DNA of 64,000 nt from Oenococcus kitaharae (GTDB lineage Bacteria; Bacillota; Bacilli; Lactobacillales; Lactobacillaceae). The stretch is from positions 62,001 through 126,000 of the forward strand of contig NZ_JANJQP010000003.1 in NCBI RefSeq assembly GCF_025758695.1, in the 5' to 3' direction. The notes under the pieces were generated by a model, which was given only the letters and a program-made list of their open reading frames with translations, had not been told where the DNA came from and ran no database searches. Below, in pieces: positions 1-64,000 of this stretch. Both the position numbers and the translations under genes were made by a program. Every line of letters begins with the position of its first letter. Within the stretch, counting starts at the first letter, position 1.

Positions 1-2
1 TA

Positions 3-101
3 CCGGAAGTCAAGACGGTGGCCATTAATTTGGTCTGGGAACCAGCCTGGTCAATTGATAAGATGTCGCGCGAGGCCAAGATGGATCTGGGCATTCATTA
101 A
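3..101 (+). CDS. C-terminal end of a SufT-like (DUF59/MIP18 family) iron-sulfur assembly protein, cut by window edge
   Basis: Only the last 32 residues and the stop codon are inside the window. They read as the typical end of the DUF59/MIP18 family: a VAINLVWEPAW-type strand followed by MSREAKMDLGI, which matches the family pattern of a hydrophobic strand, V-W-x-P-x-W, and a final 'S-x-E-A-K-x-x-L-G' helix. Family members help insert or mature Fe-S clusters in the cytoplasm. The stop codon overlaps that of the convergent Rgg-type gene by two bases, so the two genes end tail to tail with no terminator between them. The call rests on a short stretch. Confidence 0.7.
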   Translation, partial: PEVKTVAINLVWEPAWSIDKMSREAKMDLGIH

Positions 102-1027
102 TTACCGGATGGCAGTGGGAAACTTTCTGTATCTGCGACAGCGTCTTCTTGACGATCGACTGCTTTAAATTCTCCTGTCTGGAAATAATGATCAACATAA
201 TCGACCACCGATTGGTTGCCGCTAAAACGAGCAAAGGTCTGAGCTTGCTGCAGTAAGCTCTTAACCTGCTCAGAATCGGCTTCGGTCTGAGCCAATGCAT
301 ACGCTCTAGCATAAAGGAGCTGTTCTAGATATGAAAAGACTTTTGTCTCTTTAATAATGTCCAAGCCTGCTTGACTAGCCTTGAGGCTCTTCTTGAACTG
401 CTTGTTCGATGCGTAAAAATTAGCTAAATTAGCCAGCAAATGAACTGATCTTTGATTATCCGGGAATTTCTTATCTTCGACAATCACTTGATTAATCTGG
501 TCAAAATAGTAAGCAGCTAAATCGGACTTGTTCTTTTCAAAGTAAATAATGCCCAAGCCTTTGAGTGCAAAGAGTTGTTCATAACTGATTTGGTCATTTG
601 CCGTATGCTCCAATATCCAATTAAAGAAAAATTGTGCTTCGTCAAAATCCTTTTTCCAATTTAATGCAAGATTGCCTTTGAGATAATACAATACATTGAG
701 CAGGCCCTTGTCCCGAGCTTGATTTTCTTTAATCGAGTCCAGCAATTTGGCAGCTTTCTCAAAATGGTAGCTTGAAGTCAGCTGAAAAACCTGATCTATT
801 TTATTTTGAAGTGCTTCTTTAACTTCGTCGTTAAAATCTGAAAATACATCATTTAAAGTCAAGTTCAAACGCTTGCAGATTCTTACAAGAATATCTGGCG
901 ATGGTGCCAAACCTTGGCTCTCTAATTTGCTAATGGTGGCCTGTGTGCAAATGCCTGCAGCCAGCTTTATCTGAGATATTTTCATTTCTTTTCTACGCGC
1001 GACTATGATTTTATTTAAAAACATCAT
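98..1027 (-). CDS. Rgg/PlcR-type transcriptional regulator (XRE HTH plus TPR-like repeats)
   Basis: The 309-residue protein begins with an XRE-type helix-turn-helix (about residues 5-65; IKLAAGICTQATISKLES is the recognition region). A helical repeat domain of the TPR kind follows to about residue 285. This is the domain order of Rgg/MutR/PlcR regulators, which bind DNA and often sense a short exported peptide. AGGAGAAC lies directly before two adjacent ATG codons, so the start could be the first (used here) or the second. No hydrophobic pheromone ORF was found beside it. It is transcribed leftward and converges on the SufT-like gene. The ligand and target genes are unknown. Confidence 0.82.
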   Translation of the reverse strand: MMFLNKIIVARRKEMKISQIKLAAGICTQATISKLESQGLAPSPDILVRICKRLNLTLNDVFSDFNDEVKEALQNKIDQVFQLTSSYHFEKAAKLLDSIKENQARDKGLLNVLYYLKGNLALNWKKDFDEAQFFFNWILEHTANDQISYEQLFALKGLGIIYFEKNKSDLAAYYFDQINQVIVEDKKFPDNQRSVHLLANLANFYASNKQFKKSLKASQAGLDIIKETKVFSYLEQLLYARAYALAQTEADSEQVKSLLQQAQTFARFSGNQSVVDYVDHYFQTGEFKAVDRQEDAVADTESFPLPSGN

Positions 1028-1482
1028 GTTCTCCTAGAAACGTTTATTCGTTTATTGTGAAAATTGAATTAACAATAATCCCTATTCTTAAATCATATCA
1101 TTATTCATGAAATAAAAAAAGATAGATAGGCAATCAAACAATGTGATTAATAAAAAATCAAGGACCGGTTATAATAAACAGTCATTTTATTAAATGCCGT
1201 TTGATCAGAATCCAGTCATTTTGAATTGTCAATCCTTTGGCAATAATCGCAATATCACGCTGATTTGAGGTTTTTCACACAGAAAAATCTGCTCGTTAAA
1301 TGGATTTTGTATGGAATTTCATGATTCGAAAATTTCAGAATTGTTAACATTCCGATTTTAGTTAATAATATTTATAAAATAATTATTATAGTCTGGATCC
1401 GGTACAGCAGATACTATAGCGATTAACTCTGCAATCTAATCAAATCACAGAGAAAAATAGTTCCAATTTAATTGACATAACT
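1028..1482. other. AT-rich intergenic region, no gene supported
   Basis: 455 bases separate the Rgg-type gene from the end of the histidine phosphatase gene, both read leftward, so this should hold the Rgg promoter. The stretch is very AT-rich. A 24-codon open stretch on the minus strand near 1195-1265 looks weakly protein-like but has no start or ribosome site. No short hydrophobic peptide gene of the SHP type was found on either strand. Confidence 0.5.
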
Positions 1483-2067
1483 TCATTTCGAAAATGTTTT
1501 TAATATTTTTCCAGAACCTGTGTCGATTTTCTCCAAAGTGACGAATCTATCGTTGCTGCTTAAAGTAAGAAGATAGACTTCTGGCATGTTCATAGATTGC
1601 CAATCTTTAAAAGAAAACTGCCCAGCGGTTAAATGGTTGAACAACATGCTGAGAGCCGTGCCATGACTGCAGATGATCATATTATTGTCAGCTGAGCGAA
1701 TCGCTTCTGTAAAAAAAGCGACCATTCTTTTTTGGACTTGGGCCATATTCTCTTCATTAGGAAATTGACATTGAAAATCTGCCCATAAAGATTGCAAATG
1801 TTGCTGCCAGTTCGTTTGCCAACTGCTTTGGCGTTCCCTGAGCATCTCGGATTGTGTAATTGGCAGCTGCAAGCTTTTTGCCGTGGGTTGAATCGTCTCC
1901 AAGGCACGAAGATATGGCGATGAATAGATAGACTGGATCTGCTTGTCTTGAAAATAACTGCTTAAGGCATCTGCTAATTTTTTGCCTTGCTGAGTGAGTG
2001 GCGCTTTCCGATCATTTTTAATTCGGTTATCTCGAATACTGTGGCGAACAAAATAAATTCTTTTCAT
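1483..2067 (-). CDS. Histidine phosphatase family protein (phosphoglycerate mutase-like)
   Basis: This 194-residue cytoplasmic protein belongs to the histidine phosphatase superfamily. The N-terminal phosphate-binding motif is FVRHSIRDN (residues 6-14), where the catalytic His is followed by Ser rather than the usual Gly. The second catalytic His lies in CSHGTA near residue 135, and SSPYLRALET is the conserved middle motif. Family members dephosphorylate sugar phosphates or other small phosphoesters; the substrate cannot be read from sequence. AGGAGACAT lies just upstream of the ATG. Cobalamin phosphatase, phosphoglycerate mutase and broad-specificity phosphatase roles are all possible, with the last most likely because no cobalamin genes are near. 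Confidence 0.82.
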   Translation of the reverse strand: MKRIYFVRHSIRDNRIKNDRKAPLTQQGKKLADALSSYFQDKQIQSIYSSPYLRALETIQPTAKSLQLPITQSEMLRERQSSWQTNWQQHLQSLWADFQCQFPNEENMAQVQKRMVAFFTEAIRSADNNMIICSHGTALSMLFNHLTAGQFSFKDWQSMNMPEVYLLTLSSNDRFVTLEKIDTGSGKILKTFSK

Positions 2068-2092
2068 ATGTCTCCTGATTTTCCTTATTTGA

Positions 2093-2623
2093 TTAGTGTT
2101 GTTTGCCTGAGATCAAATTCATTTTTGCAAATTCATCGGAATCGTTGTTGGTGGCTACTCGTTCAATTGAGATTGCATTTATCAATGTCGAGAAGCACAA
2201 ATCCTGGATTTTGATGCCAGCTATTATCTTATCTGTATTGCCCTGATTAACTTTGGCAATTGTGATATGCGGCTGAGAAGGAATATCCCTACGCAAGAAA
2301 GGTGCAAAAACCGGATCGCTATACAGCTGATCGTGTAGTTTCGTAAATGTATCCCTGCCTTGATCTGCTTCTAGCCAGATATAGCCATTATCATCGTGAC
2401 CTAATCTGGTAAAGGCCGCCGGAAAAGCTGAGGTTCCAGATATTATCTGCGTGACTTTCGCGATAAGTATCGTATCAGGCATTTCCGATTGGAATGGGAA
2501 AACTAATGAGATATGAGGGCGGATATGAGACACTAAGGGATCAAAATGTTCTCTGACATGTTGTATTGCAATAGCGGTGGAAATTTTAGGGAAAATCAGT
2601 ATGGAACGCCATGGCATGGACAT
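2093..2623 (-). CDS. 2H phosphoesterase / 2'-5' RNA ligase-like protein
   Basis: The protein carries the two H-x-[ST]-x motifs of the 2H phosphoesterase superfamily, HISLVFP and HITIAKV, about 85 residues apart. These enzymes act on 2',3'-cyclic or 2'-5' linked nucleotide phosphodiesters. The open frame extends upstream to 2674, but the homologous part begins at MSMPWRS. GAGAAG precedes this pair of ATG codons, so 2623 (176 residues) or the ATG two codons later is the likelier start. It lies 25 bases upstream of, and is read in the same direction as, the histidine phosphatase gene, which suggests co-transcription. The true substrate is unknown. Confidence 0.78.
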   Translation of the reverse strand: MSMPWRSILIFPKISTAIAIQHVREHFDPLVSHIRPHISLVFPFQSEMPDTILIAKVTQIISGTSAFPAAFTRLGHDDNGYIWLEADQGRDTFTKLHDQLYSDPVFAPFLRRDIPSQPHITIAKVNQGNTDKIIAGIKIQDLCFSTLINAISIERVATNNDSDEFAKMNLISGKQH

Positions 2624-2726
2624 CTTCTCGATTTTTCTTCTTTTGTTATGTATGACATTGGTTAATAATCTCATAATCAGTGATTCGTTATGAAAAAAAA
2701 TTGCAATTTCGTCAATCTTTCCTTTT

Positions 2727-2740
2727 CTAAAGCGCTATCA
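2727..2740. promoter_or_regulatory. cre-like site before the proline iminopeptidase gene
   Basis: CTAAAGCGCTATCA matches the catabolite-response consensus TGWAANCGNTNWCA at 12 of 14 positions, missing the first two. It lies 26 bases before the start codon. Binding by CcpA or another LacI-family protein is inference. Confidence 0.4.
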
Positions 2741-2766
2741 CAAGTGTTTTTTATTATGCTTAGGTT

Positions 2767-3666
2767 ATGAAAAACGGTACGCATATTTTAACTCTACCAA
2801 ACGGCTACCATCTATGGTCTCACACGGAAAATGCCGGTCAGTCCGACAAAATGATCGCTGTTCATGGCGGCCCGGGTGACACGCACGAGTCTTTTGAAAG
2901 CTTTCCTGCGGAAATTCCTGGTGCCGAGATCACTTGTTATGATCAGCTGGGATCTTGGTATTCGGATCAACCGGATTTTTCTGATCCGCAAGTCGCTGAA
3001 AAAACTTTGAAAATTGATTATTTTGTTGATGAGTTAGAACAGGTTCGCCGACAGTTGGGCTACGAACAATTTACACTACTGGGTTATTCTTGGGGTGGCA
3101 TGATTGCTTTGGAATATGCTTTGAAGTACCCTGAACATTTGACTAAATTAATTATTGTCGGCATGGCTGACCGTGACGCAGATTTCACAGATCGCATGAA
3201 AGAAGAAGTCGGTAAGGTTTTGACAAAAGATGAAGCCGAGTATGTCTTTTTGGAAGCAAAAAAAGGCGAATTTGATGATGCGCTTTTCAATCAATTTATG
3301 GGGAAATTCTACCGTGATTATTACACGCGTTTTTCCCAAAGCCAGACCAAGCACGCTGTTGACACGACTAATTATCAGTTGGCTGATTTGATGATGGGGA
3401 GAAATCCTTTTCAAACAAGTGGTGTGATGGCCGGTTGGACTGTCGAAAAACGTGTTTCTGAAATTCACACACCGACTTTAATTCTGATTGGTGATCAGGA
3501 TATGATTCCGGTCAAACGCGCGCAAGCGATGGTCAAACAGCTGCCGCATGGCAAACTAGCTATTATTCCGGATGCTACCCATGTCTCAATTCGCGACAAT
3601 CCAGAATTCTTTTTCGAACAGGTGAACAACTTTTTGACTGAGAGTGATAACCATAGACAAAATTAG
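2767..3666 (+). CDS. pip: Proline iminopeptidase (alpha/beta hydrolase)
   Basis: This 299-residue protein has the features of peptidase family S33: the oxyanion-hole motif HGGPG (near residue 33), the nucleophile elbow GYSWGG (around residue 109), and a late Asp and His (GDQDM and DATHVS). Proline iminopeptidases release N-terminal proline from peptides in the cytoplasm, a useful step for lactic acid bacteria living on peptides. The downstream sucrose hydrolase gene starts 52 bases later on the same strand with no clear terminator between, so the two may share a transcript. Other S33 amide hydrolases cannot be fully excluded. Confidence 0.85.
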   Translation: MKNGTHILTLPNGYHLWSHTENAGQSDKMIAVHGGPGDTHESFESFPAEIPGAEITCYDQLGSWYSDQPDFSDPQVAEKTLKIDYFVDELEQVRRQLGYEQFTLLGYSWGGMIALEYALKYPEHLTKLIIVGMADRDADFTDRMKEEVGKVLTKDEAEYVFLEAKKGEFDDALFNQFMGKFYRDYYTRFSQSQTKHAVDTTNYQLADLMMGRNPFQTSGVMAGWTVEKRVSEIHTPTLILIGDQDMIPVKRAQAMVKQLPHGKLAIIPDATHVSIRDNPEFFFEQVNNFLTESDNHRQN

Positions 3667-3718
3667 TCTGGTAGAGGTATTTGGTTCAAGGATTGGGCGT
3701 TGCAGGAAATGGTGACAA

Positions 3719-5104
3719 ATGACAGAAACAAAATTATTGCAGGCAAACAATTTTATTAGCAAACAGCTTTTGGATCGCGCTGACTGGCGTAAACCCGTCT
3801 ACCATTTTTCAGCTCCTATTGGCTGGATAAACGACCCTAATGGCCTCATTTTTTTTCAAAACAAATGCCATTTATTTTATCAGTACAATCCTTATTCGAC
3901 TCAATGGGACGACATGTACTGGGGACATGCTGTCAGCGATGATTTGCTACATTGGGAAAATCTGCCGGTAGCTTTAGCCCCGGATCATGATTATGACAAA
4001 TCCGGCGTGTTTTCGGGTTCAGCCATTGAAAAAGATGGTCGTTTATATCTGATGTATACAGGCCACGTCGTAGACCAAGGAACCGTGACCGAGACTCAAA
4101 ATATTGCTTATTCTGATGATGGTATCCATTTTCAAAAATATGCGGGTAATCCTGTTATCGATGCTCGACAACTGCCGACTGGATCGCTTACTTCTGATTT
4201 TCGTGATCCAAAATTATTTGCTTATAACGATCGCTATTATGCCGTTGTGGCTTCGGCTAAAGATGGACACGGGCAGATTTTACTTTTTCAATCCGAAGAT
4301 TTACTCCAATGGCGCTTTACCAGTACTTTGTTAGATTCCCGCCCTGAGCTCGGTATCATGGCCGAATGCCCGGACTTATTTCAGACCTCGGATGGGCATT
4401 GGGGGCTCGTATTTAGTGCCATTATCGGCGATGGGCAGCCAAATGTCGTTCATCTTGCCAGCGGTGATATTAATTGGGAAACAGCCACGTTTGATCTAGC
4501 CAAGATATCCGTATTGGATCAAGGACCGGATTTCTATGCCCCTCAGTCATTTGCTTATCATGGCAAAAGGATTCTGATTCCGTGGTTGAGAAATGATCGC
4601 TTGCTGGATTTTTTGGGGAAACAAGGCCACACATGGAATGGCCAGATGGGCATCCCGCGGCAGTTATCAATCGTTAATGACGTCTTGTATCAAGAACCTT
4701 TCCTGGATCTACCAGCTTCTTATGATAATCAATCCTTTGTGATTGATACTAAAAAGCCTGTTGCCTTTGCTGGGGAAATCATTATCAGCTCGAATTCTGG
4801 TTTGCTAACGGGTGATGAATTGATATTTGATAATGACTCTGGTGATTCGATTCAGCTCAAGCGACAATCATTAACGCGGTATGAGCTTAATCTGCATCTG
4901 GCTACCTTCACCCATCAGCAAGAGCTGACGATTGCAGATCCTGTACGTATTCAAAAACTTGATATATTGATTGACAACTCGTCGTTAGAAATTTTTATTA
5001 ATCAGCAAGTCGCGGCCAGTTTTGTCATTTATCCCAAAGGCGCTTTTCAGAGGATGTCTTATCAAGGCAGCAGCTGTTTTATCGGTCGGAAATTCAAACT
5101 ATAA
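3719..5104 (+). CDS. scrB: Sucrose-6-phosphate hydrolase / beta-fructofuranosidase, GH32
   Basis: At 461 residues this is a full-length GH32 enzyme. It has the nucleophile motif WINDPNG (about residues 36-42), the transition-state-stabilising FRDP motif (near 161), and the acid/base motif ECPDLF (near 216), then a C-terminal beta-sandwich. There is no signal peptide, so it acts in the cytoplasm, consistent with cleavage of imported sucrose 6-phosphate, sucrose or small fructans. No sucrose PTS or permease gene lies beside it, so the imported form is not defined by context. A long hairpin after the gene serves as terminator. Confidence 0.9.
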   Translation: MTETKLLQANNFISKQLLDRADWRKPVYHFSAPIGWINDPNGLIFFQNKCHLFYQYNPYSTQWDDMYWGHAVSDDLLHWENLPVALAPDHDYDKSGVFSGSAIEKDGRLYLMYTGHVVDQGTVTETQNIAYSDDGIHFQKYAGNPVIDARQLPTGSLTSDFRDPKLFAYNDRYYAVVASAKDGHGQILLFQSEDLLQWRFTSTLLDSRPELGIMAECPDLFQTSDGHWGLVFSAIIGDGQPNVVHLASGDINWETATFDLAKISVLDQGPDFYAPQSFAYHGKRILIPWLRNDRLLDFLGKQGHTWNGQMGIPRQLSIVNDVLYQEPFLDLPASYDNQSFVIDTKKPVAFAGEIIISSNSGLLTGDELIFDNDSGDSIQLKRQSLTRYELNLHLATFTHQQELTIADPVRIQKLDILIDNSSLEIFINQQVAASFVIYPKGAFQRMSYQGSSCFIGRKFKL

Positions 5105-5232
5105 TTTTTATTTTTTAATCATCTTGGCTAACACCCGATTCAAACCATGCCTCTTTACGATAAACACGATGAAAAATAAGTCAGTCGCCGATACTGCTGA
5201 TAGACGATTGAAATGATCCTATATTTGGTAAT

Positions 5233-5272
5233 CAAAATTTAGATACAGTATACAAGCTGCATCTAAATTTTG
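5233..5272. terminator. Bidirectional hairpin between scrB and the TetR-type gene
   Basis: A 12-bp arm CAAAATTTAGAT pairs perfectly with ATCTAAATTTTG across a 16-base loop and is flanked by T-rich sequence on the plus side. The stop codon of the convergent TetR-type gene lies within the right arm. Confidence 0.65.
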
Positions 5273-5790
5273 TTTTGATATTCTGTCGCAAGAATGTCAG
5301 ACATTTCTTCAGGGCTCAAGTCGCAATTATGGTCTAGCCATTTTTTGATGATGGCCGTGATGCCTGCTCTAAAAAACTCTTTATGGTAGTCCAAATCCTG
5401 ATTATTAAACAATTTTTGAGCCAAGTGAGTATCGTAGTCGCTAATATTCACGATCGTATCTAATTTTAATTTGAAGTAAGTTGTGTAAAAAAGCTGGTTC
5501 TGTTGGATATGGCGAAATAATTTGGTAAAGTCGTTAGAATTATGCTGGTCCTGGCTCTCTTCCTGATATAGTCCCTTAAAGTCAGCCAGCATATGGCTCT
5601 GTAGTTTGTCGACCAAATCGTAGATATCAAGGAAATTGGCGTAAAAAGTGGACCGATTCAGGTGGGATTCATGGCAGATATCGATAATAGAAATTTGATT
5701 CAAATCGTGTTCTTGCAGCAGAGCAACGAGCGCTTTTTCAATTTTTAAGACGGATGCCCGTCTTTTTTTATTATTTTGAACGTTGACCAT
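5263..5790 (-). CDS. TetR/AcrR-family transcriptional regulator
   Basis: The N-terminal helix-turn-helix reads LNQISIIDICHESHLNRSTF-type, with the typical 'T/S-I-x-x-I-C-x-x-x-x-x-N-R-S-T-F-Y-x-N-F' pattern. The C-terminal half is of the TetR_C_8 kind common in Lactobacillales. The open frame continues upstream to 5874, but CAGGA lies 8 bases before the ATG at 5790 (MVNVQNN, 175 residues), which I take as the start. The gene faces the small-protein pair at 5905 across about 115 bases, so it probably controls them. The inducer is unknown. Confidence 0.8.
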   Translation of the reverse strand: MVNVQNNKKRRASVLKIEKALVALLQEHDLNQISIIDICHESHLNRSTFYANFLDIYDLVDKLQSHMLADFKGLYQEESQDQHNSNDFTKLFRHIQQNQLFYTTYFKLKLDTIVNISDYDTHLAQKLFNNQDLDYHKEFFRAGITAIIKKWLDHNCDLSPEEMSDILATEYQNKI

Positions 5791-5904
5791 ACTATCGTCC
5801 TGACTATTTTGATTAAACCAACAAATGTCGTGATATTGATGATTTTTTTTCATTTTAGCATAGGTCACACTCAATGTATCAAAGAAGAAAAGGACACTAA
5901 AATT

Positions 5905-6129
5905 ATGGCAAAATCAAAACTCATTAAAGCAAATCAAAAAATTGCAAAATCCGTTGTCGAAGCTCATGAAAAAATAACGGATAAAGTCGTTGGCGCTTAC
6001 ACCAAGATCGAAGATAAATTTGTTGATCAGTATTTAACTCACGATGGCGAAAGCATCGAAGATGCTAAAGCAAGGTTAAAAGCAGAAAACGCAGAGAGGC
6101 AGGCCAAGTTGAAAGATGAAAAAAAGTAG
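5905..6129 (+). CDS. Small charged protein of unknown function
   Basis: This 74-residue, highly charged, helix-rich protein contains the repeated motif ANQKIAKSVVEAHEKI / VVGAYTKIEDKFVDQYL and ends in a long lysine/glutamate tail. I recall similar small proteins next to TetR regulators in lactobacilli, but no function is established. The longer open frame begins at 5776, but GAAAAGGACAC precedes the ATG at 5905, where the charged protein begins. It overlaps the next gene by 14 bases and lies opposite the TetR-type gene, so it is probably a target of that regulator. Confidence 0.7.
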   Translation: MAKSKLIKANQKIAKSVVEAHEKITDKVVGAYTKIEDKFVDQYLTHDGESIEDAKARLKAENAERQAKLKDEKK

Positions 6130-6487
6130 TTATATCACACTTGTTTTGAGTACTTTCGGCTTTCTTTTCCTAGGATTGGGCATGTCGATGTCTTTGCTCC
6201 CCGCTTGGCATTTATTTCAAACCGGCATTGTTCTGGGCATCATCGGACTGATTATTTTATTCATTACCTGGTTGATCTATCGCAAGATGACCAATAAGCC
6301 GAGACTCAATCTTGATAAACGAACAATCGGTATTAGCTGCTTGACCTTTCTTGGTGTGATGGTTTTGGGTATTGGTATGAATTTGACGATGGTTTACCAT
6401 CAACAGGTTCTCGGCATTGTTGTCGGGACAGTTGGCATCTTTCTACTGCTCGCCCTCATTCCAGTGACAGTGGGACTGAAAAAATAA
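6116..6487 (+). CDS. Small integral membrane protein, four predicted segments, unknown function
   Basis: The 123-residue protein has four hydrophobic segments of 18-22 residues (near 7-30, 37-58, 73-92 and 98-119), arranged as two hairpins joined by a short basic loop. No enzymatic motif is visible. Its start overlaps the end of the preceding charged small protein, so translation is likely coupled. The pair probably forms a stress-response unit under the neighbouring TetR-type regulator; this is inference from position only. Confidence 0.7.
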   Translation: MKKSSYITLVLSTFGFLFLGLGMSMSLLPAWHLFQTGIVLGIIGLIILFITWLIYRKMTNKPRLNLDKRTIGISCLTFLGVMVLGIGMNLTMVYHQQVLGIVVGTVGIFLLLALIPVTVGLKK

Positions 6488-6532
6488 AGCAGGCAATGCC
6501 GCGATTTCGACTTACTGTAAAACAGGATTACG

Positions 6533-6567
6533 AAAAATCCACTGTTTCATAAGGGTGGATTTAAAAA
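6533..6567 (-). terminator. Rho-independent terminator of the acetyltransferase gene
   Basis: AAATCCAC and GTGGATTT form an 8-bp stem. Read on the minus strand the hairpin is followed by a run of five T, directly downstream of the acetyltransferase stop codon. Confidence 0.7.
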
Positions 6568-6583
6568 AGCAGGTTAATATTGA

Positions 6584-7201
6584 TTAATCATTATCATGCA
6601 AATATATATCTTTTTGCTGCTGCCAGTAAGCATGATCCTCTGGAGTGATTTCTCTTAAGACGTGGCATGGATTTCCGACCGCTACGACATTATCCGGCAC
6701 ATTTTTGGTTACCACAGAACCAGATCCAATGACGACATTGCTGCCAATGGTGACACCTGGATTGATAACTGTGTTTCCGCCAATCCAGACACTGTTGCCT
6801 ATCGTGATCGGCTTACCATATTCGAGTTCTTCGTTTCGAATTGCGGCATCAATAGGATGCCCAGCCGTATACAAACTGACTCTCGGCCCTAAAAAGACAT
6901 CGTTGCCAATTGTGATAGGGGCAACGTCAATAAAAATGCAATCATAGTTGGCATAAAAATGATTGCCAATCGTTGTATAACGGCCATAATCAATTCTAAA
7001 GGGCGGCTCAATATAGCTATTGGTTCCGATGCGACCCAATAATTCCCTTAGCAGGTCGTTTTTTTGGTTCACATCTAAATCAATCGTTTGATTAAAACGA
7101 TGAGTCATTTTTTTGGCCCGCATACGCAGTGCCACAGCTTCAGGACTGCCAGCAAAATATAATTTGCTTGTCAACATTTTTTTAATTTCATTTTTAACCA
7201 T
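6584..7201 (-). CDS. maa: Sugar O-acetyltransferase (maltose/galactoside type, hexapeptide repeat)
   Basis: The 205-residue protein has the N-terminal cap helix of the maltose/galactoside acetyltransferase family and then a left-handed beta-helix of hexapeptide repeats (ITIGNDVFLGPRVSLYTAGH, then ITIGNSVWIGGNTVINPGVT). The catalytic His is in the TAGHPID motif near residue 116. It transfers acetyl from acetyl-CoA to a sugar hydroxyl in the cytoplasm, usually thought to detoxify non-metabolisable sugars. A fragment of a second copy of this gene lies at 54559-54675. The gene is transcribed alone and has its own terminator. Choice of acceptor sugar is not resolved. Confidence 0.88.
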   Translation of the reverse strand: MVKNEIKKMLTSKLYFAGSPEAVALRMRAKKMTHRFNQTIDLDVNQKNDLLRELLGRIGTNSYIEPPFRIDYGRYTTIGNHFYANYDCIFIDVAPITIGNDVFLGPRVSLYTAGHPIDAAIRNEELEYGKPITIGNSVWIGGNTVINPGVTIGSNVVIGSGSVVTKNVPDNVVAVGNPCHVLREITPEDHAYWQQQKDIYLHDND

Positions 7202-7408
7202 AGAAAGATTCCCTGCTCTTTGAGTTTAAAATGTATGCGCTTTCGTCAAGTATTTTAGCATAGCTAAGTTGATTGATGACATGAAAATGTTCGATCAATG
7301 AGTGATCAACTTGTTAGTGTGTTTTATTGGTTAAACAAATCTTTGCATTCATTTGATATTACGGCCGATAGGATATAAGCTGGAAATAGAAGAAAGAAGG
7401 ACAAGCTT

Positions 7409-7585
7409 ATTACATTTGGCATATACGATATCAAACACAACTGGTTTATCAACGAAAAGAAACAGAATCCGGAGGCGTCAATCAAATTGTTCGATAGTAT
7501 CGAACAAGCTTCGGACTTTGCGAATAAATACTATCTGAACAGTCGGCAGACTGCCATGTACAGTATTTATGAGATTAAAGATTGA
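7409..7585 (+). CDS. Small 58-codon ORF with AUU start candidate (or start-less remnant)
   Basis: A reading frame without ATG, GTG or TTG start runs to the TGA at 7583 and encodes a protein-like sequence with balanced composition (…FGIYDIKHNWFINEKKQ…, …ASDFANKYYLNSRQTAMYS…). AAGAAGG lies exactly 8 bases before an in-frame ATT codon at 7409, an ideal spacing, and a strong terminator follows 14 bases after the stop. Either the gene uses the rare AUU start known from infC, or a canonical start has been lost by mutation. The product is not recognised. The fixed ribosome site and terminator argue for a real transcription unit. Confidence 0.45.
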   Translation: MTFGIYDIKHNWFINEKKQNPEASIKLFDSIEQASDFANKYYLNSRQTAMYSIYEIKD

Positions 7586-7599
7586 TTGGATATCCAAGA

Positions 7600-7628
7600 A
7601 ACGCCCCAATAATGTCGGCGTTTTTTTT
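7600..7628 (+). terminator. Rho-independent terminator after the small ORF
   Basis: AACGCC pairs with GGCGTT and is followed by eight T in the plus direction (7621-7628). It isolates the small ORF from the SpoIIM-type cassette that starts 44 bases further on. Confidence 0.7.
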
Positions 7629-7671
7629 GTTGCTTTTTTAGAAAACCATCGCGTTCTTCGTAATATTCAAT

Positions 7672-8214
7672 ATGGCTGTTTTCCGGAATAGGTTTTCGCA
7701 AGTTTTTTTAATTAAAAAGAAACCTTTACTGACTGTGTGTACAGTTTTTGCTGCTAGCTTTTTGGTAACTGCGATCCTATTAACACTATTTTTAAACTAC
7801 CAGCATGCTGCCACGAATTTACCAATTGATTTAAAAAGCCAGATTAAAGATTTTACTTTTGTTCAAATCCTATTTAAGAATTTAATCGTGGCCTTAATCT
7901 TGGTATCGGGATTCTTCCTGATTAAAATTCCAACGATTCTGGCTCTGATAGTGAACGCTGCGGTGTTGGCTTTCATTTTGGCAGCCAATATTTATACGAC
8001 TGGTGCCTGGCTTTACTTTATTCTGTTAGTGAGCATCCATGGGGTGGCTGAACTGGCGGCTTTGTTTATTGCGGCTAATGTGGGTTTTCAGCAAATTAAT
8101 CTTGCAAAAAAGCAGCAGAGAAAACAACTAGTGAATACAATGCTGCTGATAGTTGTTTTGCTGGCTTTAGCAGCTATTCTAGAAACTTGCGTGACCCCGC
8201 TATTTTGGAGATAA
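7672..8214 (+). CDS. SpoIIM/DUF95-family membrane protein
   Basis: The 180-residue protein has an N-terminal anchor and about five hydrophobic segments. It shows the DUF95/SpoIIM hallmark near residue 123, SIHGVAELAALFIA, matching the family's P-H-G-x-x-E-L-x-A-x-x-I-A, and an ETCVTP motif near the C-terminus, where the family has E-x-x-x-T/S-P. In lactic acid bacteria such proteins occur in circular bacteriocin clusters (AS-48C, CclC and similar) and in uncharacterised ABC cassettes. The gene ends 3 bases before the large membrane protein and is clearly co-transcribed with it and the ATPase. A role in export or self-protection is inference. Confidence 0.75.
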   Translation: MAVFRNRFSQVFLIKKKPLLTVCTVFAASFLVTAILLTLFLNYQHAATNLPIDLKSQIKDFTFVQILFKNLIVALILVSGFFLIKIPTILALIVNAAVLAFILAANIYTTGAWLYFILLVSIHGVAELAALFIAANVGFQQINLAKKQQRKQLVNTMLLIVVLLALAAILETCVTPLFWR

Positions 8215-8217
8215 CTG

Positions 8218-9471
8218 ATGACCATCGCTTTTGTGAGTTCTTTACGAGCAGCTTATGCGAATCTTCCCTTCGTTAAAAAGATGACTGCGAGAAAACTTTT
8301 ATTGTGCTGCTTGTTTGCATATACGGTTTCCGTCGTTGGCCTCTTTTTTTCTGCATGGGCTTCGCTGAGGCTATTTCCGTCATTACTTCGATGGATCGTC
8401 CAACAATATCCTTTGCTAAAATCTGTTTTAACTGAACCGATGATTGCTGTTTTCTTCGTTATGCTGGTCAATTTTGTTGTCTTTGTGCCGGATATTCGAT
8501 CAGTAGCGGCTGCCACTAAAAAGCAGCCATTACTTGCTATGCTTGCCCGTGATAGTTTTTATCGTTGGCGAGTGGCTGCTGGTTTTTTCGCCCAGACCTT
8601 TTTTAAGATTATTCGAATACCAATTGTCACAACAAGTTTAGTTTTGTTCTTGACTAGCGGATTCATGATTCGCCTAACTGCGATTGCCATGTCGATTATC
8701 ACTGTAACTGCAGCCTTATCTATTTTTCTGCAACGTATTGAATCAAAACGTCGTCCACTACTATGGCTGAATCCACTATCTTTTGCCACAGCTTTTCTCA
8801 TAGCCATTCCGATAAAAGATTTCATTCAGGAAGCGTTGTCTGAATTGCTCATAAAAAAATCTATTGGAACTATACACTTTCATTTGGATGCCTTTGCTTT
8901 AGATTGGCATAGTGGGTTGTTGCTGGGATCGTCTTGTCTGGTCTTGTTTCTACCAGCTTGTTTGCTTAAACCTGTTCATCATTTCTCTTATATGAAAGAT
9001 TTTAAAAGCAGCATCGCGAAAAAGTCTCTGTCAGATGCGTTCATAGTTGCAACACCTATTTTCTATTTATTGTCAGGATTTGGGTTGTCCATACTTGGCC
9101 AGATGACTGAAGTAAAAGTTGCTCTAGGAATTGCTTTTATGCTGCTGGTATATCCGGCTGTTTTCTTAATGCCTAGTATCCTGCAGCGTTTCCCGGAATT
9201 TTTTGAAATTAAATGCCATTTGGATTTCTTCATTTGGCGAAAAAATTATGCCTTACTGATTCGAAATATGCTGGTTGCGATCTCGCTCTATTTAGTCCTT
9301 CGTTTAGCGCCACTTTATCTGCTTGCATTATGTCTGGCCGCTTGGAACGGTTGGGTGTCTATCACTATCCCACTAATATTATTGACCTCTTCGCTGCTGC
9401 TTTTATTGACGATGGCTCTCCAATTAGCTGGACTAACTTGGCCGCTCTGTGGGCATCCACAGCGCTTTTGA
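8218..9471 (+). CDS. Large polytopic membrane protein, N-terminal part (frame interrupted at TTT TGA)
   Basis: This frame encodes 417 residues with about nine or ten hydrophobic segments and no enzymatic motif. It stops at TGA within CGC TTT TGA TAT. Dropping one T, or a +1 slip on TTT, leads directly into the open frame that continues to 9709 (…HPQRF-DIQRQKTV…) and adds two more membrane segments, giving about 496 residues. The size and position beside SpoIIM and an ATPase are like the 'B' membrane proteins of circular-bacteriocin clusters. It may be a frameshifted gene, a sequencing error or a recoded gene. Confidence 0.65.
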   Translation: MTIAFVSSLRAAYANLPFVKKMTARKLLLCCLFAYTVSVVGLFFSAWASLRLFPSLLRWIVQQYPLLKSVLTEPMIAVFFVMLVNFVVFVPDIRSVAAATKKQPLLAMLARDSFYRWRVAAGFFAQTFFKIIRIPIVTTSLVLFLTSGFMIRLTAIAMSIITVTAALSIFLQRIESKRRPLLWLNPLSFATAFLIAIPIKDFIQEALSELLIKKSIGTIHFHLDAFALDWHSGLLLGSSCLVLFLPACLLKPVHHFSYMKDFKSSIAKKSLSDAFIVATPIFYLLSGFGLSILGQMTEVKVALGIAFMLLVYPAVFLMPSILQRFPEFFEIKCHLDFFIWRKNYALLIRNMLVAISLYLVLRLAPLYLLALCLAAWNGWVSITIPLILLTSSLLLLLTMALQLAGLTWPLCGHPQRF

Positions 9472-9709
9472 TATTCAACGACAGAAAACGGTCTTAGCTG
9501 TCCGCAACATGATTGAAGCCATTATGTGGATTGTCTGGCTGCCTGTGTCATCACTGCCGATCCTTACTTTTGTTTACTATGATGTCTCTTTTCCGATTTA
9601 TTCTGGTCTATCGGTCCTATTTATTGTTATCAATGCAGCAACTATCAGTTTTATGATCGCCATCAGCATCCGGCAAAGCCGAGAAAGGAAAAGTATTCTA
9701 TATGCCTAA
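9449..9709 (+). CDS. C-terminal part of the large membrane protein after the frameshift
   Basis: The frame is open from after a TAA at 9434 and could be read from a GTG at 9449, but its sensible content begins at DIQRQKTVLAVRNM, the direct continuation of the preceding frame. It contains two hydrophobic segments (IMWIVWLPVSSLPILTFV and the stretch near IYSGLSVLFIVINAATIS) and a basic tail. It overlaps the ATPase start by 8 bases, a typical coupling distance. I treat it as the end of the same polypeptide rather than as a separate protein. Confidence 0.55.
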   Translation: MGIHSAFDIQRQKTVLAVRNMIEAIMWIVWLPVSSLPILTFVYYDVSFPIYSGLSVLFIVINAATISFMIAISIRQSRERKSILYA

Positions 9710-10292
9710 TATCTGTATTGAAAACATATCTTTTGCCTATGAGGACAGGGCGGTCATTGAAAACTTGGACTTGAATTTTGGCTATGGTCAAGCTTATCGT
9801 ATCGCCGGTCCCAACGGCATCGGGAAAACCACTTTATTAAAATTGATTCATGCAGATTTACGTCCTGATAGTGGGTCGGTGAGGGTACAAAGCCACGCTG
9901 AGGATAATGTTTTTTTGAGTGACAAGAACAGGCTTGATCCCCATCTATCTTTTAATGACCACCTGACTTTTTTGAAATCCGTCAAACAGCTGAAATGTCC
10001 TGAGGCTTTTTTGGCTCAATTGGTTGAACAATTGCATATGCCGACATACCGAGATACTGTGACTGCGGATCTATCTCTGGGAACGCAAAAGAAACTATCA
10101 TTTATTTTGGCCTTGGCTCAAAAACCAAGAATTTTGATTTTAGATGAATTCTTCTCCGGTATTGATTCAGCTGGTATGCAAGTAATTTGCGGCTACTTGA
10201 ATGCTTTTGTGGAGGAAGGCAATACCTTGTTATTCGTGACTCATGCTGATGAAAAACTGGGATGTTTACAATACAAAACAATATCTTTTTAG
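9702..10292 (+). CDS. ABC transporter ATP-binding subunit (short, single domain)
   Basis: The 196-residue ATPase has a Walker A motif GPNGIGKTTLLKL (about residues 34-46), an ABC signature variant LSLGTQKKLSF (near 124), and a Walker B ILILDEFFSGID (near 145) followed by a switch His (VTHADE). It is shorter than most ABC ATPases. It completes a SpoIIM / membrane protein / ATPase cassette. By gene order and size this resembles the dedicated transport modules of circular bacteriocins, but no precursor-peptide gene was found nearby. The signature has SLGTQ in place of LSGGQ, a deviation also seen in other small exporter ATPases. Confidence 0.8.
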   Translation: MPNICIENISFAYEDRAVIENLDLNFGYGQAYRIAGPNGIGKTTLLKLIHADLRPDSGSVRVQSHAEDNVFLSDKNRLDPHLSFNDHLTFLKSVKQLKCPEAFLAQLVEQLHMPTYRDTVTADLSLGTQKKLSFILALAQKPRILILDEFFSGIDSAGMQVICGYLNAFVEEGNTLLFVTHADEKLGCLQYKTISF

Positions 10293-10429
10293 CAACAAAA
10301 AATATTAAAATTTGGATATTATATTTAATTAGATTCATTGAGAAAATATGGTTTTAACATAATGTGTTAAAATACACAAAAAGCCTTGGATCTTTGACTG
10401 ATCTGATGTGATTGTGTCAGGAGACTCGA

Positions 10430-12109
10430 ATGCTAGGGAAGTTTTTATCTTTTTCAAAGAAATATTCACTATTATTACTATTTTTAATTCCAATTGCCTC
10501 TTTTGTAGAAATATCTGTTGCCTCGATTCTGCAATTATTGACAGATGCTGCTAACGGCAGGGCACATATCACTTATGGTTTATTGGTTCTGCTGGTATTG
10601 GCTTATATCGTTGTCGATGCACTCTTTTATTTTTTCAGTTCTTATTTCAGGGAGAAATGGCTGAATTTGACCGCTGCTGCTGTCAGAGCCAGTCTTATGC
10701 GCAAATATTTATCTGAGCAGCAAGCACTGGCTTTGAGCCACGATGATAATGAATCCAGCTCTTTCAATCAGTTAACTAATAATATGGCTGTGCTGCAAGA
10801 CGATTATTTACGTGCAGCTGTGTCTATCTATGCGGAACTATGTCAATTTATCATTGCTATGGCCATTTCACTTTTTATCCAGCCAATGCTCTGTTTGGTC
10901 GTCCTGGTGTTATGCTTGCCCGGCCTATTGATTCCGCTTTTAAATCAAAAATTGTTGAAAGCTTCAAAAAAAGATGTCTTGGCTTCCTCAGAAAAATATA
11001 CGCAGATTTTGCGGAATATCTTAGACGGTTTAAGAACGATTCAGCTTTTTAATGTCAATCAAATTATGCGTCATCTTTTTGACCGGCAAAATCAGGATTG
11101 GCTGGTCAAACAAAATAAAGATCAGAAAAATCGCAAGCTAATTGGCAGTTTATCGCAGTTACTTGATAATTTTCTCTATCTCGGTACCTGGGTTGGCGGG
11201 ATTTATTTCGTCATGAACAAATCAATCTCATTGGGTCAGTTAGTTGCTTTTTCGCAATTGATGATTTTTATCGCTGAACCGCTGCAGTCGGCATCGGGAC
11301 TCATGGCTGACTATGTGGGAGGTCAAGAACCAGCCAAAAAGATTCAAGCTAATTTCGCCTCTGAGGAAAAAATTCCGGCGGGTCACGCAATCAATAAATT
11401 AAAGTCGATCGCCTATCAAGATATTGTTTACACAAAGAAGGATCAGACAATTCTTCGTCACATTAATTTCAAATTTGAGACTGACAAGCATTACTTGATT
11501 TTTGGCAAGACGGGTTCTGGTAAGACAAGCCTTATGAATCTGCCTTTGCTGGATAAAAACGGCTATACAGGTAAAATTCTGATTAATGGCCATGATCAAA
11601 AAAATATTGATCTGGCAAGTCTGCGTGCTCGTTTGGATGTCGCTGAACAAAGCGGTGCAATTTTCTCGGCCAGTTTTCAAGATAATCTCAGTCTGTTCAG
11701 ACAAAAATTTTCAAAGAGTCAGCTTCAATCAGCCCTAACGCAAGCTCAATTAAGCAATTATGCCAATGATGAAGCCTTCGCCAAACAACTATCTAGTTCT
11801 GGACATGAATTGTCTGGTGGTGAAGCTAAGCGCTTGTTCATTGCGCGAACGCTGTTGGATCATTTTGATTATTTACTTTTTGACGAACCCGCTAGCGGCT
11901 TGGACCCGCATACGGCACAAGCGATTGAAGAGATGCTCATGCAGCTGGATTCGGGCTGGACTGTCATTACGCATCACTATAATGAGGCCTTATTTGCCTT
12001 TGCTGATCAGATTTTGGTCATGGCTGATGGCAAAATCGCTGTCAGCGGACAACTACAGGAACCGACGATTCAAGCATCTTTGATGCGGCTCAATTTGTTA
12101 AAGCCATAA
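10430..12109 (+). CDS. ABC exporter, fused permease-ATPase
   Basis: The N-terminal half carries six membrane segments of the type I exporter fold. The C-terminal half has Walker A FGKTGSGKTS (near residue 357), signature LSGGEAKRL, Walker B YLLFDEPASGLDP and switch motif ITHH. CAGGAG lies 6 bases before the ATG at 10430, so the upstream TTG at 10412 is not the start; the product is 559 residues. It resembles the other two exporters of this window (the remnant at 16202-17814 and the intact one at 18101) in architecture. Whether it works with the SpoIIM cassette just upstream is unknown; about 140 AT-rich bases separate them. Confidence 0.85.
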   Translation: MLGKFLSFSKKYSLLLLFLIPIASFVEISVASILQLLTDAANGRAHITYGLLVLLVLAYIVVDALFYFFSSYFREKWLNLTAAAVRASLMRKYLSEQQALALSHDDNESSSFNQLTNNMAVLQDDYLRAAVSIYAELCQFIIAMAISLFIQPMLCLVVLVLCLPGLLIPLLNQKLLKASKKDVLASSEKYTQILRNILDGLRTIQLFNVNQIMRHLFDRQNQDWLVKQNKDQKNRKLIGSLSQLLDNFLYLGTWVGGIYFVMNKSISLGQLVAFSQLMIFIAEPLQSASGLMADYVGGQEPAKKIQANFASEEKIPAGHAINKLKSIAYQDIVYTKKDQTILRHINFKFETDKHYLIFGKTGSGKTSLMNLPLLDKNGYTGKILINGHDQKNIDLASLRARLDVAEQSGAIFSASFQDNLSLFRQKFSKSQLQSALTQAQLSNYANDEAFAKQLSSSGHELSGGEAKRLFIARTLLDHFDYLLFDEPASGLDPHTAQAIEEMLMQLDSGWTVITHHYNEALFAFADQILVMADGKIAVSGQLQEPTIQASLMRLNLLKP

Positions 12110-12180
12110 AGTGTTCGTACTCATTAAGCACCATACGAATTAAAATTAAAAAATTCACAATTTTGTCTGTTATATTGTTT

Positions 12181-12195
12181 ACTTTGTAACAAAGT
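12181..12195. promoter_or_regulatory. Perfect palindrome in the presumed promoter of the alcohol dehydrogenase gene
   Basis: ACTTTGTAACAAAGT is a perfect palindrome around a central A. It lies in the spacer between a possible -35 (TTTACT) and -10 (TAAAAT) separated by 17 bases, upstream of the alcohol dehydrogenase gene. The position suggests an operator; the regulator is not identified. Confidence 0.5.
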
Positions 12196-12232
12196 CCGAG
12201 TAAAATGTTTGGTGGATATGGAGGTATTCGAT

Positions 12233-12994
12233 ATGACAGATCGTTTAAAGGGCAAAGTTGCGATTGTTACCGGCGGCACGCTGGGCATCGGCTTGTCGAT
12301 TGTTGATTTGTATTTAAAGGAAGGTGCTAAAGTTGTTTTCACCGGCCGGCGTGAAAAAGTTGGTCAGGCAGCTTTGGAAACACTTGGCAATCCAGCTAAC
12401 GCTAAGTTTGTTGTTCATGATGCTTCTGATGAAGAAGGCTGGAAGAAATTATTTGCGGACACAATTGCTGAATTTGGTGAGGTTGATATCTTAGTCAACA
12501 ATGCCGGCATTGGCGTTCCCGGAAACGTTGAGAGTACCGATTACGCGCAGTGGCGTCAAACAATGGCTGTTAATTTGGACGGCGTTTACTTCGGCACTCA
12601 CTATGGTGTGATTAACATGAAGAATCCTAAGAGCGGGGATGCTTCAATTATTAACCTTTCCAGTATTGAAGGTTTGATTGGTGACCCTGACCTGTTTGCC
12701 TACAACGCAACGAAGGGTGCTTTACGGATTATGAGTAAATCAGCCGCCTTGTATTGTGCCCAGCACGATTACAATCTGCGCGTGAATACCATTCACCCAG
12801 GATATATCAAGACACCATTGGTAGAAGATATGCCTGGTGCTGTGGAAGCCATGAGCGAACGTACCAAGACACCAATGGGACATATTGGCGAGCCTAGCGA
12901 TATTGGCTGGTTGGCTGTCTATCTTGGCTCTAAAGAAGCTAAGTTTGCAACCGGTTCTGAATTTACAGTTGATGGCGGCTACACGGCCCAATAA
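12233..12994 (+). CDS. adhR: R-specific NADP(H)-dependent alcohol dehydrogenase (SDR)
   Basis: This 253-residue short-chain dehydrogenase resembles the Lactobacillus brevis/kefiri R-specific alcohol dehydrogenase along its full length. It has the cofactor motif TGGTLGIG, the NNAGI motif, catalytic Ser in SSIEG, the YNATK catalytic pair, the stretch RVNTIHPGYIKTPLV, and the C-terminal DGGYTAQ whose final Gln binds Mg in the known enzymes. It reduces ketones or aldehydes to (R)-alcohols in the cytoplasm. GGAGGT lies before the ATG at 12233, so the upstream in-frame ATG at 12209 is not used. A strong terminator follows. The symbol is descriptive. Confidence 0.9.
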   Translation: MTDRLKGKVAIVTGGTLGIGLSIVDLYLKEGAKVVFTGRREKVGQAALETLGNPANAKFVVHDASDEEGWKKLFADTIAEFGEVDILVNNAGIGVPGNVESTDYAQWRQTMAVNLDGVYFGTHYGVINMKNPKSGDASIINLSSIEGLIGDPDLFAYNATKGALRIMSKSAALYCAQHDYNLRVNTIHPGYIKTPLVEDMPGAVEAMSERTKTPMGHIGEPSDIGWLAVYLGSKEAKFATGSEFTVDGGYTAQ

Positions 12995-13015
12995 TTTTGT
13001 TGCATTAATATATAG

Positions 13016-13046
13016 AAAACCGTCCACTAGTTATGGACGGTTTTTA
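13016..13046 (+). terminator. Terminator after the alcohol dehydrogenase gene
   Basis: The arms AAAACCGTCC and GGACGGTTTT form a perfect 10-bp stem with an 11-base loop and a T run. An almost identical hairpin recurs at 13466-13496. Confidence 0.85.
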
Positions 13047-13118
13047 TTTTATGGATGTATTGAACCAAGAAAGTGTATGATAAAAAAATCATGTCTTTAT
13101 TATTGAAGGAGACCAATC

Positions 13119-13388
13119 ATGATGGATGATTCTTTTAACATCGTTTTTATTTTAATACTTGCCTTGGCTATCTATATCAGTAATAGGACACAAGATTCCC
13201 CGTTAATGCAAAAATTGCGGTCTTACCGCAGCTACTCGCTTCTTGCCATTGGCGTATTACTATCTTTAGCTCTCGTCCTGCATAGGTACTTTAGCTTTTT
13301 GCCACAAGGCCAAGTTGCCTTCGTGTGGCCTGCCATCTTTATTATGCTAGGATTCTTTTATCTGAAAACTGATAAATTAAAGCGTTAA
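13119..13388 (+). CDS. Small membrane protein of unknown function
   Basis: An 89-residue protein with three hydrophobic segments (near 7-23, 39-58 and 66-82) and a short basic loop after the first. AAGGAGACC lies 7 bases before the first of two ATG codons. It sits between two copies of the same terminator hairpin and is transcribed on its own. I do not recognise the family. Confidence 0.65.
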   Translation: MMDDSFNIVFILILALAIYISNRTQDSPLMQKLRSYRSYSLLAIGVLLSLALVLHRYFSFLPQGQVAFVWPAIFIMLGFFYLKTDKLKR

Positions 13389-13465
13389 AGATATTTAAAA
13401 AGATGAATGTGTTCACTACTTATTGTGCATAGCGAGCACATTTGTCTTAGAGAAGTCCAAAAAAT

Positions 13466-13496
13466 AAAACCGTCCACTAATTATGGACGGTTTTTT
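13466..13496. terminator. Second copy of the AAAACCGTCC hairpin, probably bidirectional
   Basis: AAAACCGTCC pairs with GGACGGTTTT, loop ACTAATTAT, flanked by A-rich sequence on the left and six T on the right. It lies between the small membrane protein gene and the convergent aldo/keto reductase gene and can terminate both. It differs from the 13016 hairpin by one loop base. Confidence 0.8.
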
Positions 13497-13510
13497 CATA
13501 TGCTATCTTT

Positions 13511-14428
13511 TTAGAATCCGGCAAACAGCTGATCGATTGTCTTGAATTCATTATCGCTGATATCAATTGATAAAGCATCGGCATTGCTTTTGACTTGTTC
13601 AGCTTTACGGGCACCAGGGATCACGACGCTGACATCGGGATCGGCCATGTACCAAGCGATCATGACTTGTGCGACAGTTGCCTGTTTTTTATCGGCAATT
13701 TGACGAACTTGATCTAAAGCCTTGATGATTCGGTCAAATTGTTCGGCAGAAAACTGATCAAATTTGCTGGCATCGGCAGCTGTATATTTGTCTGTCAGCA
13801 AGCCTGAAGCCAAAGGAAAATATGGAACAAAGGAAATGCCATTCGCCTTGAGATATGGCAGTAGTTCTTTTTCGGCACCACGATGCAGCAGGTTGTAGTT
13901 ATCTTCAACGATATCTACTTGGCCATCGGCATTAGCTTCTTTGACCTGGTTAAGAGAAAAATTGGAAACGCCAACCGCACGGATCTTGCCAGCTTTTTTC
14001 TCGTCTGCTAAAGCTGCCACAGCTTCGGCTTTATCTGTCTGCGCATCTGGGAAATGGATGTAAAAAATATCGATATAATCCGTCTTCAAACGTTTTAACG
14101 CATCGTCAACAGACTGTTTTAAAAAGGCTGGTTTGTTATTTAGTTTCAGATTATCTTTTGGGTCTTGAGCTGCTTTACTAGCAATAATGACTTTTTGACG
14201 GTCGTTTTTCTGCAAAACATCGCCGATAATTTCTTCAGATTTACCTAAGCCATAGACATAGGCTGTATCCAGCAATGAGATACCATCCGATAAAGCTTCT
14301 TGGACCAAGGCGTAACCATCGTCGTCATTGAGGCCTGGAAATAAATTATGGCCACCGACTTTATTGGTGCCAAGGCCTAATTTAGTTGATGTCACATCGC
14401 TGTGACCGATTTTTATAGTTTGTACCAT
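13511..14428 (-). CDS. Aldo/keto reductase
   Basis: The 305-residue protein is a standard AKR barrel with the catalytic tetrad visible: Asp in LLDTAYVYG (with the catalytic Tyr), Lys in IASKA, and His in YIHFPD. The NADP-binding end has VIPGARKAEQV. AKRs reduce aldehydes or ketones with NADPH in the cytoplasm; the substrate is not evident. GGAGG lies 8 bases before the ATG. It lies among several other NAD(P)-dependent oxidoreductases (12.2-16.1 kb), as often seen in heterofermentative lactic acid bacteria that need electron sinks. Confidence 0.88.
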   Translation of the reverse strand: MVQTIKIGHSDVTSTKLGLGTNKVGGHNLFPGLNDDDGYALVQEALSDGISLLDTAYVYGLGKSEEIIGDVLQKNDRQKVIIASKAAQDPKDNLKLNNKPAFLKQSVDDALKRLKTDYIDIFYIHFPDAQTDKAEAVAALADEKKAGKIRAVGVSNFSLNQVKEANADGQVDIVEDNYNLLHRGAEKELLPYLKANGISFVPYFPLASGLLTDKYTAADASKFDQFSAEQFDRIIKALDQVRQIADKKQATVAQVMIAWYMADPDVSVVIPGARKAEQVKSNADALSIDISDNEFKTIDQLFAGF

Positions 14429-14608
14429 TGATTTGCCTCCATTTATTGATAAGTGTATAGCCTTATTATAAGCTTGATGTAAATCGACTTGGCCGCTAAG
14501 AAAAGAAAGCGCTTTTTGATTTTGTCTGCCAGCGGGTTTAAACTAATCATATCTTTGATGTTGAGCAGTGAAGACTCATGAAGATTCCAAATATAGAGGT
14601 AAACAAAT

Positions 14609-15433
14609 ATGTCAAACTGGTTGATTACAGGCTGTTCAAGCGGCCTGGGCTATAATCTGGCTTTAAGTGCTTTGAAAGCTGGCAATAATGTGACGGTCAC
14701 TGCCCGCCACACGGAAAAAATTCAAGAAATTGTCAATCAATACCCTGACCACGCGATTGCATTAGCATTAGATGTGACCGATCCTGAACAAATTAAGTCG
14801 GCCGTTGCTGCTTCCAAAGATCGTTTCGGTGCGATTGATGTTTTGGTTAATAATGCCGGACACGGTTATCGAGCTGCTGTCGAAGAGGGCGGCACAGCCG
14901 ACGTGGATGAGTTGTTTGAAACGAATTTCTTTGGTCCCGTACGGCTGATCAAGGCTGTTTTGCCTGATATGCGTTCCAAAAAACGAGGTGCTATTGTCAA
15001 TATTTCTTCGATTGCGGCCAAGAACTCCTTAGCGGGATCCGGCTATTATGCGGCGACTAAAAATGCTTTGGAAGCTATGTCTAAGAGTTTGCGCCGAGAG
15101 GTATCACCTTTGGGTATTAAGGTTACGGTTGTAGAACCTGGGGCTTTTCGGACTGATTTTGCTGGTCGTTCCATCAAAGAATCGGCCGCTGTGATTGATG
15201 ATTATGCCCAGACTGCTGGTCTGCGCCGCAAAGGCATTGACCATAGCAACGGCACACAGCCGGGTGATCCAAAGAAAGCCGGTGACTTACTTGTTGAAGC
15301 CGTGCAATCTGATCACACACCTGACATGCTGTTGTTAGGCAGTGATGCGATTAAGGTGGTCAACCATGAGTTACAGGCTGACATTGATGGCTTGAAAGCT
15401 TGGGAAGACAAAAGCAAAGAAACTGATTTTTAA
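14609..15433 (+). CDS. Short-chain dehydrogenase/reductase
   Basis: A 274-residue classical SDR with cofactor motif TGCSSGLG (residues 8-15), NNAGHG, catalytic Ser in NISSIAA and the YYAATK pair near residue 150. The C-terminal extension after PGAFRTDF is typical of the subfamily annotated as oxidoreductases of the retinol dehydrogenase/YbbO type. AGAGG precedes the ATG. Substrate unknown. It converges with the NAD-binding protein gene at 15477 across a shared hairpin. Confidence 0.87.
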   Translation: MSNWLITGCSSGLGYNLALSALKAGNNVTVTARHTEKIQEIVNQYPDHAIALALDVTDPEQIKSAVAASKDRFGAIDVLVNNAGHGYRAAVEEGGTADVDELFETNFFGPVRLIKAVLPDMRSKKRGAIVNISSIAAKNSLAGSGYYAATKNALEAMSKSLRREVSPLGIKVTVVEPGAFRTDFAGRSIKESAAVIDDYAQTAGLRRKGIDHSNGTQPGDPKKAGDLLVEAVQSDHTPDMLLLGSDAIKVVNHELQADIDGLKAWEDKSKETDF

Positions 15434-15434
15434 A

Positions 15435-15471
15435 TAATAAAAAGGCTGCCTACTGACAACCTTTTTATTAT
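15435..15471. terminator. Bidirectional terminator
   Basis: TAATAAAAAGG pairs perfectly with CCTTTTTATTA between two convergent genes, with A and T tracts built into the stem so either strand gives a U run. Confidence 0.7.
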
Positions 15472-15476
15472 GCCGA

Positions 15477-16094
15477 TCAGGCAAGTTTTTTTGTAATTTC
15501 ATCCAAAGTTCCCTGAAAACCAAAGATTGGTCCATCGGCTTGGACTTTAAAGCTTTCAGATAAGGATCCTGCATCGTAAGGCTGAAAACCAATTTCTGAA
15601 ATCAAATCAGTAGCGATTTTTTTAACTTCGCCATCGCCTGCGACAGTCATAACAATTCTATCGGGTGCACCGACCGCTTTAGCTAGGCTGCCTAAATTTG
15701 CGACGCCGAAAGTATTGAACGCTTTTGCAACCTCGCTACCACGAAAGTGATTGGCAACCAATTGCGAGCTGGCAATTTTATGTGTGAGTAAGTCTGTGTT
15801 TTGCCCATCCCGTTGCGGAAAATAATTGCTGGCATCGATGACTTTTTTGCCTTTTAGCAGATTGCTATCAATATTTTTGATTTGGTTAAAGGGCACAGCC
15901 AGCACAATTAAGTCCTGACCGTCTGCAATATCAGCTAAATCAGCTGCTTTGGCTTGAGGACCAAGTCCGGCGACAATTTCTTTTAAGCTGTCAGCGCCGT
16001 GGCGATTAGTTAAAGTCACTTCATGGCCGGCTTTAATGGCTAATTCAGCTAGAGCCTGTCCGACATGTCCACTACCGATGAATGCGATTTTCAT
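15477..16094 (-). CDS. NAD(P)-binding protein of the F420-dependent NADP reductase-like family
   Basis: The protein opens with a Rossmann motif, MKIAFIGSGHVGQAL, followed by TNRHG and the VLAVPF strand, as in the coenzyme F420-dependent NADP oxidoreductase-like family. In bacteria lacking F420 these proteins probably reduce other small substrates. The frame extends to 16124, but GGAGAAACACAT lies before the ATG at 16094, giving 205 residues and placing the Rossmann strand at the N-terminus. Function beyond dinucleotide binding is not known. Confidence 0.82.
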   Translation of the reverse strand: MKIAFIGSGHVGQALAELAIKAGHEVTLTNRHGADSLKEIVAGLGPQAKAADLADIADGQDLIVLAVPFNQIKNIDSNLLKGKKVIDASNYFPQRDGQNTDLLTHKIASSQLVANHFRGSEVAKAFNTFGVANLGSLAKAVGAPDRIVMTVAGDGEVKKIATDLISEIGFQPYDAGSLSESFKVQADGPIFGFQGTLDEITKKLA

Positions 16095-16201
16095 ATGTGT
16101 TTCTCCAATCGAATCTGTCCCCATGCCAATTATACTCGGATCAATAAATGACTATCAGCGATTGGTATAACAAAAGTCGTGCAGGGCATTGCTGAAAAAA
16201 A

Positions 16202-17814
16202 CTAAGCCAAAGTAATTAATTGATCAATTTCTGGCCGAATTTCTTCATGTAATTGATGAGTAACAAAAATCACAGTCATATCTTGCAAGCTTAAGAATTG
16301 CTTTTCTACTTGAATAGCACTTTCGCTTTTCAAACTGTTGGTGCCTTCATCGATTAGCAGAATTTGTGGATTCCGTAATAAACCACGGGCCAGCGCTAAA
16401 CGCTATCGCTGACCACCAGAGAAGAGCTGACCTTTTTCGCCGACTGAACTATCCAAGCCTTGTTTTTGAGCCATAACGAAGTCAAATAGGTCGTTGCGTT
16501 TCAGTGCCTGGAAAATGGCATCGTCAGAGAATTTTTCGCCGAGGGTCAAGTTATCACGGATGGTGCCGTTGAAAACATAGGGAATCTGATCAACATAAGT
16601 AATGGTTTTTCGCAGCTGTTCTGAGGAGAGATTCTTTAATTCCTGGCCGGCAATTTTGACGCTACCACTATAATTCAGCAGTTTACCAGCGAGAATATTC
16701 AGCAGAGTCGATTTGCCAGCGCCAGATTCACCTGTAATAATGACTTTGCTTATTCAAAGGAAGCTTGATCGAAACCGGCTTCAAAGCTATTTTATCCTGA
16801 TAGCGATAGCTCAGATTTGTCAGATTGAGTGGCGTCTGCTAGGGGCTTAGTGCTTTGATTGCTGGTATTGAGGCTGGTATCGACACCCAGATGATATTTA
16901 GCAAACAAGGGATTCAGGGATTTGACAGAAGTCAGCGTCGGACCTAAGTTAGCTAAGCCGTTAAAGACGTTTGAGGCTAAGGCGCCGGTTGATAGAATTG
17001 ATCCGATCGGCGTCAGACGTGCTAGTGCTAAGGCACCAGTCCAGGCAATTGTAATCAGTTGACTACCGGCGTTTGCCAAGACACCAATTGACGTGGCAGC
17101 TGCTTGTGTACGTCCCAGTTGAACTTTTTTAGCCTGCAGCAGCCGGCCGCTTTTATCGACGTGATTGATAATTCGTTGTGTCAGATTATAAGCAAACAAT
17201 GTGTCAAAACCATGCAGCATATCATTGACAGAAGCGGCAAAGTTTTCATTGGCCTGTGAGGTCTCGACACTGGCTTTCTTCAATTTTTTCTGCATCAATT
17301 GTGGGGCAAAAATAGTGACGACCGACAGCAGCAATGTTAAGACCACCAGTGACCAATGGAAAGACAGCAGGGCGATGATTGAGAAGATGGCATCCAGAGA
17401 AACAGAAATAATATCGAAGAAAACACTAAAACCGCCGTTTTCGATCATTGTCACGTCGTTCATCAGCCAAGATGAGTAATCGTCTGAATTTTTGGCATGA
17501 AAACGGCTGTATGGCAGACCAGAAATTTGCTGGCTGATATCATGCCGCAAAGACAGGCTCATCTTTTGTACCAGTCTTGCCCGCAGACTATACACGACAT
17601 AGATCAAAAAAGCGAAAATCACCCAGGTCAAGATCGCCAGGCCTGCCAACAGCAGAAATCGGTTTCGTTGGAAACTGATCAAGCTGTTTAATAGATAGGT
17701 ATTGATTAAGGCAGCTGCTACTTTGCTGCTGGACATCAAGGCAATTAGGAAAACACAAAATAGTGTACCAGCCCATTGTTCTTTTAAATATTTTCTCATG
17801 ATGTCATTCCTCAC
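16202..17814 (-). pseudogene. Decayed ABC exporter (fused permease-ATPase), two frameshifts and a nonsense codon
   Basis: An intact frame of 340 residues (16792-17814) covers six membrane segments of a type I exporter. The ATPase half follows in other frames. After residue ~330 the sequence continues as LNLTNLSYRYQDKIALKP in a shifted frame, then as VIITGESGAGKSTLLNIL (Walker A) in a third. Within the signature, SGGQR is followed by TAG in place of Gln. The tail ends with ILLIDEGTNSL and VTHQLHEE before TAG at 16202. The architecture matches the intact exporter at 18101, which faces it, so the two were probably partners or duplicates. The permease half could still be translated but cannot work as a transporter alone. 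Confidence 0.9.
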
Positions 17815-17840
17815 ATTTCTTTTAATTATTTAGCATTATG

Positions 17841-17861
17841 ATATATATATATATATATATA
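17841..17861. repeat. (AT)10 dinucleotide tract in the promoter region of the decayed exporter
   Basis: Ten uninterrupted AT units lie about 27 bases upstream of the exporter remnant's start codon, in the divergent region between two exporter genes. Such tracts can slip in replication and alter promoter spacing. Confidence 0.8.
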
Positions 17862-18100
17862 CCAGGATAATTGTTCATAATATTAACACAAGCGTAGATG
17901 ATTGAAGCGAGTAATTTCAAATTACAGTACTACTTCAATTGATCGGATTGAAAGTCGCTGTTGCTTATGAGAAAATAGCCCCAATAGTATTTGGCAAAGG
18001 ACGGAACATGTTTAAGTTTTTGGTTCACACACCAGCAAGTTTGTTATTTCTTTAAGAAAACTATTTTCTAAATTAAATAACAATAAGGTGGGTAACACTC

Positions 18101-19723
18101 ATGAATTTAACTCAGTATTTACGTGAGTTCTCCAAACAGAACGGTTTTTTGTCTGTGTTTCTGATTCTCCGAGATTTTGTTCTCATGTTGGCAGGTCTGG
18201 CTTCGGCTAACGCTTTAACAGCCTTGGCCCATCTGCATTTGCAATCTTTTCTGATCTGGATGCTGTTGGAAATAGCCGCTTATACTTTTTACTGTTTCAG
18301 CCTCTACATTCAGGATTACTATTCTTCTAAAATTATCCAGCGCATGGATACGGCCATCCGTCGTGATATTGCCAAACGCATTTCGCAAAGCAGTTATCAA
18401 GATTATCATGCTAGAAACGACGCTGTTTACACCTCTTGGATGACCAATGATATCAATACGATTAATCAAAATGGTTTTAATAATTTTTACGATCTTGTTG
18501 ATAACACGGCTAATATTGTTTTTGGTGCGGCAGCCCTGCTCTTTTATCACTACTCTTTTATTGTGACTGTGGCAATGCTGTCGGTGGCGACTTTGCTGGC
18601 CCCCAATGTTTTCAAAAAGAGACTGGACCGGACTTCTTTAGAAATGACACAAGGATCAGAAAAATTAACTGACCAGCTAACCGACACATTAGAAGGCTTT
18701 AATCCTTTATATATGATGAACCTCACGCGCAGAATTGTTGCCAAGGTCTTGACAGCTTCTGATCATTTAGCCGAAAAAAATAATCACTATGCAAAAATCT
18801 ACGGCACGATGTCGGCTTCGGTGAACGGCATTAGTGTGGCCAGTCAGCTGATTGTTGTGATTCAAACGGGCATTTTGGTCTTTTTGAAATTAATCCCAAT
18901 TGGTTCAATTGTCGCCACGGAAAATTTTGCTGGCAGCGTGTTTTCCGGCATTACTGGCAATAGCCAAACATTGATTGCCATGAAAGCAACCAGGCCGATC
19001 TTTGACAAATTCAGACAGCTGCCTATCCAGCAACAGCAGTCTAGTAGGCCGGCCGCCCTGCAGCAAAGCATCCAATTAAAAGATGTTAGTTTTTCTTATA
19101 AAAATCAGCCCATTCTCAAGCAGGCTAATCTTGTTTTAGAAAAAGGTCATAAAAATGTGCTCATCGGACCCAGCGGTGCTGGTAAATCAACGCTGCTGAA
19201 TTTGCTGAACACAAAGCTGACGAATTATCAAGGCGGCCTATTATTTGATCACGATAATTATCAGAATCTAAACTCAGCGTCGATTCGTGAACAAATTTAT
19301 TATCTGGATCAGGATCCTTATATTTTTAATGACAGCTTGGCCAATAATATCACGATGGGTCAAGCAATCGGGGATGATCTTTTAAAGCATACCGTTGAAG
19401 AGGCCGGCCTGCAGCCTTTGATTGACCAGCTGCCCGATGGTTTAGACACACAATTATCTCATGATGGCGCTGACCTCTCAGGTGGGCAGAAACAACGGAT
19501 TGTTTTAGCTCGCGGCCTGGTTTCTGGCCGATCCATTTTTCTTGTCGATGAAGGGACTTCGGCCTTGGATCGGGAAACGGCTGACAAAATCGAAGGCAGC
19601 TTGATTAGTAACCCTAGAATCACGCTATTAATGGTGACACATCACTTGAGAGCGGAAACATCTAAGCGGTTTGACCATGTTTATACTCTTCAAGATCATC
19701 ATGTTTATCTGAAGACAAATTAA
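18101..19723 (+). CDS. ABC exporter, fused permease-ATPase (intact)
   Basis: A 540-residue half-transporter with six N-terminal membrane segments and an ATPase domain: Walker A GPSGAGKSTLLN (about residue 362), Q-loop region YYLDQDPYIF, signature LSGGQKQRIVLARG, Walker B SIFLVDEGTSALD and switch VTHH. AAGGTGGG lies upstream of the ATG. It is divergent from the decayed exporter of the same architecture, with which it may once have formed a heterodimer; it might now work as a homodimer or be on the way to loss. Substrate unknown; peptide or drug export is typical of the family. Confidence 0.87.
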   Translation: MNLTQYLREFSKQNGFLSVFLILRDFVLMLAGLASANALTALAHLHLQSFLIWMLLEIAAYTFYCFSLYIQDYYSSKIIQRMDTAIRRDIAKRISQSSYQDYHARNDAVYTSWMTNDINTINQNGFNNFYDLVDNTANIVFGAAALLFYHYSFIVTVAMLSVATLLAPNVFKKRLDRTSLEMTQGSEKLTDQLTDTLEGFNPLYMMNLTRRIVAKVLTASDHLAEKNNHYAKIYGTMSASVNGISVASQLIVVIQTGILVFLKLIPIGSIVATENFAGSVFSGITGNSQTLIAMKATRPIFDKFRQLPIQQQQSSRPAALQQSIQLKDVSFSYKNQPILKQANLVLEKGHKNVLIGPSGAGKSTLLNLLNTKLTNYQGGLLFDHDNYQNLNSASIREQIYYLDQDPYIFNDSLANNITMGQAIGDDLLKHTVEEAGLQPLIDQLPDGLDTQLSHDGADLSGGQKQRIVLARGLVSGRSIFLVDEGTSALDRETADKIEGSLISNPRITLLMVTHHLRAETSKRFDHVYTLQDHHVYLKTN

Positions 19724-19727
19724 TTAG

Positions 19728-19756
19728 GAGGCCCGCAAGTAGCGGGTCTTTTCTTT
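19728..19756 (+). terminator. Terminator of the ABC exporter gene
   Basis: GCCCGC and GCGGGT form a short GC-rich stem (with one G-T pair) followed by a T-rich tract, 4 bases after the stop codon. Confidence 0.7.
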
Positions 19757-19791
19757 TGGGGAAATCAGCTCTTTCAATAGATCGGTGCCAC

Positions 19792-19822
19792 AAAAAATCC
19801 ACTGCTAATCAACAGTGGATTT
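19792..19822 (-). terminator. Terminator of the amino-acid permease gene
   Basis: AAATCCACTG and CAGTGGATTT form a perfect 10-bp stem. On the minus strand it is followed by a T run, downstream of the permease stop codon. Confidence 0.75.
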
Positions 19823-19862
19823 ACTATTATAGAAGTTTATCGAGTATCTGAGAAAGATTCAA

Positions 19863-21251
19863 TTAGACATTTAATGGCTCCAATCTCTTTTGCCTCAGGT
19901 ATTCCAAGCCGCCAAACACGAGTGTCCAAATAACTGCACCTACAGCTCCAATCATATCCTGCGGGACGAAGAACAAACTAATGAAAATAATCCCGAAAAA
20001 TGCGATTGTCAATGGACTGGTCAGATGATAGGCAGGCATCAAGAAGCCGTTTGGCAGGAAGTCTTGAGATTCGCGGTATTTTCTGTGTGCCAGCATCGTC
20101 AGTGTGTAGACAATGATGTACATGTCGCTAGAGATACCAGTGACAATTGTGAAGACTGAGTCAATTGTGGTCGTTAAACTCATCAAGGGTGTGATCAAGA
20201 CCAAAGCTGCAGATAGGATAATAGCCGCAGCGGGGACGCCGTTCTTAGAAATCTTCGCGAATGTCTGATACATCCAAGAATTTTCCGGCACTTCAGTTGC
20301 TAATTGATAGAAGTGACGGCCAGCCGAGAAGATGCAGCTATTTAAGGATGAAGCAGCCGATGTTAAAACAACAAAATTAATTGTCGCTGCTGCTGCCGGG
20401 AATCCTGCTAGTCTGAACACTTGGACAAATGGACTGCTGGTAGGGGAGAGAGATGTCCATGGAATAATACCCATAATGACGATCAAAGCGCCTATATAAA
20501 AGAGCAGGATTCGGAGTAGTGTCTCGTTGACCGCTTTTTTGATAACTGCGTGGGGTGTTTTAGCCTCGCCAATCGTGATACTAACAAATTCAATACCTTG
20601 AAAGGCGAAGAACACCATGGGAAAAGCAGAAATAAAATTAAATCCGCCGCGGGGAAACAAAGTATAATTTTGAAAAATATTTGATAGTGATGCGTGGCCG
20701 AGCGGTGTCGCTGCATGACTGGTCATCATGAAGATACCTGTGACGATCATTGCCAGAATGGCGATGATTTTGATCATGGCAAACCAAAATTCCGCTTCAC
20801 CGAAGAGACGTGCAGCGATTAAATTGACAGATGCCAAGACGCCTAGAAAAACCAGTTCCACGATCCAGGAAGGTATATTAGGGAACCAGTATTTGACATA
20901 ACTGGCAGTCGCTGTTAATTCTGCCATACAAACAAAGACTAAGCCAATCCAGTAAGTCCAGCCTGTGAAGTGGCCGGCTGTTGGGCCTAAATAGCGTGAT
21001 ATAAAAGACACAAAAGTATGTTGAGATGGGTCGGAATAAAACATTTCTCCAATGGCTCGCATCATTAGGAAGAAAAACAGACCGAGAATCACGTACACCA
21101 ATAGTACCGATGGCCCCGTTTTACTAATCGTGCTGCCGGATCCCAAAAACAATCCTGTTCCAATCGTGCCGCCTATAGCGATCATCTGCACATGGCGATT
21201 GCTCAATGCACGCCGTGTGCCATCTGGGTTCTTAACAATTTTCGATTTCAT
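19863..21251 (-). CDS. Amino acid permease (APC superfamily, AAT family)
   Basis: The protein has about 12 membrane segments and the APC signature near the N-terminus, HVQMIAIGGTIGTGLFLGSG, followed by the conserved FISRYLGPTAGHFTGWTYW loop. It imports an amino acid with protons at the plasma membrane; specificity cannot be assigned, with proline, threonine, alanine and D-serine-type carriers all in the same group. TAGGAGG is 6 bases before the second of two adjacent ATG codons, so I start at 21251 (462 residues) rather than at 21254 or the further upstream 21290. It has its own terminator. Confidence 0.87.
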   Translation of the reverse strand: MKSKIVKNPDGTRRALSNRHVQMIAIGGTIGTGLFLGSGSTISKTGPSVLLVYVILGLFFFLMMRAIGEMFYSDPSQHTFVSFISRYLGPTAGHFTGWTYWIGLVFVCMAELTATASYVKYWFPNIPSWIVELVFLGVLASVNLIAARLFGEAEFWFAMIKIIAILAMIVTGIFMMTSHAATPLGHASLSNIFQNYTLFPRGGFNFISAFPMVFFAFQGIEFVSITIGEAKTPHAVIKKAVNETLLRILLFYIGALIVIMGIIPWTSLSPTSSPFVQVFRLAGFPAAAATINFVVLTSAASSLNSCIFSAGRHFYQLATEVPENSWMYQTFAKISKNGVPAAAIILSAALVLITPLMSLTTTIDSVFTIVTGISSDMYIIVYTLTMLAHRKYRESQDFLPNGFLMPAYHLTSPLTIAFFGIIFISLFFVPQDMIGAVGAVIWTLVFGGLEYLRQKRLEPLNV

Positions 21252-21612
21252 CATGGTCCTCCTAAAATAAAAGATAAGTAAGTCCACCAACTTAGATAAC
21301 TTTTATTTAAGCTAGGTTGTATGATCAAATGACACGTTCATTCATTATTATGTAAGCTTAGCTAACATATTTTGTTTCTTTTTATATGATGGGCGATGTC
21401 GTGTTCTGTTATAGGAAATAAAAAGTAGCCACACATAGCTGAATAATGGATTTGACTTGAAGTACACTCCAAGTATTACACTATGTATCGCTGAGAGAAA
21501 GGCGGCTATATTAAGCTGGCGACGAAAAAAATGTGCCAGTGCTGCTGCTAGCAACAATCAGCTGTGTGTCTGTCTCATACAAATTTGAATAAATATAACG
21601 GAGGTATTAAAA
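21252..21612. other. Divergent intergenic region between permease and SDR-like gene
   Basis: About 360 bases carry the two divergent promoters. A weak inverted repeat (CTGGC / GCCAG, near 21516-21540) is present. No ORF with codon structure or ribosome site was seen, and no leader-peptide or T-box pattern upstream of the permease. Confidence 0.4.
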
Positions 21613-22257
21613 ATGACAAAAAATGTTCTCATCATGGCCGCCAATGGCCAAATTTCACAATTAGTCGAAGAAGGTCTTTTAAATGGCAGTCAGTTCTCTG
21701 ATGTTCATTTAACATTATTTGCACGCCAAAAAAGTCGTTTAGCCAGTAATTCGCGAGTCACTTCGATCACGGGCAGTTTGGACAATCCGGCTGATGTCAA
21801 ACAGGCGATTGCTGGCCAAGATATTGTTTTCGTCGGTGTTGTTGACCATACACCTGATAATCATCAAACACAGAATGTCGTTGATGCCATGAAAGCGGCT
21901 GGTGTTCAACGCTTAATTTATGCGAATGTGCTCGGTATTTATGATGAAGTGCCTGGCGCATACGGTAGATGGAATAAGAGCGCTATTGGCAGCGGGCTGG
22001 CATCAGCACTTAGATCCGATCAGATCATGGAGCAGTCAGGTCTCGCCTATACGACATTGCGTCTGCCTTGGCTAAACGATCGTGAAGTCAAATACGAAAT
22101 TACGCATAAAGACGAACAGTATCTGGGTGTTTCTGGATCACGGAAAAGCATTGCAGACGTTGTTTTGCGAATAATTGCTGATCCGGACTTTTTGAAAAAC
22201 GATAGTGTTGGCATTGCTGATCCGGCCACGCAAGGACAGACCCGTCCGGTTTATTAA
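21613..22257 (+). CDS. NAD(P)H-binding protein (NmrA/SDR_a5-like)
   Basis: A 214-residue atypical SDR with an N-terminal cofactor loop LIMAANGQIS, an acidic/basic strand FARQKSRL that favours NADP, and the conserved VQRLIYANVLGIYDE segment. The family includes NAD(P)H-binding sensors and reductases that lack the full SDR catalytic triad. CGGAGGTA lies upstream of the ATG. Its position before an OYE-like flavoprotein suggests a shared redox role, but the 218-base gap contains a separate promoter. Function unknown. Confidence 0.8.
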   Translation: MTKNVLIMAANGQISQLVEEGLLNGSQFSDVHLTLFARQKSRLASNSRVTSITGSLDNPADVKQAIAGQDIVFVGVVDHTPDNHQTQNVVDAMKAAGVQRLIYANVLGIYDEVPGAYGRWNKSAIGSGLASALRSDQIMEQSGLAYTTLRLPWLNDREVKYEITHKDEQYLGVSGSRKSIADVVLRIIADPDFLKNDSVGIADPATQGQTRPVY

Positions 22258-22422
22258 CTATCAAAAACTAATTGAACATTTTTTCACTTGTGAAAAAAAT
22301 TAAATTCTGTTTGACAATACAATTAAAATATATTTTTCACTATCAAATAAATAATATAAAATATTTGTAAAAAAACATGAAATTTTGAATGTTTTTTTGA
22401 AAAATTTATGCCCTAATATTGA

Positions 22423-22451
22423 TTGACAAAAATTCCTGACGTCGCTATGCT
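22423..22451 (+). promoter_or_regulatory. Sigma-A-type promoter of the flavin oxidoreductase gene
   Basis: TTGACA (22423-22428) and TATGCT (22446-22451) are separated by 17 bases, a near-consensus promoter about 25 bases before the TTG start codon. Confidence 0.75.
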
Positions 22452-22475
22452 GGTCTATCATGGAGATTTTTATAA

Positions 22476-23657
22476 TTGAGTAAATACGATAAACTTTTCG
22501 AAAAAATCACATTAGGCAATGGCACGGCAGTTCAAAACCGATTTATGCTGGCACCCATGTGTGACGATTCTTCTAATGGCGGCAAGGTAACTGATCAGCA
22601 GGTTGAATATCTGCGGATTCGCGCAGCAAACGTCGGCGTGGCCGATACGGGCTATGCTTATGTGAATGATTCTGGGATCCAGATTCAGGGTCAATTAAGT
22701 GCAGCTCACGATGATGACATTCCCGGTTTGACTAAACTGGCAGCTGCGATGAAGGCTGGCGGAGCCAAAGCTATTTTGCAGTTTTCTCATGCAGGCCGAG
22801 ATGCGATGGGCTCGCAAAAATATGGGAATCGTGTCTATGCGCCAAGCAAGGTCGATTTTCCTTGGGTTCATTATGACTTTGATGAAATGAGTCAAGCCGA
22901 CATTGAGCAGGTGCTGGATGATTATAAGAATGCGACAAGGCGCGCGATCGAAGCTGGATTTGATGGGATTGAAATCCATAACTGCAACCACGATTTGCTG
23001 CAGCAGTTCTTCTCTACCTATTCAAATCGCAGGACTGATAAGTGGGGCGGCTCATTGGAAAAACGAATGGCTTTTCCATTAGCCGTATTGAAAAGTCTGA
23101 AAGAGGCTGTTGCTGAAGCTGGTAAACCTGATTTTATCATCGGCTGGCGTATCAGTCCTGAAGAGCGTCATGGCGATTCAGTTGGATATGATGTGGACGA
23201 TATGATTGCCCAAATGAAAGAAGTCTTTAAGATCGGGATTGATTATTTGAATCTGTCGTTGAATTTGGCTGCTGGCTACAATAATGCCAAACGCCTAGAT
23301 TACAACGCTGTTCCAGTTGGACATACGAAAAGATTCGCTACTATTTTCCGCGAACTAGCCGGTAACGTACCAGTCTATGTCGGCACAAATATTTTCACTG
23401 CTGACCAGGCCATGGATGCCGTTGATGACGAGAAAGGCCAATCCGGTGTCTATGTTGGCCGTGAAATGCTGATTGACCCGGAATTTGTTCTTAAGATCAA
23501 AGAAAATCGTGAAGATGAGATCGTTCGAACGACTACCATTCAGCACTTAAAGGATGTTAAACTGCCTGATGGTTTCGTTGACAATTATGCTGATACCGAT
23601 GGTTCGACACGCAGCGTTTCCTATCGTAAGGGTATTCCGCTCCCAGGATTGGATTAA
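22476..23657 (+). CDS. NADH:flavin oxidoreductase, Old Yellow Enzyme family
   Basis: The 393-residue protein has the OYE barrel: FMN-binding RFMLAPMCDD near the start, FSHAGRD, the substrate-binding pair in GFDGIEIHNCNHDLLQQFFS (His-x-x-His position reads HNCNH), NRRTDKWGGSLEKR, and GWRISPEE. It reduces activated C=C bonds with NAD(P)H. Translation starts at TTG, with GGAG 11 bases upstream; no in-frame ATG fits. Lactic acid bacteria carry several such enzymes; substrate unknown. Confidence 0.87.
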   Translation: MSKYDKLFEKITLGNGTAVQNRFMLAPMCDDSSNGGKVTDQQVEYLRIRAANVGVADTGYAYVNDSGIQIQGQLSAAHDDDIPGLTKLAAAMKAGGAKAILQFSHAGRDAMGSQKYGNRVYAPSKVDFPWVHYDFDEMSQADIEQVLDDYKNATRRAIEAGFDGIEIHNCNHDLLQQFFSTYSNRRTDKWGGSLEKRMAFPLAVLKSLKEAVAEAGKPDFIIGWRISPEERHGDSVGYDVDDMIAQMKEVFKIGIDYLNLSLNLAAGYNNAKRLDYNAVPVGHTKRFATIFRELAGNVPVYVGTNIFTADQAMDAVDDEKGQSGVYVGREMLIDPEFVLKIKENREDEIVRTTTIQHLKDVKLPDGFVDNYADTDGSTRSVSYRKGIPLPGLD

Positions 23658-23703
23658 AAACAAGTATTTAGCTGCTATAAGTTTTTGATTAAAGACAACG
23701 CCC

Positions 23704-23726
23704 TAGACAAGGCTTGTCTTTTTTTG
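23704..23726 (+). terminator. Short terminator after the OYE-family gene
   Basis: AGACAA pairs with TTGTCT over a 3-base loop and is followed by a T run. Confidence 0.5.
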
Positions 23727-23753
23727 TGCCTGTAATGGGCCGTAGTTTGTCAT

Positions 23754-23773
23754 AATTAGTTTAGAGACTAATT
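23754..23773. promoter_or_regulatory. Inverted repeat in the mntH promoter, possible metal-regulator operator
   Basis: AATTAGT and ACTAATT are perfect 7-base arms around TTAGAG, lying between a possible -35 (TTGTCA, 23747) and the mntH start. Location and symmetry fit an operator, for example of an MntR-type repressor, but the sequence is not a textbook MntR box. Confidence 0.4.
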
Positions 23774-23797
23774 GACGTTCTTGAAAGTAGGTACAAC

Positions 23798-25132
23798 ATG
23801 AAAAATGCTAATAAAAATACATCCGGGCAAAAGAGTTTGGATGAAATAAACGGCAGTATCAAAGTACCTCAGAACGCTAGTTTTTTCCGTACCTTGCTGG
23901 CTTATACAGGCCCCGGTGCCCTGATTGCAGTGGGATATATGGATCCTGGAAACTGGATCACGTCTATTGCGGGCGGTGCACAATTCGAGTATGTATTGTT
24001 ATCTGTGATTCTTTTGTCCAGCTTGATTGCAATGCTTTTACAATCAATGGCCGCCAAACTCGGCATCGTGACCGGCAAAGACCTCGCTCAGCTGACACGG
24101 GATCGGACATCAAAAAAAGTCGGCTTTATTCTGTGGGTGATTACAGAATTGGCTATCATGGCGACCGATATTGCCGAAATTATTGGGTCCGGTATTGCTT
24201 TACGCTTGTTATTTAATATCCCGATCATCATCGGAATTCTGATTACCGCTGCTGATGTTTTGCTGCTGCTGGTTCTGACCAAATTAGGTTTTCGAAAAAT
24301 TGAAGCCATTATTGTCACGCTGATCACCGTGGTACTGCTGGTCTTTGCTTATGAGGTTTTCTTATCCCAGCCGAATATCGCCAAAGTAATTCAAGGTTAT
24401 TTACCAACAGAACAGATCGTGACAAACACGCCCATGCTTTATTTGGCATTAGGTATTGTCGGTGCGACGATTATGCCGCATGATTTGTATCTTGGTTCTT
24501 CTATTTCTCAGACGCGTGCCATTGACCGCGAAGACAAAAAATCTGTTGCTAAAGCCATTCGTTTTACAACCATCGATTCCAATCTGCAGCTGACAATTGC
24601 TTTTATTGTGAACAGCTTGCTGCTAGTCTTGGGTGCGGCACTTTTTTACGGTACAAATAGTGATGTCGGCCGCTTTGTCGATTTGTTTAATGCCTTGAAT
24701 AATAGTCAGATTGTTGGTGCGATTGCCAGCCCGGTATTGAGCATGCTTTTTGCGATTGCCTTATTGGCTTCCGGACAAAGTTCGACAATAACAGGTACCT
24801 TGGCCGGACAGATCATTATGGAAGGTTTTATCCATTTACGGATGCCATTGTGGGCTCAACGCTTGCTGACACGTTTATTCTCGGTAACACCGGTCTTGAT
24901 TTTTGCGATTATTTATCGCGGCAGCGAAGCACGTTTAGAAGAACTGCTGACCTTTTCACAAGTTTTTTTGAGCATCGCCCTGCCTTTTGCGGTCGTCCCA
25001 TTAGTTATCTACACGAACGATGAAAAATTGATGGGTTCTTTCAAAAATAGCGCTTGGGTCAAATGGGCAGCCACGATTGCGACGATCGTTCTGATTATAT
25101 TGAATGTTTACTTGGTATTTCAGATTTTTTAA
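23798..25132 (+). CDS. mntH: Mn2+/H+ symporter, Nramp family
   Basis: A 444-residue Nramp transporter with about 11 membrane segments. The metal-binding DPGNW motif (near residue 48, inside [17 protein letters not shown]) and the second unwound-helix motif MPHDLYLGS (about residue 228) are both intact. It imports manganese, with iron and other divalent metals possible, driven by protons. Lactic acid bacteria depend on high Mn2+ pools for oxidative defence. The upstream inverted repeat suggests metal-dependent control. Confidence 0.92.
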
Positions 25133-25196
25133 TCGGAAACACATTTCCGAAGGTGACTTTGCGGTTTTTCATTAAAAAATGTGTGAAACTAATTCT

Positions 25197-25790
25197 ATGA
25201 AGATTATTAATCCTAAATTAATCATTTCGGCCGTTGCCCCAAAACAGTACCCAGACGGTCAGTTACCAGAGGTCGCTTTTGTCGGCCGGTCCAATGTTGG
25301 CAAATCAACTTTAATCAACACTTTGCTGCAGCGTAATGGCTTGGCGCATACCAGCAGCCAGCCCGGTAAGACACAGACTTTGAATTTTTATAATTTGGAC
25401 GAAAAACTGTATTTTGTCGATGTTCCCGGCTACGGTTATGCCAAAGTCAGCAAGACGCAGCGCGAACAATTCGGCCAGATGGTCGAGGCTTATCTCAGCA
25501 GCCGTAAACAATTGCGTGGGGTGGTCAGCTTGATGGATGCTCGGATGGAACCAACTGAAGACGATAAACTCATGTACAATTGGCTGGCCTACTATCAAGT
25601 GCCGATTTTAGTGGTTGCGACAAAAGCCGATAAAGTGGCTCGCGGCAAACACAACGCAGTCGAATCCCGCATTAAAAAAAGCCTGAATTTTCAGCCCCAA
25701 TCCAGTTCACTAGCCTTGTTTTCAGCGGTTGAAAAATTCGGCAGCCAGGAAATCTGGGACTGGATTCAGAAACAAAGTGGCGTTGTCTGA
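25197..25790 (+). CDS. engB: Ribosome biogenesis GTP-binding protein EngB/YsxC
   Basis: A 197-residue TrmE-Era-EngA-YsxC GTPase. G1 GRSNVGKSTL, G3 DVPGYGYAKV, G4 TKADKV and G5 FSAVEKFG are all present, together with the YsxC-specific N-terminus beginning with a hydrophobic strand and SAVAPKQYP. It assists late assembly of the 50S subunit. The frame extends to an ATG at 25179, but the family start corresponds to MKIINPKL at 25197; neither has a strong ribosome site. Confidence 0.92.
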   Translation: MKIINPKLIISAVAPKQYPDGQLPEVAFVGRSNVGKSTLINTLLQRNGLAHTSSQPGKTQTLNFYNLDEKLYFVDVPGYGYAKVSKTQREQFGQMVEAYLSSRKQLRGVVSLMDARMEPTEDDKLMYNWLAYYQVPILVVATKADKVARGKHNAVESRIKKSLNFQPQSSSLALFSAVEKFGSQEIWDWIQKQSGVV

Positions 25791-25817
25791 GGCAGGCTGA
25801 GTTCCTACGATCGCAGC

Positions 25818-27725
25818 TTATAATTTCCAAACTTGTATTGTCAAATCATTGATTTCGGCTTTTGAGCCGTTCTCTTGATAATCGTTAGTCAAGAGAAGTT
25901 TGGCTTGATTGAAATTTACATAACTGATTTTTGTTTTTAAATCTATTTTTTGACCCGATGCATTTAGAGCAATCAGAAAATCATGATCCAAGGTATAAAC
26001 AATCAAAGATTTTGTGCCGCTATCCCGAAACTTCACATGTCGATCAATTTCATCGTAGCGGCTTAAGCGCAGCTGAGTCGTGGACTTTCTAAAATTGATC
26101 AGCTGTGTCAGAAGTTCAATTGATTTGTGCTGTTTTGACAACAGATCCCAATTAATGGCATTAACAATATCTGGTGCATTGTAAGAATTAGCGTTGCCAT
26201 GTTTGGATCGTAAGAATTCCTGTCCGGCAGCGATTAACGGAATGCCCTCTGATAAATAAATAATGGCGGTAGCGAGTGTATCTCTCAGATAATGATGGTA
26301 GGGATCATCCTGCGGATTCGTTAAAGATAATTTGTCGTTTAAAGTCAAATTATCATGAACTTCGACATATTGAATCAGCTGCGCGGCGTTTTGATAACTG
26401 CCATTGCTTGCATGCCCAAGAATGGATTTTTTGAGTTGTTGTTCGACTAAGGGCTGGTAAGGACCGTTAACAAAGCCGCCCTCTTGGGAATCGCCATCAC
26501 CCTTTACAGCATCACGCATTTGATCAGAGAAGAAAGCAATTCCGGGCAGGACATCGGCATTTTGTTGAGTGGCTCTAAGCTTTTCGGGAAGAGCTGTGTT
26601 CATGTTCCATCCTTCGCCGTACAATAATATTTTTGGATCAATTTCATCCATAGCATGACGGATTTTGGTCATGGTATCAACATCGTGGATACCCATTAAA
26701 TCAAAACGAAAACCATCAACGCCAAAATTTTTAACCCAATAACGCACGCTGTCAATCATAAATTTTTGGAACATGGCACGTTCTGAAGCGGTATCGTTGT
26801 TGATGCCGCTGCCGTTTGAGAGGCTGCCATCAGGATTATGCCGGAAATAATAACCCGGTACTGTCGCGTCAAGGCTTGATTGATCAACTAGGAAAACGTG
26901 ATTGTAGACAACATCCATAATCACACCAATACCTTGGTCGTGGAAACCTTGAATCATTTCCTTTGTTTCGATCAGTCTGCAGTAAGGATCATTGGGATCG
27001 CTGGCGTAAGAGCCTTCTGGAACGTTATAGTTTTTAGGATCATAGCCCCAGTTATATGTTGTTGATGGATTATTTTCGTCGACAGTTGCAAAATCAAAAA
27101 AAGGTTGTATCTGTACATAGTTAATACCAATCTGCTTAAGATAGTCGAGTCCAGTTGCTTTAGAAGAAGTTGGATTTGTACTGCCAGTCTGAACAGCCCC
27201 TAAATATTTTCCTCGAAACTGCTGGTCGATTCCAGAGCTGGGGCTGATCGTAAAGTCACGAATATGAAGTTCATAAATCATGGCATCAACAGCTCGGTTG
27301 ACTCGTTTAAAATGGCTGACATGAAAATCAGCCGGATAACTTTTGGATTGATTGATAACGACAGAACGGTCGCCATTAGCTGTCACTGCAAAAGCGTAAG
27401 GGTCCCGGCTCTCTGCTATGCGGCCATTTTTGAAAAATAAGCGAAAATTATAGATCATCTTGTCGTGGTCGCCTGCCAGATAAAGTATAAAAATGCCTCG
27501 TTGTTTGTCTGATCCGCGTTGCATATGATAAACAGTGCCATCGAGCATTGGCTGTTTAGCATTCCCGTAGACGATTAAATCTACTTTAAGGGCAGTTGGA
27601 GCCCATAATTTAAAGCTAGTGCCGGCAGCTGTGTAATGTGCACCCAAATCACTGCCTTTGTATTTAAATTTGTTATCGAATGCTTCTGATTGAATTTCTG
27701 AGAATAGGGATACTTCTGTTGTCAT
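25818..27725 (-). CDS. pulA: Type I pullulanase, GH13
   Basis: The 635-residue enzyme has an N-terminal CBM48-like domain (about 25-130) and a GH13 barrel with the type I pullulanase signature YNWGYDP (224-230). Catalytic regions are DVVYNH (271-276), nucleophile Asp342 in GFRFDLMG, acid/base Glu371 in YGEGW, and the third Asp in VEVHDN. It cleaves alpha-1,6 branches. No signal peptide is present, so it debranches imported maltodextrins in the cytoplasm. It is the last gene of a leftward operon (msmK, neopullulanase, alpha-glucosidase, pulA), overlapping the preceding gene by 4 bases. Confidence 0.92.
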   Translation of the reverse strand: MTTEVSLFSEIQSEAFDNKFKYKGSDLGAHYTAAGTSFKLWAPTALKVDLIVYGNAKQPMLDGTVYHMQRGSDKQRGIFILYLAGDHDKMIYNFRLFFKNGRIAESRDPYAFAVTANGDRSVVINQSKSYPADFHVSHFKRVNRAVDAMIYELHIRDFTISPSSGIDQQFRGKYLGAVQTGSTNPTSSKATGLDYLKQIGINYVQIQPFFDFATVDENNPSTTYNWGYDPKNYNVPEGSYASDPNDPYCRLIETKEMIQGFHDQGIGVIMDVVYNHVFLVDQSSLDATVPGYYFRHNPDGSLSNGSGINNDTASERAMFQKFMIDSVRYWVKNFGVDGFRFDLMGIHDVDTMTKIRHAMDEIDPKILLYGEGWNMNTALPEKLRATQQNADVLPGIAFFSDQMRDAVKGDGDSQEGGFVNGPYQPLVEQQLKKSILGHASNGSYQNAAQLIQYVEVHDNLTLNDKLSLTNPQDDPYHHYLRDTLATAIIYLSEGIPLIAAGQEFLRSKHGNANSYNAPDIVNAINWDLLSKQHKSIELLTQLINFRKSTTQLRLSRYDEIDRHVKFRDSGTKSLIVYTLDHDFLIALNASGQKIDLKTKISYVNFNQAKLLLTNDYQENGSKAEINDLTIQVWKL

Positions 27726-29395
27726 TTGAGATCCTTTATAAAAATTGCAGCATCATAAGGCTGGAGACTGATCTGCTGGCTGAGGCGAGCATTTGGAAAA
27801 TTGCTGATTAGTAATCGCCAAGAACCGCAGAGTAGAGATTCAGGAAGCTCAAAAAGTGCTGGCGTATCAGTTAAATTAGCGAAAATGAAAGCCATTTGTT
27901 TTTCTGATTTTCGTACGAACGCCATGACTTGCGGGTCTTCAGCTTCGACTGCTGTAAACTCCCCTGTGTGCAAAGCACTCTGATCATGTCGCAAGCGAAC
28001 CATGCGGCGATAATAATTTAAGAGTGAATCCTCCTCTTGGTCTTGGAGAGTTGCGTTGATTTTTGTATAACTGGGATTGGTCTTTATCCAAGGCCTGGCA
28101 GTCGTGAAACCGGCATTTTTGGCGTTATCCCATTGGAAAGGCGTACGGCTTTGATCACGGTTCCATAATCGCAAATCGGCGAAGATTGCCTGTTCATCCT
28201 TTCCTTCTGCGAGTTCGGATTTAAAACGCATTTGAGCTTCGGGATCGTTGATTTCCTGCATATTTTTAAATGGAAAACTCGGAATTCCGATTTCGTCTCC
28301 GAAATAGATAAAAGGTGTGCCCTGCAGTGACAATAAAATTGTCGCTAAGGCCTTGCCGGATTTCGCACTTTTATCATCTCCCCAATTCTGTAAAGCACGC
28401 GGTGTATCGTGATTGGAAAGATAGGGGCTTCCCCAACCGTATAGGCGCAATGCGTTTTGCCAATGAAAGACTGTTTTCTTAAAAACTTGAAAATTTCCTT
28501 TGCTGCGGCCTTTTGAATCAATGCCATCGTGCGAATTTTGTTCTAGTTGAAAGATGGAATTAAAATAGCCGTTACTGCCAGTCCACAATTGCGCTTGAGA
28601 AGAACTCACGCCATTAGCTTCGCCAACTGTAAAAATTGGATATTGTTGAAAGAGATTTTTTAATAATTGCAGGTATTCTTCCAGGCCGGCTACATTCGTA
28701 TGTACACGCCAGGGATCGCCGCCGTTTTCTTTGCTCATGCTGGACATGGATTTGCTGAAGGGCATTTTTTTGAGGTGCGAAATGGCATCCAAACGAAAAC
28801 CATCAATGCCTAGATCAAGCCACCATTTAATAGCAGATATAATCTCATTTCTCAGTTTTGGATTCTGCCAATTCAAATCCGGCATTTTGGGATTAAAAAT
28901 GTGGAAATACCATTGTTTTAGCGCTGGTACAAAAGTCCATTCCGACTGGCCGTCCCAATTATGCCAATCATTAGGTACTTGATCGGCTGAACCATCCTGC
29001 CAAAGATAATAGTCATGATAAGGGTTGTCTTTGGATTTGAGAGCCTCTTGAAACCATTGATGCTGGTCGGAGGTGTGGTTGATAACCAGATCCATGATTA
29101 AATGAATATTGTTCTTATGGAGTTTGGCTAACAATTCTTTGAAGTCTGATAGGCTGCCAAATACAGGATCAATTGATGTGAAGTCGGAAATATCGTATCC
29201 ATTATCAACTTTGGGAGACTTGTATATTGGATTTAACCATACTAAATCAACACCAAGTTTTTTGATGTAATCAATCCGGTCGATAATACCGTGTAGGTCA
29301 CCGACACCGTCATTATTAGAATCTTGAAAACTCATTGGATAAATTTGATACCCAATAGCGTTTTTCCACCAAGTGCGTGATTGTTCGCTTGTCAT
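27722..29395 (-). CDS. malL: Alpha-glucosidase / oligo-1,6-glucosidase, GH13 subfamily 31-like
   Basis: The 557-residue enzyme shows IYPMSFQDSNNDGVGDLHGI at the start, DLVINHTSD (102-110), nucleophile Asp203 in GFRLDAISH, acid/base Glu259 in VGEA and YLSNHDTPR. It hydrolyses terminal alpha-glucosidic bonds of short maltodextrins in the cytoplasm. The residue after the nucleophile is Ala rather than the Val usual in 1,6-specific enzymes, so preference for alpha-1,4 bonds is possible. It overlaps both neighbours by 4 bases (ATGA), implying tight translational coupling. DexB/TreC-like names are alternatives. Confidence 0.87.
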   Translation of the reverse strand: MTSEQSRTWWKNAIGYQIYPMSFQDSNNDGVGDLHGIIDRIDYIKKLGVDLVWLNPIYKSPKVDNGYDISDFTSIDPVFGSLSDFKELLAKLHKNNIHLIMDLVINHTSDQHQWFQEALKSKDNPYHDYYLWQDGSADQVPNDWHNWDGQSEWTFVPALKQWYFHIFNPKMPDLNWQNPKLRNEIISAIKWWLDLGIDGFRLDAISHLKKMPFSKSMSSMSKENGGDPWRVHTNVAGLEEYLQLLKNLFQQYPIFTVGEANGVSSSQAQLWTGSNGYFNSIFQLEQNSHDGIDSKGRSKGNFQVFKKTVFHWQNALRLYGWGSPYLSNHDTPRALQNWGDDKSAKSGKALATILLSLQGTPFIYFGDEIGIPSFPFKNMQEINDPEAQMRFKSELAEGKDEQAIFADLRLWNRDQSRTPFQWDNAKNAGFTTARPWIKTNPSYTKINATLQDQEEDSLLNYYRRMVRLRHDQSALHTGEFTAVEAEDPQVMAFVRKSEKQMAFIFANLTDTPALFELPESLLCGSWRLLISNFPNARLSQQISLQPYDAAIFIKDLK

Positions 29396-31197
29396 TTAGT
29401 ATGATCTGCTTTCATGATTACAAATCCCTCTGAGAGAATTTCAAGCTGCTTGTCCGACCTGATCTGGTAACGATTGCCGATCAAAACGTTTGATTCGGAG
29501 ATTGTGAGATCATGAGTTTCTATGGACCAAGTTTTTTGGCTGCCATTGAAGAAACTGTTGATTTTTTCCTTTCCTAATAAACGCCCAAAAGCAAGGAAAC
29601 GATTTTCAGCAGGAACTTTGTCCCAAAAGATTTTTCCCTCAGACAAAATTTGCCAGTTATCATGGCGCAGCGCAATCAGCCGTTTCATAAAATCGTACAT
29701 ATTCAGATCTTGCTGCTGTTTGTCCCAGACCATTGGCCGACGACAATCGGGATCTTCTTTGCCGGCCATGCCGTACTCGCTGCCGTAATAAATATCCGGT
29801 GTACCGGGTTGCAGGAAAAGAAAGGCAAAGGCAGATTTGACCAGATTCATGTTGCCCTTAGCACGTGTCTTGATACGCATCGTGTCATGCGAATCCAACA
29901 GGTTCAACATCGCCTCGTTCGTTTGGTCGCGATATTTCATCAAGCGGTCATTATATTGAGAAACTAATTGGCTGGCGGTAATATCTTGATCTACAAAATA
30001 ATGGTTAACATCAGACGTTAGACCATAATTCATGACTGAATCCATTTGATCACCGTTCAGCCAGGGACCAGCGCTATGCCAAATTTCACCTACGATGAAC
30101 ACTTCAGGATTAATGGATTTGATTTTGCTACGGAATTGACGCCAAAAATGATGGTCAACTTCGTTTGCCACGTCTAAACGCCAGGCATCAATTTGAAATT
30201 CTTTGGTCCAATATGCGGCTGCACCGATCAGGTAATCCTGAACTTCGGGATTAGCGGTATTCCATTTAGGCATATCCTTGGTAAATGCAAAACTTTCATA
30301 ATTTTTATCAGGCCGGTAAGCAAGTTCAGTCTCATGGAAATGGATAGGAAAATCGTGGAGCACAAACCAATCAGCAAAAATCGACTTTTGACCGTTTCGC
30401 AAAACATCTTGCCACTGTGCACTTTCTTCCCCACCATGATTAAAAACGGCATCCAGCATAATTTTCATGCCATGGGCGTGAACGGCATCTATTAATTTTT
30501 TGAAAACATTCTTGTCACCAAAAGTTGGGTCTATTTCCAGATAATCGCTGGTATTATATTTGTGGTTGCTAGGGGATTTAAAGATGGGTGTCAAATAGAT
30601 ACCATTGATACCCAGATCAGCTAAATCGTCCAAGTGATCGATGATTCCTTGCAAATCGCCACCATAGAAATCCTGGCTTCCGGGGCGATTGTCGTTCCAG
30701 TTCTTTGTTTTCCTGGGGTTATTATTAGGATTGCCATCAGAAAAACGATCCGGAAATATTTGGTACCAAATCGTTTTTTTGACCCATTCGGGACTTATGA
30801 CTCGGTCGATTTCATGCATATAAGGCAGGCGAAAATAATTCGTGGCAACATCTGAGCGGGCACTAGGACTGTCAATAACCAATCCGCGATCACCATATAA
30901 ATATTGATTGTCTGAAAAATCTTCCACTAGAAAACCGTATGCCGGTAAATGTCCGATTGGCTCTTCAATGGTGGCTGTCCAATAATCAAAATAATCAGAC
31001 GACAGGTACTTCTGCATGGCACTGCCATCGCCATCGTACCAGTGTGTGTATGAGCCTTCAACAAAATTGCCATATAGGAGCGACACTTTTTTAACATCAC
31101 CAGCTGCGGTGCGTAATCGTAATCTCAGATGGTCTCGATCACCATATAAAAAAGCGTATTCTGAATCTGCCCTGTGGTAAACAGCTGCTGTGTTCAT
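29392..31197 (-). CDS. Neopullulanase / cyclomaltodextrinase / maltogenic amylase, GH13 subfamily 20
   Basis: The 601-residue enzyme has the N-terminal CBM34-type domain (about 1-125) that mediates dimerisation in this subfamily, then a barrel with DAVFNHGGEES (249-259), nucleophile Asp342 in WRLDVANEVDHHFW, acid/base Glu371 in VGEIWH and LLDSHDTMR. It cleaves cyclodextrins, pullulan and maltodextrins to maltose or panose. No signal peptide is present; it acts inside the cell. Its start overlaps the msmK stop by one base (TAATG). Distinguishing cyclomaltodextrinase from neopullulanase needs assays. Confidence 0.9.
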   Translation of the reverse strand: MNTAAVYHRADSEYAFLYGDRDHLRLRLRTAAGDVKKVSLLYGNFVEGSYTHWYDGDGSAMQKYLSSDYFDYWTATIEEPIGHLPAYGFLVEDFSDNQYLYGDRGLVIDSPSARSDVATNYFRLPYMHEIDRVISPEWVKKTIWYQIFPDRFSDGNPNNNPRKTKNWNDNRPGSQDFYGGDLQGIIDHLDDLADLGINGIYLTPIFKSPSNHKYNTSDYLEIDPTFGDKNVFKKLIDAVHAHGMKIMLDAVFNHGGEESAQWQDVLRNGQKSIFADWFVLHDFPIHFHETELAYRPDKNYESFAFTKDMPKWNTANPEVQDYLIGAAAYWTKEFQIDAWRLDVANEVDHHFWRQFRSKIKSINPEVFIVGEIWHSAGPWLNGDQMDSVMNYGLTSDVNHYFVDQDITASQLVSQYNDRLMKYRDQTNEAMLNLLDSHDTMRIKTRAKGNMNLVKSAFAFLFLQPGTPDIYYGSEYGMAGKEDPDCRRPMVWDKQQQDLNMYDFMKRLIALRHDNWQILSEGKIFWDKVPAENRFLAFGRLLGKEKINSFFNGSQKTWSIETHDLTISESNVLIGNRYQIRSDKQLEILSEGFVIMKADHTK

Positions 31198-32306
31198 TAA
31201 ATAATCCTCTTGTGATTTCCCTGCCCATCAAAAAAATGTGCCTTATTAAGATTCATAGCTAAAGTGATAGTCTCTCCAACTTTGGCGTTATCGCGTTGGT
31301 TCACTTTTACAACAATATTTTTACTTTTCTGGCTATTGACATGCAGCAAAGCTGTTTCGCCTAATAATTCCGAAAGTTCGATTTGAGCTGTAAAAACAGC
31401 TTCCTTATATGCCTGTAAGGCAATATCTTCAGCGTGTATATCTTCTGGCCGGATTCCGAAAAAAATATCCTTTTTGTCATAACCAGCTGCATCTAGCTGC
31501 TTAGAAATACCCTTTGGTAATTTGAATTTAATCCCTTGCCCATTATCGATGGTTCCGTTATCATAAATTACTTTAAAGACATTCATTTCTGGGCTGCCGA
31601 TAAATGTCGCCACGAATAAATTGGCAGGATAGTTGTACATGTCTTCGGGACTAGCCACCTGTTGGATATTGCCGTGATCAATTAAGACGATCCGATCTGC
31701 TAAAGTCATTGCCTCTGTCTGATCGTGAGTCACATAGATCGTTGTTGAACCGATCTTTTTGTGCAAGTCGGAAATGTTTGAGCGGGCCTGCACTCGCAAT
31801 TTAGCGTCTAGATTTGAGAGCGGTTCGTCCATCAATAGAATTTTGGATCCGCGTACAATCGCGCCAGCAATCGCGACACGTTGTCTTTGGCCGCCTGATA
31901 GATCAGCTGGTTTTCGATCCAGGAAATCATCCAATCCTAAGATATTCGCCGTTTGTTTCACGCGCTGATCTAATTCCGCTGAATGAATTTTGGCGATTCG
32001 CAAAGGGAAAGCAATGTTTTCGTAAACAGTTAAATGCGGATAAAGCGCATAGTCCTGAAAAACCATCGCGATTCCTCGATCTTTTGGCGGAATATCATTC
32101 ATCCTTTGGCCATCAAAATAAAGATTTCCGCGCGAGATTGAATTAAGCCCGGCAATCATTCGCAGTACTGTGGATTTTCCGGATCCTGATGGGCCGACGA
32201 AAACAATAAATTCCTTATCATGGATTTCTAGGTTGTAATCACTGATCGTCGCAGTACTTTGGCCTGGATAGATTTTTGCTATGTGTTCGAGTTTAATTTC
32301 CGGCAT
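31197..32306 (-). CDS. msmK: Sugar ABC importer ATPase (MalK/MsmK type)
   Basis: The 369-residue ATPase contains Walker A GPSGSGKST (about 38-46), Q-loop FQDYALYPHLTV, signature LSGGQRQRVAIAGAIVRG, Walker B ILLMDEPLSNLDAKLR and switch THDQTEA, followed by a C-terminal TOBE regulatory domain. It should power the MalE-MalF-MalG-type importer encoded divergently. In the helix after the signature the usual Arg (A-I-A-R) is Gly; the codon is GGC. As the first gene of the leftward operon it lies next to the operator cluster at 32337-32459, so it is probably controlled with the importer. Confidence 0.9.
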   Translation of the reverse strand: MPEIKLEHIAKIYPGQSTATISDYNLEIHDKEFIVFVGPSGSGKSTVLRMIAGLNSISRGNLYFDGQRMNDIPPKDRGIAMVFQDYALYPHLTVYENIAFPLRIAKIHSAELDQRVKQTANILGLDDFLDRKPADLSGGQRQRVAIAGAIVRGSKILLMDEPLSNLDAKLRVQARSNISDLHKKIGSTTIYVTHDQTEAMTLADRIVLIDHGNIQQVASPEDMYNYPANLFVATFIGSPEMNVFKVIYDNGTIDNGQGIKFKLPKGISKQLDAAGYDKKDIFFGIRPEDIHAEDIALQAYKEAVFTAQIELSELLGETALLHVNSQKSKNIVVKVNQRDNAKVGETITLAMNLNKAHFFDGQGNHKRII

Positions 32307-32336
32307 CTTCCAATACTCCTCATTTGATAGTTTATA

Positions 32337-32350
32337 TGAAAGCGCTTACT
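32337..32350. promoter_or_regulatory. LacI/CcpA-type operator next to the msmK promoter
   Basis: TGAAAGCGCTTACT matches the cre consensus at 13 of 14 positions. On the minus strand it overlaps the spacer and -10 (TATAAA) of the probable msmK promoter, 31 bases upstream of the start codon. Confidence 0.75.
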
Positions 32351-32427
32351 TATACAAGTATTTCGATCTGCAACTGTGCTAAAAAAGTCAGCATTTGATG
32401 ATTTCAAGTCTTTTTGCTTTACAAAAC

Positions 32428-32444
32428 TTGCAAAGCGCTTGCAA
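32428..32444. promoter_or_regulatory. Operator overlapping the -35 element of the binding-protein promoter
   Basis: TTGCAAAGCGCTTGCAA is a nearly perfect palindrome around AGCGCT, the core of LacI-family operators in this divergent region. Its right end coincides with the -35 element TTGCAA. Confidence 0.75.
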
Positions 32445-32467
32445 CTGAAAGCGCTTACAGTTATGAT
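32439..32467 (+). promoter_or_regulatory. Promoter of the maltodextrin binding-protein gene
   Basis: TTGCAA (32439-32444) and TATGAT (32462-32467) are 17 bases apart, with the start codon 47 bases downstream. Operators cover the -35 and the spacer, so repressor binding would block RNA polymerase. Confidence 0.75.
32446..32459. promoter_or_regulatory. Perfect cre/LacI-type operator in the promoter spacer
   Basis: TGAAAGCGCTTACA matches the cre consensus TGWAANCGNTNWCA at every position and fills the spacer of the binding-protein promoter. Either CcpA or the LacI-type regulator encoded at 36017 could bind. Confidence 0.8.
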
Positions 32468-32513
32468 TTATTTAGGCATTTGAAATGCCTATTAGTTTTT
32501 TTGGAGAAAAATT

Positions 32514-33728
32514 ATGAATAAGAGAGTACACCAAATTGCTGCAGCTTCATCAGCCGTGGTTCTTGCTTCTGGTATTTTCGCGGGATTTGCTTCAATTCCA
32601 GCAAACGCTGCCAGCAAAAAAGTAACTATTAAACTTTGGGCCGATAACAATGCATATAAATCGGTCGTCAAGCAATTTGAAAAAAACAATCCAAATATCT
32701 CGGTCAAGTTTCAAAAAGTCGGATCGGTCGATACAACTAAATATATGCAAAAAGATTCTACGACAGCTGGTGATGTTGCTATGCTGCCGCATGATCAATT
32801 AGGGACTCTGGTTTCACAAGGCTTAGTATTGCGGGTATCTCCAACATATTCAAAACAAGTTAAAAAAATAGATGTCCCTGGTGCTGTTAAAGGTGCAACC
32901 TATAAGGGTAAGATGTTCGGATATCCTTATGGCGTCGAGACACAAGTTCTTTATTATAACAAGAGCAAGTTATCTGCTTCCGATGTCAAAACTTGGTCTG
33001 GCATTACCAAGAAAGGAAAATTAGCAGTTAACTTTGGTGAAGCGGGCGCTAATTACGTTTGGACACCTTTGTTCTTCACTAATGGTGATGTGTTGTTCGG
33101 TAAAAACGGTGAAAATGCAAAAGGCACAAACTTTGGTAATACCAAGGGCACGCAGGTTCTGAAATGGATTCAGGCGCAAAAAAATAACCCAGGTGTCGTT
33201 CAAGACAATGCTGGCGCTTTGCAGGACTTGTCTTCTGGCAAAGTGGATGCTTTCTTGTCCGGCCCTTGGTCAAAAATAGATGCTCAAAAAGCTTTGAAAA
33301 ATAATTATGCCGTTGCTAAGTATCCAACTATTTCTATTGGTGGGAAGAATAAACAGCTGCAGGCCTTTCTGGGAGTCAAATTGTTTATTGTCAATAAGTC
33401 AACCAAGCATCCGGCACAAGCCGCTAAGCTGGCATCATATTTGACATCTAATGCTGTTCAAAAAAAGATCTTCAATAGTATCGGTTACGTGCCATCCGCT
33501 AAAGCGGTTCAGAATTCGGCAGCTGTCAAAAAGGATGCACTGTCCAAAGCTGTAACGCAGATGTCCAAAGGGGCAACACCAATGCCTAAGATTCCTGAAA
33601 TTAATAATTTCTGGACACCGATGGATGCTATTTTTAACGACACTTGGAAAGGCAAGATCTCTCAAAGTCAAATGCTTCCCAAACTCCAAGCGTTTGATAA
33701 GCAGATTGCCAAGTCTAACAGTAAGTAA
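32514..33728 (+). CDS. malE: Maltodextrin ABC importer substrate-binding protein
   Basis: A 404-residue type 1 solute-binding protein (family SBP_bac_1) with KLWADNNAYKSVVKQFEKNN at the start of the mature part and the typical PYGVETQVLYYNKS hinge region. The signal peptide (MNKRV… to about residue 32) ends in ANA-AS, a signal peptidase I site, and has no lipobox Cys. Binding proteins of Gram-positives are normally lipid-anchored, so this one may be released or held by another means. It delivers malto-oligosaccharides to the MalF/MalG-type permeases downstream. A terminator-like hairpin lies directly after it. Confidence 0.88.
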   Translation: MNKRVHQIAAASSAVVLASGIFAGFASIPANAASKKVTIKLWADNNAYKSVVKQFEKNNPNISVKFQKVGSVDTTKYMQKDSTTAGDVAMLPHDQLGTLVSQGLVLRVSPTYSKQVKKIDVPGAVKGATYKGKMFGYPYGVETQVLYYNKSKLSASDVKTWSGITKKGKLAVNFGEAGANYVWTPLFFTNGDVLFGKNGENAKGTNFGNTKGTQVLKWIQAQKNNPGVVQDNAGALQDLSSGKVDAFLSGPWSKIDAQKALKNNYAVAKYPTISIGGKNKQLQAFLGVKLFIVNKSTKHPAQAAKLASYLTSNAVQKKIFNSIGYVPSAKAVQNSAAVKKDALSKAVTQMSKGATPMPKIPEINNFWTPMDAIFNDTWKGKISQSQMLPKLQAFDKQIAKSNSK

Positions 33729-33746
33729 TTTAATTGCAATTAAGTA

Positions 33747-33772
33747 GCCGCGCCTACGGCTGCTTTTTAGAA
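33747..33772 (+). terminator. Hairpin between malE and malF, likely partial terminator
   Basis: GTAGCCG and CGGCTGC form a 7-bp stem (one G-T pair) around CGCCTA-rich loop sequence, followed by TTTTT. It would let the binding protein be made in excess over the permeases, as is common in binding-protein operons. Confidence 0.7.
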
Positions 33773-33787
33773 AGTGAGCAAAATATT

Positions 33788-35164
33788 TTGGCTAAGAATC
33801 AGAAAAAAATGATGATTGCCGATCCAAAAACCTCCCATATTTCTCTTTCGGCGCTTTTTAAATCTGGTGATAGTTCGACAAAAATATCATATTTTCTTAT
33901 GGGATTCAATAATCTCGCGAACAAACAGATTATTAAAGGACTCTTCTTTCTATTTTCTGAAATCGGTTTCTTTACCTGGCTGTTCGTCGATGGCATCAAT
34001 GCGTTGAGTCAATTAGGAAGTCTGGGAACCAAACAAGCTGGAGAAAGGTATGACGCTAAATTAGGTGTCTATGTTTCTGTTAATGGGGATAACTCCATGC
34101 TAATCCTGTTATATGGTTTGGCTTCGCTTTTGATTATTGCTTTATTCCTTTACGTCTACCGAGTTAATTTAAAATCGGATCGGAAAATTTGGGAATTCAA
34201 AAAATCTTCTCGGAAAATTATGACCTTTAAAGAAGATGTTGCTGAGTTGCTGGATGACAGGCTGCATCTGCTTTTCATGACTATACCTATGATCGGTATT
34301 TTATTCTTTACAGTGCTGCCGATCCTCTATATGGTTTCAGTTGCCTTTACCAGTTATGATCATGCTCACTTACCACCGGGGCACCTGTTTCACTGGATTG
34401 GTTTGGCCAATTTTGGAAACATTTTTACCGGTGCTATGGCCGGCACATTTTTTCCAGTTTTTCTTTGGACAATAATCTGGGCAGTGCTGGCAACGGTTTC
34501 AAGCTTTATTTTAGGTATTTTTCTTGCCATGCTCATTAATACGAAAGGTGTTAAGGGACAAAAAATCTACCGCACCATTTTCATCTTGACTATGGCAATC
34601 CCTCAATTCATTTCTTTTCTCATCTGGGCAAACATGCTGAATAATGCGGGTTTGATTAATTCTATTTTAGAGAATATCGGCCTGATTACAAAGCCGATTC
34701 CGTTTTTGACAGATGGGTTAACAGCTAAGGCAACTGTACTGATTGTGAATCTGTGGGTTGGGATGCCAGTTACGATGTTAGTTACAACAGGCATTTTACA
34801 AAATCTGTCTCAAGAGCAGGTAGAGGCAGCTAAAATGGATGGCGCATCGAAATTTCAAGTGTTTACGAATATCACTTTCCCCCAGATTTTATTCGTTATG
34901 GCGCCAGCTTTGATTCAGCAATTCATCGGCAACATTAATAATTTCAATGTCATTTTCCTCTTAACCGGTGGTGGACCAGCTGATTCCAATTTCTATAATG
35001 CTGGCGATACTGATCTGTTAGTAACTTGGCTATACAATCTGACTTTAGGTACTCAAGACTATAACATCGCTTCTGTGGTCGGCATTATTATCTTTGTCTT
35101 CTCGGCGGCCTTCAGTCTCTTTATGTATAAAAAAGTGAATAAATTGCAGGGGGTGAATGGATAA
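33788..35164 (+). CDS. malF: Maltodextrin ABC importer permease (MalF type)
   Basis: The permease has an N-terminal extension with extra membrane segments and then the conserved permease core with the EAA loop VEAAKMDGASKFQVFTNITF, which contacts the ATPase. The frame opens at 33734, but that start lies inside the preceding hairpin. A TTG at 33788 (LAKNQKK) follows GAAAGTGAG and is the likeliest start, giving 458 residues; ATG at 33809 is an alternative. It ends in TAATG, sharing a base with malG. Together with MalG it forms the membrane channel for maltodextrin uptake. Confidence 0.88.
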   Translation: MAKNQKKMMIADPKTSHISLSALFKSGDSSTKISYFLMGFNNLANKQIIKGLFFLFSEIGFFTWLFVDGINALSQLGSLGTKQAGERYDAKLGVYVSVNGDNSMLILLYGLASLLIIALFLYVYRVNLKSDRKIWEFKKSSRKIMTFKEDVAELLDDRLHLLFMTIPMIGILFFTVLPILYMVSVAFTSYDHAHLPPGHLFHWIGLANFGNIFTGAMAGTFFPVFLWTIIWAVLATVSSFILGIFLAMLINTKGVKGQKIYRTIFILTMAIPQFISFLIWANMLNNAGLINSILENIGLITKPIPFLTDGLTAKATVLIVNLWVGMPVTMLVTTGILQNLSQEQVEAAKMDGASKFQVFTNITFPQILFVMAPALIQQFIGNINNFNVIFLLTGGGPADSNFYNAGDTDLLVTWLYNLTLGTQDYNIASVVGIIIFVFSAAFSLFMYKKVNKLQGVNG

Positions 35165-36009
35165 TGCAAAGAGAAAAAAAGAGAACGGCTTTAATCAGCC
35201 AAATTGTTTTGACAATTTTAGCATTCATTTGGATCATACCGATCCTGTACGTGATTTTACAAAGTTTTCGTTCTGAAGGCGGGCAGTTTGTCTCTTATTT
35301 CATCCCGCATAAATGGACTTTGAATAATTACATTTATTTGTTTACGAACAATCAAGGCTGGAACTATGGCCAGTGGTTTACGAATACGCTTTTTGTTTCA
35401 GTCGTCTCTGGTGCTATCTCCACCTTTATCACAATCGGTGTTGCCTATGCCTTGAGTCGATTGAAATTCCGTTTAAAGGGTTTTTATCTGCGGTTTGCCT
35501 TGATCATTGGTATGTTTCCCGGTTTTCTAAGTATGATTTCGATCTACTATATTTTGAAAGCTTTGGACCTAACAAACAGCCTTTGGTCTCTGATTATCAT
35601 GTATTCTTATGGCGCCGCACTCGGTTTTTATGTGCAGAAGGGGTTCTTCGATACAATTCCGCAGAGCCTTGATGAGCGTGCACAAATCGATGGTGCTTCG
35701 CGTTGGGACATTTTTAGGAGAATTACACTTCCCTTAGCGAAACCGATTATTGTTTATACCGCTCTGATTGCTTTCACAGGGCCTTGGATGGACTTTATAT
35801 TTGCGCAAGTTGTCCTGGGCAATAATCAGAGCAAATGGACTGTTGCTGTTGGCTTGTTTAATATGGTCGGTGCCCGAGAAAATGCTAACTCGCTCTTCAT
35901 GAGCTTTGCGGCTGGATCAGTATTAATCGCTATCCCAATCACGTTGTTGTTCATTTGGTTGCAGCGTTTCTTTGTTGAAGGGGTAACGGCTGGATCAGTT
36001 AAAGGATGA
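35164..36009 (+). CDS. malG: Maltodextrin ABC importer permease (MalG type)
   Basis: A 281-residue permease with six membrane segments. The EAA loop is LDERAQIDGASRWDIFRRIT (about residue 172), matching the G-type permease consensus, and the C-terminus ends FVEGVTAGSVKG, typical of MalG/MsmG. The start codon overlaps the malF stop codon (TAATG) with GGGGTG upstream, so translation is coupled. It forms the translocation pore with MalF, energised by the MsmK-type ATPase encoded on the other side of the locus. Confidence 0.92.
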   Translation: MQREKKRTALISQIVLTILAFIWIIPILYVILQSFRSEGGQFVSYFIPHKWTLNNYIYLFTNNQGWNYGQWFTNTLFVSVVSGAISTFITIGVAYALSRLKFRLKGFYLRFALIIGMFPGFLSMISIYYILKALDLTNSLWSLIIMYSYGAALGFYVQKGFFDTIPQSLDERAQIDGASRWDIFRRITLPLAKPIIVYTALIAFTGPWMDFIFAQVVLGNNQSKWTVAVGLFNMVGARENANSLFMSFAAGSVLIAIPITLLFIWLQRFFVEGVTAGSVKG

Positions 36010-36016
36010 TAAAGCT

Positions 36017-37012
36017 ATGGTGACATTAAAAGATATTGCATTGGCTGCCGGAGTGAGCACCGCAACTGCATCAAGGGCACTGAATCCAAACCCAGTTTCT
36101 GGTACGTATATTAATAAAAATACACGCGCCCATGTATTAAAAATGGCCGCCAAACTTGGTTATTCTCCTAATCTTTCAGCGCGTACTTTAAGCAATGGAT
36201 CAAGCAATACGGTAGGGGTGGTGTTTGGCCCCAACACTGGCGTCATTGCCGGTAATGATTTTGGTCTGCACATGCTGTTTGGCATCCAGCAGGCTATTGC
36301 AAAATTCAACTATACGTCATCGCTAGCTAGTGGGGATAATTGGAATCAAGTTCTGGACAACGTCAAACTTCTAGTTGAAGGAACCAAGACAAAATTATTT
36401 GTGCTGCTGTACACGATGAAAAACGATCCAGTTTCTGCGTATTTAAGAAAGAAAAAAATTCGTTATGTGATCACTGGCGAGCCGGAAGAATGGACCGATG
36501 CCCTCTATGTGGACAATGATAATCGTTTAGCTGGCTACCAAGCTGGCGAAATATTGCTTGATGATTTGCATGCTCGCTATCCTTTGGCAGTGACTAGCCA
36601 TGATCATTGGAAATTCGAGATCAACCGATTGGCTGGCTTTAAAGCAAAGATGGCCAAGTCAGGTAAAAAATTCTGTTATTTGGAAACCAGTTATGACCCA
36701 CAAGTATCAAAACAACAGCTCGTAGATATTTTGGAACGTAATCCGGCAATTGACAGTATTTTTGCAACTGATGACCGCTTAGCTTTCATTGCTAAACAGC
36801 AATATGATGCCAAGTTCTCATTACCAGTGCCAGTCGTCAGTTTTAATAACTCTGAGTATGCAGCTATCGCCGGGGATCATTTTTATTCGTTTGATGTGCT
36901 TCCCGAGCAATTAGGTATTCAGGCTGTCGGCCTGCTTTTTAACCATAATGGTAAGGGCACGAATGTGGCAGCTGGGCATGTTGTGATTCAAGCAAAGAAA
37001 CCAAAAGTTTAA
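36017..37012 (+). CDS. malR: LacI-family maltose-locus regulator
   Basis: The 331-residue protein starts with a LacI helix-turn-helix and hinge (MVTLKDIALAAGVSTATASRAL…), followed by a periplasmic-binding-protein-like sensor core (YVITGEPEEW, SIFATDDRLAF). It lies inside the importer operon, 7 bases after malG and 12 bases before maltose phosphorylase. The AGCGCT-centred operators at 32337-32459 are its probable targets. An effector of the maltose type is inferred from context; CcpA may share the sites. Confidence 0.88.
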   Translation: MVTLKDIALAAGVSTATASRALNPNPVSGTYINKNTRAHVLKMAAKLGYSPNLSARTLSNGSSNTVGVVFGPNTGVIAGNDFGLHMLFGIQQAIAKFNYTSSLASGDNWNQVLDNVKLLVEGTKTKLFVLLYTMKNDPVSAYLRKKKIRYVITGEPEEWTDALYVDNDNRLAGYQAGEILLDDLHARYPLAVTSHDHWKFEINRLAGFKAKMAKSGKKFCYLETSYDPQVSKQQLVDILERNPAIDSIFATDDRLAFIAKQQYDAKFSLPVPVVSFNNSEYAAIAGDHFYSFDVLPEQLGIQAVGLLFNHNGKGTNVAAGHVVIQAKKPKV

Positions 37013-37024
37013 GGACTGTTAATC

Positions 37025-39271
37025 ATGAAGAGAATTTTTGAAATAGATCCCTGGAAAATTACCAGCCATATCTTAGACAAGACCGACAAGCGTCTGCAGG
37101 AGTCTATCACCAGCTTGGGTAACGAATACATGGGTATGCGGGGGATGTTTGAAGAAAACTACTCAGCTGATCACCTGCAAGGCATTTATATCGGCGGTGT
37201 CTGGTTTCCCGACAAAACACGTGTCGGCTGGTGGAAGAATGGCTATCCGCTTTACTTTGGCAAAGCAATTAATGCCTTGAATTTCATAAAACTGCGTATT
37301 TTTGTTGATGATCGCGAATTGGATTTAGCTAAAATACCTTTTGAAAATTTTGAAATTTCACTGGATATGAAACAAGGCATATTGACTCGCTCGTTTTGTG
37401 CATTAGGTATTAAATTTGACGTTGAGCGTTTTGTCTCGGTTTCTATAAAAGAATTAGCCGCCCTGCGCTGGCACTTTACCGCGATTGATCATCAGGACCA
37501 TAAAGTCGTGATCAGATCTTATATTGACGCTGATGTGTCCAATGAAGATTCAAATTACGATGAAAAATTTTGGCAGCCTTTAAAAACTGCATCACAAAAT
37601 AATTACTCCTTTGTTTCCGCTCAAACAGTCCCTAATAATTTTGGCGTGCCTCAATTTACAGTGCTGGCTGCCCAGTTGGTCTCTGGGGACTTTGCGGCCA
37701 CTGGTCATCATGCTGATGCTAAGCAAGTTGAAAATGATTCTGAAGCGATTGTATCAGGCCAAACCAAAACATTTGAAAAACGGATTGTCGTGACAACCTC
37801 GCGGGATTATGAGAATGAAGATACCATGCTGCAGGCTAATCAGGCCATCTTTGCTACACAACTTGCCGGACAATCTTTTGAAGAGCTGCTAGCAGCACAT
37901 GCCAAGGTGTGGACAGATCGCTGGGAAAAGGCTGATGTGGAAATATCAGGGGATGATGAGGCGCAGCAGGCCATTCGTTTTAACATCTTCCAATTATTTT
38001 CGACTTACTACGGTAATGATTCACGCCTGAATGTCGGGCCCAAGGGTTTTACCGGTGAAAAATATGGCGGAGCGACTTATTGGGACACGGAAGCCTTTAT
38101 AGTGCCAATGTATCTTGCGATTGCTGACCCGAAAGTTGTGAGAAATTTGCTGCGTTATCGTTATGACCAATTAGCCGGTGCCTATCATAATGCTAAAGAA
38201 CAGGGACTGAAAGGCGCGTTGTTCCCGATGGTTACTTTTGACGGGATTGAATCTCACAACGAATGGGAAATTACTTTTGAAGAAATACACAGGAACGGCA
38301 CGATTGCCTTTGCTTTGTACAACTACACACGTTATACCGGTGATACGTCATGGGTTGAGAACGAAGGGTCCGAGGTGCTCATAGCGATTGCACGTTTTTG
38401 GGCAGACCGTGTTTTTTATTCTCCGAGAAAGAAAGTCTATATGATTCATGGCGTTACCGGTCCCAATGAATACGAAAACAATGTTAACAACAATTGGTAC
38501 ACCAACTTCATTGCTAGATGGACTTTAAAATATGCGCTACAGATGCTGCCTCAAATTTCCAGCAAATATCAAGAAAAAAATCACGTTAGTCCTCAGGAAA
38601 AAGAACACTGGCAGGATATTGTCGATCATTTTTATCTCCCTGAGGCTGATGTTGGGGATAAACATATTTTTGTTCAAAACGATACCTATTTAGACAAGAA
38701 TTTAATACCTGTTGCTAAACTGCCAAAGGATGGGCTGCCGCTTAATCAGCACTGGAGCTGGGACAAAATATTGCGCTCTCCGTATATTAAACAAGCCGAT
38801 GTCTTACAAGGCATTTACTATTTTCTTGATAAGTTTTCAGATAAAGAAAAGCGTGACAATTTTAATTTTTATGAACCCTTAACTGTTCACGAATCTTCCT
38901 TGAGCCCATCCATTCATGCCATCATCGCGGCAGATATCGGCCTTGAAGACAAGGCTGTCGAGATGTATCAACGGACTTCTAGATTGGACTTGGATAATTA
39001 CAATAACGACACCGTTGACGGCCTGCACATTACCTCTATGTCAGGTTCTTGGCTTGCCATTGTACAAGGTTTTGCTGGTATGCGTGTGAGCGACCAAGGC
39101 CGATTATCATTCAAACCATTTTTGCCTAAATTATGGCATTCATATAGTTTTAGGATCAACTTTAGAGGTCGACTGTTAAAAATTTCGGTCGATGCACATG
39201 GCGCCCAAATTGACAGAATGCTCGGCGAGCCCATTGCTTTGAGTGTCAATGGGCAAGAGCGGGAAGTTTAA
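37025..39271 (+). CDS. mapA: Maltose phosphorylase, GH65
   Basis: The 748-residue enzyme is full length for GH65. It has the N-terminal beta-sandwich, an (alpha/alpha)6 catalytic domain with the general acid Glu482 in GVTGPNEYENNVNNNW, and the phosphate-binding region near HESSLSPSIHA. It splits maltose with inorganic phosphate into beta-glucose 1-phosphate and glucose in the cytoplasm, saving one ATP. A beta-phosphoglucomutase gene, its usual partner, is not in this window. It is the last gene of the rightward mal operon. Confidence 0.93.
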   Translation: MKRIFEIDPWKITSHILDKTDKRLQESITSLGNEYMGMRGMFEENYSADHLQGIYIGGVWFPDKTRVGWWKNGYPLYFGKAINALNFIKLRIFVDDRELDLAKIPFENFEISLDMKQGILTRSFCALGIKFDVERFVSVSIKELAALRWHFTAIDHQDHKVVIRSYIDADVSNEDSNYDEKFWQPLKTASQNNYSFVSAQTVPNNFGVPQFTVLAAQLVSGDFAATGHHADAKQVENDSEAIVSGQTKTFEKRIVVTTSRDYENEDTMLQANQAIFATQLAGQSFEELLAAHAKVWTDRWEKADVEISGDDEAQQAIRFNIFQLFSTYYGNDSRLNVGPKGFTGEKYGGATYWDTEAFIVPMYLAIADPKVVRNLLRYRYDQLAGAYHNAKEQGLKGALFPMVTFDGIESHNEWEITFEEIHRNGTIAFALYNYTRYTGDTSWVENEGSEVLIAIARFWADRVFYSPRKKVYMIHGVTGPNEYENNVNNNWYTNFIARWTLKYALQMLPQISSKYQEKNHVSPQEKEHWQDIVDHFYLPEADVGDKHIFVQNDTYLDKNLIPVAKLPKDGLPLNQHWSWDKILRSPYIKQADVLQGIYYFLDKFSDKEKRDNFNFYEPLTVHESSLSPSIHAIIAADIGLEDKAVEMYQRTSRLDLDNYNNDTVDGLHITSMSGSWLAIVQGFAGMRVSDQGRLSFKPFLPKLWHSYSFRINFRGRLLKISVDAHGAQIDRMLGEPIALSVNGQEREV

Positions 39272-39359
39272 TCGCTGTTGGACTGTTTTAATTGTGTTTT
39301 TCGATTAATGAGCGTTTAAAGATGCTGCAGGGGCGAGTTTTTCCTCTAAAATAGACTTG

Positions 39360-39593
39360 ATGAAAAGATCCCGACAGCAAGAAATTAGAAAACAAATCCG
39401 TAAAGAGCAGCGCAAGCCCAGTCCAGAGGAAGTCATCGAGGCCCGTTCACGAATTGCGCGTCAGCGGATTGATGACGAAAACGCGAAAAATGGTAAAAAG
39501 AGCCGTTTTGATTATTTGACGATTACGATGGCCGTCCTAATGGCTGCGATCACTTTGATCGGTGTTGTGATCGTCCTTTTGGATATAATGTAA
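39360..39593 (+). CDS. Small single-pass membrane protein, paralogue of the protein at 58088
   Basis: The 77-residue protein has a strongly basic N-terminal half (RQQEIRKQIRKEQRK…) and one C-terminal membrane segment. Its stretch KKSRFDYLTITMAVLMAA is nearly identical to the protein encoded at 58088. The start ATG at 39360 has no ribosome site; TAAAAT at 39347-39352 could be a -10 placing transcription start at or next to the ATG, so it may be leaderless. Function unknown. A fragment of a further member lies at 51932. Confidence 0.7.
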   Translation: MKRSRQQEIRKQIRKEQRKPSPEEVIEARSRIARQRIDDENAKNGKKSRFDYLTITMAVLMAAITLIGVVIVLLDIM

Positions 39594-39615
39594 TATTTTT
39601 TCTACCGGAAAAAGC

Positions 39616-39644
39616 TAGACAAAGTATTTTTATCCTGCTATCAT
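39616..39644 (+). promoter_or_regulatory. Promoter of the pyr operon
   Basis: TAGACA (39616-39621) and TATCAT (39639-39644) are separated by 17 bases. Transcription would start near 39651, about 43 bases before the leader ORF. Confidence 0.7.
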
Positions 39645-39693
39645 ATTTGGCAATGTGAATTTTTAAAAGTCACAGGCGAAGGAGCAGGAGCAG

Positions 39694-39825
39694 ATGAACA
39701 GTGTTCACGCACAATTCTATGCAAAGATCAGTGTTTGCAGGCTCACTTTTGCTTTTCATGTTTCTGTTGATAATTTAATTTTTAATCATTATTCAGTGAT
39801 TAATACCTCAATTATTTCTAATTGA
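39694..39825 (+). CDS. pyrL: pyr leader peptide, 43 codons, probable attenuation peptide
   Basis: An ATG preceded by GGAGCAGGAGCAG opens a 43-codon frame (MNSVHAQFYAKISVCRLTF… to …VINTSIISN). Its TGA lies in the 3' arm of the terminator at 39802-39837. The middle of the frame is T-rich (39746-39786). This is the arrangement of the E. coli pyrBI leader: low UTP slows RNA polymerase in the U-rich stretch, the ribosome catches up and prevents the terminator from folding. The peptide itself need not have a function. Length, ribosome site and stop position are seen directly; the mechanism is inferred. Confidence 0.75.
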   Translation: MNSVHAQFYAKISVCRLTFAFHVSVDNLIFNHYSVINTSIISN

Positions 39826-39837
39826 GGTATTTTTTTT
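39802..39837 (+). terminator. pyr attenuator terminator
   Basis: AATACCTCAATTA and TAATTGAGGTATT form a perfect 13-bp stem with loop TTTC, followed by an eight-T run. It ends 20 bases before the pyrB start codon. A preceding 6-bp hairpin, TAATCA / TGATTA (39783-39802), could act as a pause signal. Confidence 0.88.
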
Positions 39838-39857
39838 GCCAAAATTCGGAGGAGAAC

Positions 39858-40781
39858 ATGGCTAATCTTTTTGTAAACATCAATGATTTATCCAATCAGG
39901 ATCTCTTAGCGATGATCCATCAGGCTTTGTTATTCAAGCACGGCGACTTAATTCCCGCGGCCGAAAAACGAGTCGTGGCTAATATTTTTTTTGAAAACTC
40001 GACCCGCACAGCCAGCAGCTTTCAAATGGCAGAAATCAAATTAGGTTTTCCACGAATTGTGATTGACCCTAGCCGTTCTTCGGCAGCAAAAGGCGAAAGC
40101 CTTTCAGATACTTTAAAGACTTTAAAAGCGATTGGCGTCGGCATTGTCGTGATCAGGCATAGTCTGCGCGGCTGGTATGAACCTTTTTACGAATCGGCTG
40201 GTAAAACACTGCCCAAGCTTGTGAATGCTGGTGATGGCAACGGTCAGCACCCATCGCAGAGTCTGCTTGATTTAATGACGATCAGCGAACATTTCGGACG
40301 TTTCGCCGGCTTGAAGATTCGAATTATCGGTGATATTTATCACTCTCGTGTCGCTCGCTCCAATGCCGAAATTTTAAAGCGGCTCGGTGCTGAGGTCACT
40401 TTTTCCGGCCCGCGTGATTGGTGTGATGTGTCATTAACACAATACGGACAGTACGTCGATTTGGACGATGGGCTTGGACAACAGGATGTTGTGATGCTGT
40501 TGCGTGTCCAGCACGAGCGTCTGTCCGCTGATGAGAATTCGACTTTTACGCCGGCAGCTTATCATGTGCAGTTCGGCCTCACACAGGCACGTTATGACTG
40601 TTTGAAAAACGATGCGATTATTATGCATCCGGCACCAGTCAATCGCGGCGTGGAAATCGATAGCGATTTGGTCGAGGCACCTAAGTCACGCATTTTCCAG
40701 CAGATGGCAAACGGTGTTTTCGCCCGCATGGCCATCCTCAATTACTTGAATAGCCCATTAACGACAAGGGAGCTGGTCTAA
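39858..40781 (+). CDS. pyrB: Aspartate carbamoyltransferase catalytic subunit
   Basis: The enzyme (307 residues) has the carbamoyl-phosphate-binding FFENSTRTASSF motif (about residue 48) and the GDGNGQHPSQSLLDLMTI motif (about 127). It joins carbamoyl phosphate and aspartate, the committed step of UMP synthesis. CGGAGGAG precedes the ATG at 39858; an upstream TTG at 39822 lies inside the terminator and is rejected. No regulatory subunit gene (pyrI) is present. It is the first structural gene of the pyr operon, immediately behind the attenuator. Confidence 0.95.
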   Translation: MANLFVNINDLSNQDLLAMIHQALLFKHGDLIPAAEKRVVANIFFENSTRTASSFQMAEIKLGFPRIVIDPSRSSAAKGESLSDTLKTLKAIGVGIVVIRHSLRGWYEPFYESAGKTLPKLVNAGDGNGQHPSQSLLDLMTISEHFGRFAGLKIRIIGDIYHSRVARSNAEILKRLGAEVTFSGPRDWCDVSLTQYGQYVDLDDGLGQQDVVMLLRVQHERLSADENSTFTPAAYHVQFGLTQARYDCLKNDAIIMHPAPVNRGVEIDSDLVEAPKSRIFQQMANGVFARMAILNYLNSPLTTRELV

Positions 40782-40782
40782 T

Positions 40783-42078
40783 ATGCCGACGATTTTAATC
40801 AAAAACGCGCGTGTGCTGGCTGGCGAAAATCAGCTGATCAAACAGGATGTGCTGATCGAAAATACTTATATCAAACAGGTCGCAGATATGATTACCGTTT
40901 CCGCTGATCAAGTGATAGATGCTGAAAATGCTTTGTTGCTGCCGGGACTGATTGATGTGCATGTGCATTTTAGAGAACCTGGTTTTTCTGAAAAAGAAAC
41001 AGTCGCCAGCGGCTCGAAAGCAGCCGCGAGAGGCGGTTTTACAACGGTTTTAGCCATGCCGAATGTTAATCCAGTCGTTGATAATCCTGATGTTTTGCGC
41101 CAAATGCTGGCTTTAAACCAGCGTGACGGGATTGCGAAAATCCATCAGTATGCGGCCATCTCCGCTGGACTGGATTCAGATCATGTGGATGATTTAGATG
41201 CTTTAGCCCAAGCTGGCGCCGTCGCCTTTACAAATGACGGTAAGGGAGTGCAGACGGCCGATACAATGTATGAAGCGATGAAAGCTGCGGCTCGGTTGGG
41301 TAAAGTGCTTGTGGCGCATGTCGAAGACGATTCTCTGATTCACGGCGGTGTCATGAACGCTGGTCCAGCAGCCGATGCTTTAGGATTGACGGGTGCTAAT
41401 AAGTTAAGCGAGAGTTCTCAGTTGGCGCGTGATCTTGTGATTGCTCAGGCGACTGGCGTGCGTTATCACGTGGCGCATGTCTCGACAGCTGAGAGTGTCG
41501 CATTGATTCGGATTGCAAAAAAAGAAGGTGTTCATGTGACGGCCGAAGTTTCCCCACATCATCTGCTTTTAGACGACGGCATGATCACAAAAGACGATGC
41601 CATGATGAAAATGAATCCACCGCTGCGTTCGCCACATGATAGGGCTGCTTTGATTGCTGGCTTGTTAGACGGCACAATCGACATGGTCGCAACAGATCAC
41701 GCACCGCATACGGCTGCCGAAAAAGCACAGGGGATGTTAAAGGCACCGAATGGCGTGACTGGAATTGAGACGAGTTTTCAGCTTTTATACACGCATTTTG
41801 TCAAAAGCGGTGTCATGTCTCTACGGCGTTTATTACAAGTGATGAATCAGGCACCCGCAGCAGCTTTTTCTTTGTCTGATGCGGCTGTGAAAGTGGCAGC
41901 GGGGCAAAAAGCAGATCTGGCTTTGTTTGATATTGATCATCCCCATGTCATTTCTAAAGACGAATTTGCTTCAAAAGCCAGTAACAGCCCCTTTATTGGC
42001 TGGGAAATTTATGGGCAGACACAGGCAACTTGGGTTAACGGCCAGCAGGTGTATGCGGCAGAAAGGAGTCAAGCATGA
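40783..42078 (+). CDS. pyrC: Dihydroorotase
   Basis: The 431-residue amidohydrolase has the metal-binding motif DVHVHFREPG (about residues 57-66), later histidines in VAHVSTAES and EVSPHHL, and the catalytic Asp in MVATDHAPH. This is class I dihydroorotase, which cyclises carbamoyl aspartate to dihydroorotate. It begins 2 bases after pyrB and overlaps carA by 4 bases. Confidence 0.95.
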   Translation: MPTILIKNARVLAGENQLIKQDVLIENTYIKQVADMITVSADQVIDAENALLLPGLIDVHVHFREPGFSEKETVASGSKAAARGGFTTVLAMPNVNPVVDNPDVLRQMLALNQRDGIAKIHQYAAISAGLDSDHVDDLDALAQAGAVAFTNDGKGVQTADTMYEAMKAAARLGKVLVAHVEDDSLIHGGVMNAGPAADALGLTGANKLSESSQLARDLVIAQATGVRYHVAHVSTAESVALIRIAKKEGVHVTAEVSPHHLLLDDGMITKDDAMMKMNPPLRSPHDRAALIAGLLDGTIDMVATDHAPHTAAEKAQGMLKAPNGVTGIETSFQLLYTHFVKSGVMSLRRLLQVMNQAPAAAFSLSDAAVKVAAGQKADLALFDIDHPHVISKDEFASKASNSPFIGWEIYGQTQATWVNGQQVYAAERSQA

Positions 42079-43166
42079 CAAAACGCTATTTAGTTTTGGA
42101 AAACGGATCAATTTATGAGGGCGAAGCCTTTGGTGCGAGTGGCACTTCAGTCGGCGAATTGGTTTTCAATACGGGCATGACCGGCTATCAGGAAACGATC
42201 ACGGATTTGTCTTATGCCAATCAGATGATTGTCTTTACTTATCCTTTGATCGGTAATTATGGCGTTAACCGTGACGATTCAGAAAGCCTGCGCCCGGCTG
42301 CTGCAGCGATTGTTGTGCATGAAATTGCCCGCCGTCCCAGTAATTGGCGCATGCAGATTTCGCTGACCGAATGGGCTGAAAAGATGCGTCTGCCGGGAAT
42401 TACGGGTGTCGATACGCGAGCGCTCACAAGAGAATTACGTGACCAGGGGGTGATGAAAGCGGCTTTAGTCGATCAAGTAACGCCTGACACGGTGACATGG
42501 CTGCGTGGGCAAGCACTGCCGACAGATCAGGTTCAACAGGTGACTGTTCGCAGCGGTTACCAAAATCCGAATGTTGGGGTCACGATTGCACTGATTGATT
42601 TCGGTTTGAAAAATTCCATTCTGCGTTCTCTAGCAGCGCGGCAGTGCAATGTGGTTGTTTTCCCGGCCGATGTTGATGCTATGACAGTACTAGAAGTGGA
42701 TCCTGACGGTATTATGCTGTCAAACGGCCCTGGTGATCCGCAATCGGTCAGTTACGCCATTCCAACCATTCAGGCCTTGCAAAAAGTGAAACCACTTTTC
42801 GGTATTTGCCTAGGACACCAATTGTTTGCCATGGCTAACGGCGCAAAAACTTTCAAAATGAAATTCGGCCATCGCGGTTTTAACCATGCTGTGCGATCAA
42901 TCGACAGCCCGAGACTGGCCTTCACTTCACAGAATCATGGTTATGCAGTTGATGAGGCCTCGCTGGCTGGAACTGACTTGATCGTGACTTACCGTGAAGT
43001 CAATGATGGGACTGTGGAAGGGCTGAAGTCGACTGTTTATCCGGCTTTCTCAGTCCAATTCCATCCAGACGCTGCGCCTGGCCCGCATGATGCGGATACG
43101 ATTTTTGATGATTTCTTGCGGCTGATCGCAGCTGACAAAAGGAGGAAAAATGCCCAAACGGTCTGA
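42075..43166 (+). CDS. carA: Carbamoyl-phosphate synthase small (glutaminase) subunit
   Basis: The 363-residue subunit has the N-terminal domain starting [15 protein letters not shown] and a class I glutamine amidotransferase domain with nucleophile Cys in [11 protein letters not shown] and the [10 protein letters not shown] motif. It supplies ammonia to CarB. AAGGAG precedes the ATG, and its end overlaps carB by 17 bases. Being inside the pyr operon it is the pyrimidine-linked enzyme (pyrAA in Bacillus terms); whether a separate arginine-linked copy exists cannot be seen. Confidence 0.95.
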
Positions 43167-46100
43167 TATTCATAAAATACTGGTCATCGGTTCCGGACCG
43201 ATTGTGATTGGCCAAGCGGCTGAATTTGATTATTCGGGCACGCAAGCCAGTCTGTCTTTGCGTGAAGAAGGTTATTCCGTGGTACTGGTCAATTCAAATC
43301 CGGCCACGATTATGACTGATGCTGAAACGGCGGACAAGGTTTATATTGAGCCCCTGACACTGGAATTTGTCGAAAACGTCTTGAGAAAGGAACGACCGGA
43401 TGCCATTTTAGCGACACTTGGCGGTCAGACTGGCTTGAATCTGGCTAAAGATTTATCCGAAGATGGTATCTTAGACGAATTGCATATCGAATTGCTGGGC
43501 ACGAAATTGTCAGCGATTGAGCAGGCTGAAGACCGAGAAAAGTTCAAGGAACTCATGGAAGAACTGCATGAGCCGATTCCAAAATCACAGACAGCGACGA
43601 CATTGACTGAAGCTTTGAATTTTGCTGAACGCCAGGGTTATCCGGTCATTGTCCGCCCGGCTTATACCTTGGGTGGTACTGGCGGCGGCATCGCTAACAA
43701 TGAAATGGAACTTCGCCAGATTGCTGAAAATGGGCTGGAATTATCGCCAGTGACACAGATCCTCGTTGAAGAATCGATCGCAGGCTATAAAGAAATCGAA
43801 TTCGAAGTGATGCGCGATGCTAATGATAATGCCTTGGCCGTGGCTTCCATGGAAAACCTGGATCCCGTCGGCATTCATACAGGTGACTCGATTGTCCTAG
43901 CGCCAGTGCAGACTTTGTCGGACAAAGAATATCAAATGCTGCGTGATGCGTCATTGAAAATTATTAGAGCCTTGAAGATTCAGGGTGGTGCCAACGTCCA
44001 GCTGGCTTTGAACCCGAATAGTTTTGCATACGATGTGATCGAAGTGAACCCGCGTGTTTCTAGGTCATCAGCTCTGGCCTCTAAAGCCACGGGTGATCCG
44101 ATCGCAAAAATGGCTGCCAAGATTGCAGTTGGCCTGACCTTAGATGAAATTATCAATCCTGTCACCGGTAGCAGCAAAGCGGCTTTTGAGCCGGCCTTGG
44201 ATTATGTCGTGGTGAAAATTCCGCGCTGGCCTTTTGACAAATTCACGACCGCTGATCGCCGTTTGGGTACACAGATGAAAGCCACTGGTGAAGTCATGGC
44301 TATCGGCCGCAATATTGAAATGGCTTTGATGAAGGCTGTTCGTTCTTTGGAGATCGGTGCTTTAGCTTTAGATGACGTGCGTTTTCCAGAATGGCCGACG
44401 GAAAAACTATTGGATGCTCTCTGGCCGGCACGCGATGATCGCCTATTCATGATTGCCGACTTATTGCGCCGCGGTGTGAGTGCCGAAGCAATTCATGAAA
44501 AAAGCGGTATTGATTATTTCTTCTTGGACAAAATTGCGCATCTAGTCGAGATCGAAGAAGCTTTAAAACAGCATCCTTTCGACCAGGATTATTTGAAAAT
44601 GGCTAAGGAAAACGGTTTTCCGGACGCCGCCATCGCGCGTTACTGGCACAGCGACGAACAAAAAATCCGTACTTTGCGAGAACAGCAGCATTTATTGCCT
44701 ACTTATAAAATGGTCGATACCGCAGCCGGCGAGTTCGTTTCTAAAACGCCTTACTATTATTCGACCTATGAACGCGAAAACGAATCCAAATCTATCGGGC
44801 CTAAAAGCGTACTTGTCTTGGGTTCCGGGCCGATTCGTATCGGACAAGGCGTGGAATTTGATTACGCGACGGTTCATTCTGTCAAAGCGATTCAAAAAGC
44901 CGGCTACAAAGCAATTGTCATCAACTCAAATCCTGAGACCGTGTCGACTGATTTTTCCATCTCCGACAAGTTGTATTTTGAACCGATCACATTAGAAGAT
45001 GTCTTGAATATTGTGGATCTGGAAAAACCGCTCGGTGTGATTGTCCAATTCGGCGGCCAGACCGCGATTAATTTAGCAGCACCTTTGCAGGCAGCTGGCG
45101 TTAGGATTTTAGGGACAGCTGTTTCCGATATTAATCGTGCTGAAGACCGTGAGGATTTTGGCGAGGTTATTCAACAATTACAGTTGCCTCAGCCGGTTGG
45201 GAAAACGGCCAGTTCAGTTGCGGAAGCCTTGACTGCTGCTAAACAAGTTGGTTATCCGATTTTGATCAGGCCTTCTTATGTTCTAGGCGGACGTGCGATG
45301 GAAATCGTTGCTAACGCCGATGAACTGGCTAAATATATGCATCGTGCCGTGAAAGTTTCCCACGACCATCCGGTGTTGATTGATTCCTATCTGACTGGTA
45401 AAGAAGCTGAAGTCGATGTGATTAGTGACGGCCAGACCGTTGTAATTCCGGGGATTATGGAACACATTGAGCGGGCTGGTGTTCATTCTGGTGATTCCAT
45501 GTCTGTTTATCCGCCGCAATATCTCAGCCAAAATGTCCAAGACCAAATCGTCAAAGCCTCGATTGAAATAGCTAAGTCTCTAAAAACAGTCGGATTGATG
45601 AACGTCCAATTTGTGATTCATGATGAAAAAGCCTATATTATCGAAGCCAATCCGCGCGCGTCACGTACGGTGCCTTTTATCTCCAAAGTGACTCAGATCC
45701 CGCTGGCACAGTTAGCCACGAGTGTGATTTTGGGTGCTTCGTTGAAAAAATTAGGTTTCCATGAAGGCCTGGCAGAAAAAAGTCATCTTGTCCATGTCAA
45801 AGCACCGATTTTCTCATTTTCCAAACTGCCAAAAGTCGACTCGTCACTGGGACCGGAAATGAAGTCGACTGGTGAAGTGATGGGAACTGACCGTACGTTG
45901 TCAAAAGCCCTCTATAAAGCCTTCGTTGCTTCGGGATTTCATCTGCCTAGTCATGGTAATGTGCTCTTCACGATTGCCGACCGCGACAAAAAAGAGGCTT
46001 TGTCCTTGGCGGAACGCTTTAGTCGTCTTGGCTATATGCTGTGGGCAACAGCTGGCACGGCTGCTTATCTGAGAAGCCATCAGCTGCGTGTCAAAGAATT

Positions 46101-46347
46101 GGGTAAAATTTCCGATCAAGCCGATAATCCGGTGGCAGCTATGCGCAGCGGCCAATTGCAGTTAGTCGTCAATACTTTGGAGACAGATGAATTGCTGGAA
46201 CCGGATGGCCGTCAAATTCGCTCGGCCGCGATTGAAAACGCCGTCCCTTTGTTCACGTCGCTGGATACGGTCGCAGCCTTCTTGCAGGTTTTGGAAAGCC
46301 GCTCCTTTGAAGTGGACGCGATCGAAGAAAGGCAGCTGCAGCTATGA
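43150..46347 (+). CDS. carB: Carbamoyl-phosphate synthase large subunit
   Basis: The 1065-residue protein is full length: two homologous ATP-grasp halves (each opening with [20 protein letters not shown] or [20 protein letters not shown]) and a C-terminal MGS-like allosteric domain (from about residue 930). It makes carbamoyl phosphate from bicarbonate, ammonia and two ATP. GGAGGAAAA precedes the ATG. The last four bases overlap pyrF. Confidence 0.96.
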
Positions 46348-47042
46348 CAGGCACGACTGATAAATTATTTATCGCTTTGGATTTCACGGATGGCAGCCAG
46401 GCTTTGGCTTTTTTGAAACCTTTCGAAGATCAGGATATCCGGCCGGCTGTCAAAGTGGGTATGGCCTTGTTTTACGCGACTGGTGCCGATTTTATTCACG
46501 AACTGAGACAAGCTGGCTATCCTGTTTTCCTGGATTTAAAACTTTTCGATATCCCGAATACGGTCGCAGCCAGCATGGCCTCAATTAACAAGATGAATGT
46601 CCAATATCTGACCTTGCATGCTTTGGGCGGTGAAAAAATGCTGGCAGCTGCGGTCCAAGAAAAAGCTGATGGCTTAAAACTGCTGGCGGTGACGCAGTTG
46701 ACTTCCTTCTCGGAAACACAGATGCAGCAGACGCAAATGACGGCAGCCTCTGTCGAACAATCAGTCCAGCATCTGGCTAGGATTGCTGAAAGGGCAGGGA
46801 TGTCCGGCACGATTTCATCGCCATTGGAAGCAGATCTGATCCGACAAGCCACTAAGCCGGGATTTTTGAAAGTCACGCCAGGAATTCGTTTGCCTGATAG
46901 CGGAACAGACGATCAAAGCCGGATTGCCACCCCGGCCAAAGCAAAACAGCTTGGTGCCGATGCCTTGGTAGTCGGGCGTCCAATTATCCAGGCTGCAGGC
47001 CCTGTATCTGTTTATAAAAAAATAATGGAGGATTTTACATGA
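46344..47042 (+). CDS. pyrF: Orotidine 5'-phosphate decarboxylase
   Basis: The 232-residue barrel has the catalytic cluster [13 protein letters not shown] (about residues 57-69) with Asp-x-Lys-x-x-Asp, and the phosphate-binding VTPGIRLP and VVGRPI motifs. It converts OMP to UMP. It overlaps carB and pyrE by 4 bases each (ATGA and CATGA type), so translation is coupled along the operon. Confidence 0.95.
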
Positions 47043-47674
47043 CGCACAACTATTCAAAAGAGGTCGCTGAAGATTTATTGACTATCCAGGCTGTTAAATT
47101 TGTGCCCGAAGATCCTTTCACTTGGGCTTCCGGCATTGTCAGCCCGATTTATACGGATAATCGGCTGACGATCGCGTTTCCAAAAGTACGCGACTTAATC
47201 GCAGCTGGTCTAGCTGAATTGGCCGCTGAGCGCTTTCCCAAAGCTGATATTATCGGCGGCGTGGCAACGGCTGGTATCCCGCATGCGGCTTTGGTTGCTG
47301 ACCGTTTAGCCAAACCGATGATTTACGTCCGCGCCAAGCCTAAAGATCACGGCCGCGGCAAACAGATTGAAGGCGCCGATGTCGCCAACAAAAGTGTCTT
47401 ATTAATCGATGATTTATTCTCGACTGGCGGATCAGTGCTGGGAGCGGGAACGGCTGTTCAAGCTGCTGGGGGCCGCGTTGTCGGCCTGCTGGCGATTTTC
47501 TCCTATGAATTAAAAGCACTTTCGGAGAATTTTGCGGCGGCCGGGCTGGATTATGCTGCTCTGACCAATTACACGCAATTAGCCCAGGCAGCTGTGGCGC
47601 GTGGTGATCTTGACGCATCGCAAATTGAGACTTTAAAAGATTGGCATCAAGATCCAAAACACTGGCGGAAATAG
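47039..47674 (+). CDS. pyrE: Orotate phosphoribosyltransferase
   Basis: The 211-residue enzyme has the PRPP-binding motif VLLIDDLFSTGGSV (about residue 120) and the flexible loop RAKPKDHGRGKQIEG that closes over the active site. It makes OMP from orotate and PRPP. GGAGGATTTTAC precedes the ATG inside the end of pyrF. Confidence 0.95.
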   Translation: MTHNYSKEVAEDLLTIQAVKFVPEDPFTWASGIVSPIYTDNRLTIAFPKVRDLIAAGLAELAAERFPKADIIGGVATAGIPHAALVADRLAKPMIYVRAKPKDHGRGKQIEGADVANKSVLLIDDLFSTGGSVLGAGTAVQAAGGRVVGLLAIFSYELKALSENFAAAGLDYAALTNYTQLAQAAVARGDLDASQIETLKDWHQDPKHWRK

Positions 47675-47686
47675 GAGAGAAAACAC

Positions 47687-48634
47687 ATGAATTATTCAAC
47701 AACAATTGCAAACGAACATTTTGATCATTTACTGTTAAACGCCGGTGGCATTTTTTGTGAGACAGTCGACCAGCTGGAAAAAATTCAGCATGCTCCAGGT
47801 GCGGGTGCTGTTATGACCAAGTCAGCTACGGCTGAAAAACGGGCCGGGAACCCCAACCCACGCTACTTTACATATCCTGATCATCACAACACGATTAATG
47901 CTATGGGCCTTCCCAATTTAGGAATTGATTATTATTTGGACTACGTGCTGCATCACCAGCTGACACTGCCGACGATTCTTTCAGTCGTCGGCCTTTCTGA
48001 AGAGGAAATTCTGGCTAATTTAAAAAAGATTCAAGCTAGCGGCTACGACGGTCTGATTGAATTAAATCTTTCCTGCCCGAACGTGCCAGGTAAGCCGCAG
48101 ATTGCCTATGATTTTGACACGACTGATCATCTGCTGGATCGTATTTACAGCTTTTTTACGGGGCATTTAGGTGTGAAACTGCCGCCATATTTTGACATGG
48201 CGCATTTTGATCGGATCGCAAAAATCCTGAATCAATATCCATTAGCATATGTCAATGCTGTTAACTCAGTCGGAAATGGTCTCGTGATTGACCCTGAGAC
48301 TGATCGTGTTGTTCTCATGGCAAAAGGCGGATTCGGCGGACTGGGTGGTGCTCAGATTAAGGCGACGGCCCTAGCAAATGTCCGCGCACTTCGTCTGCGT
48401 TTGAAGCCGGAAATTAAGATCATCGGGACTGGCGGTGTGACGACCGGGCGCGATGTTTATGACCATCTTTTGTGCGGTGCTGATCTGGTCTCGGTCGGAT
48501 CACAATTGGCCATCGAAGGGCCAAGTATTTTTCAGCGTTTGGAAGACGAATTAGAAGCTATTTTTGCTGAAAAGCATATCGAGAGTTTAGACCAAGTCCG
48601 CGGCAAATTGAAGCGTTTGGACGAAGCAGAATAA
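47687..48634 (+). CDS. pyrD: Dihydroorotate dehydrogenase class 1A (fumarate-dependent)
   Basis: The 315-residue flavoprotein shows class 1A features: TKSATAEKRAGNPNPRYF (FMN and dimer region), NAMGLPNLG, and catalytic Cys in ELNLSCPNVPGKPQIAYDF. No pyrK electron-transfer subunit lies beside it, consistent with class 1A enzymes that use fumarate and work as cytoplasmic homodimers. AGGAGAG precedes the ATG. It comes last among the biosynthetic genes. Confidence 0.93.
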   Translation: MNYSTTIANEHFDHLLLNAGGIFCETVDQLEKIQHAPGAGAVMTKSATAEKRAGNPNPRYFTYPDHHNTINAMGLPNLGIDYYLDYVLHHQLTLPTILSVVGLSEEEILANLKKIQASGYDGLIELNLSCPNVPGKPQIAYDFDTTDHLLDRIYSFFTGHLGVKLPPYFDMAHFDRIAKILNQYPLAYVNAVNSVGNGLVIDPETDRVVLMAKGGFGGLGGAQIKATALANVRALRLRLKPEIKIIGTGGVTTGRDVYDHLLCGADLVSVGSQLAIEGPSIFQRLEDELEAIFAEKHIESLDQVRGKLKRLDEAE

Positions 48635-48654
48635 TAAAAGGGGATAGCAGAGTG

Positions 48655-49914
48655 ATGGAAAAGACAGTTACTTCTAGTGCAAGTGGAAACGTGATTCAAC
48701 CTGAGAAAGTCGGTGCTTATCAAAGACAGACTTTATGGTCATCCGTGATTGGCTATGCCATGGACGGCCTGGATATGATGCTGTTAGCATTTGTCCTGCC
48801 ATTAATTATTGGCGATTTTCATTTAACGACCGCTGCAGCTGGCGGCATTTCAACCATTACGATGTTCGGTGTCGTGATTGGCGGCATTACATTTGGCATA
48901 TTGGCAGATCGTTGCGGCCGCGTGAAAGTTTTTACCTGGACCATTTTAATTTTTTCGCTTTTCACCGGCCTATCAGCGCTGGCACCTTCTGATCAGATTT
49001 TTGTCGGTATGCGTTTTCTGGCCGGACTGGGTCTGGGAGGTGAATTTGGTATCGGTATGACATTGGTTTCAGAAAGCTGGCCAACGAAATTACGCACGAA
49101 AGCTACTTCTTGGGTCGCCCTGGGTTACCAAGGCGGCACATTGTTAGCTACCTTGCTAGCAAGTTATGTGTCTGGCCATTTTGGCTGGCGCGGTGTTTTT
49201 GCGATTGGTATTCTGCCGGCATTGCTGGCTTGGTGGACCCGCCGGAATCTGGAAGAACCTGCTATGTGGGTAGAAAACAGGCGTATGACTCACAAGGGCT
49301 TTCCAATGAAAGCTCTGTTTGCCAACAGAAGGGTTACTTTGACAACGATTGGCTTAATCATTTTAACTTCGGTGCAGAACTTGGGCTATTTTGGCATCAT
49401 GAACTGGATGCCAACCATGTTGGCAACTCAACGCCATGCAACGATTAGTGGGACGATTTTTTGGACCTTGTCGACTTTGAGCGGCATGGTTATCGGTATT
49501 ATCGTCTTTGCTTGGGCAGCTGATAAATTCGGACGCAAACCGGCTTTTATCACTTTCCAGATTTCTGCGGCGATTATTGTTTGGATTTATTTCCAAATCA
49601 GCAGCCCGCTATTGCTTGTAGCATTAGGATCGGTTTTAGGATTTTTCGTGAATGGCATGATGGGCGGCTATGGTGCCTTGCTGTCCGAACATTATCCGAC
49701 AGCCGTACGCTCGACTGCGGAAAACTTGATCTTTAACCTGGGCCGTTTTATCGGCGGCTTTAGCCCGCTCTTCATTGGCCTGCTAGCTTTGCACGGTTCT
49801 CTATCGGCTGCTTTAGGTATGATTTCCGGTATTTATATCTTAGCTGCGTTAGCGATGCTCCTTTTAATTCCCGAAACTAAGGGTGAAGACTTAGAAGCAA
49901 TAGAAGCAGAATAG
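48655..49914 (+). CDS. MFS transporter (aromatic acid:H+ symporter-like)
   Basis: A 419-residue carrier with 12 membrane segments. The MFS loop 2-3 motif reads GILADRCGRVK and an AGLGLGGEFGIGMTL segment is typical of the benzoate/sialate-type symporters (AAHS/SHS). It starts 20 bases after pyrD, with AGGGG upstream of GTG ATG, and belongs to the pyr operon by position. Import of orotate or another pyrimidine precursor is an inference from this context only. The C-terminal tail ETKGEDLEAIEAE has a degenerate counterpart at about 52000-52080. Confidence 0.85.
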   Translation: MEKTVTSSASGNVIQPEKVGAYQRQTLWSSVIGYAMDGLDMMLLAFVLPLIIGDFHLTTAAAGGISTITMFGVVIGGITFGILADRCGRVKVFTWTILIFSLFTGLSALAPSDQIFVGMRFLAGLGLGGEFGIGMTLVSESWPTKLRTKATSWVALGYQGGTLLATLLASYVSGHFGWRGVFAIGILPALLAWWTRRNLEEPAMWVENRRMTHKGFPMKALFANRRVTLTTIGLIILTSVQNLGYFGIMNWMPTMLATQRHATISGTIFWTLSTLSGMVIGIIVFAWAADKFGRKPAFITFQISAAIIVWIYFQISSPLLLVALGSVLGFFVNGMMGGYGALLSEHYPTAVRSTAENLIFNLGRFIGGFSPLFIGLLALHGSLSAALGMISGIYILAALAMLLLIPETKGEDLEAIEAE

Positions 49915-49931
49915 GCATAATTTAAAATAAC

Positions 49932-49965
49932 AAAAACACGCATGATACACGAAGGTGTGTTTTTT
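49932..49965 (+). terminator. Terminator of the pyr operon
   Basis: AAAAACAC pairs with GTGTTTTT about 15 bases after the MFS stop codon, ending in a T run. Confidence 0.65.
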
Positions 49966-50028
49966 GTCTGCGATTTCATGACATTTGTCACTATGAATGA
50001 ACTTTTCCTAAAAAGTACTCTTTATTTC

Positions 50029-50057
50029 TTGACGAAAAATAGTTTCTCTTATATAGT
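50029..50057 (+). promoter_or_regulatory. Promoter of the marR-CDF operon
   Basis: TTGACG (50029-50034) and TATAGT (50052-50057) are 17 bases apart. The -10 lies inside the left arm of the 15-bp inverted repeat. Confidence 0.8.
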
Positions 50058-50088
50058 TAACAAAAGTAATTAGTTTTGTTAACTATAT
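50051..50088. promoter_or_regulatory. Perfect 15-bp inverted repeat, probable MarR operator
   Basis: ATATAGTTAACAAAA and TTTTGTTAACTATAT are perfect inverted arms around GTAATTAG, covering the -10 and start site of the marR promoter. Autorepression by the MarR-type protein is the simplest reading. Confidence 0.8.
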
Positions 50089-50101
50089 AAAGGAATATCT
50101 C

Positions 50102-50521
50102 ATGGAAACAATTAGTCAAACTTTTTCCGAACTGTATGACAAAATCTTAATTCGTTATCAAAACAATAGTGAACGTAGTCGGCAAATACCTGACCTTTCA
50201 GCTAGCGATGAACAATACATTAATTTTTTGTACGAACTTGATCAACCGACTTTGACAAGTTTTGCGGAAAAGTCCCAGATATCCAAACCGGCCGCTACAA
50301 GAATCATTCAACGATTTTTAAAAAAAGGATATTTAACCAAACAACCGTCGCCTAAAGACAAAAGAGTTTCTTATCTGCATTTAAGCCAACGGCTGCTTGC
50401 TTACTGCCAAAATAGTTATCGTTTGTTCGACCGGGTATTTCTCCAGGCTATTTCCGTCTTGTCGCCAGCAGAACGGGCTCAGCTTGAATATTTAATGAAC
50501 AAGGTCAATGAGAAAATATGA
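50102..50521 (+). CDS. MarR-family transcriptional regulator
   Basis: A 139-residue winged-helix protein. The recognition helix region ISKPAATRIIQRFLKKGYL and the wing PSPKDKRVSYLHLS (MarR-type D-x-R) are clear, flanked by dimerisation helices. An SD-like AAAGGAA precedes the ATG. It overlaps the CDF-type gene by 4 bases and sits behind a perfect inverted repeat, so it should repress its own operon until an unknown ligand or metal is sensed. Confidence 0.87.
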   Translation: METISQTFSELYDKILIRYQNNSERSRQIPDLSASDEQYINFLYELDQPTLTSFAEKSQISKPAATRIIQRFLKKGYLTKQPSPKDKRVSYLHLSQRLLAYCQNSYRLFDRVFLQAISVLSPAERAQLEYLMNKVNEKI

Positions 50522-51423
50522 CCGCCAAAAAGATTGAACAAAAATCGCTGTTAGCCGGCATATTTGTGAATTTGCTTATGTCTTGTGCCGGCATCCTTGT
50601 CTATCGCACCACTCATATTGAAGCCTTGTTTGTTGATGCTTATTTTTCAGTGATCACTTTTTTCTCAGCGATTGTTTCTTTAGTGGTGTCAAGACTCAGC
50701 AGTCATCGCAGTAAGATGTTTCCTGGTGGTTTCTTTGTCTTGGAACCACTATATTCGTTATTTCAATCTGTGTTGACCGTGGTCTTATTGTCAATGTCTC
50801 TGATGGCGGTCGGCTTAAAAGCTTATGCCTATTTCGTTCATGGAGAAGGAAGTGTACTGGATGTTGCTCCGGTGGTGCCCTATGAAATGATTATGATTCT
50901 GCTATCTTGGAGTCTTTCCTATTATTATAAAAAGGAGAATCATAAAATTCACAATTTGAGCACAATGCTTTTCTCAGAAACACAAGGGACTTTTGTGGAT
51001 GGCACGATGTCTTTAGGAATCGGTGCTGCTGCTTTGACTTTATTTTTTATCCGACCAAATTCTTCATTGGGTTTTTTACGCTATACTGGTGACTTTTTCA
51101 TTACGTTATTACTCGTAATTTTAACCATTAAAATGCCTTTGCAGGTAATTAGGAGTGCTTTTGGCGAGATATCTGGCAAATTATTATTGAATCCAGAGAT
51201 ACATCGCTGGATTGACATCTGTTTGAAAAAGCACCCTTTAGAAGGCGTTAGGATTAAAAAATATCTCGTATATAAAGTGGGTATGTCTATTAAAATTTAT
51301 GTTTTTTTAGATGCTGGGAAAGTATTCATTGACAGCAGTCAATTGTCGCAAACCAGAACTGCTATTTTAAAAGAATTATCCAAGAGATTAGAATTTGTCC
51401 ATTTGGCTTTTTGCTTATGCTAA
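50518..51423 (+). CDS. Cation efflux (CDF) family membrane protein with degenerate metal site
   Basis: The 301-residue protein has the CDF fold: five or six membrane segments in the first 200 residues and a cytoplasmic alpha-beta domain after that. In helix 2 the sequence is FVDAYFSVITF, keeping the first Asp of the usual D-x-x-x-D but with Ser at the second. Helix 5 reads TFVDGTMSLG without the usual His. The transported ion may therefore differ from Zn or Fe. It is co-transcribed with the MarR-type regulator and the small protein that follows. Confidence 0.72.
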   Translation: MTAKKIEQKSLLAGIFVNLLMSCAGILVYRTTHIEALFVDAYFSVITFFSAIVSLVVSRLSSHRSKMFPGGFFVLEPLYSLFQSVLTVVLLSMSLMAVGLKAYAYFVHGEGSVLDVAPVVPYEMIMILLSWSLSYYYKKENHKIHNLSTMLFSETQGTFVDGTMSLGIGAAALTLFFIRPNSSLGFLRYTGDFFITLLLVILTIKMPLQVIRSAFGEISGKLLLNPEIHRWIDICLKKHPLEGVRIKKYLVYKVGMSIKIYVFLDAGKVFIDSSQLSQTRTAILKELSKRLEFVHLAFCLC

Positions 51424-51827
51424 AAAAACACGCATTTGATCTCATGATCCTAATTTTAATTGCCTGTATCGCAGCAGGATGCTTATCCATTTCTTTTTTT
51501 CAATCTGGTCTAGTTTCCGATCTGCAAAGAAGTACTTTTTGGTACTGCCGATCTTCGAAATATTCAACTATCGCAAAAGCACATTTTGACGATGACTTTG
51601 TCAATTTAACTTATCGCGAGCAGCACCGCGGTTTTTTTTATCGGGATTTTGATGCTATGCATTACTATATCAGTGATGTTTCAGGTGACAATTTGATTTA
51701 TTTCAAACGACTTTTTTCTAAAAAATTGTTAAAATTCAAAGTTTCAAAATTAGATTCTTCCTTCAAGCTTTTGCCAGAAAATCGTCTAGCTCGGAAAACT
51801 GAAGGTGTGATTGTACTATTCAAATAA
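51417..51827 (+). CDS. Small membrane-anchored protein of unknown function
   Basis: The 136-residue protein starts inside the end of the CDF gene. It has an N-terminal hydrophobic segment (about residues 10-27) with a weak lipobox-like IAAGC, followed by a basic extracytoplasmic domain of about 105 residues rich in aromatic residues. No known domain is recognised. As the third gene of the marR operon it may assist the CDF-type transporter or respond to the same stress. Confidence 0.6.
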   Translation: MLKKHAFDLMILILIACIAAGCLSISFFQSGLVSDLQRSTFWYCRSSKYSTIAKAHFDDDFVNLTYREQHRGFFYRDFDAMHYYISDVSGDNLIYFKRLFSKKLLKFKVSKLDSSFKLLPENRLARKTEGVIVLFK

Positions 51828-51931
51828 TCGCGTCTATTTGTTTTATATTTGGGGTATTTTTACTGTGACGCGTATTGGCTTAGTCACAATTTAGCTTGTG
51901 TCCACAAAGCTGTTAGACTATTGAAAAATAT

Positions 51932-52080
51932 AATGGAAAACTCTAATAAAGAAACAAGTTCTAGCGATTTTGATCTGCTTTTTGCCACCGATGCAGTCGC
52001 TTATCGGCGACTTTAGCTGTGTTCTTGTTGATGCCGGAGGAACTAAGGACGAAGACTTGGAAACGATTGAAACAAGGTGA
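51932..52080 (+). pseudogene. Chimeric remnant: N-terminus of a small membrane protein joined to the C-terminus of an MFS carrier
   Basis: From 51897 the sequence follows the region upstream and start of the small protein gene at 58088 (AAAGCTGTTAGACT, then ATGGAAAA-TCTAATAAAG), encoding MENSNKETSSSDFD. Homology then stops, and within about 60 bases the sequence becomes a degraded MFS tail: LAVFLLMPE followed, one frame over, by ETKDEDLETIETR and TGA, closely like the ending of the carrier at 48655. The two parts were presumably joined by a deletion. A terminator hairpin follows. Nothing here looks translatable into a useful protein. Confidence 0.75.
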
Positions 52081-52135
52081 TTTCAGTCTGAAGCTTTGAG
52101 GTCAAACGGCTCATAATCTCGCCTCAAGTCTCATG

Positions 52136-52164
52136 AACACTCATTATCTAACTGAGTGTTTTTG
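52136..52164 (+). terminator. Terminator-like hairpin after the chimeric remnant
   Basis: AACACTCA pairs with TGAGTGTT and is followed by a T run. It presumably terminated the lost MFS gene. Confidence 0.7.
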
Positions 52165-52190
52165 TTGATCTCATTTTGATAGAATAAATA

Positions 52191-52204
52191 TGTAAACGCA
52201 TACA
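52191..52204. promoter_or_regulatory. cre-like operator before the GH31 gene
   Basis: TGTAAACGCATACA matches the cre consensus at 13 of 14 positions, about 95 bases before the GH31 start codon. Catabolite control of this sugar hydrolase is plausible. Confidence 0.55.
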
Positions 52205-52298
52205 TGTATCAGTCTGAATACATAAGTAGTTGGATAGAAAAAAATGAATTGAAGTATATAAATGATTTGAAACAAAATGTAGATGAGGATGATGAGTA

Positions 52299-54500
52299 AT
52301 GGATAAAAAAATAGTCGGAGAGACCTATCGCTTTACTGTGATCACTGATTTTCTGATTAGAATTGAAGAAGATCCGCTCGGTCACTTTGAGGATCGGCCC
52401 ACACAAACAGTTGTGGACCGTAATTTCGGTCATCCGAAAATAGACGTGATCCACAACCAAAATGGGCACGTCTTAGAAATTGTCACTCCTGGCTGCCATC
52501 TTTACTACAATGGCGGCCGTTTTGCGCCAGACACGTTGTTCATTGATGTTGCTAAAGCACATTCTTTGTTTCAAAATCGCTGGTTTTTCGGCGTGAATAA
52601 CAACAATAATTTAAAAGGAACGGCACGCACACTGGATTCTGCCGATGGTCCGATTCCTTTAGCCGACGGCATTATGTCCAAAGACGGTTTTAGCTATCTA
52701 GACGATTCTGAGTCTGCCAGTTATTTATCGGAAACTGATTCTTATCAGACTAGGCCTAAGGGAATTATTGATGGCTACTTTTTCGCTTATGGCCGAGATT
52801 ACCAGGCGGCCTTAACCGATTTCTATCGGCTGACCGGGCCAGTGCCTTTGATTCCAAGATTTGCTTTAGGTAACTGGTGGAGCCGCTATTATCCCTATAC
52901 TCAGACCGGTTACCAGCGTTTAATGGCATGTTTTGACGAGAAAAAAATTCCGATCAGTGTTTCTGTACTGGACATGGATTGGCATCAAGTTGATGTACCG
53001 CGCAAATATGGGTCTGGTTGGACTGGTTATACCTGGAATAAAAGCTTGTTTCCTCAACCCGAGAAGCTGTTGACCTGGCTTCACGAAGATGGCAAAAAGG
53101 TCTCTTTAAATGTTCATCCAGCCGCAGGAATTCGTGCTTTTGAAGACTGCTATCCAAAAGTAGCCAAAAACTTAGGCCTCGATGCGAAAAAAGAAGAAAT
53201 AGCGGACTTTGATTTAGAAAATGCTAAGTTTAGGAAAAGTTACTTTGACGACGTGCATCATCCCTTAGAGGAACAAGGCGTTGATTTTTGGTGGCTTGAT
53301 TGGCAACAAGGTGGCAGTCAGACTGACCAGCATCTTGACCCGCTCTGGCTCTTGAACCATTACCATTATCAAGACAGTGCCAAAAGACACAATGGGATTG
53401 GTCTAACTTTGAGCCGCTACGCCGGCCCAGGGTCCCATCGTTATCCCTTGGGCTTTTCTGGAGACACAATCATCTCTTGGGCATCGTTAAATTTTCAGCC
53501 TTATTTTACGATCACGGCGGCTAATATCGGCTATACCTGGTGGAGTCATGATATTGGCGGTCACATGCACGGTCATTTCGATGGCGAACTAGCTACCCGC
53601 TGGCTGCAATTCGGCGTTTTTAGTCCAATTAACCGCCTGCATTCCTCAAATAATCTCTTTTCCGGTAAAGAACCATGGAATTACCGCAGCGACTTTCAAG
53701 AAAGCCAGGAACGTTTTTTGCGTTTGCGAGCTCAGCTGCTGCCTTATTTGGATACGGCTAACTTTAAAACACATGTCCAGGGTGTACCGCTCGTGAAGCC
53801 TCTTTATTATGACTATCCGGAAGAAACACAAGCCTATGAACAAAAAAATGAGTATTTCTTCGGTTCACATATGCTGGTTTCACCGATAACAGCGCCGCAC
53901 GATGCCACGACTCAGGACGGCCATACCACGGTTTGGCTGCCAAAAGGCAACTGGATTGATTACCTGACCCATCTGCCATACCAAGGAGACACGGTGTTTA
54001 ATGCCTATCGCGGTATCGACAGTCTCCCGGTCTTTGTCAAAAGAGGATCGTTGATTGTGACAAACCCGCATGTTATGGACAAGCCTGATCATCTGCCCCA
54101 GACCCTGCTGATCCAGATTTTTGCAGGCAGCGATGGTCATTATTGCCTGGTTGAACATGCGGGTAATCAACTGGCTAAAACGTTTTTCAACTGGCATGGC
54201 CAGGGACACAAACTGAGTTACACGATTGAAGATCCTGATCATATTATTCCGAAAAATAGGCAGATTGACGAGGAAGTGATTGTTCCAAAAAAAGAAGATG
54301 TCTTCAAAGAACTTTTCAGCCGCCTTCAAAAAGCCAAAATTGCTTTTGATTTGAAACAACAGTTGTATCAGGCCTTCAAATCAGCTGATTTCACCGCGCT
54401 CGGCTATATCAATCTGCTTAATACTTTAGAAGACAAGGATTTGAAAAATACGTTAACTGAACTAGTTTATGTCAGACAGTCTTATTTGAACGACATCTAA
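52299..54500 (+). CDS. GH31 family alpha-glycosidase
   Basis: The 733-residue enzyme has a beta-sandwich N-domain, then the GH31 barrel with SVLDMDWH (about residue 225), nucleophile Asp in FWWLDWQQGG (near 332), and the acid/base region FSGDTIISW (near 388). It lacks a signal peptide, so it acts on imported oligosaccharides in the cytoplasm. Alpha-glucosidase or alpha-xylosidase activity is possible; the nucleophile context LDWQ rather than WxDMNE is seen in a subset of bacterial GH31 enzymes. It is transcribed alone, behind a cre-like site. Confidence 0.87.
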   Translation: MDKKIVGETYRFTVITDFLIRIEEDPLGHFEDRPTQTVVDRNFGHPKIDVIHNQNGHVLEIVTPGCHLYYNGGRFAPDTLFIDVAKAHSLFQNRWFFGVNNNNNLKGTARTLDSADGPIPLADGIMSKDGFSYLDDSESASYLSETDSYQTRPKGIIDGYFFAYGRDYQAALTDFYRLTGPVPLIPRFALGNWWSRYYPYTQTGYQRLMACFDEKKIPISVSVLDMDWHQVDVPRKYGSGWTGYTWNKSLFPQPEKLLTWLHEDGKKVSLNVHPAAGIRAFEDCYPKVAKNLGLDAKKEEIADFDLENAKFRKSYFDDVHHPLEEQGVDFWWLDWQQGGSQTDQHLDPLWLLNHYHYQDSAKRHNGIGLTLSRYAGPGSHRYPLGFSGDTIISWASLNFQPYFTITAANIGYTWWSHDIGGHMHGHFDGELATRWLQFGVFSPINRLHSSNNLFSGKEPWNYRSDFQESQERFLRLRAQLLPYLDTANFKTHVQGVPLVKPLYYDYPEETQAYEQKNEYFFGSHMLVSPITAPHDATTQDGHTTVWLPKGNWIDYLTHLPYQGDTVFNAYRGIDSLPVFVKRGSLIVTNPHVMDKPDHLPQTLLIQIFAGSDGHYCLVEHAGNQLAKTFFNWHGQGHKLSYTIEDPDHIIPKNRQIDEEVIVPKKEDVFKELFSRLQKAKIAFDLKQQLYQAFKSADFTALGYINLLNTLEDKDLKNTLTELVYVRQSYLNDI

Positions 54501-54558
54501 AGAGAAAGCCTAATTAAAAGATTGGTTTGGAATTTTGGAATAAACACCTATATAAAAC

Positions 54559-54675
54559 CCCATTAGCATCGGTGATAATGTTGTTCTAAAACTGATAGCT
54601 AACCTCTATACGACTAGGTGTCCAATTGATGCTGCAATTAGAAATGAAAAACTAGAATATGGCAAGGATTTCTAA
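54559..54675 (+). pseudogene. Fragment of a second sugar O-acetyltransferase gene
   Basis: One frame reads PISIGDNVVL…NLYTTRCPIDAAIRNEKLEYGKDF before TAA, aligned with the segment PITIGNDVFL…SLYTAGHPIDAAIRNEELEYG of the intact enzyme at 6584-7201. About 38 codons survive and the catalytic His is replaced by Cys in the TRCPID position. The fragment ends a few bases inside the convergent UvrA-like gene. It is the scar of a deletion or of recombination that brought in the uvrA-like segment. Confidence 0.8.
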
Positions 54676-56945
54676 CTGTTTAATGCCTGTTTTAATGCAA
54701 CTACTGTATATGAATTAGACTGATTTAAGATACCTTGAGGAGCACCCTCATACAAAATCCGGCCGCCAAAACTACCGGCATCCGGTCCGATATCTATTAG
54801 CCAGTCCGCCTGTGTCATCACGGTCAAATTATGTTCAATCAAGATCAATGTATTGCCTTGCGCAAGCAACTCATTAAATAAATTCAATAATTTGTCAATA
54901 TCCTGCATGTGCAGACCAGCAGTTGGTTCGTCTAGAAAGATCATATTTCCCTGACCGTTCAATTGTGTGGCTAGCGACAACCGTTGCAATTCACCGCCAG
55001 ATAAAGTGGTTAACGATTGATTTAATTTGAGGTATCCGAGTCCCACTCGCTGTAAGTCAAGGATGCGTGGGCCAATAACCAAGTCGTGCGCAAAACTTTT
55101 ACTAGCAGTAGCAACACTCATTTCCAGAATATCGGCAATTGTATGGCTATGATACCTGTAACGAAGGGCTTCAGGACTATAACGTCGGCCATGACATGCT
55201 TCACAGGTTTGGACAACCGGATCCATAAAGGCCATGTTGGTAATTGTGACACCTTTGCCTTTGCAAACCGGGCAAGCTCCTTGGCCGTTATAACTGAATA
55301 AACTACTGGAAACTTTATTAGCCTTAGCAAACCGTTGCCGGATTTTATCAAAGATTCCTAAATAGGTCAGTGGTGTCGAACGTAAATTAACGTTGGCGGC
55401 GCGCTGTTTTAGATTAATTACCGGTGTCTTGATACTATTCATCAATGATTGTGCGAGGGAACTTTTCCCAGATCCGGCAACCCCAGTTAAAACGGTCATC
55501 ATGCCCAGTGGTATTTGAACATTGACGTCTCTCAAATTGTGCGCACGAAGATGATCGCGTTTTAGCCAATCTAAGCTGGGCTTGCGTGGTATTTTAAATG
55601 CATACGGTCGGCGCAGATATTGCCCGGTCAGTGTATCAGATTTAACCAACGCATCGAAAGTTCCAGCAAAAGTCACTTGACCACCCTCATTTCCTGCAAC
55701 TGGGCCAATTTCAACAGCATAATCGGCGCCAGTCATCATCGCGGGATTATGTTCTACGATCAAAATTGTGTTTCCTTGGTGCTGCAGCTTTAAAAGTGCT
55801 TGCTTGACCAAACGGATATCATGGGGATGTAAGCCAACACTGGGTTCATCCAAAATATAGACCAAATCTGATAACGAACTATTTAAATATTTTGCAATCT
55901 TAATTCGCTGGGATTCGCCGCCAGATAGACTGTTTGTTCCCCGGTCCAAGGATAGATAGCCCAAGCCAATATCAATCAATGAATTAAGCATTGTTGTTAA
56001 TTCACGAATAATTGAACTTGCTAGCGGCAGTTTGATATGGTTTAAAAAAGCGGCTGCATCCGATAGAGGCATGGCACACACGTCGGCGATATTTTTGCCA
56101 TTAATATGGTTTGAACGGACCAGATCATTGACCCTTGTTCCATGACATGCAGGACAAACCGCGTGAGTAGCCACTTTCTCAATCTCCTCTTTGTGGTGTT
56201 TAGCTTCGGCTTTGTGGAGAATTGAGCGGTAAATTCGTGGCACGATTCCTTCGTACAAGGCCGTTGGATGCCATTTGGCTGGGGCGTTATGAAGTGGCTG
56301 CTGAGGTGCATGCATGAGCAATTCCCACTCTTTATCTGTATAATTTTTCAACGGTTTATCATTATCAAATAGGCCGCTATTTGTATAACGTTTCCAACGC
56401 CAGGTATTGATACCAAAACTAACGAATGTAATAGCCCCTTGATTTAAAGATTTATTTTTATCAACCAAAGCAGATTCATCAAGTGTTTCTATATAACCAA
56501 GTCCTTGACATGCTGGGCACATTCCTTGCGGCATGTTGAAAGAAAAAGTATCAGAATAACCAATAAACGGTTTGCCAATTCGGGAAAAAAGTAATCGTAG
56601 TAATGAATAGACACCTGTATAGGTTGCCACGGTTGAACGGGGGTTCTGACCTATTTTTTTCTGTTCGATAACGATGGCAACGGGTAAATGTTCAATGGCT
56701 TTCACTTTAGGCTGTCCATATTTAGGTAGATATTGCTGCGTGAAACTGGGAAATGTTTCGTTCAATTCACGACGTGATTGAGCCGCAATGGTGTCAAATA
56801 CCAATGATGATTTACCGGCACCAGATAATCCAACAAAAACAGTTGTTCGCTTTTTGGGGATTCGTATATCAACATCTTTTAAATTATTCTGTCTGGCACC
56901 GTGAACTGTAATTTCGCCATCACTAAATAAATCATCTTGCGTCAT
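54672..56945 (-). CDS. Short UvrA-like ABC protein (UvrA2 / drug-resistance type)
   Basis: The 757-residue protein has two ABC ATPase domains of UvrA type: Walker A GLSGAGKSS and GVAGSGKSS, zinc-binding CPACQGLG, CPACHG and CPVCKGKG motifs, signatures LSGGESQRIKIA and LSGGELQRLSLA, and Walker B LDEPSVGLHP and LDEPTAGLHM. It is about 190 residues shorter than housekeeping UvrA, matching the class linked to tolerance of DNA-binding drugs and lacking the full UvrB-binding region. GAGGAGG precedes the ATG at 56945, so the upstream start at 56978 is rejected. It lies next to gene remnants and may have been acquired. Confidence 0.88.
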   Translation of the reverse strand: MTQDDLFSDGEITVHGARQNNLKDVDIRIPKKRTTVFVGLSGAGKSSLVFDTIAAQSRRELNETFPSFTQQYLPKYGQPKVKAIEHLPVAIVIEQKKIGQNPRSTVATYTGVYSLLRLLFSRIGKPFIGYSDTFSFNMPQGMCPACQGLGYIETLDESALVDKNKSLNQGAITFVSFGINTWRWKRYTNSGLFDNDKPLKNYTDKEWELLMHAPQQPLHNAPAKWHPTALYEGIVPRIYRSILHKAEAKHHKEEIEKVATHAVCPACHGTRVNDLVRSNHINGKNIADVCAMPLSDAAAFLNHIKLPLASSIIRELTTMLNSLIDIGLGYLSLDRGTNSLSGGESQRIKIAKYLNSSLSDLVYILDEPSVGLHPHDIRLVKQALLKLQHQGNTILIVEHNPAMMTGADYAVEIGPVAGNEGGQVTFAGTFDALVKSDTLTGQYLRRPYAFKIPRKPSLDWLKRDHLRAHNLRDVNVQIPLGMMTVLTGVAGSGKSSLAQSLMNSIKTPVINLKQRAANVNLRSTPLTYLGIFDKIRQRFAKANKVSSSLFSYNGQGACPVCKGKGVTITNMAFMDPVVQTCEACHGRRYSPEALRYRYHSHTIADILEMSVATASKSFAHDLVIGPRILDLQRVGLGYLKLNQSLTTLSGGELQRLSLATQLNGQGNMIFLDEPTAGLHMQDIDKLLNLFNELLAQGNTLILIEHNLTVMTQADWLIDIGPDAGSFGGRILYEGAPQGILNQSNSYTVVALKQALNS

Positions 56946-57216
56946 ATAATTCCTCCTCTTTATGGTACCGGCCACCAACAGTTAGTCCAGTGTAAAACAA
57001 TGGTCAAGCGGTCGTCAATGGGCACAGCGAAATCCCGTTTTTTTAAATCTGATGACTCTGTTAATCCAATAAATTAAAAGGCTAGTTTTAGTCTGGGTAT
57101 ACATCAGCTGACATCAGTAAAGGACTTATTTCTTTCCATATAGATGGAAATGGATTCATCGTTATCTCAGTCTTAATAACCAAGAGACTGGTTCAACTTT
57201 TTCCTCATTGACTTAA

Positions 57217-57684
57217 TCAGTTTTTCCAGTGGTCAACCTGATGAATCAAAACGAGGTTGGCTACAATAGCTGTGACCACCAATGGTAAAAATAAGGAAAC
57301 ACGTATCCAATTGATGGCAGCAATTTGCCAGCACATTAACCAGCCGACTAAGCCAAATGAGACAATTCCTAGAAATAGTCCTGGTATATAGCTTTTTAGT
57401 ACCAAGGATTGTACTATATGAACCAAAATATGTAGGTTATAAACCAGCATCAGGGCCAAATAAAAATTGATAGCTTGTTTTTTGTAACAAATAACCGCTA
57501 TGATTAGCAGTACCAGATATTCCTCCAATACCATCAAGGTAAAGTTTTTTGCCTTAGTCGTTGGAATCAAGTTTACAAAACGACTATTTGCGTTTTTTTT
57601 AATCTTAACAACCCAATTAGGCATAAAGGCAATTTCCTCCAGCTCGTGCAGCATGAAAAATAAAGGAAATAAAAGATAAATCAT
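57217..57684 (-). CDS. HXXEE domain membrane protein
   Basis: The 155-residue protein has about four membrane segments and the family motif MLHELEE (residues 11-17) close to the N-terminus, with a second conserved His region (LHILVHIVQS) and YIPGLF later. These match the HXXEE family, whose His and Glu residues probably bind a metal in the membrane. Function is unknown. GGAG lies about 12 bases before the ATG. It is flanked by gaps of more than 250 bases on both sides and seems transcribed alone. Confidence 0.8.
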   Translation of the reverse strand: MIYLLFPLFFMLHELEEIAFMPNWVVKIKKNANSRFVNLIPTTKAKNFTLMVLEEYLVLLIIAVICYKKQAINFYLALMLVYNLHILVHIVQSLVLKSYIPGLFLGIVSFGLVGWLMCWQIAAINWIRVSLFLPLVVTAIVANLVLIHQVDHWKN

Positions 57685-58087
57685 AGGTCAATGCACTCCT
57701 TACTGTGTTGTTTGGTGGGTTGGAAAATTAATATTGGATGCTTGAGTGCTATCTCTGATGCCATATCCCAAAGGACACAACTTTTCACCACTCGTTTTTT
57801 CTTTTCATTTGTTATTCTAACATGCAAGAAAATTTCATAGAAAGGTCATGGAAAGGTTACTTTAATGGCCAACTACATAGTGATTAATCCTAATAGTATC
57901 GTTTTCAATGTGAGCGATATGCCACTAAATTTAAAGGTTTTGATCAAGTGAACAGGGGGTCATGGTTACAAACATGGAGCAGTACCGGTATTAAAATTAT
58001 TTATTAGAATTAGGAACAAAGACTGTACGATTAATACGGACCGATTTGGCTTTTGTCTGCAAAGCTGTTAGACTGTTAAGAAATATG
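57685..58087. other. Intergenic region between HXXEE gene and the small membrane protein gene
   Basis: About 400 bases with divergent promoters. A 28-codon ORF (57865-57951) has GAAAGG upstream but no recognisable product. The right end (58050-58084) is the conserved upstream block shared with the remnant at 51897. Confidence 0.4.
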
Positions 58088-58321
58088 ATGGAAAATTCTA
58101 ATAAAGAAACAAGTGCAAGCAGTTTTGATTATGCAAGACCAAGTAAGTCGGCTGAAGAAATTTTGGCTGAACGTTCTAAGATGGCTCGCCGCCGCATGGC
58201 CTCTGACAATAACAAGAAACAGCATAAAAGCCGTTTTGATTATTTAACGATCACAATGGCTGTTTTGATGGCTGCTGCCACAATTGTGGCCGTACTTGTT
58301 GGCCTGATTGCTATTTTGTAA
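58088..58321 (+). CDS. Small single-pass membrane protein, paralogue of the protein at 39360
   Basis: The 77-residue protein has a charged N-terminal half (SAEEILAERSKMARRRM…) and a C-terminal membrane segment. Its stretch KSRFDYLTITMAVLMAA is the same as in the 39360 paralogue, so the conserved part is the junction and start of the membrane helix. An ATG at 58085 is directly upstream, but only the ATG at 58088 is conserved in the remnant copy at 51932. There is no ribosome site; TGTTAGACT, an extended -10 pattern, lies just upstream. Function unknown. Confidence 0.7.
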   Translation: MENSNKETSASSFDYARPSKSAEEILAERSKMARRRMASDNNKKQHKSRFDYLTITMAVLMAAATIVAVLVGLIAIL

Positions 58322-58488
58322 TCATTTGATATTGAATAGACCGGAAGCTGTATGGTTTTTCGGTTTTTATTTGGCTTGGCTTCGGCTGCGACATTTTTTG
58401 TCACAATTAAGGCCTTTTTTATAGGATAATAAAGAGAGCTAGTCTCTAAAATGAGCAACAAGACAAGCATAAGCATAACGGATTATAC

Positions 58489-59751
58489 ATGTCAGACTCT
58501 TTTCAGCAAAAGCTTTCTTGGCGGAGCAACTTTTACTTAATTTTTATCGGGCAATTTGTCTCTGGGCTCACCACAATGATTGTCCAGTATGCCTTCATGT
58601 GGTACATCACAGCTGTTTTAAAATCAGCAACGGCGCTTTCTATGTCGACGCTGGTGATGTTTTTGCCATGGATTTTTCTGGCACCCTTTGCCGGCGTCGT
58701 GATTGACCGCTGGTCACGCAAGGTGATTATGATCAGCATGGACTTGATGGCAGCGCTGGTAGCGATTATTATTTCAATTACGATTGGTCAGTTTGCCGGT
58801 AATGCTTTATTAACTTTATTGCTGATTGCGATTTTTGTACGAGCTGTGACTCAGGTTTTCCAACAGCCGACGTTAAATACAATCGTGCCGGCCATTGTGC
58901 CGACAGAACAATTAACGAAAATAAACGGTCAGATTCAAACCTTGCAATCATTAACAATGGTCATTGCACCAGGTATATCAGCCGTGCTGTTTGGATTGAT
59001 GTCCATTCAGTGGATTATTCTGCTGGATGTGATCGGTGCTATCTTTGGTTCAGCAACGATTCTGTTAGCGCGAGTTCCCAAGCCGACTGCACAGGAAGAA
59101 CAAGTTTCATTCTTCAAGAATTTTGGCCTGGGGCTAGCTGCTTTAGCACAACATCGTGGCATCTTTCAATACAGCCTATTGTCATTAGTCGCAATTACGC
59201 TGATTATGCCTGGCGCAAGTCTTTATCCATTAATGACGACCCAGCATTTTAATGGCACGATCGGGCAAGCCGGCATCGTAGAAACGGTCTGGTCTGTCGG
59301 CAGTCTGCTAGGTGGTCTTTATATCAGTATTCGCGGTGCTGGCAAAAATCGTTTTTACGCTATTTTTCTTGGCTTGTTGCTACTGGGCTTATCCTTTACT
59401 GTTTTCGCTTTTCTCCCGGGAACCCCTGTAGGATTTTGGATTTTTGCCAGCTTGAATATTATTGCTGGTTTTGCTTTAGCCTTTATGAATTCGCCTTTCA
59501 TTGCCATTGTTCAAGAACAAATCCCAGCCGAGACGATGGGCCGTGTCATGAGTGTCCTAGCTGCCTTAACAAATATTGGTGCGCCGGTCGGCTTGATGTT
59601 TGCCGGCCCATTAGCCGATAATTTTGGTATCACACGTTTATTCCTACTGGCTGGCGTCGGTACATTGCTTGTGACACTGGCCGCCGTGATTCTGCCGGCA
59701 GTTCGCAAGATTGATGAAAAAACAGATAATAAAAAAACGGCTCTTGATTAA
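58489..59751 (+). CDS. MFS efflux transporter, macrolide-efflux (Mef)-like
   Basis: The 420-residue carrier has 12 membrane segments and a loop 2-3 motif GVVIDRWSRKV. The pattern FLIGQFVSG-type start (here IFIGQFVSGLTTMIVQYAFMW) and VFQQPTLNTIVPAIVPTEQL near residue 125 are typical of the MFS_3/Mef-like group. It probably exports a drug or metabolite with proton antiport; no substrate can be assigned. Its stop codon lies in a bidirectional terminator shared with the next, convergent gene. Confidence 0.85.
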   Translation: MSDSFQQKLSWRSNFYLIFIGQFVSGLTTMIVQYAFMWYITAVLKSATALSMSTLVMFLPWIFLAPFAGVVIDRWSRKVIMISMDLMAALVAIIISITIGQFAGNALLTLLLIAIFVRAVTQVFQQPTLNTIVPAIVPTEQLTKINGQIQTLQSLTMVIAPGISAVLFGLMSIQWIILLDVIGAIFGSATILLARVPKPTAQEEQVSFFKNFGLGLAALAQHRGIFQYSLLSLVAITLIMPGASLYPLMTTQHFNGTIGQAGIVETVWSVGSLLGGLYISIRGAGKNRFYAIFLGLLLLGLSFTVFAFLPGTPVGFWIFASLNIIAGFALAFMNSPFIAIVQEQIPAETMGRVMSVLAALTNIGAPVGLMFAGPLADNFGITRLFLLAGVGTLLVTLAAVILPAVRKIDEKTDNKKTALD

Positions 59752-59764
59752 AAACCGTTTTTTA
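59731..59764. terminator. Bidirectional terminator
   Basis: AAAAAACGG and CCGTTTTTT form a perfect 9-bp stem between convergent genes; the left arm lies inside the end of the MFS gene. Confidence 0.8.
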
Positions 59765-59771
59765 TTTAGGC

Positions 59772-60641
59772 TCAAGCCCACTGCGACCATAATTTGACGA
59801 TGGCTTGTGTGCCTAAATCGCCCAAACCTTTTTCTTCGGCCAATTTAGCGTAACTACGCTCGGCCAGAGCTGTTGCGGGCAAGTCCAAGTTCATTTTTTT
59901 AGCTTCGTCCAAGGCAATCCGCAGGTCTTTTAAAATGTGTTTGGCATAAAAACCAGGCTTGAAATCACCAGCCAAAATTCTCGGCGCGTAAGCTTCCATG
60001 GACCAATTATCTGCGCCTCCGGCTGACAGTGTATCCAAAGTCTCTTGCAAATCCAGCCCGGCCGTTTTGGCATAAGTCAGCCACTCGGCCAGGCCCAGCA
60101 TGGTTGAAGCAATCATGATCTGATTGGCCATTTTAGCGTGCTGACCTTTGCCGGCTTCACCAAAGTAGTTCACTTTTTTAGAAATGATTTGTAATAAAGG
60201 TAGTACTTTGTCATAAGCTGCCCGATCGCCACCAACCATCGTTGTTAGCTTGCCGTCCCGCGCGCCGATATCACCGCCGGAAACGGGCGCATCTAAGACG
60301 CCGATCTTTTTTTCTTTACCGGTCGCCGCAATTTTTGCAGCTAGCGTTGGTGTTGAAGTAGTCATATCAATGAGAATCTGTCCGGCCTTGGCTTGCTTAA
60401 AGATACCCTGATCCCCAAAATAGGTCTCCTCGACATCTTTCGGGTAGCCAACCATCGTAAAGACGACATCTTGTCCGATAGTTGCTTCCGCGGCTGAATC
60501 TGCCCAGACTGCGCTTTGATCTAAGACTTTTTGCGCATGTGCCTTTGTGCGATTAAAGACAGTCACAGTCTGACCAGCCTTTAAAAAATTATTGATAATT
60601 CCGGTGCCCATGACACCGGTTCCGATAAAAGCAATTTTCAT
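59772..60641 (-). CDS. NAD(P)-dependent beta-hydroxyacid dehydrogenase family protein
   Basis: The 289-residue protein has the Rossmann motif IAFIGTGVMGTGI, the substrate-binding DAPVSGGDIGA motif (about residue 118), and the catalytic Lys in KMANQI near residue 170. These define the 3-hydroxyisobutyrate/tartronate semialdehyde/6-phosphogluconate-like dehydrogenase group. CAGGAGGCAAAC precedes the ATG. It oxidises or reduces a small hydroxy acid in the cytoplasm; which one is not clear. Confidence 0.88.
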   Translation of the reverse strand: MKIAFIGTGVMGTGIINNFLKAGQTVTVFNRTKAHAQKVLDQSAVWADSAAEATIGQDVVFTMVGYPKDVEETYFGDQGIFKQAKAGQILIDMTTSTPTLAAKIAATGKEKKIGVLDAPVSGGDIGARDGKLTTMVGGDRAAYDKVLPLLQIISKKVNYFGEAGKGQHAKMANQIMIASTMLGLAEWLTYAKTAGLDLQETLDTLSAGGADNWSMEAYAPRILAGDFKPGFYAKHILKDLRIALDEAKKMNLDLPATALAERSYAKLAEEKGLGDLGTQAIVKLWSQWA

Positions 60642-60689
60642 GTTTGCCTCCTGTTCACAAAATAAGTTTAAAACAGTTTTGTGACAACG

Positions 60690-60717
60690 TTGTTTTTTCG
60701 GCCAAACAGTGTATGAT
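60690..60717 (+). promoter_or_regulatory. Promoter of the trp transporter leader
   Basis: TTGTTT (60690-60695) and TATGAT (60712-60717) are 16 bases apart. Transcription would start near 60724, only about 8 bases before the leader peptide ATG. Confidence 0.6.
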
Positions 60718-60731
60718 AAATAACATCAGTT

Positions 60732-60779
60732 ATGAAAATAGTCTTTAAGAACAATTCAGCATGGTGGTGGCTCGGTTAA
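60732..60779 (+). CDS. trpL: trp leader peptide with three tandem Trp codons
   Basis: ATG at 60732 opens a 15-codon frame, MKIVFKNNSAWWWLG, ending in TAA. Three consecutive TGG codons (60762-60770) sit at positions 11-13, close to the stop, as in enterobacterial trpL peptides. No Shine-Dalgarno sequence is obvious and the untranslated lead is very short. Trp-starved ribosomes should stall at the TGG run and expose region 2 of the RNA. Three adjacent TGG codons in a 15-codon leader ahead of a Trp-type importer are unlikely by chance. Confidence 0.85.
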   Translation: MKIVFKNNSAWWWLG

Positions 60780-60838
60780 GCGGGCTGCTTTTGTGTGATT
60801 TGTTCACTGAGGCCCGCCAATAGCGGGCTTTTTCTTTT
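60770..60838 (+). promoter_or_regulatory. Trp-responsive transcription attenuator (1:2, 2:3 and 3:4 pairings)
   Basis: Region 1 GCTCG (60770-60774) pairs with CGGGC (60781-60785). Region 2 GCGGGC (60780-60785) pairs with region 3 GCCCGC (60812-60817), with an inner GTGA/TCAC stem between them, forming an antiterminator. Region 3 pairs with region 4 GCGGGC (60823-60828) around loop CAATA, followed by TTTCTTTT, forming the terminator. 2:3 and 3:4 exclude each other. Region 1 overlaps the last Trp codon, so a ribosome stalled there frees region 2. Confidence 0.82.
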
Positions 60839-60870
60839 GTTCTCGTATCTTTAGATGAACAATTGGCCGG

Positions 60871-60898
60871 ACCCGCTCACTTGCGGGTTTTTCTTTTG
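60871..60898 (+). terminator. Second terminator-like hairpin before trpX
   Basis: ACCCGC and GCGGGT form a 6-bp stem with loop TCACTT and a T-rich tail, 40 bases after the first terminator and 28 bases before trpX. It may tighten shut-off or set a basal level. Confidence 0.65.
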
Positions 60899-60925
60899 CT
60901 GATTGAATGATAAGGGAGAATGAAG

Positions 60926-61948
60926 ATGAAGAAAATTTATGGATTAATAGCAGTTGTTGTGGCTATTTTGGCCTTTGCCTTTTACCGGGCATCTATGCCA
61001 AAACCAAGCGCCAACAACAATGTCAAGAAAGTAGCAGGGCCCAAAACGGTTAAGGTAGGCATTCTGCAGTTAGTGACACACCCGGCTTTGGATCAGATCC
61101 ACCGTGGTGTTGTGGCCGGCCTGCGTTCACAAGGATACCACGTCGGCAAGAATTTGAAGATTGATTACCAAAACGCGCAGGCTGATCAAGCAAATCTGCA
61201 GACGATGGCTTCAAAATTTGCCAATGAGAATGAAGATTTGATGGTTGGTATTGCAACACCAGCAGCTCAGTCATTGGCTAAAGCAGCTGCAGGCAAAACA
61301 CCAGTTATCTTAGCCGGCATTACAGACCCGGTCGGCAGCGGTTTGATTAAATCTAATCAGCGTCCAGGTGCCAACATCACAGGTACTTCTGGCGAATCAC
61401 CGTTAAAATCGCATTTGAATCTGATTAAACAGATTGTACCCAAAGCCAAGACTTTAGGGATTATCTACACAACTTCTGATCACGGCGGCACTTATAATGC
61501 TTTGAAGATGCAAAAGCTTGCTCAGCAAGCTGGTTATACAGTTAAGATGTACACGATTTCAACAACTAATGACATGCAGACGATTGCCGGCCAAATGGTA
61601 TCGCAAGTTGATGCTGTTTACGCACCACAGGATAACGGCGTCGCCAGTGCTATGAAGACACTTGTTAATGTGGCTAATGCCGCTAAAGTCCCAGCCTTTC
61701 CAGCCGCTGATACGATGGTTCATGACGGTGGGCTAGCAACATTAGCTGTCAGCCAATTCCAGTTAGGCAAAGTTTCCGGAATCATGGCTGCTAATGTTTT
61801 AAAGGGCAGAAAGCCAGCTAATTATCCGATTGAATTTATTCGCAAGGGCATCATGTCTGTGAACACGACTGAAGCAAAACTGCTCGGTATCACATTGCCG
61901 GCATCAGTCTTAAAACAGGCCAAGGACAAAGGAGAAATTTTTAAATGA
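60926..61948 (+). CDS. trpX: Tryptophan ABC importer substrate-binding protein (TrpX type)
   Basis: The protein (340 residues) belongs to the ABC_sub_bind family (PF04392), which includes streptococcal TrpX. It has an N-terminal hydrophobic segment (residues 5-20) without a lipobox Cys, and conserved stretches GILQLVTHPALDQIHRGVVAGL, GIATPAAQSLA, ILAGITDPVGSGL and VDAVYAPQDNGVASA. AAGGGAG lies 7 bases before the ATG at 60926; the ATG at 60920 is too close. The upstream Trp-codon attenuator supports tryptophan as the substrate, although the family also binds other aromatic compounds. Confidence 0.87.
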   Translation: MKKIYGLIAVVVAILAFAFYRASMPKPSANNNVKKVAGPKTVKVGILQLVTHPALDQIHRGVVAGLRSQGYHVGKNLKIDYQNAQADQANLQTMASKFANENEDLMVGIATPAAQSLAKAAAGKTPVILAGITDPVGSGLIKSNQRPGANITGTSGESPLKSHLNLIKQIVPKAKTLGIIYTTSDHGGTYNALKMQKLAQQAGYTVKMYTISTTNDMQTIAGQMVSQVDAVYAPQDNGVASAMKTLVNVANAAKVPAFPAADTMVHDGGLATLAVSQFQLGKVSGIMAANVLKGRKPANYPIEFIRKGIMSVNTTEAKLLGITLPASVLKQAKDKGEIFK

Positions 61949-62841
61949 ATTTGATTGTTTCTACGATCGGGCAAGGCCTGCTCTGGTCGATTCTAGGTAT
62001 CGCTTTGTTTTTAACTTTTAGAATTCTCAATTTCCCCGACATGACTGTCGAGGGTACTTTTCCTCTGGGAGCCGCAATAGCTGTTAGTCTGATCACACAT
62101 GGTGTTGATCCATTTATTGCCAGCCTTGCGGCTTTTGTGACCGGTATGCTGGCCGGCGCGATTACTGCCTTCTTATATACCAAAGGCAGAATTCCGATTT
62201 TACTAGCCGGTATTCTGGTCATGACAGCCTGCTTATCTGTGAATCTGCGTATTATGGGCTCAGCTAATATTTCTTTGATCGGCCGGCAAACGATTTTCTC
62301 ATCCCTTTCGCAGATGCCACGCTATTTTGATGCGATTATCGTCGGCCTTGTCTCGGTTACCATTGTGACATTGTTGTTAATCTATTTTTTGCAAAGTGAT
62401 CTGGGACAAGCCTTCATTGTTACAGGCGACAATCCGACAATGGCGCGTTCGATCGGGATTAATACTGATCGAATGACGATTTTAGGATTGATGGTTTCAA
62501 ACGGTTTGGTCGCTCTCGGTGGTGCAATCATTGCGCAAAACAACGGCTATGCCGATATCAATATGGGTATCGGGATCATCGTTGTCGCCTTGGCTTCCAT
62601 CATTATCGGTGAAGTGGTCTTTGGCAATTTGACAATGAATCAGCGTCTGGTTGCGATTACTTTAGGTTCAATTATTTATCGTTTTGTCCTGCTGATCGTC
62701 CTGCAGCTAGGTTTTTCGACCAACGATCTGAATTTACTGTCGTCGATTCTGTTAGCTATCTGCCTGATGCTGCCGCGTCTGAGCCATTTGCTTCATTTTG
62801 ACAATTTAATTAAGCGGGGAGTTTCAAACAGCCATGACTAA
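61945..62841 (+). CDS. trpY: Tryptophan ABC importer permease (TrpY type)
   Basis: The 298-residue permease has about eight membrane segments and the branched-chain-type permease pattern (LLWSILGIALFLTFRILNFPD at the start, VTGDNPTMARSIGIN in the cytoplasmic loop that contacts the ATPase). Its ATG overlaps the trpX stop (ATGA) and its end overlaps trpZ by 8 bases, so the three are tightly coupled. Confidence 0.88.
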   Translation: MNLIVSTIGQGLLWSILGIALFLTFRILNFPDMTVEGTFPLGAAIAVSLITHGVDPFIASLAAFVTGMLAGAITAFLYTKGRIPILLAGILVMTACLSVNLRIMGSANISLIGRQTIFSSLSQMPRYFDAIIVGLVSVTIVTLLLIYFLQSDLGQAFIVTGDNPTMARSIGINTDRMTILGLMVSNGLVALGGAIIAQNNGYADINMGIGIIVVALASIIIGEVVFGNLTMNQRLVAITLGSIIYRFVLLIVLQLGFSTNDLNLLSSILLAICLMLPRLSHLLHFDNLIKRGVSNSHD

Positions 62842-63610
62842 TACGAATGCAATTTTGTCTTTAAAAAATGTCACAGTCAAGGTTCATTCTGATAACGGCA
62901 GCGAGACAGAAATTTTGAAAAACTTCAATTTGGATGTGGCTGATGGTGATTTTATTACAGTCCTTGGTGCCAACGGTGCTGGGAAATCAACTTTCTTCAA
63001 TGTGATTGCTGGTACTTTACCGGCTGATAGCGGCCAGATTTTTCATGCCGGCCAGGATATTACGTCTGTGTCAGCTGAGAAACGGACAGCTTTTCTCAGT
63101 CGTGTCTTCCAAGACCCGAAGATGGGGACCAGTCCGCGTATGACCGTTGCTGAAAATTTGTTACTGGCTGCTAAGCGAGGTGAAAAACGCCGTTTACTGC
63201 CGCGTCATTTGAGTTCAAAAATGGCGGATTTCAAGCGTATCACAGCTCCAATGGGCAATAAACTAGATCAGCGTTTAAATACAGCGACTGAAAATTTATC
63301 TGGTGGTCAGCGTCAAGCCTTGAGTTTTCTCATGGCGACCTACAAAAAGCCGGATATTTTACTATTAGATGAGCACACGGCTGCCTTGGATCCAAAGACC
63401 AGTGCCGAACTAATGCAGAAAACGGCCCAGCGGGTCAACGAGGATCATCTGACCTGCCTCATGATTACGCACCGCATGGACGATGCTTTAAAATACGGCA
63501 ACCGTCTGATTGTGATTGATAATGGTGCCGTTTCACATGATTTTAATCGTGATGAAAAGGCTGCTTTGACAAAAGATAAACTCTTCTCATTTTTCGATGC
63601 AGAGGCCTAA
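62834..63610 (+). CDS. trpZ: Tryptophan ABC importer ATPase (TrpZ type)
   Basis: A 258-residue ABC ATPase with Walker A GANGAGKSTFFN (about residue 45), Q-loop VFQDPKMG, signature LSGGQRQALSF, Walker B ILLLDEHTAALDP and switch ITHRMDDA. It powers the TrpXY importer. There is no obvious terminator after it before the SRAP gene, 74 bases downstream. Confidence 0.88.
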   Translation: MTNTNAILSLKNVTVKVHSDNGSETEILKNFNLDVADGDFITVLGANGAGKSTFFNVIAGTLPADSGQIFHAGQDITSVSAEKRTAFLSRVFQDPKMGTSPRMTVAENLLLAAKRGEKRRLLPRHLSSKMADFKRITAPMGNKLDQRLNTATENLSGGQRQALSFLMATYKKPDILLLDEHTAALDPKTSAELMQKTAQRVNEDHLTCLMITHRMDDALKYGNRLIVIDNGAVSHDFNRDEKAALTKDKLFSFFDAEA

Positions 63611-63684
63611 AGCGGCTGACCGACCGATTTATGACGCGATTAAGATAAAATAAAGATAGAAGCAATGTGAGGAGGAGTCCGAAA

Positions 63685-64000
63685 ATGTGCGGTCGGTATA
63701 CTTTTCAATCTGATTTTTCGCCAGAAATCAGCCAAATCACACGGTTGGCTCAGGCTAACGGCTATGAAATCAAGACCGGCGAAGTTTTCCCAGGAGATAC
63801 AACGGCTGTAGTCATTGCCGATCAAGGGAAAATTAAAGTTGTGGGGATGGCCTGGGGTTTTCCAATTTTCGACAACAAACGACTTTTGATTAATGCGCGT
63901 TCAGAGACTTTGCTAGAGAAACGGACTTTTGCTGAAAGCTTTAAAAAACGGCGCTGTGTTTATCCAACGACAGGATTCTTTGAATGGAACTTAGACAAGG
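63685..64000 (+). CDS. SRAP domain protein (YedK/HMCES-like), 5' part
   Basis: The first 105 codons of an SRAP (SOS response-associated) protein. It begins MCGRYTF, in which the exposed Cys2 forms a thiazolidine cross-link with abasic sites in DNA, and continues to the conserved WGFPIF, INARSETL and RRCVYPTTGFFEW motifs. It shields and processes abasic sites in single-stranded DNA. GAGGAGG precedes the ATG. The window ends before the C-terminal half. Confidence 0.92.
   Translation, partial: MCGRYTFQSDFSPEISQITRLAQANGYEIKTGEVFPGDTTAVVIADQGKIKVVGMAWGFPIFDNKRLLINARSETLLEKRTFAESFKKRRCVYPTTGFFEWNLDK

Follow-up and report, generated by a model that had tools for sequence, protein, structure and literature searches.

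In Escherichia coli, the AATTTG start of the pyrBI transcript serves reiterative initiation, and in rph-pyrE translation stops near the foot of the terminator. UTP-sensitive attenuation of both pyrBI and pyrE is described in PMC4491880. The mechanism of PyrR attenuation in Gram-positive bacteria is outlined in PMC10986495, and that of CTP-sensing attenuation of pyrG in PMC4448216. Here, a 64,000-nucleotide stretch of Oenococcus kitaharae DNA (the window) was analyzed, in which a predicted promoter, ribosome site, ORF, U-rich stretch and terminator lie directly 5′ of pyrBC-carAB-pyrFED. We consider it probable that transcription is attenuated in this leader in response to pyrimidines and by coupling to translation, as it is at E. 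coli pyrBI and pyrE. The features of the locus are as follows.

39616-39644, plus strand: predicted sigma-70-type promoter, TAGACA-17-TATCAT (consensus scan, 10/12 matches)
39653-39658, plus strand: ATG TGA start-stop, 8 nt after the -10 box (sequence)
39678-39693, plus strand: Shine-Dalgarno-like region, GAAGGAGCAGGAGCAG (sequence; a condition in the shuffle test)
39694-39825, plus strand: predicted leader ORF of 43 codons, ATG at 39694, MNSVHAQFYAKISVCRLTFAFHVSVDNLIFNHYSVINTSIISN and then the stop, ending inside the terminator
39746-39786, plus strand: U-rich stretch, candidate UTP-dependent pause region (25/41 T, 61%)
39783-39802, plus strand: A-U-rich hairpin of 8 bp directly adjoining the terminator, a candidate pause hairpin (minimum-energy fold; the role is putative)
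39802-39837, plus strand: intrinsic terminator (attenuator), 13-bp stem and T run (sequence, terminator scan)
39858-40781, plus strand: pyrB, for aspartate carbamoyltransferase, with which the operon opens (NCBIfam NF002032, 336.8 bits versus a cut-off of 263)
40783-48634, plus strand: pyrC, carA, carB, pyrF, pyrE and pyrD, predicted to form a single operon with pyrB (NCBIfam, each above at least one cut-off)

The terminator stem (39802-39831) consists of 13 perfect pairs, three of them G-C, with a loop of 4, and the first two T of the eight-T run (39830-39837) take part in the stem pairing. The leader ORF has its UGA stop (39823-39825) in the 3′ arm, 32 nt from the pyrB ATG at 39858. An intrinsic terminator thus lies between promoter and pyrB, the U-rich stretch precedes it, and a Shine-Dalgarno-led ORF, whose translation is predicted, runs into it (chance 0.0036). 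By these anatomical marks the leader would belong to the pyrBI/pyrE type. The initial annotation had called the anatomy pyrBI-like, with a ribosome site, a 43-codon ORF, a U-rich stretch, a perfect 13-bp terminator with eight T and a stop codon in the 3′ arm of the stem; every one of these parts was recovered in place, and the E. coli pyrL that we fetched has 44 codons, with the parts in the same order.

The operon runs pyrB-pyrC-carA-carB-pyrF-pyrE-pyrD (pyrC was identified by TIGR00857 and pyrE by TIGR00336) and is followed by an MFS transporter. The transporter (48652-49914), directly after pyrD, has its nearest match in the aromatic acid/H+ symport subfamily, at a score under the cut-off, and could carry orotate or a related compound. 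On the other side of the leader, a 78-aa ORF at 39357-39593 has a C-terminal segment that is hydrophobic by eye and no match in NCBIfam; a similar ORF stands directly 5′ of the pyr leader in 5/5 pyrB loci of the genus.

Of the two components of a PyrR-regulated leader, a pyrR gene and a PyrR-binding loop, neither was found, the first in the genome and the second in the leader. A PyrR-box reading of the window leader was rejected at 19.6 bits against 54 for Rfam RF00515, the loop motif being absent. No gathering-level match to the PyrR box was obtained at the five pyrB loci of the genus, versus 5 of 12 control loci, and the loop motif was missing from all five genus loci, while 6 of the other 7 controls have it (not L022). 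Altogether 11 of the 12 controls show the box, five by Rfam and six by the loop motif only, nine of the 12 coming from one genus, Secundilactobacillus. In the window genome (G000; 1.754 Mb, 98.5% complete), the best NF003545 score for pyrR was 30.4 bits versus a cut-off of 140. Ten Pribosyltran matches were obtained there; eight were named by NCBIfam (two Hpt, Prs, PurR, Apt, Upp, PyrE and Xpt), and the remaining two are a 515-aa frame, the size of PurF, and one of 235 aa that falls short of the Pfam cut-off. The initial annotation, which had seen neither a PyrR box nor pyrR, was therefore borne out, for the box in the leader and for pyrR in the genome and in all seven genomes of the genus.

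Within the family, a match to the PyrR model was counted in 382 of 397 sampled genomes, by eye from the table and at a threshold of our own (E≤1e-20); 149 genomes pass the curated cut-off, at which many clear PyrR are lost as well. The 15 genomes without such a match comprise every one of the 7 from the window's genus (two at 65-68% completeness) and 8 from elsewhere in the family, of which three are 85-87% complete. The presence of pyrB was counted in the genus and in nine further genomes, namely these 8 and one with weak PyrR. Within the genus it was found in 5/7 genomes; G006 gave no match, and a weak PyrB match in G005 was discarded as an ornithine carbamoyltransferase. PyrB matches were also seen in 4 of the nine further genomes, all 4 being among the 8 without a PyrR match. 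The five matching proteins were ornithine or putrescine carbamoyltransferases by NCBIfam, and therefore the window's genus is the only sampled PyrR-less lineage where pyrB was found.

The pyrB leaders of the genus take two forms. The long leader of a close relative (G001) is almost identical to that of the window, differing at 39642 (TATGAT in the -10 box), 39745 and 39801 (T>C, which removes one pair of the 39783-39802 hairpin). The two genomes show 99 differences in 3,921 bp, with one synonymous and one non-synonymous change in the leader ORF. Because the 43-codon frame is known in two closely related genomes only, its conservation carries no weight. The other three genomes with pyrB (G002, G003 and G004) have a different, short leader, whose plan is shared with the leaders of the uracil permease: an ATG or GTG, placed precisely 8 nt past the -10 hexamer, opens an ORF that ends at or in an intrinsic terminator. 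This plan was found in 7/7 permease leaders (6 distinct ORFs) and in the three short pyrB leaders (2 distinct). The ORF-into-terminator leader noted by the initial annotation at one locus thus recurs at the uracil permease of all seven genomes and at pyrB of three sister genomes, which strengthens its reading.

The permease ORFs have 12-16 codons and the short pyrB ORFs 16 or 24, when counting starts at the ATG at offset 8; the short pyrB leaders carry ATG at offsets 5 and 8, in frame (ATGATG), and either could be used. The stops fall at the terminator foot or in the 5′ arm, the loop or the 3′ arm, with hairpin positions read by eye. The peptides vary (VQKNRKQVIQML, VRNFRKQSFGFF, VRNFRKQIINIF, VQKIRKQVSKTL, MLGKLKPNTKNAI, MLRQINTNKKRNRRRR, MLKQRKQSVLFFGNNF, MLAHCKQTININSFRKTTSKSSLI). 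Because they differ, it appears that frame and geometry are kept, not sequence. The short leaders look like leaderless mRNAs because they have no room for a ribosome site, their start sites having been deduced solely from the -10 box. For Lactococcus cremoris, which belongs to the same order, a leaderless share of about 13% of mRNAs is given (PMC10986495). The fixed 8-nt offset could reflect start-site choice and not the start codon; a spacing of 8 bp is mentioned for reiterative initiation in PMC6245113. Reiterative initiation at pyrB or the permease was itself dismissed, as no homopolymer was seen by eye at the expected start. The U-rich stretch is inconstant, being present in the permease leaders of G002 and G004 and absent from those of G000 and G003. 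An alignment of the permease leaders (L119-L123, L125 and L155) also shows, beyond the frame, an RTGC where the 5′ end is expected and a stretch of AAA, both conserved in 7/7. In the window's pyrB leader, the ATG TGA at 39653-39658 has the same position as the start codon of the short leaders; it may be due to chance, or is possibly the relic of a leaderless leader ORF in the window species.

In shuffles, a frame at offset 8 had a probability of 0.0014-0.0147 in each of the 8 distinct short leaders, and of 0.015-0.099 when any offset from 5 to 11 was allowed; the leaders are related by descent and neither set of values is independent. As background, 264 kb of the window genome contained 4 such ORFs among 42 promoter-terminator pairs, and the three that were inspected resemble, by eye, ordinary gene ends. 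The corresponding counts were 8/96 in G014, a relative that bears PyrR, and 1/12 in E. coli, and nowhere in this background was an ORF at offset 8. By the same scan, 8 of 12 genus loci had one at offset 8; the two long pyrB leaders gave nothing, and L119 and L120 were lost at the terminator filter.

For the window leader, 20,000 dinucleotide shuffles were made with the terminator held fixed. An ATG ORF of at least 40 codons, led by a Shine-Dalgarno sequence and running into the terminator, arose in 0.36% of them; the value rose to 2.1% with a threshold of at least 15 codons, and to 6.8% for at least 40 codons when no Shine-Dalgarno sequence was required. A T content of 61% or more occurs in 6e-5 of the plus-strand 41-mers of the window, a post hoc figure as the stretch had been chosen by the initial annotation. 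Taken alone, the promoter scan (3 promoter-like sites versus 1.6 expected) and the terminator scan (1 found versus 0.5 expected) were not significant. TTNTTT is a pause motif associated with NusG. It is absent from the window leader 5′ of the terminator loop, and among the 11 leaders examined, three have it 5′ of the terminator (pyrB of G003; permease of G002 and G004). The fold of the whole leader gave z=-4.7 and that of 39650-39790 alone z=-0.12, indicating that the excess structure lies in the end hairpins. Sequestration of the Shine-Dalgarno region by the U-rich stretch was also considered and rejected: the fold exists, and at z=-0.12 it is no better than in shuffles.

Given that ribosome-dependent attenuation presupposes a ribosome close to the polymerase, we used the distance from stop codon to terminator as a proxy for runaway transcription (PMC7858274), counting terminators within 120 nt with our own ORF and terminator finder on small samples. 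Of the genes with such a terminator, 25/48 had it 12 nt or less from the stop in the window genome (264 kb). In 200 kb each of the PyrR-bearing relative G014 and of E. coli, the counts were 18/38 and 4/17. Distances in the window genome tend to be shorter than those of E. coli (p=0.051; window genome versus G014, p=0.83; G014 versus E. coli, p=0.14), so the proxy points toward uncoupling. The initial annotation had suggested a lineage relying on transcription-translation coupling. Because the distances resemble those of a relative that has PyrR, the lineage does not appear to be specially coupled, and this suggestion was not upheld. A review (PMC7858274) cites Johnson et al. 2020 for Bacillus subtilis, in which the polymerase outruns ribosomes and terminators lie few nt past stops; even there, a local pause can give the ribosome time, as in the tlrB leader (PMC12288461). 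Elsewhere in the window (60732-60900), a trp-type attenuator precedes a TrpX ABC-transporter operon. Its 15-codon ORF (MKIVFKNNSAWWWLG), at 60732, has no obvious ribosome site, and by eye the segments GCGGGC, GCCCGC and GCGGGC could form a 2:3 antiterminator or a 3:4 terminator, after which a second terminator follows. This leader suggests that ribosome-dependent attenuation is in use in this genome.

Several other explanations of the pyrB leader were weighed. Its ORF might be a chance frame, with a terminator that merely lowers basal expression and with control at the promoter or absent. Such a frame is not rare in an AT-rich leader when no Shine-Dalgarno sequence is asked for (the 6.8% above), and so close a relative as G001 cannot reveal selection. 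However, chance falls to 0.36% with the Shine-Dalgarno sequence, and the same logic is found in differing leaders at the permease and at pyrB of the sister genomes, which makes this explanation quite improbable. That the ORF senses an amino acid, in the manner of trp, is brought to mind by the trp-type leader in the same window and by the Arg-Lys-Gln or Lys-Gln common to many of the short leader peptides. Yet the 43-codon ORF has no run of a single codon as trp-type leaders do, the short leaders have no alternative hairpins, and a ribosome stalled at Gln would, judging from the geometry, be too far from the terminator; we regard this explanation as scarcely credible.

On the other hand, the leader RNA or a factor bound to it could make the choice. 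For the former, an alternative fold, either a riboswitch or an antiterminator, would respond to a pyrimidine. Each leader was folded to just before the 3′ arm of its terminator, a procedure that replaced an earlier test of upstream complementarity to the 5′ arm, in which the six PyrR positive controls had failed too (P 0.20-0.79). Pairing of the 5′ arm was 0.70-0.97 in six PyrR control leaders (z -0.92 to -3.08), 0.24-0.40 in the 8 distinct short leaders (z -0.20 to 1.66) and 0.08 in E. coli pyrBI. No antiterminator was detected by this test in the 8 distinct short leaders, and with such low pairing and no structure beyond chance, an RNA-only switch is unlikely for them. In the window leader a weak 7-bp A-U helix (GAUAAUU:AAUUAUU) can compete for part of the 5′ arm, with a pairing of 0.52 and z=-1.69. 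Against it stand the z of -0.12 for 39650-39790 and the Rfam searches, which gave no gathering-level match in the window, at the five genus pyrB loci or at ten permease and pyrG loci; for the window leader there were sub-threshold matches only, the best being ncr1575 (27.4 of 60 bits, E=0.04). A switch of RNA alone is thus very doubtful. Unlikely as well, if less remote, is that some unlisted protein or small RNA took the place of PyrR and would bind the leader and govern its terminator, leaving the ORFs incidental: the RTGC and AAA stretch near the expected 5′ end of the permease leaders might serve as a binding site, and a regulator absent from Rfam would have escaped the searches. But the window and short leaders share, by eye, only a terminator and the position of an ATG, a start codon with an open frame recurs in 8/8 distinct short leaders, and these lack an antiterminator.

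In the translation-coupled attenuator that we favor, the polymerase would leave the promoter and a ribosome would initiate on the 43-codon leader ORF. At low UTP the polymerase would be slow in the U-rich stretch before the terminator, and the ribosome would catch up and cover the 5′ arm of the hairpin, so that the polymerase enters pyrB. With ample UTP the polymerase would run ahead, the 13-bp hairpin would form and transcription would terminate. The sequence of the leader peptide would be irrelevant, with frame and length being what counts. Leaderless translation, UTP-dependent pausing and blocking of the hairpin by the ribosome are all parts that we infer. For the genus, the model would have PyrR lost and leader-ORF attenuators in its place, in two forms. 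At pyrB, the window species and its near relative have a long ORF led by a Shine-Dalgarno sequence, and the three sister genomes have a short ORF that appears to be leaderless; this second form also stands at the uracil permease in all seven genomes.

The larger result is this genus-wide set, in which PyrR appears to have been lost, pyrB and the uracil permease stand behind ORF-into-terminator leaders and pyrG has a leader like the CTP-sensing one. We tentatively propose, at a little short of an even chance, that a Gram-positive genus, once PyrR was lost, came to control its pyrimidine regulon anew through ribosome-coupled attenuators. One form of these would be leaderless, with the ribosome starting at the extreme 5′ end of the transcript and an ORF of 12-24 codons leading it onto the terminator, and all this would work through local pausing although the terminators of the genome seem suited to uncoupled transcription. 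PyrR is near-universal in the family (by the threshold used above). Its loss in a genus that came to the enterobacterial logic would be a natural instance of regulatory replacement, by a mechanism for which no regulatory protein is required. Where a genome has an uncoupled signature, leader-ORF attenuators predict a local, pause-dependent coupling, which bears on how far transcription-translation coupling extends outside proteobacteria. Moreover, the leaderless form is small enough for testing by reporter fusions. Among the matches listed in a literature search, seen as titles and starts of abstracts and including few subscription papers, there was no PyrR-independent pyr leader in Oenococcus and no report of a leaderless-ORF attenuator.

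Compared with known systems, the leader shares with Gram-positive PyrR attenuation a terminator in the pyr leader, whereas the genus lacks PyrR, the PyrR box and an antiterminator of the PyrR kind. The pyrG leader of the genus resembles the CTP-sensing reiterative attenuator of B. subtilis pyrG, with a GGGCGCT start and a C/U-rich terminator arm in 7/7 genomes (L108-L114; L109 is G000:C4 before 42226). Unlike it, the pyrB and permease leaders have no G run, pyrG being a separate gene. Most permease leaders stop near the terminator foot, as in E. coli pyrE with its translated rph upstream, but their ORFs have only 12-16 codons and are apparently leaderless. In contrast to E. coli pyrBI, the window leader has no counterpart of AATTTG at its expected start, and its ORF ends within the 3′ arm with 32 nt left before pyrB, whereas pyrL passes the terminator and ends 3 nt before the gene. 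The likeness to pyrBI and pyrL is in the order of parts: a promoter, a Shine-Dalgarno sequence, an ORF (44 codons in E. coli, 43 in the window) leading into a terminator before pyrB, and a U-rich stretch.
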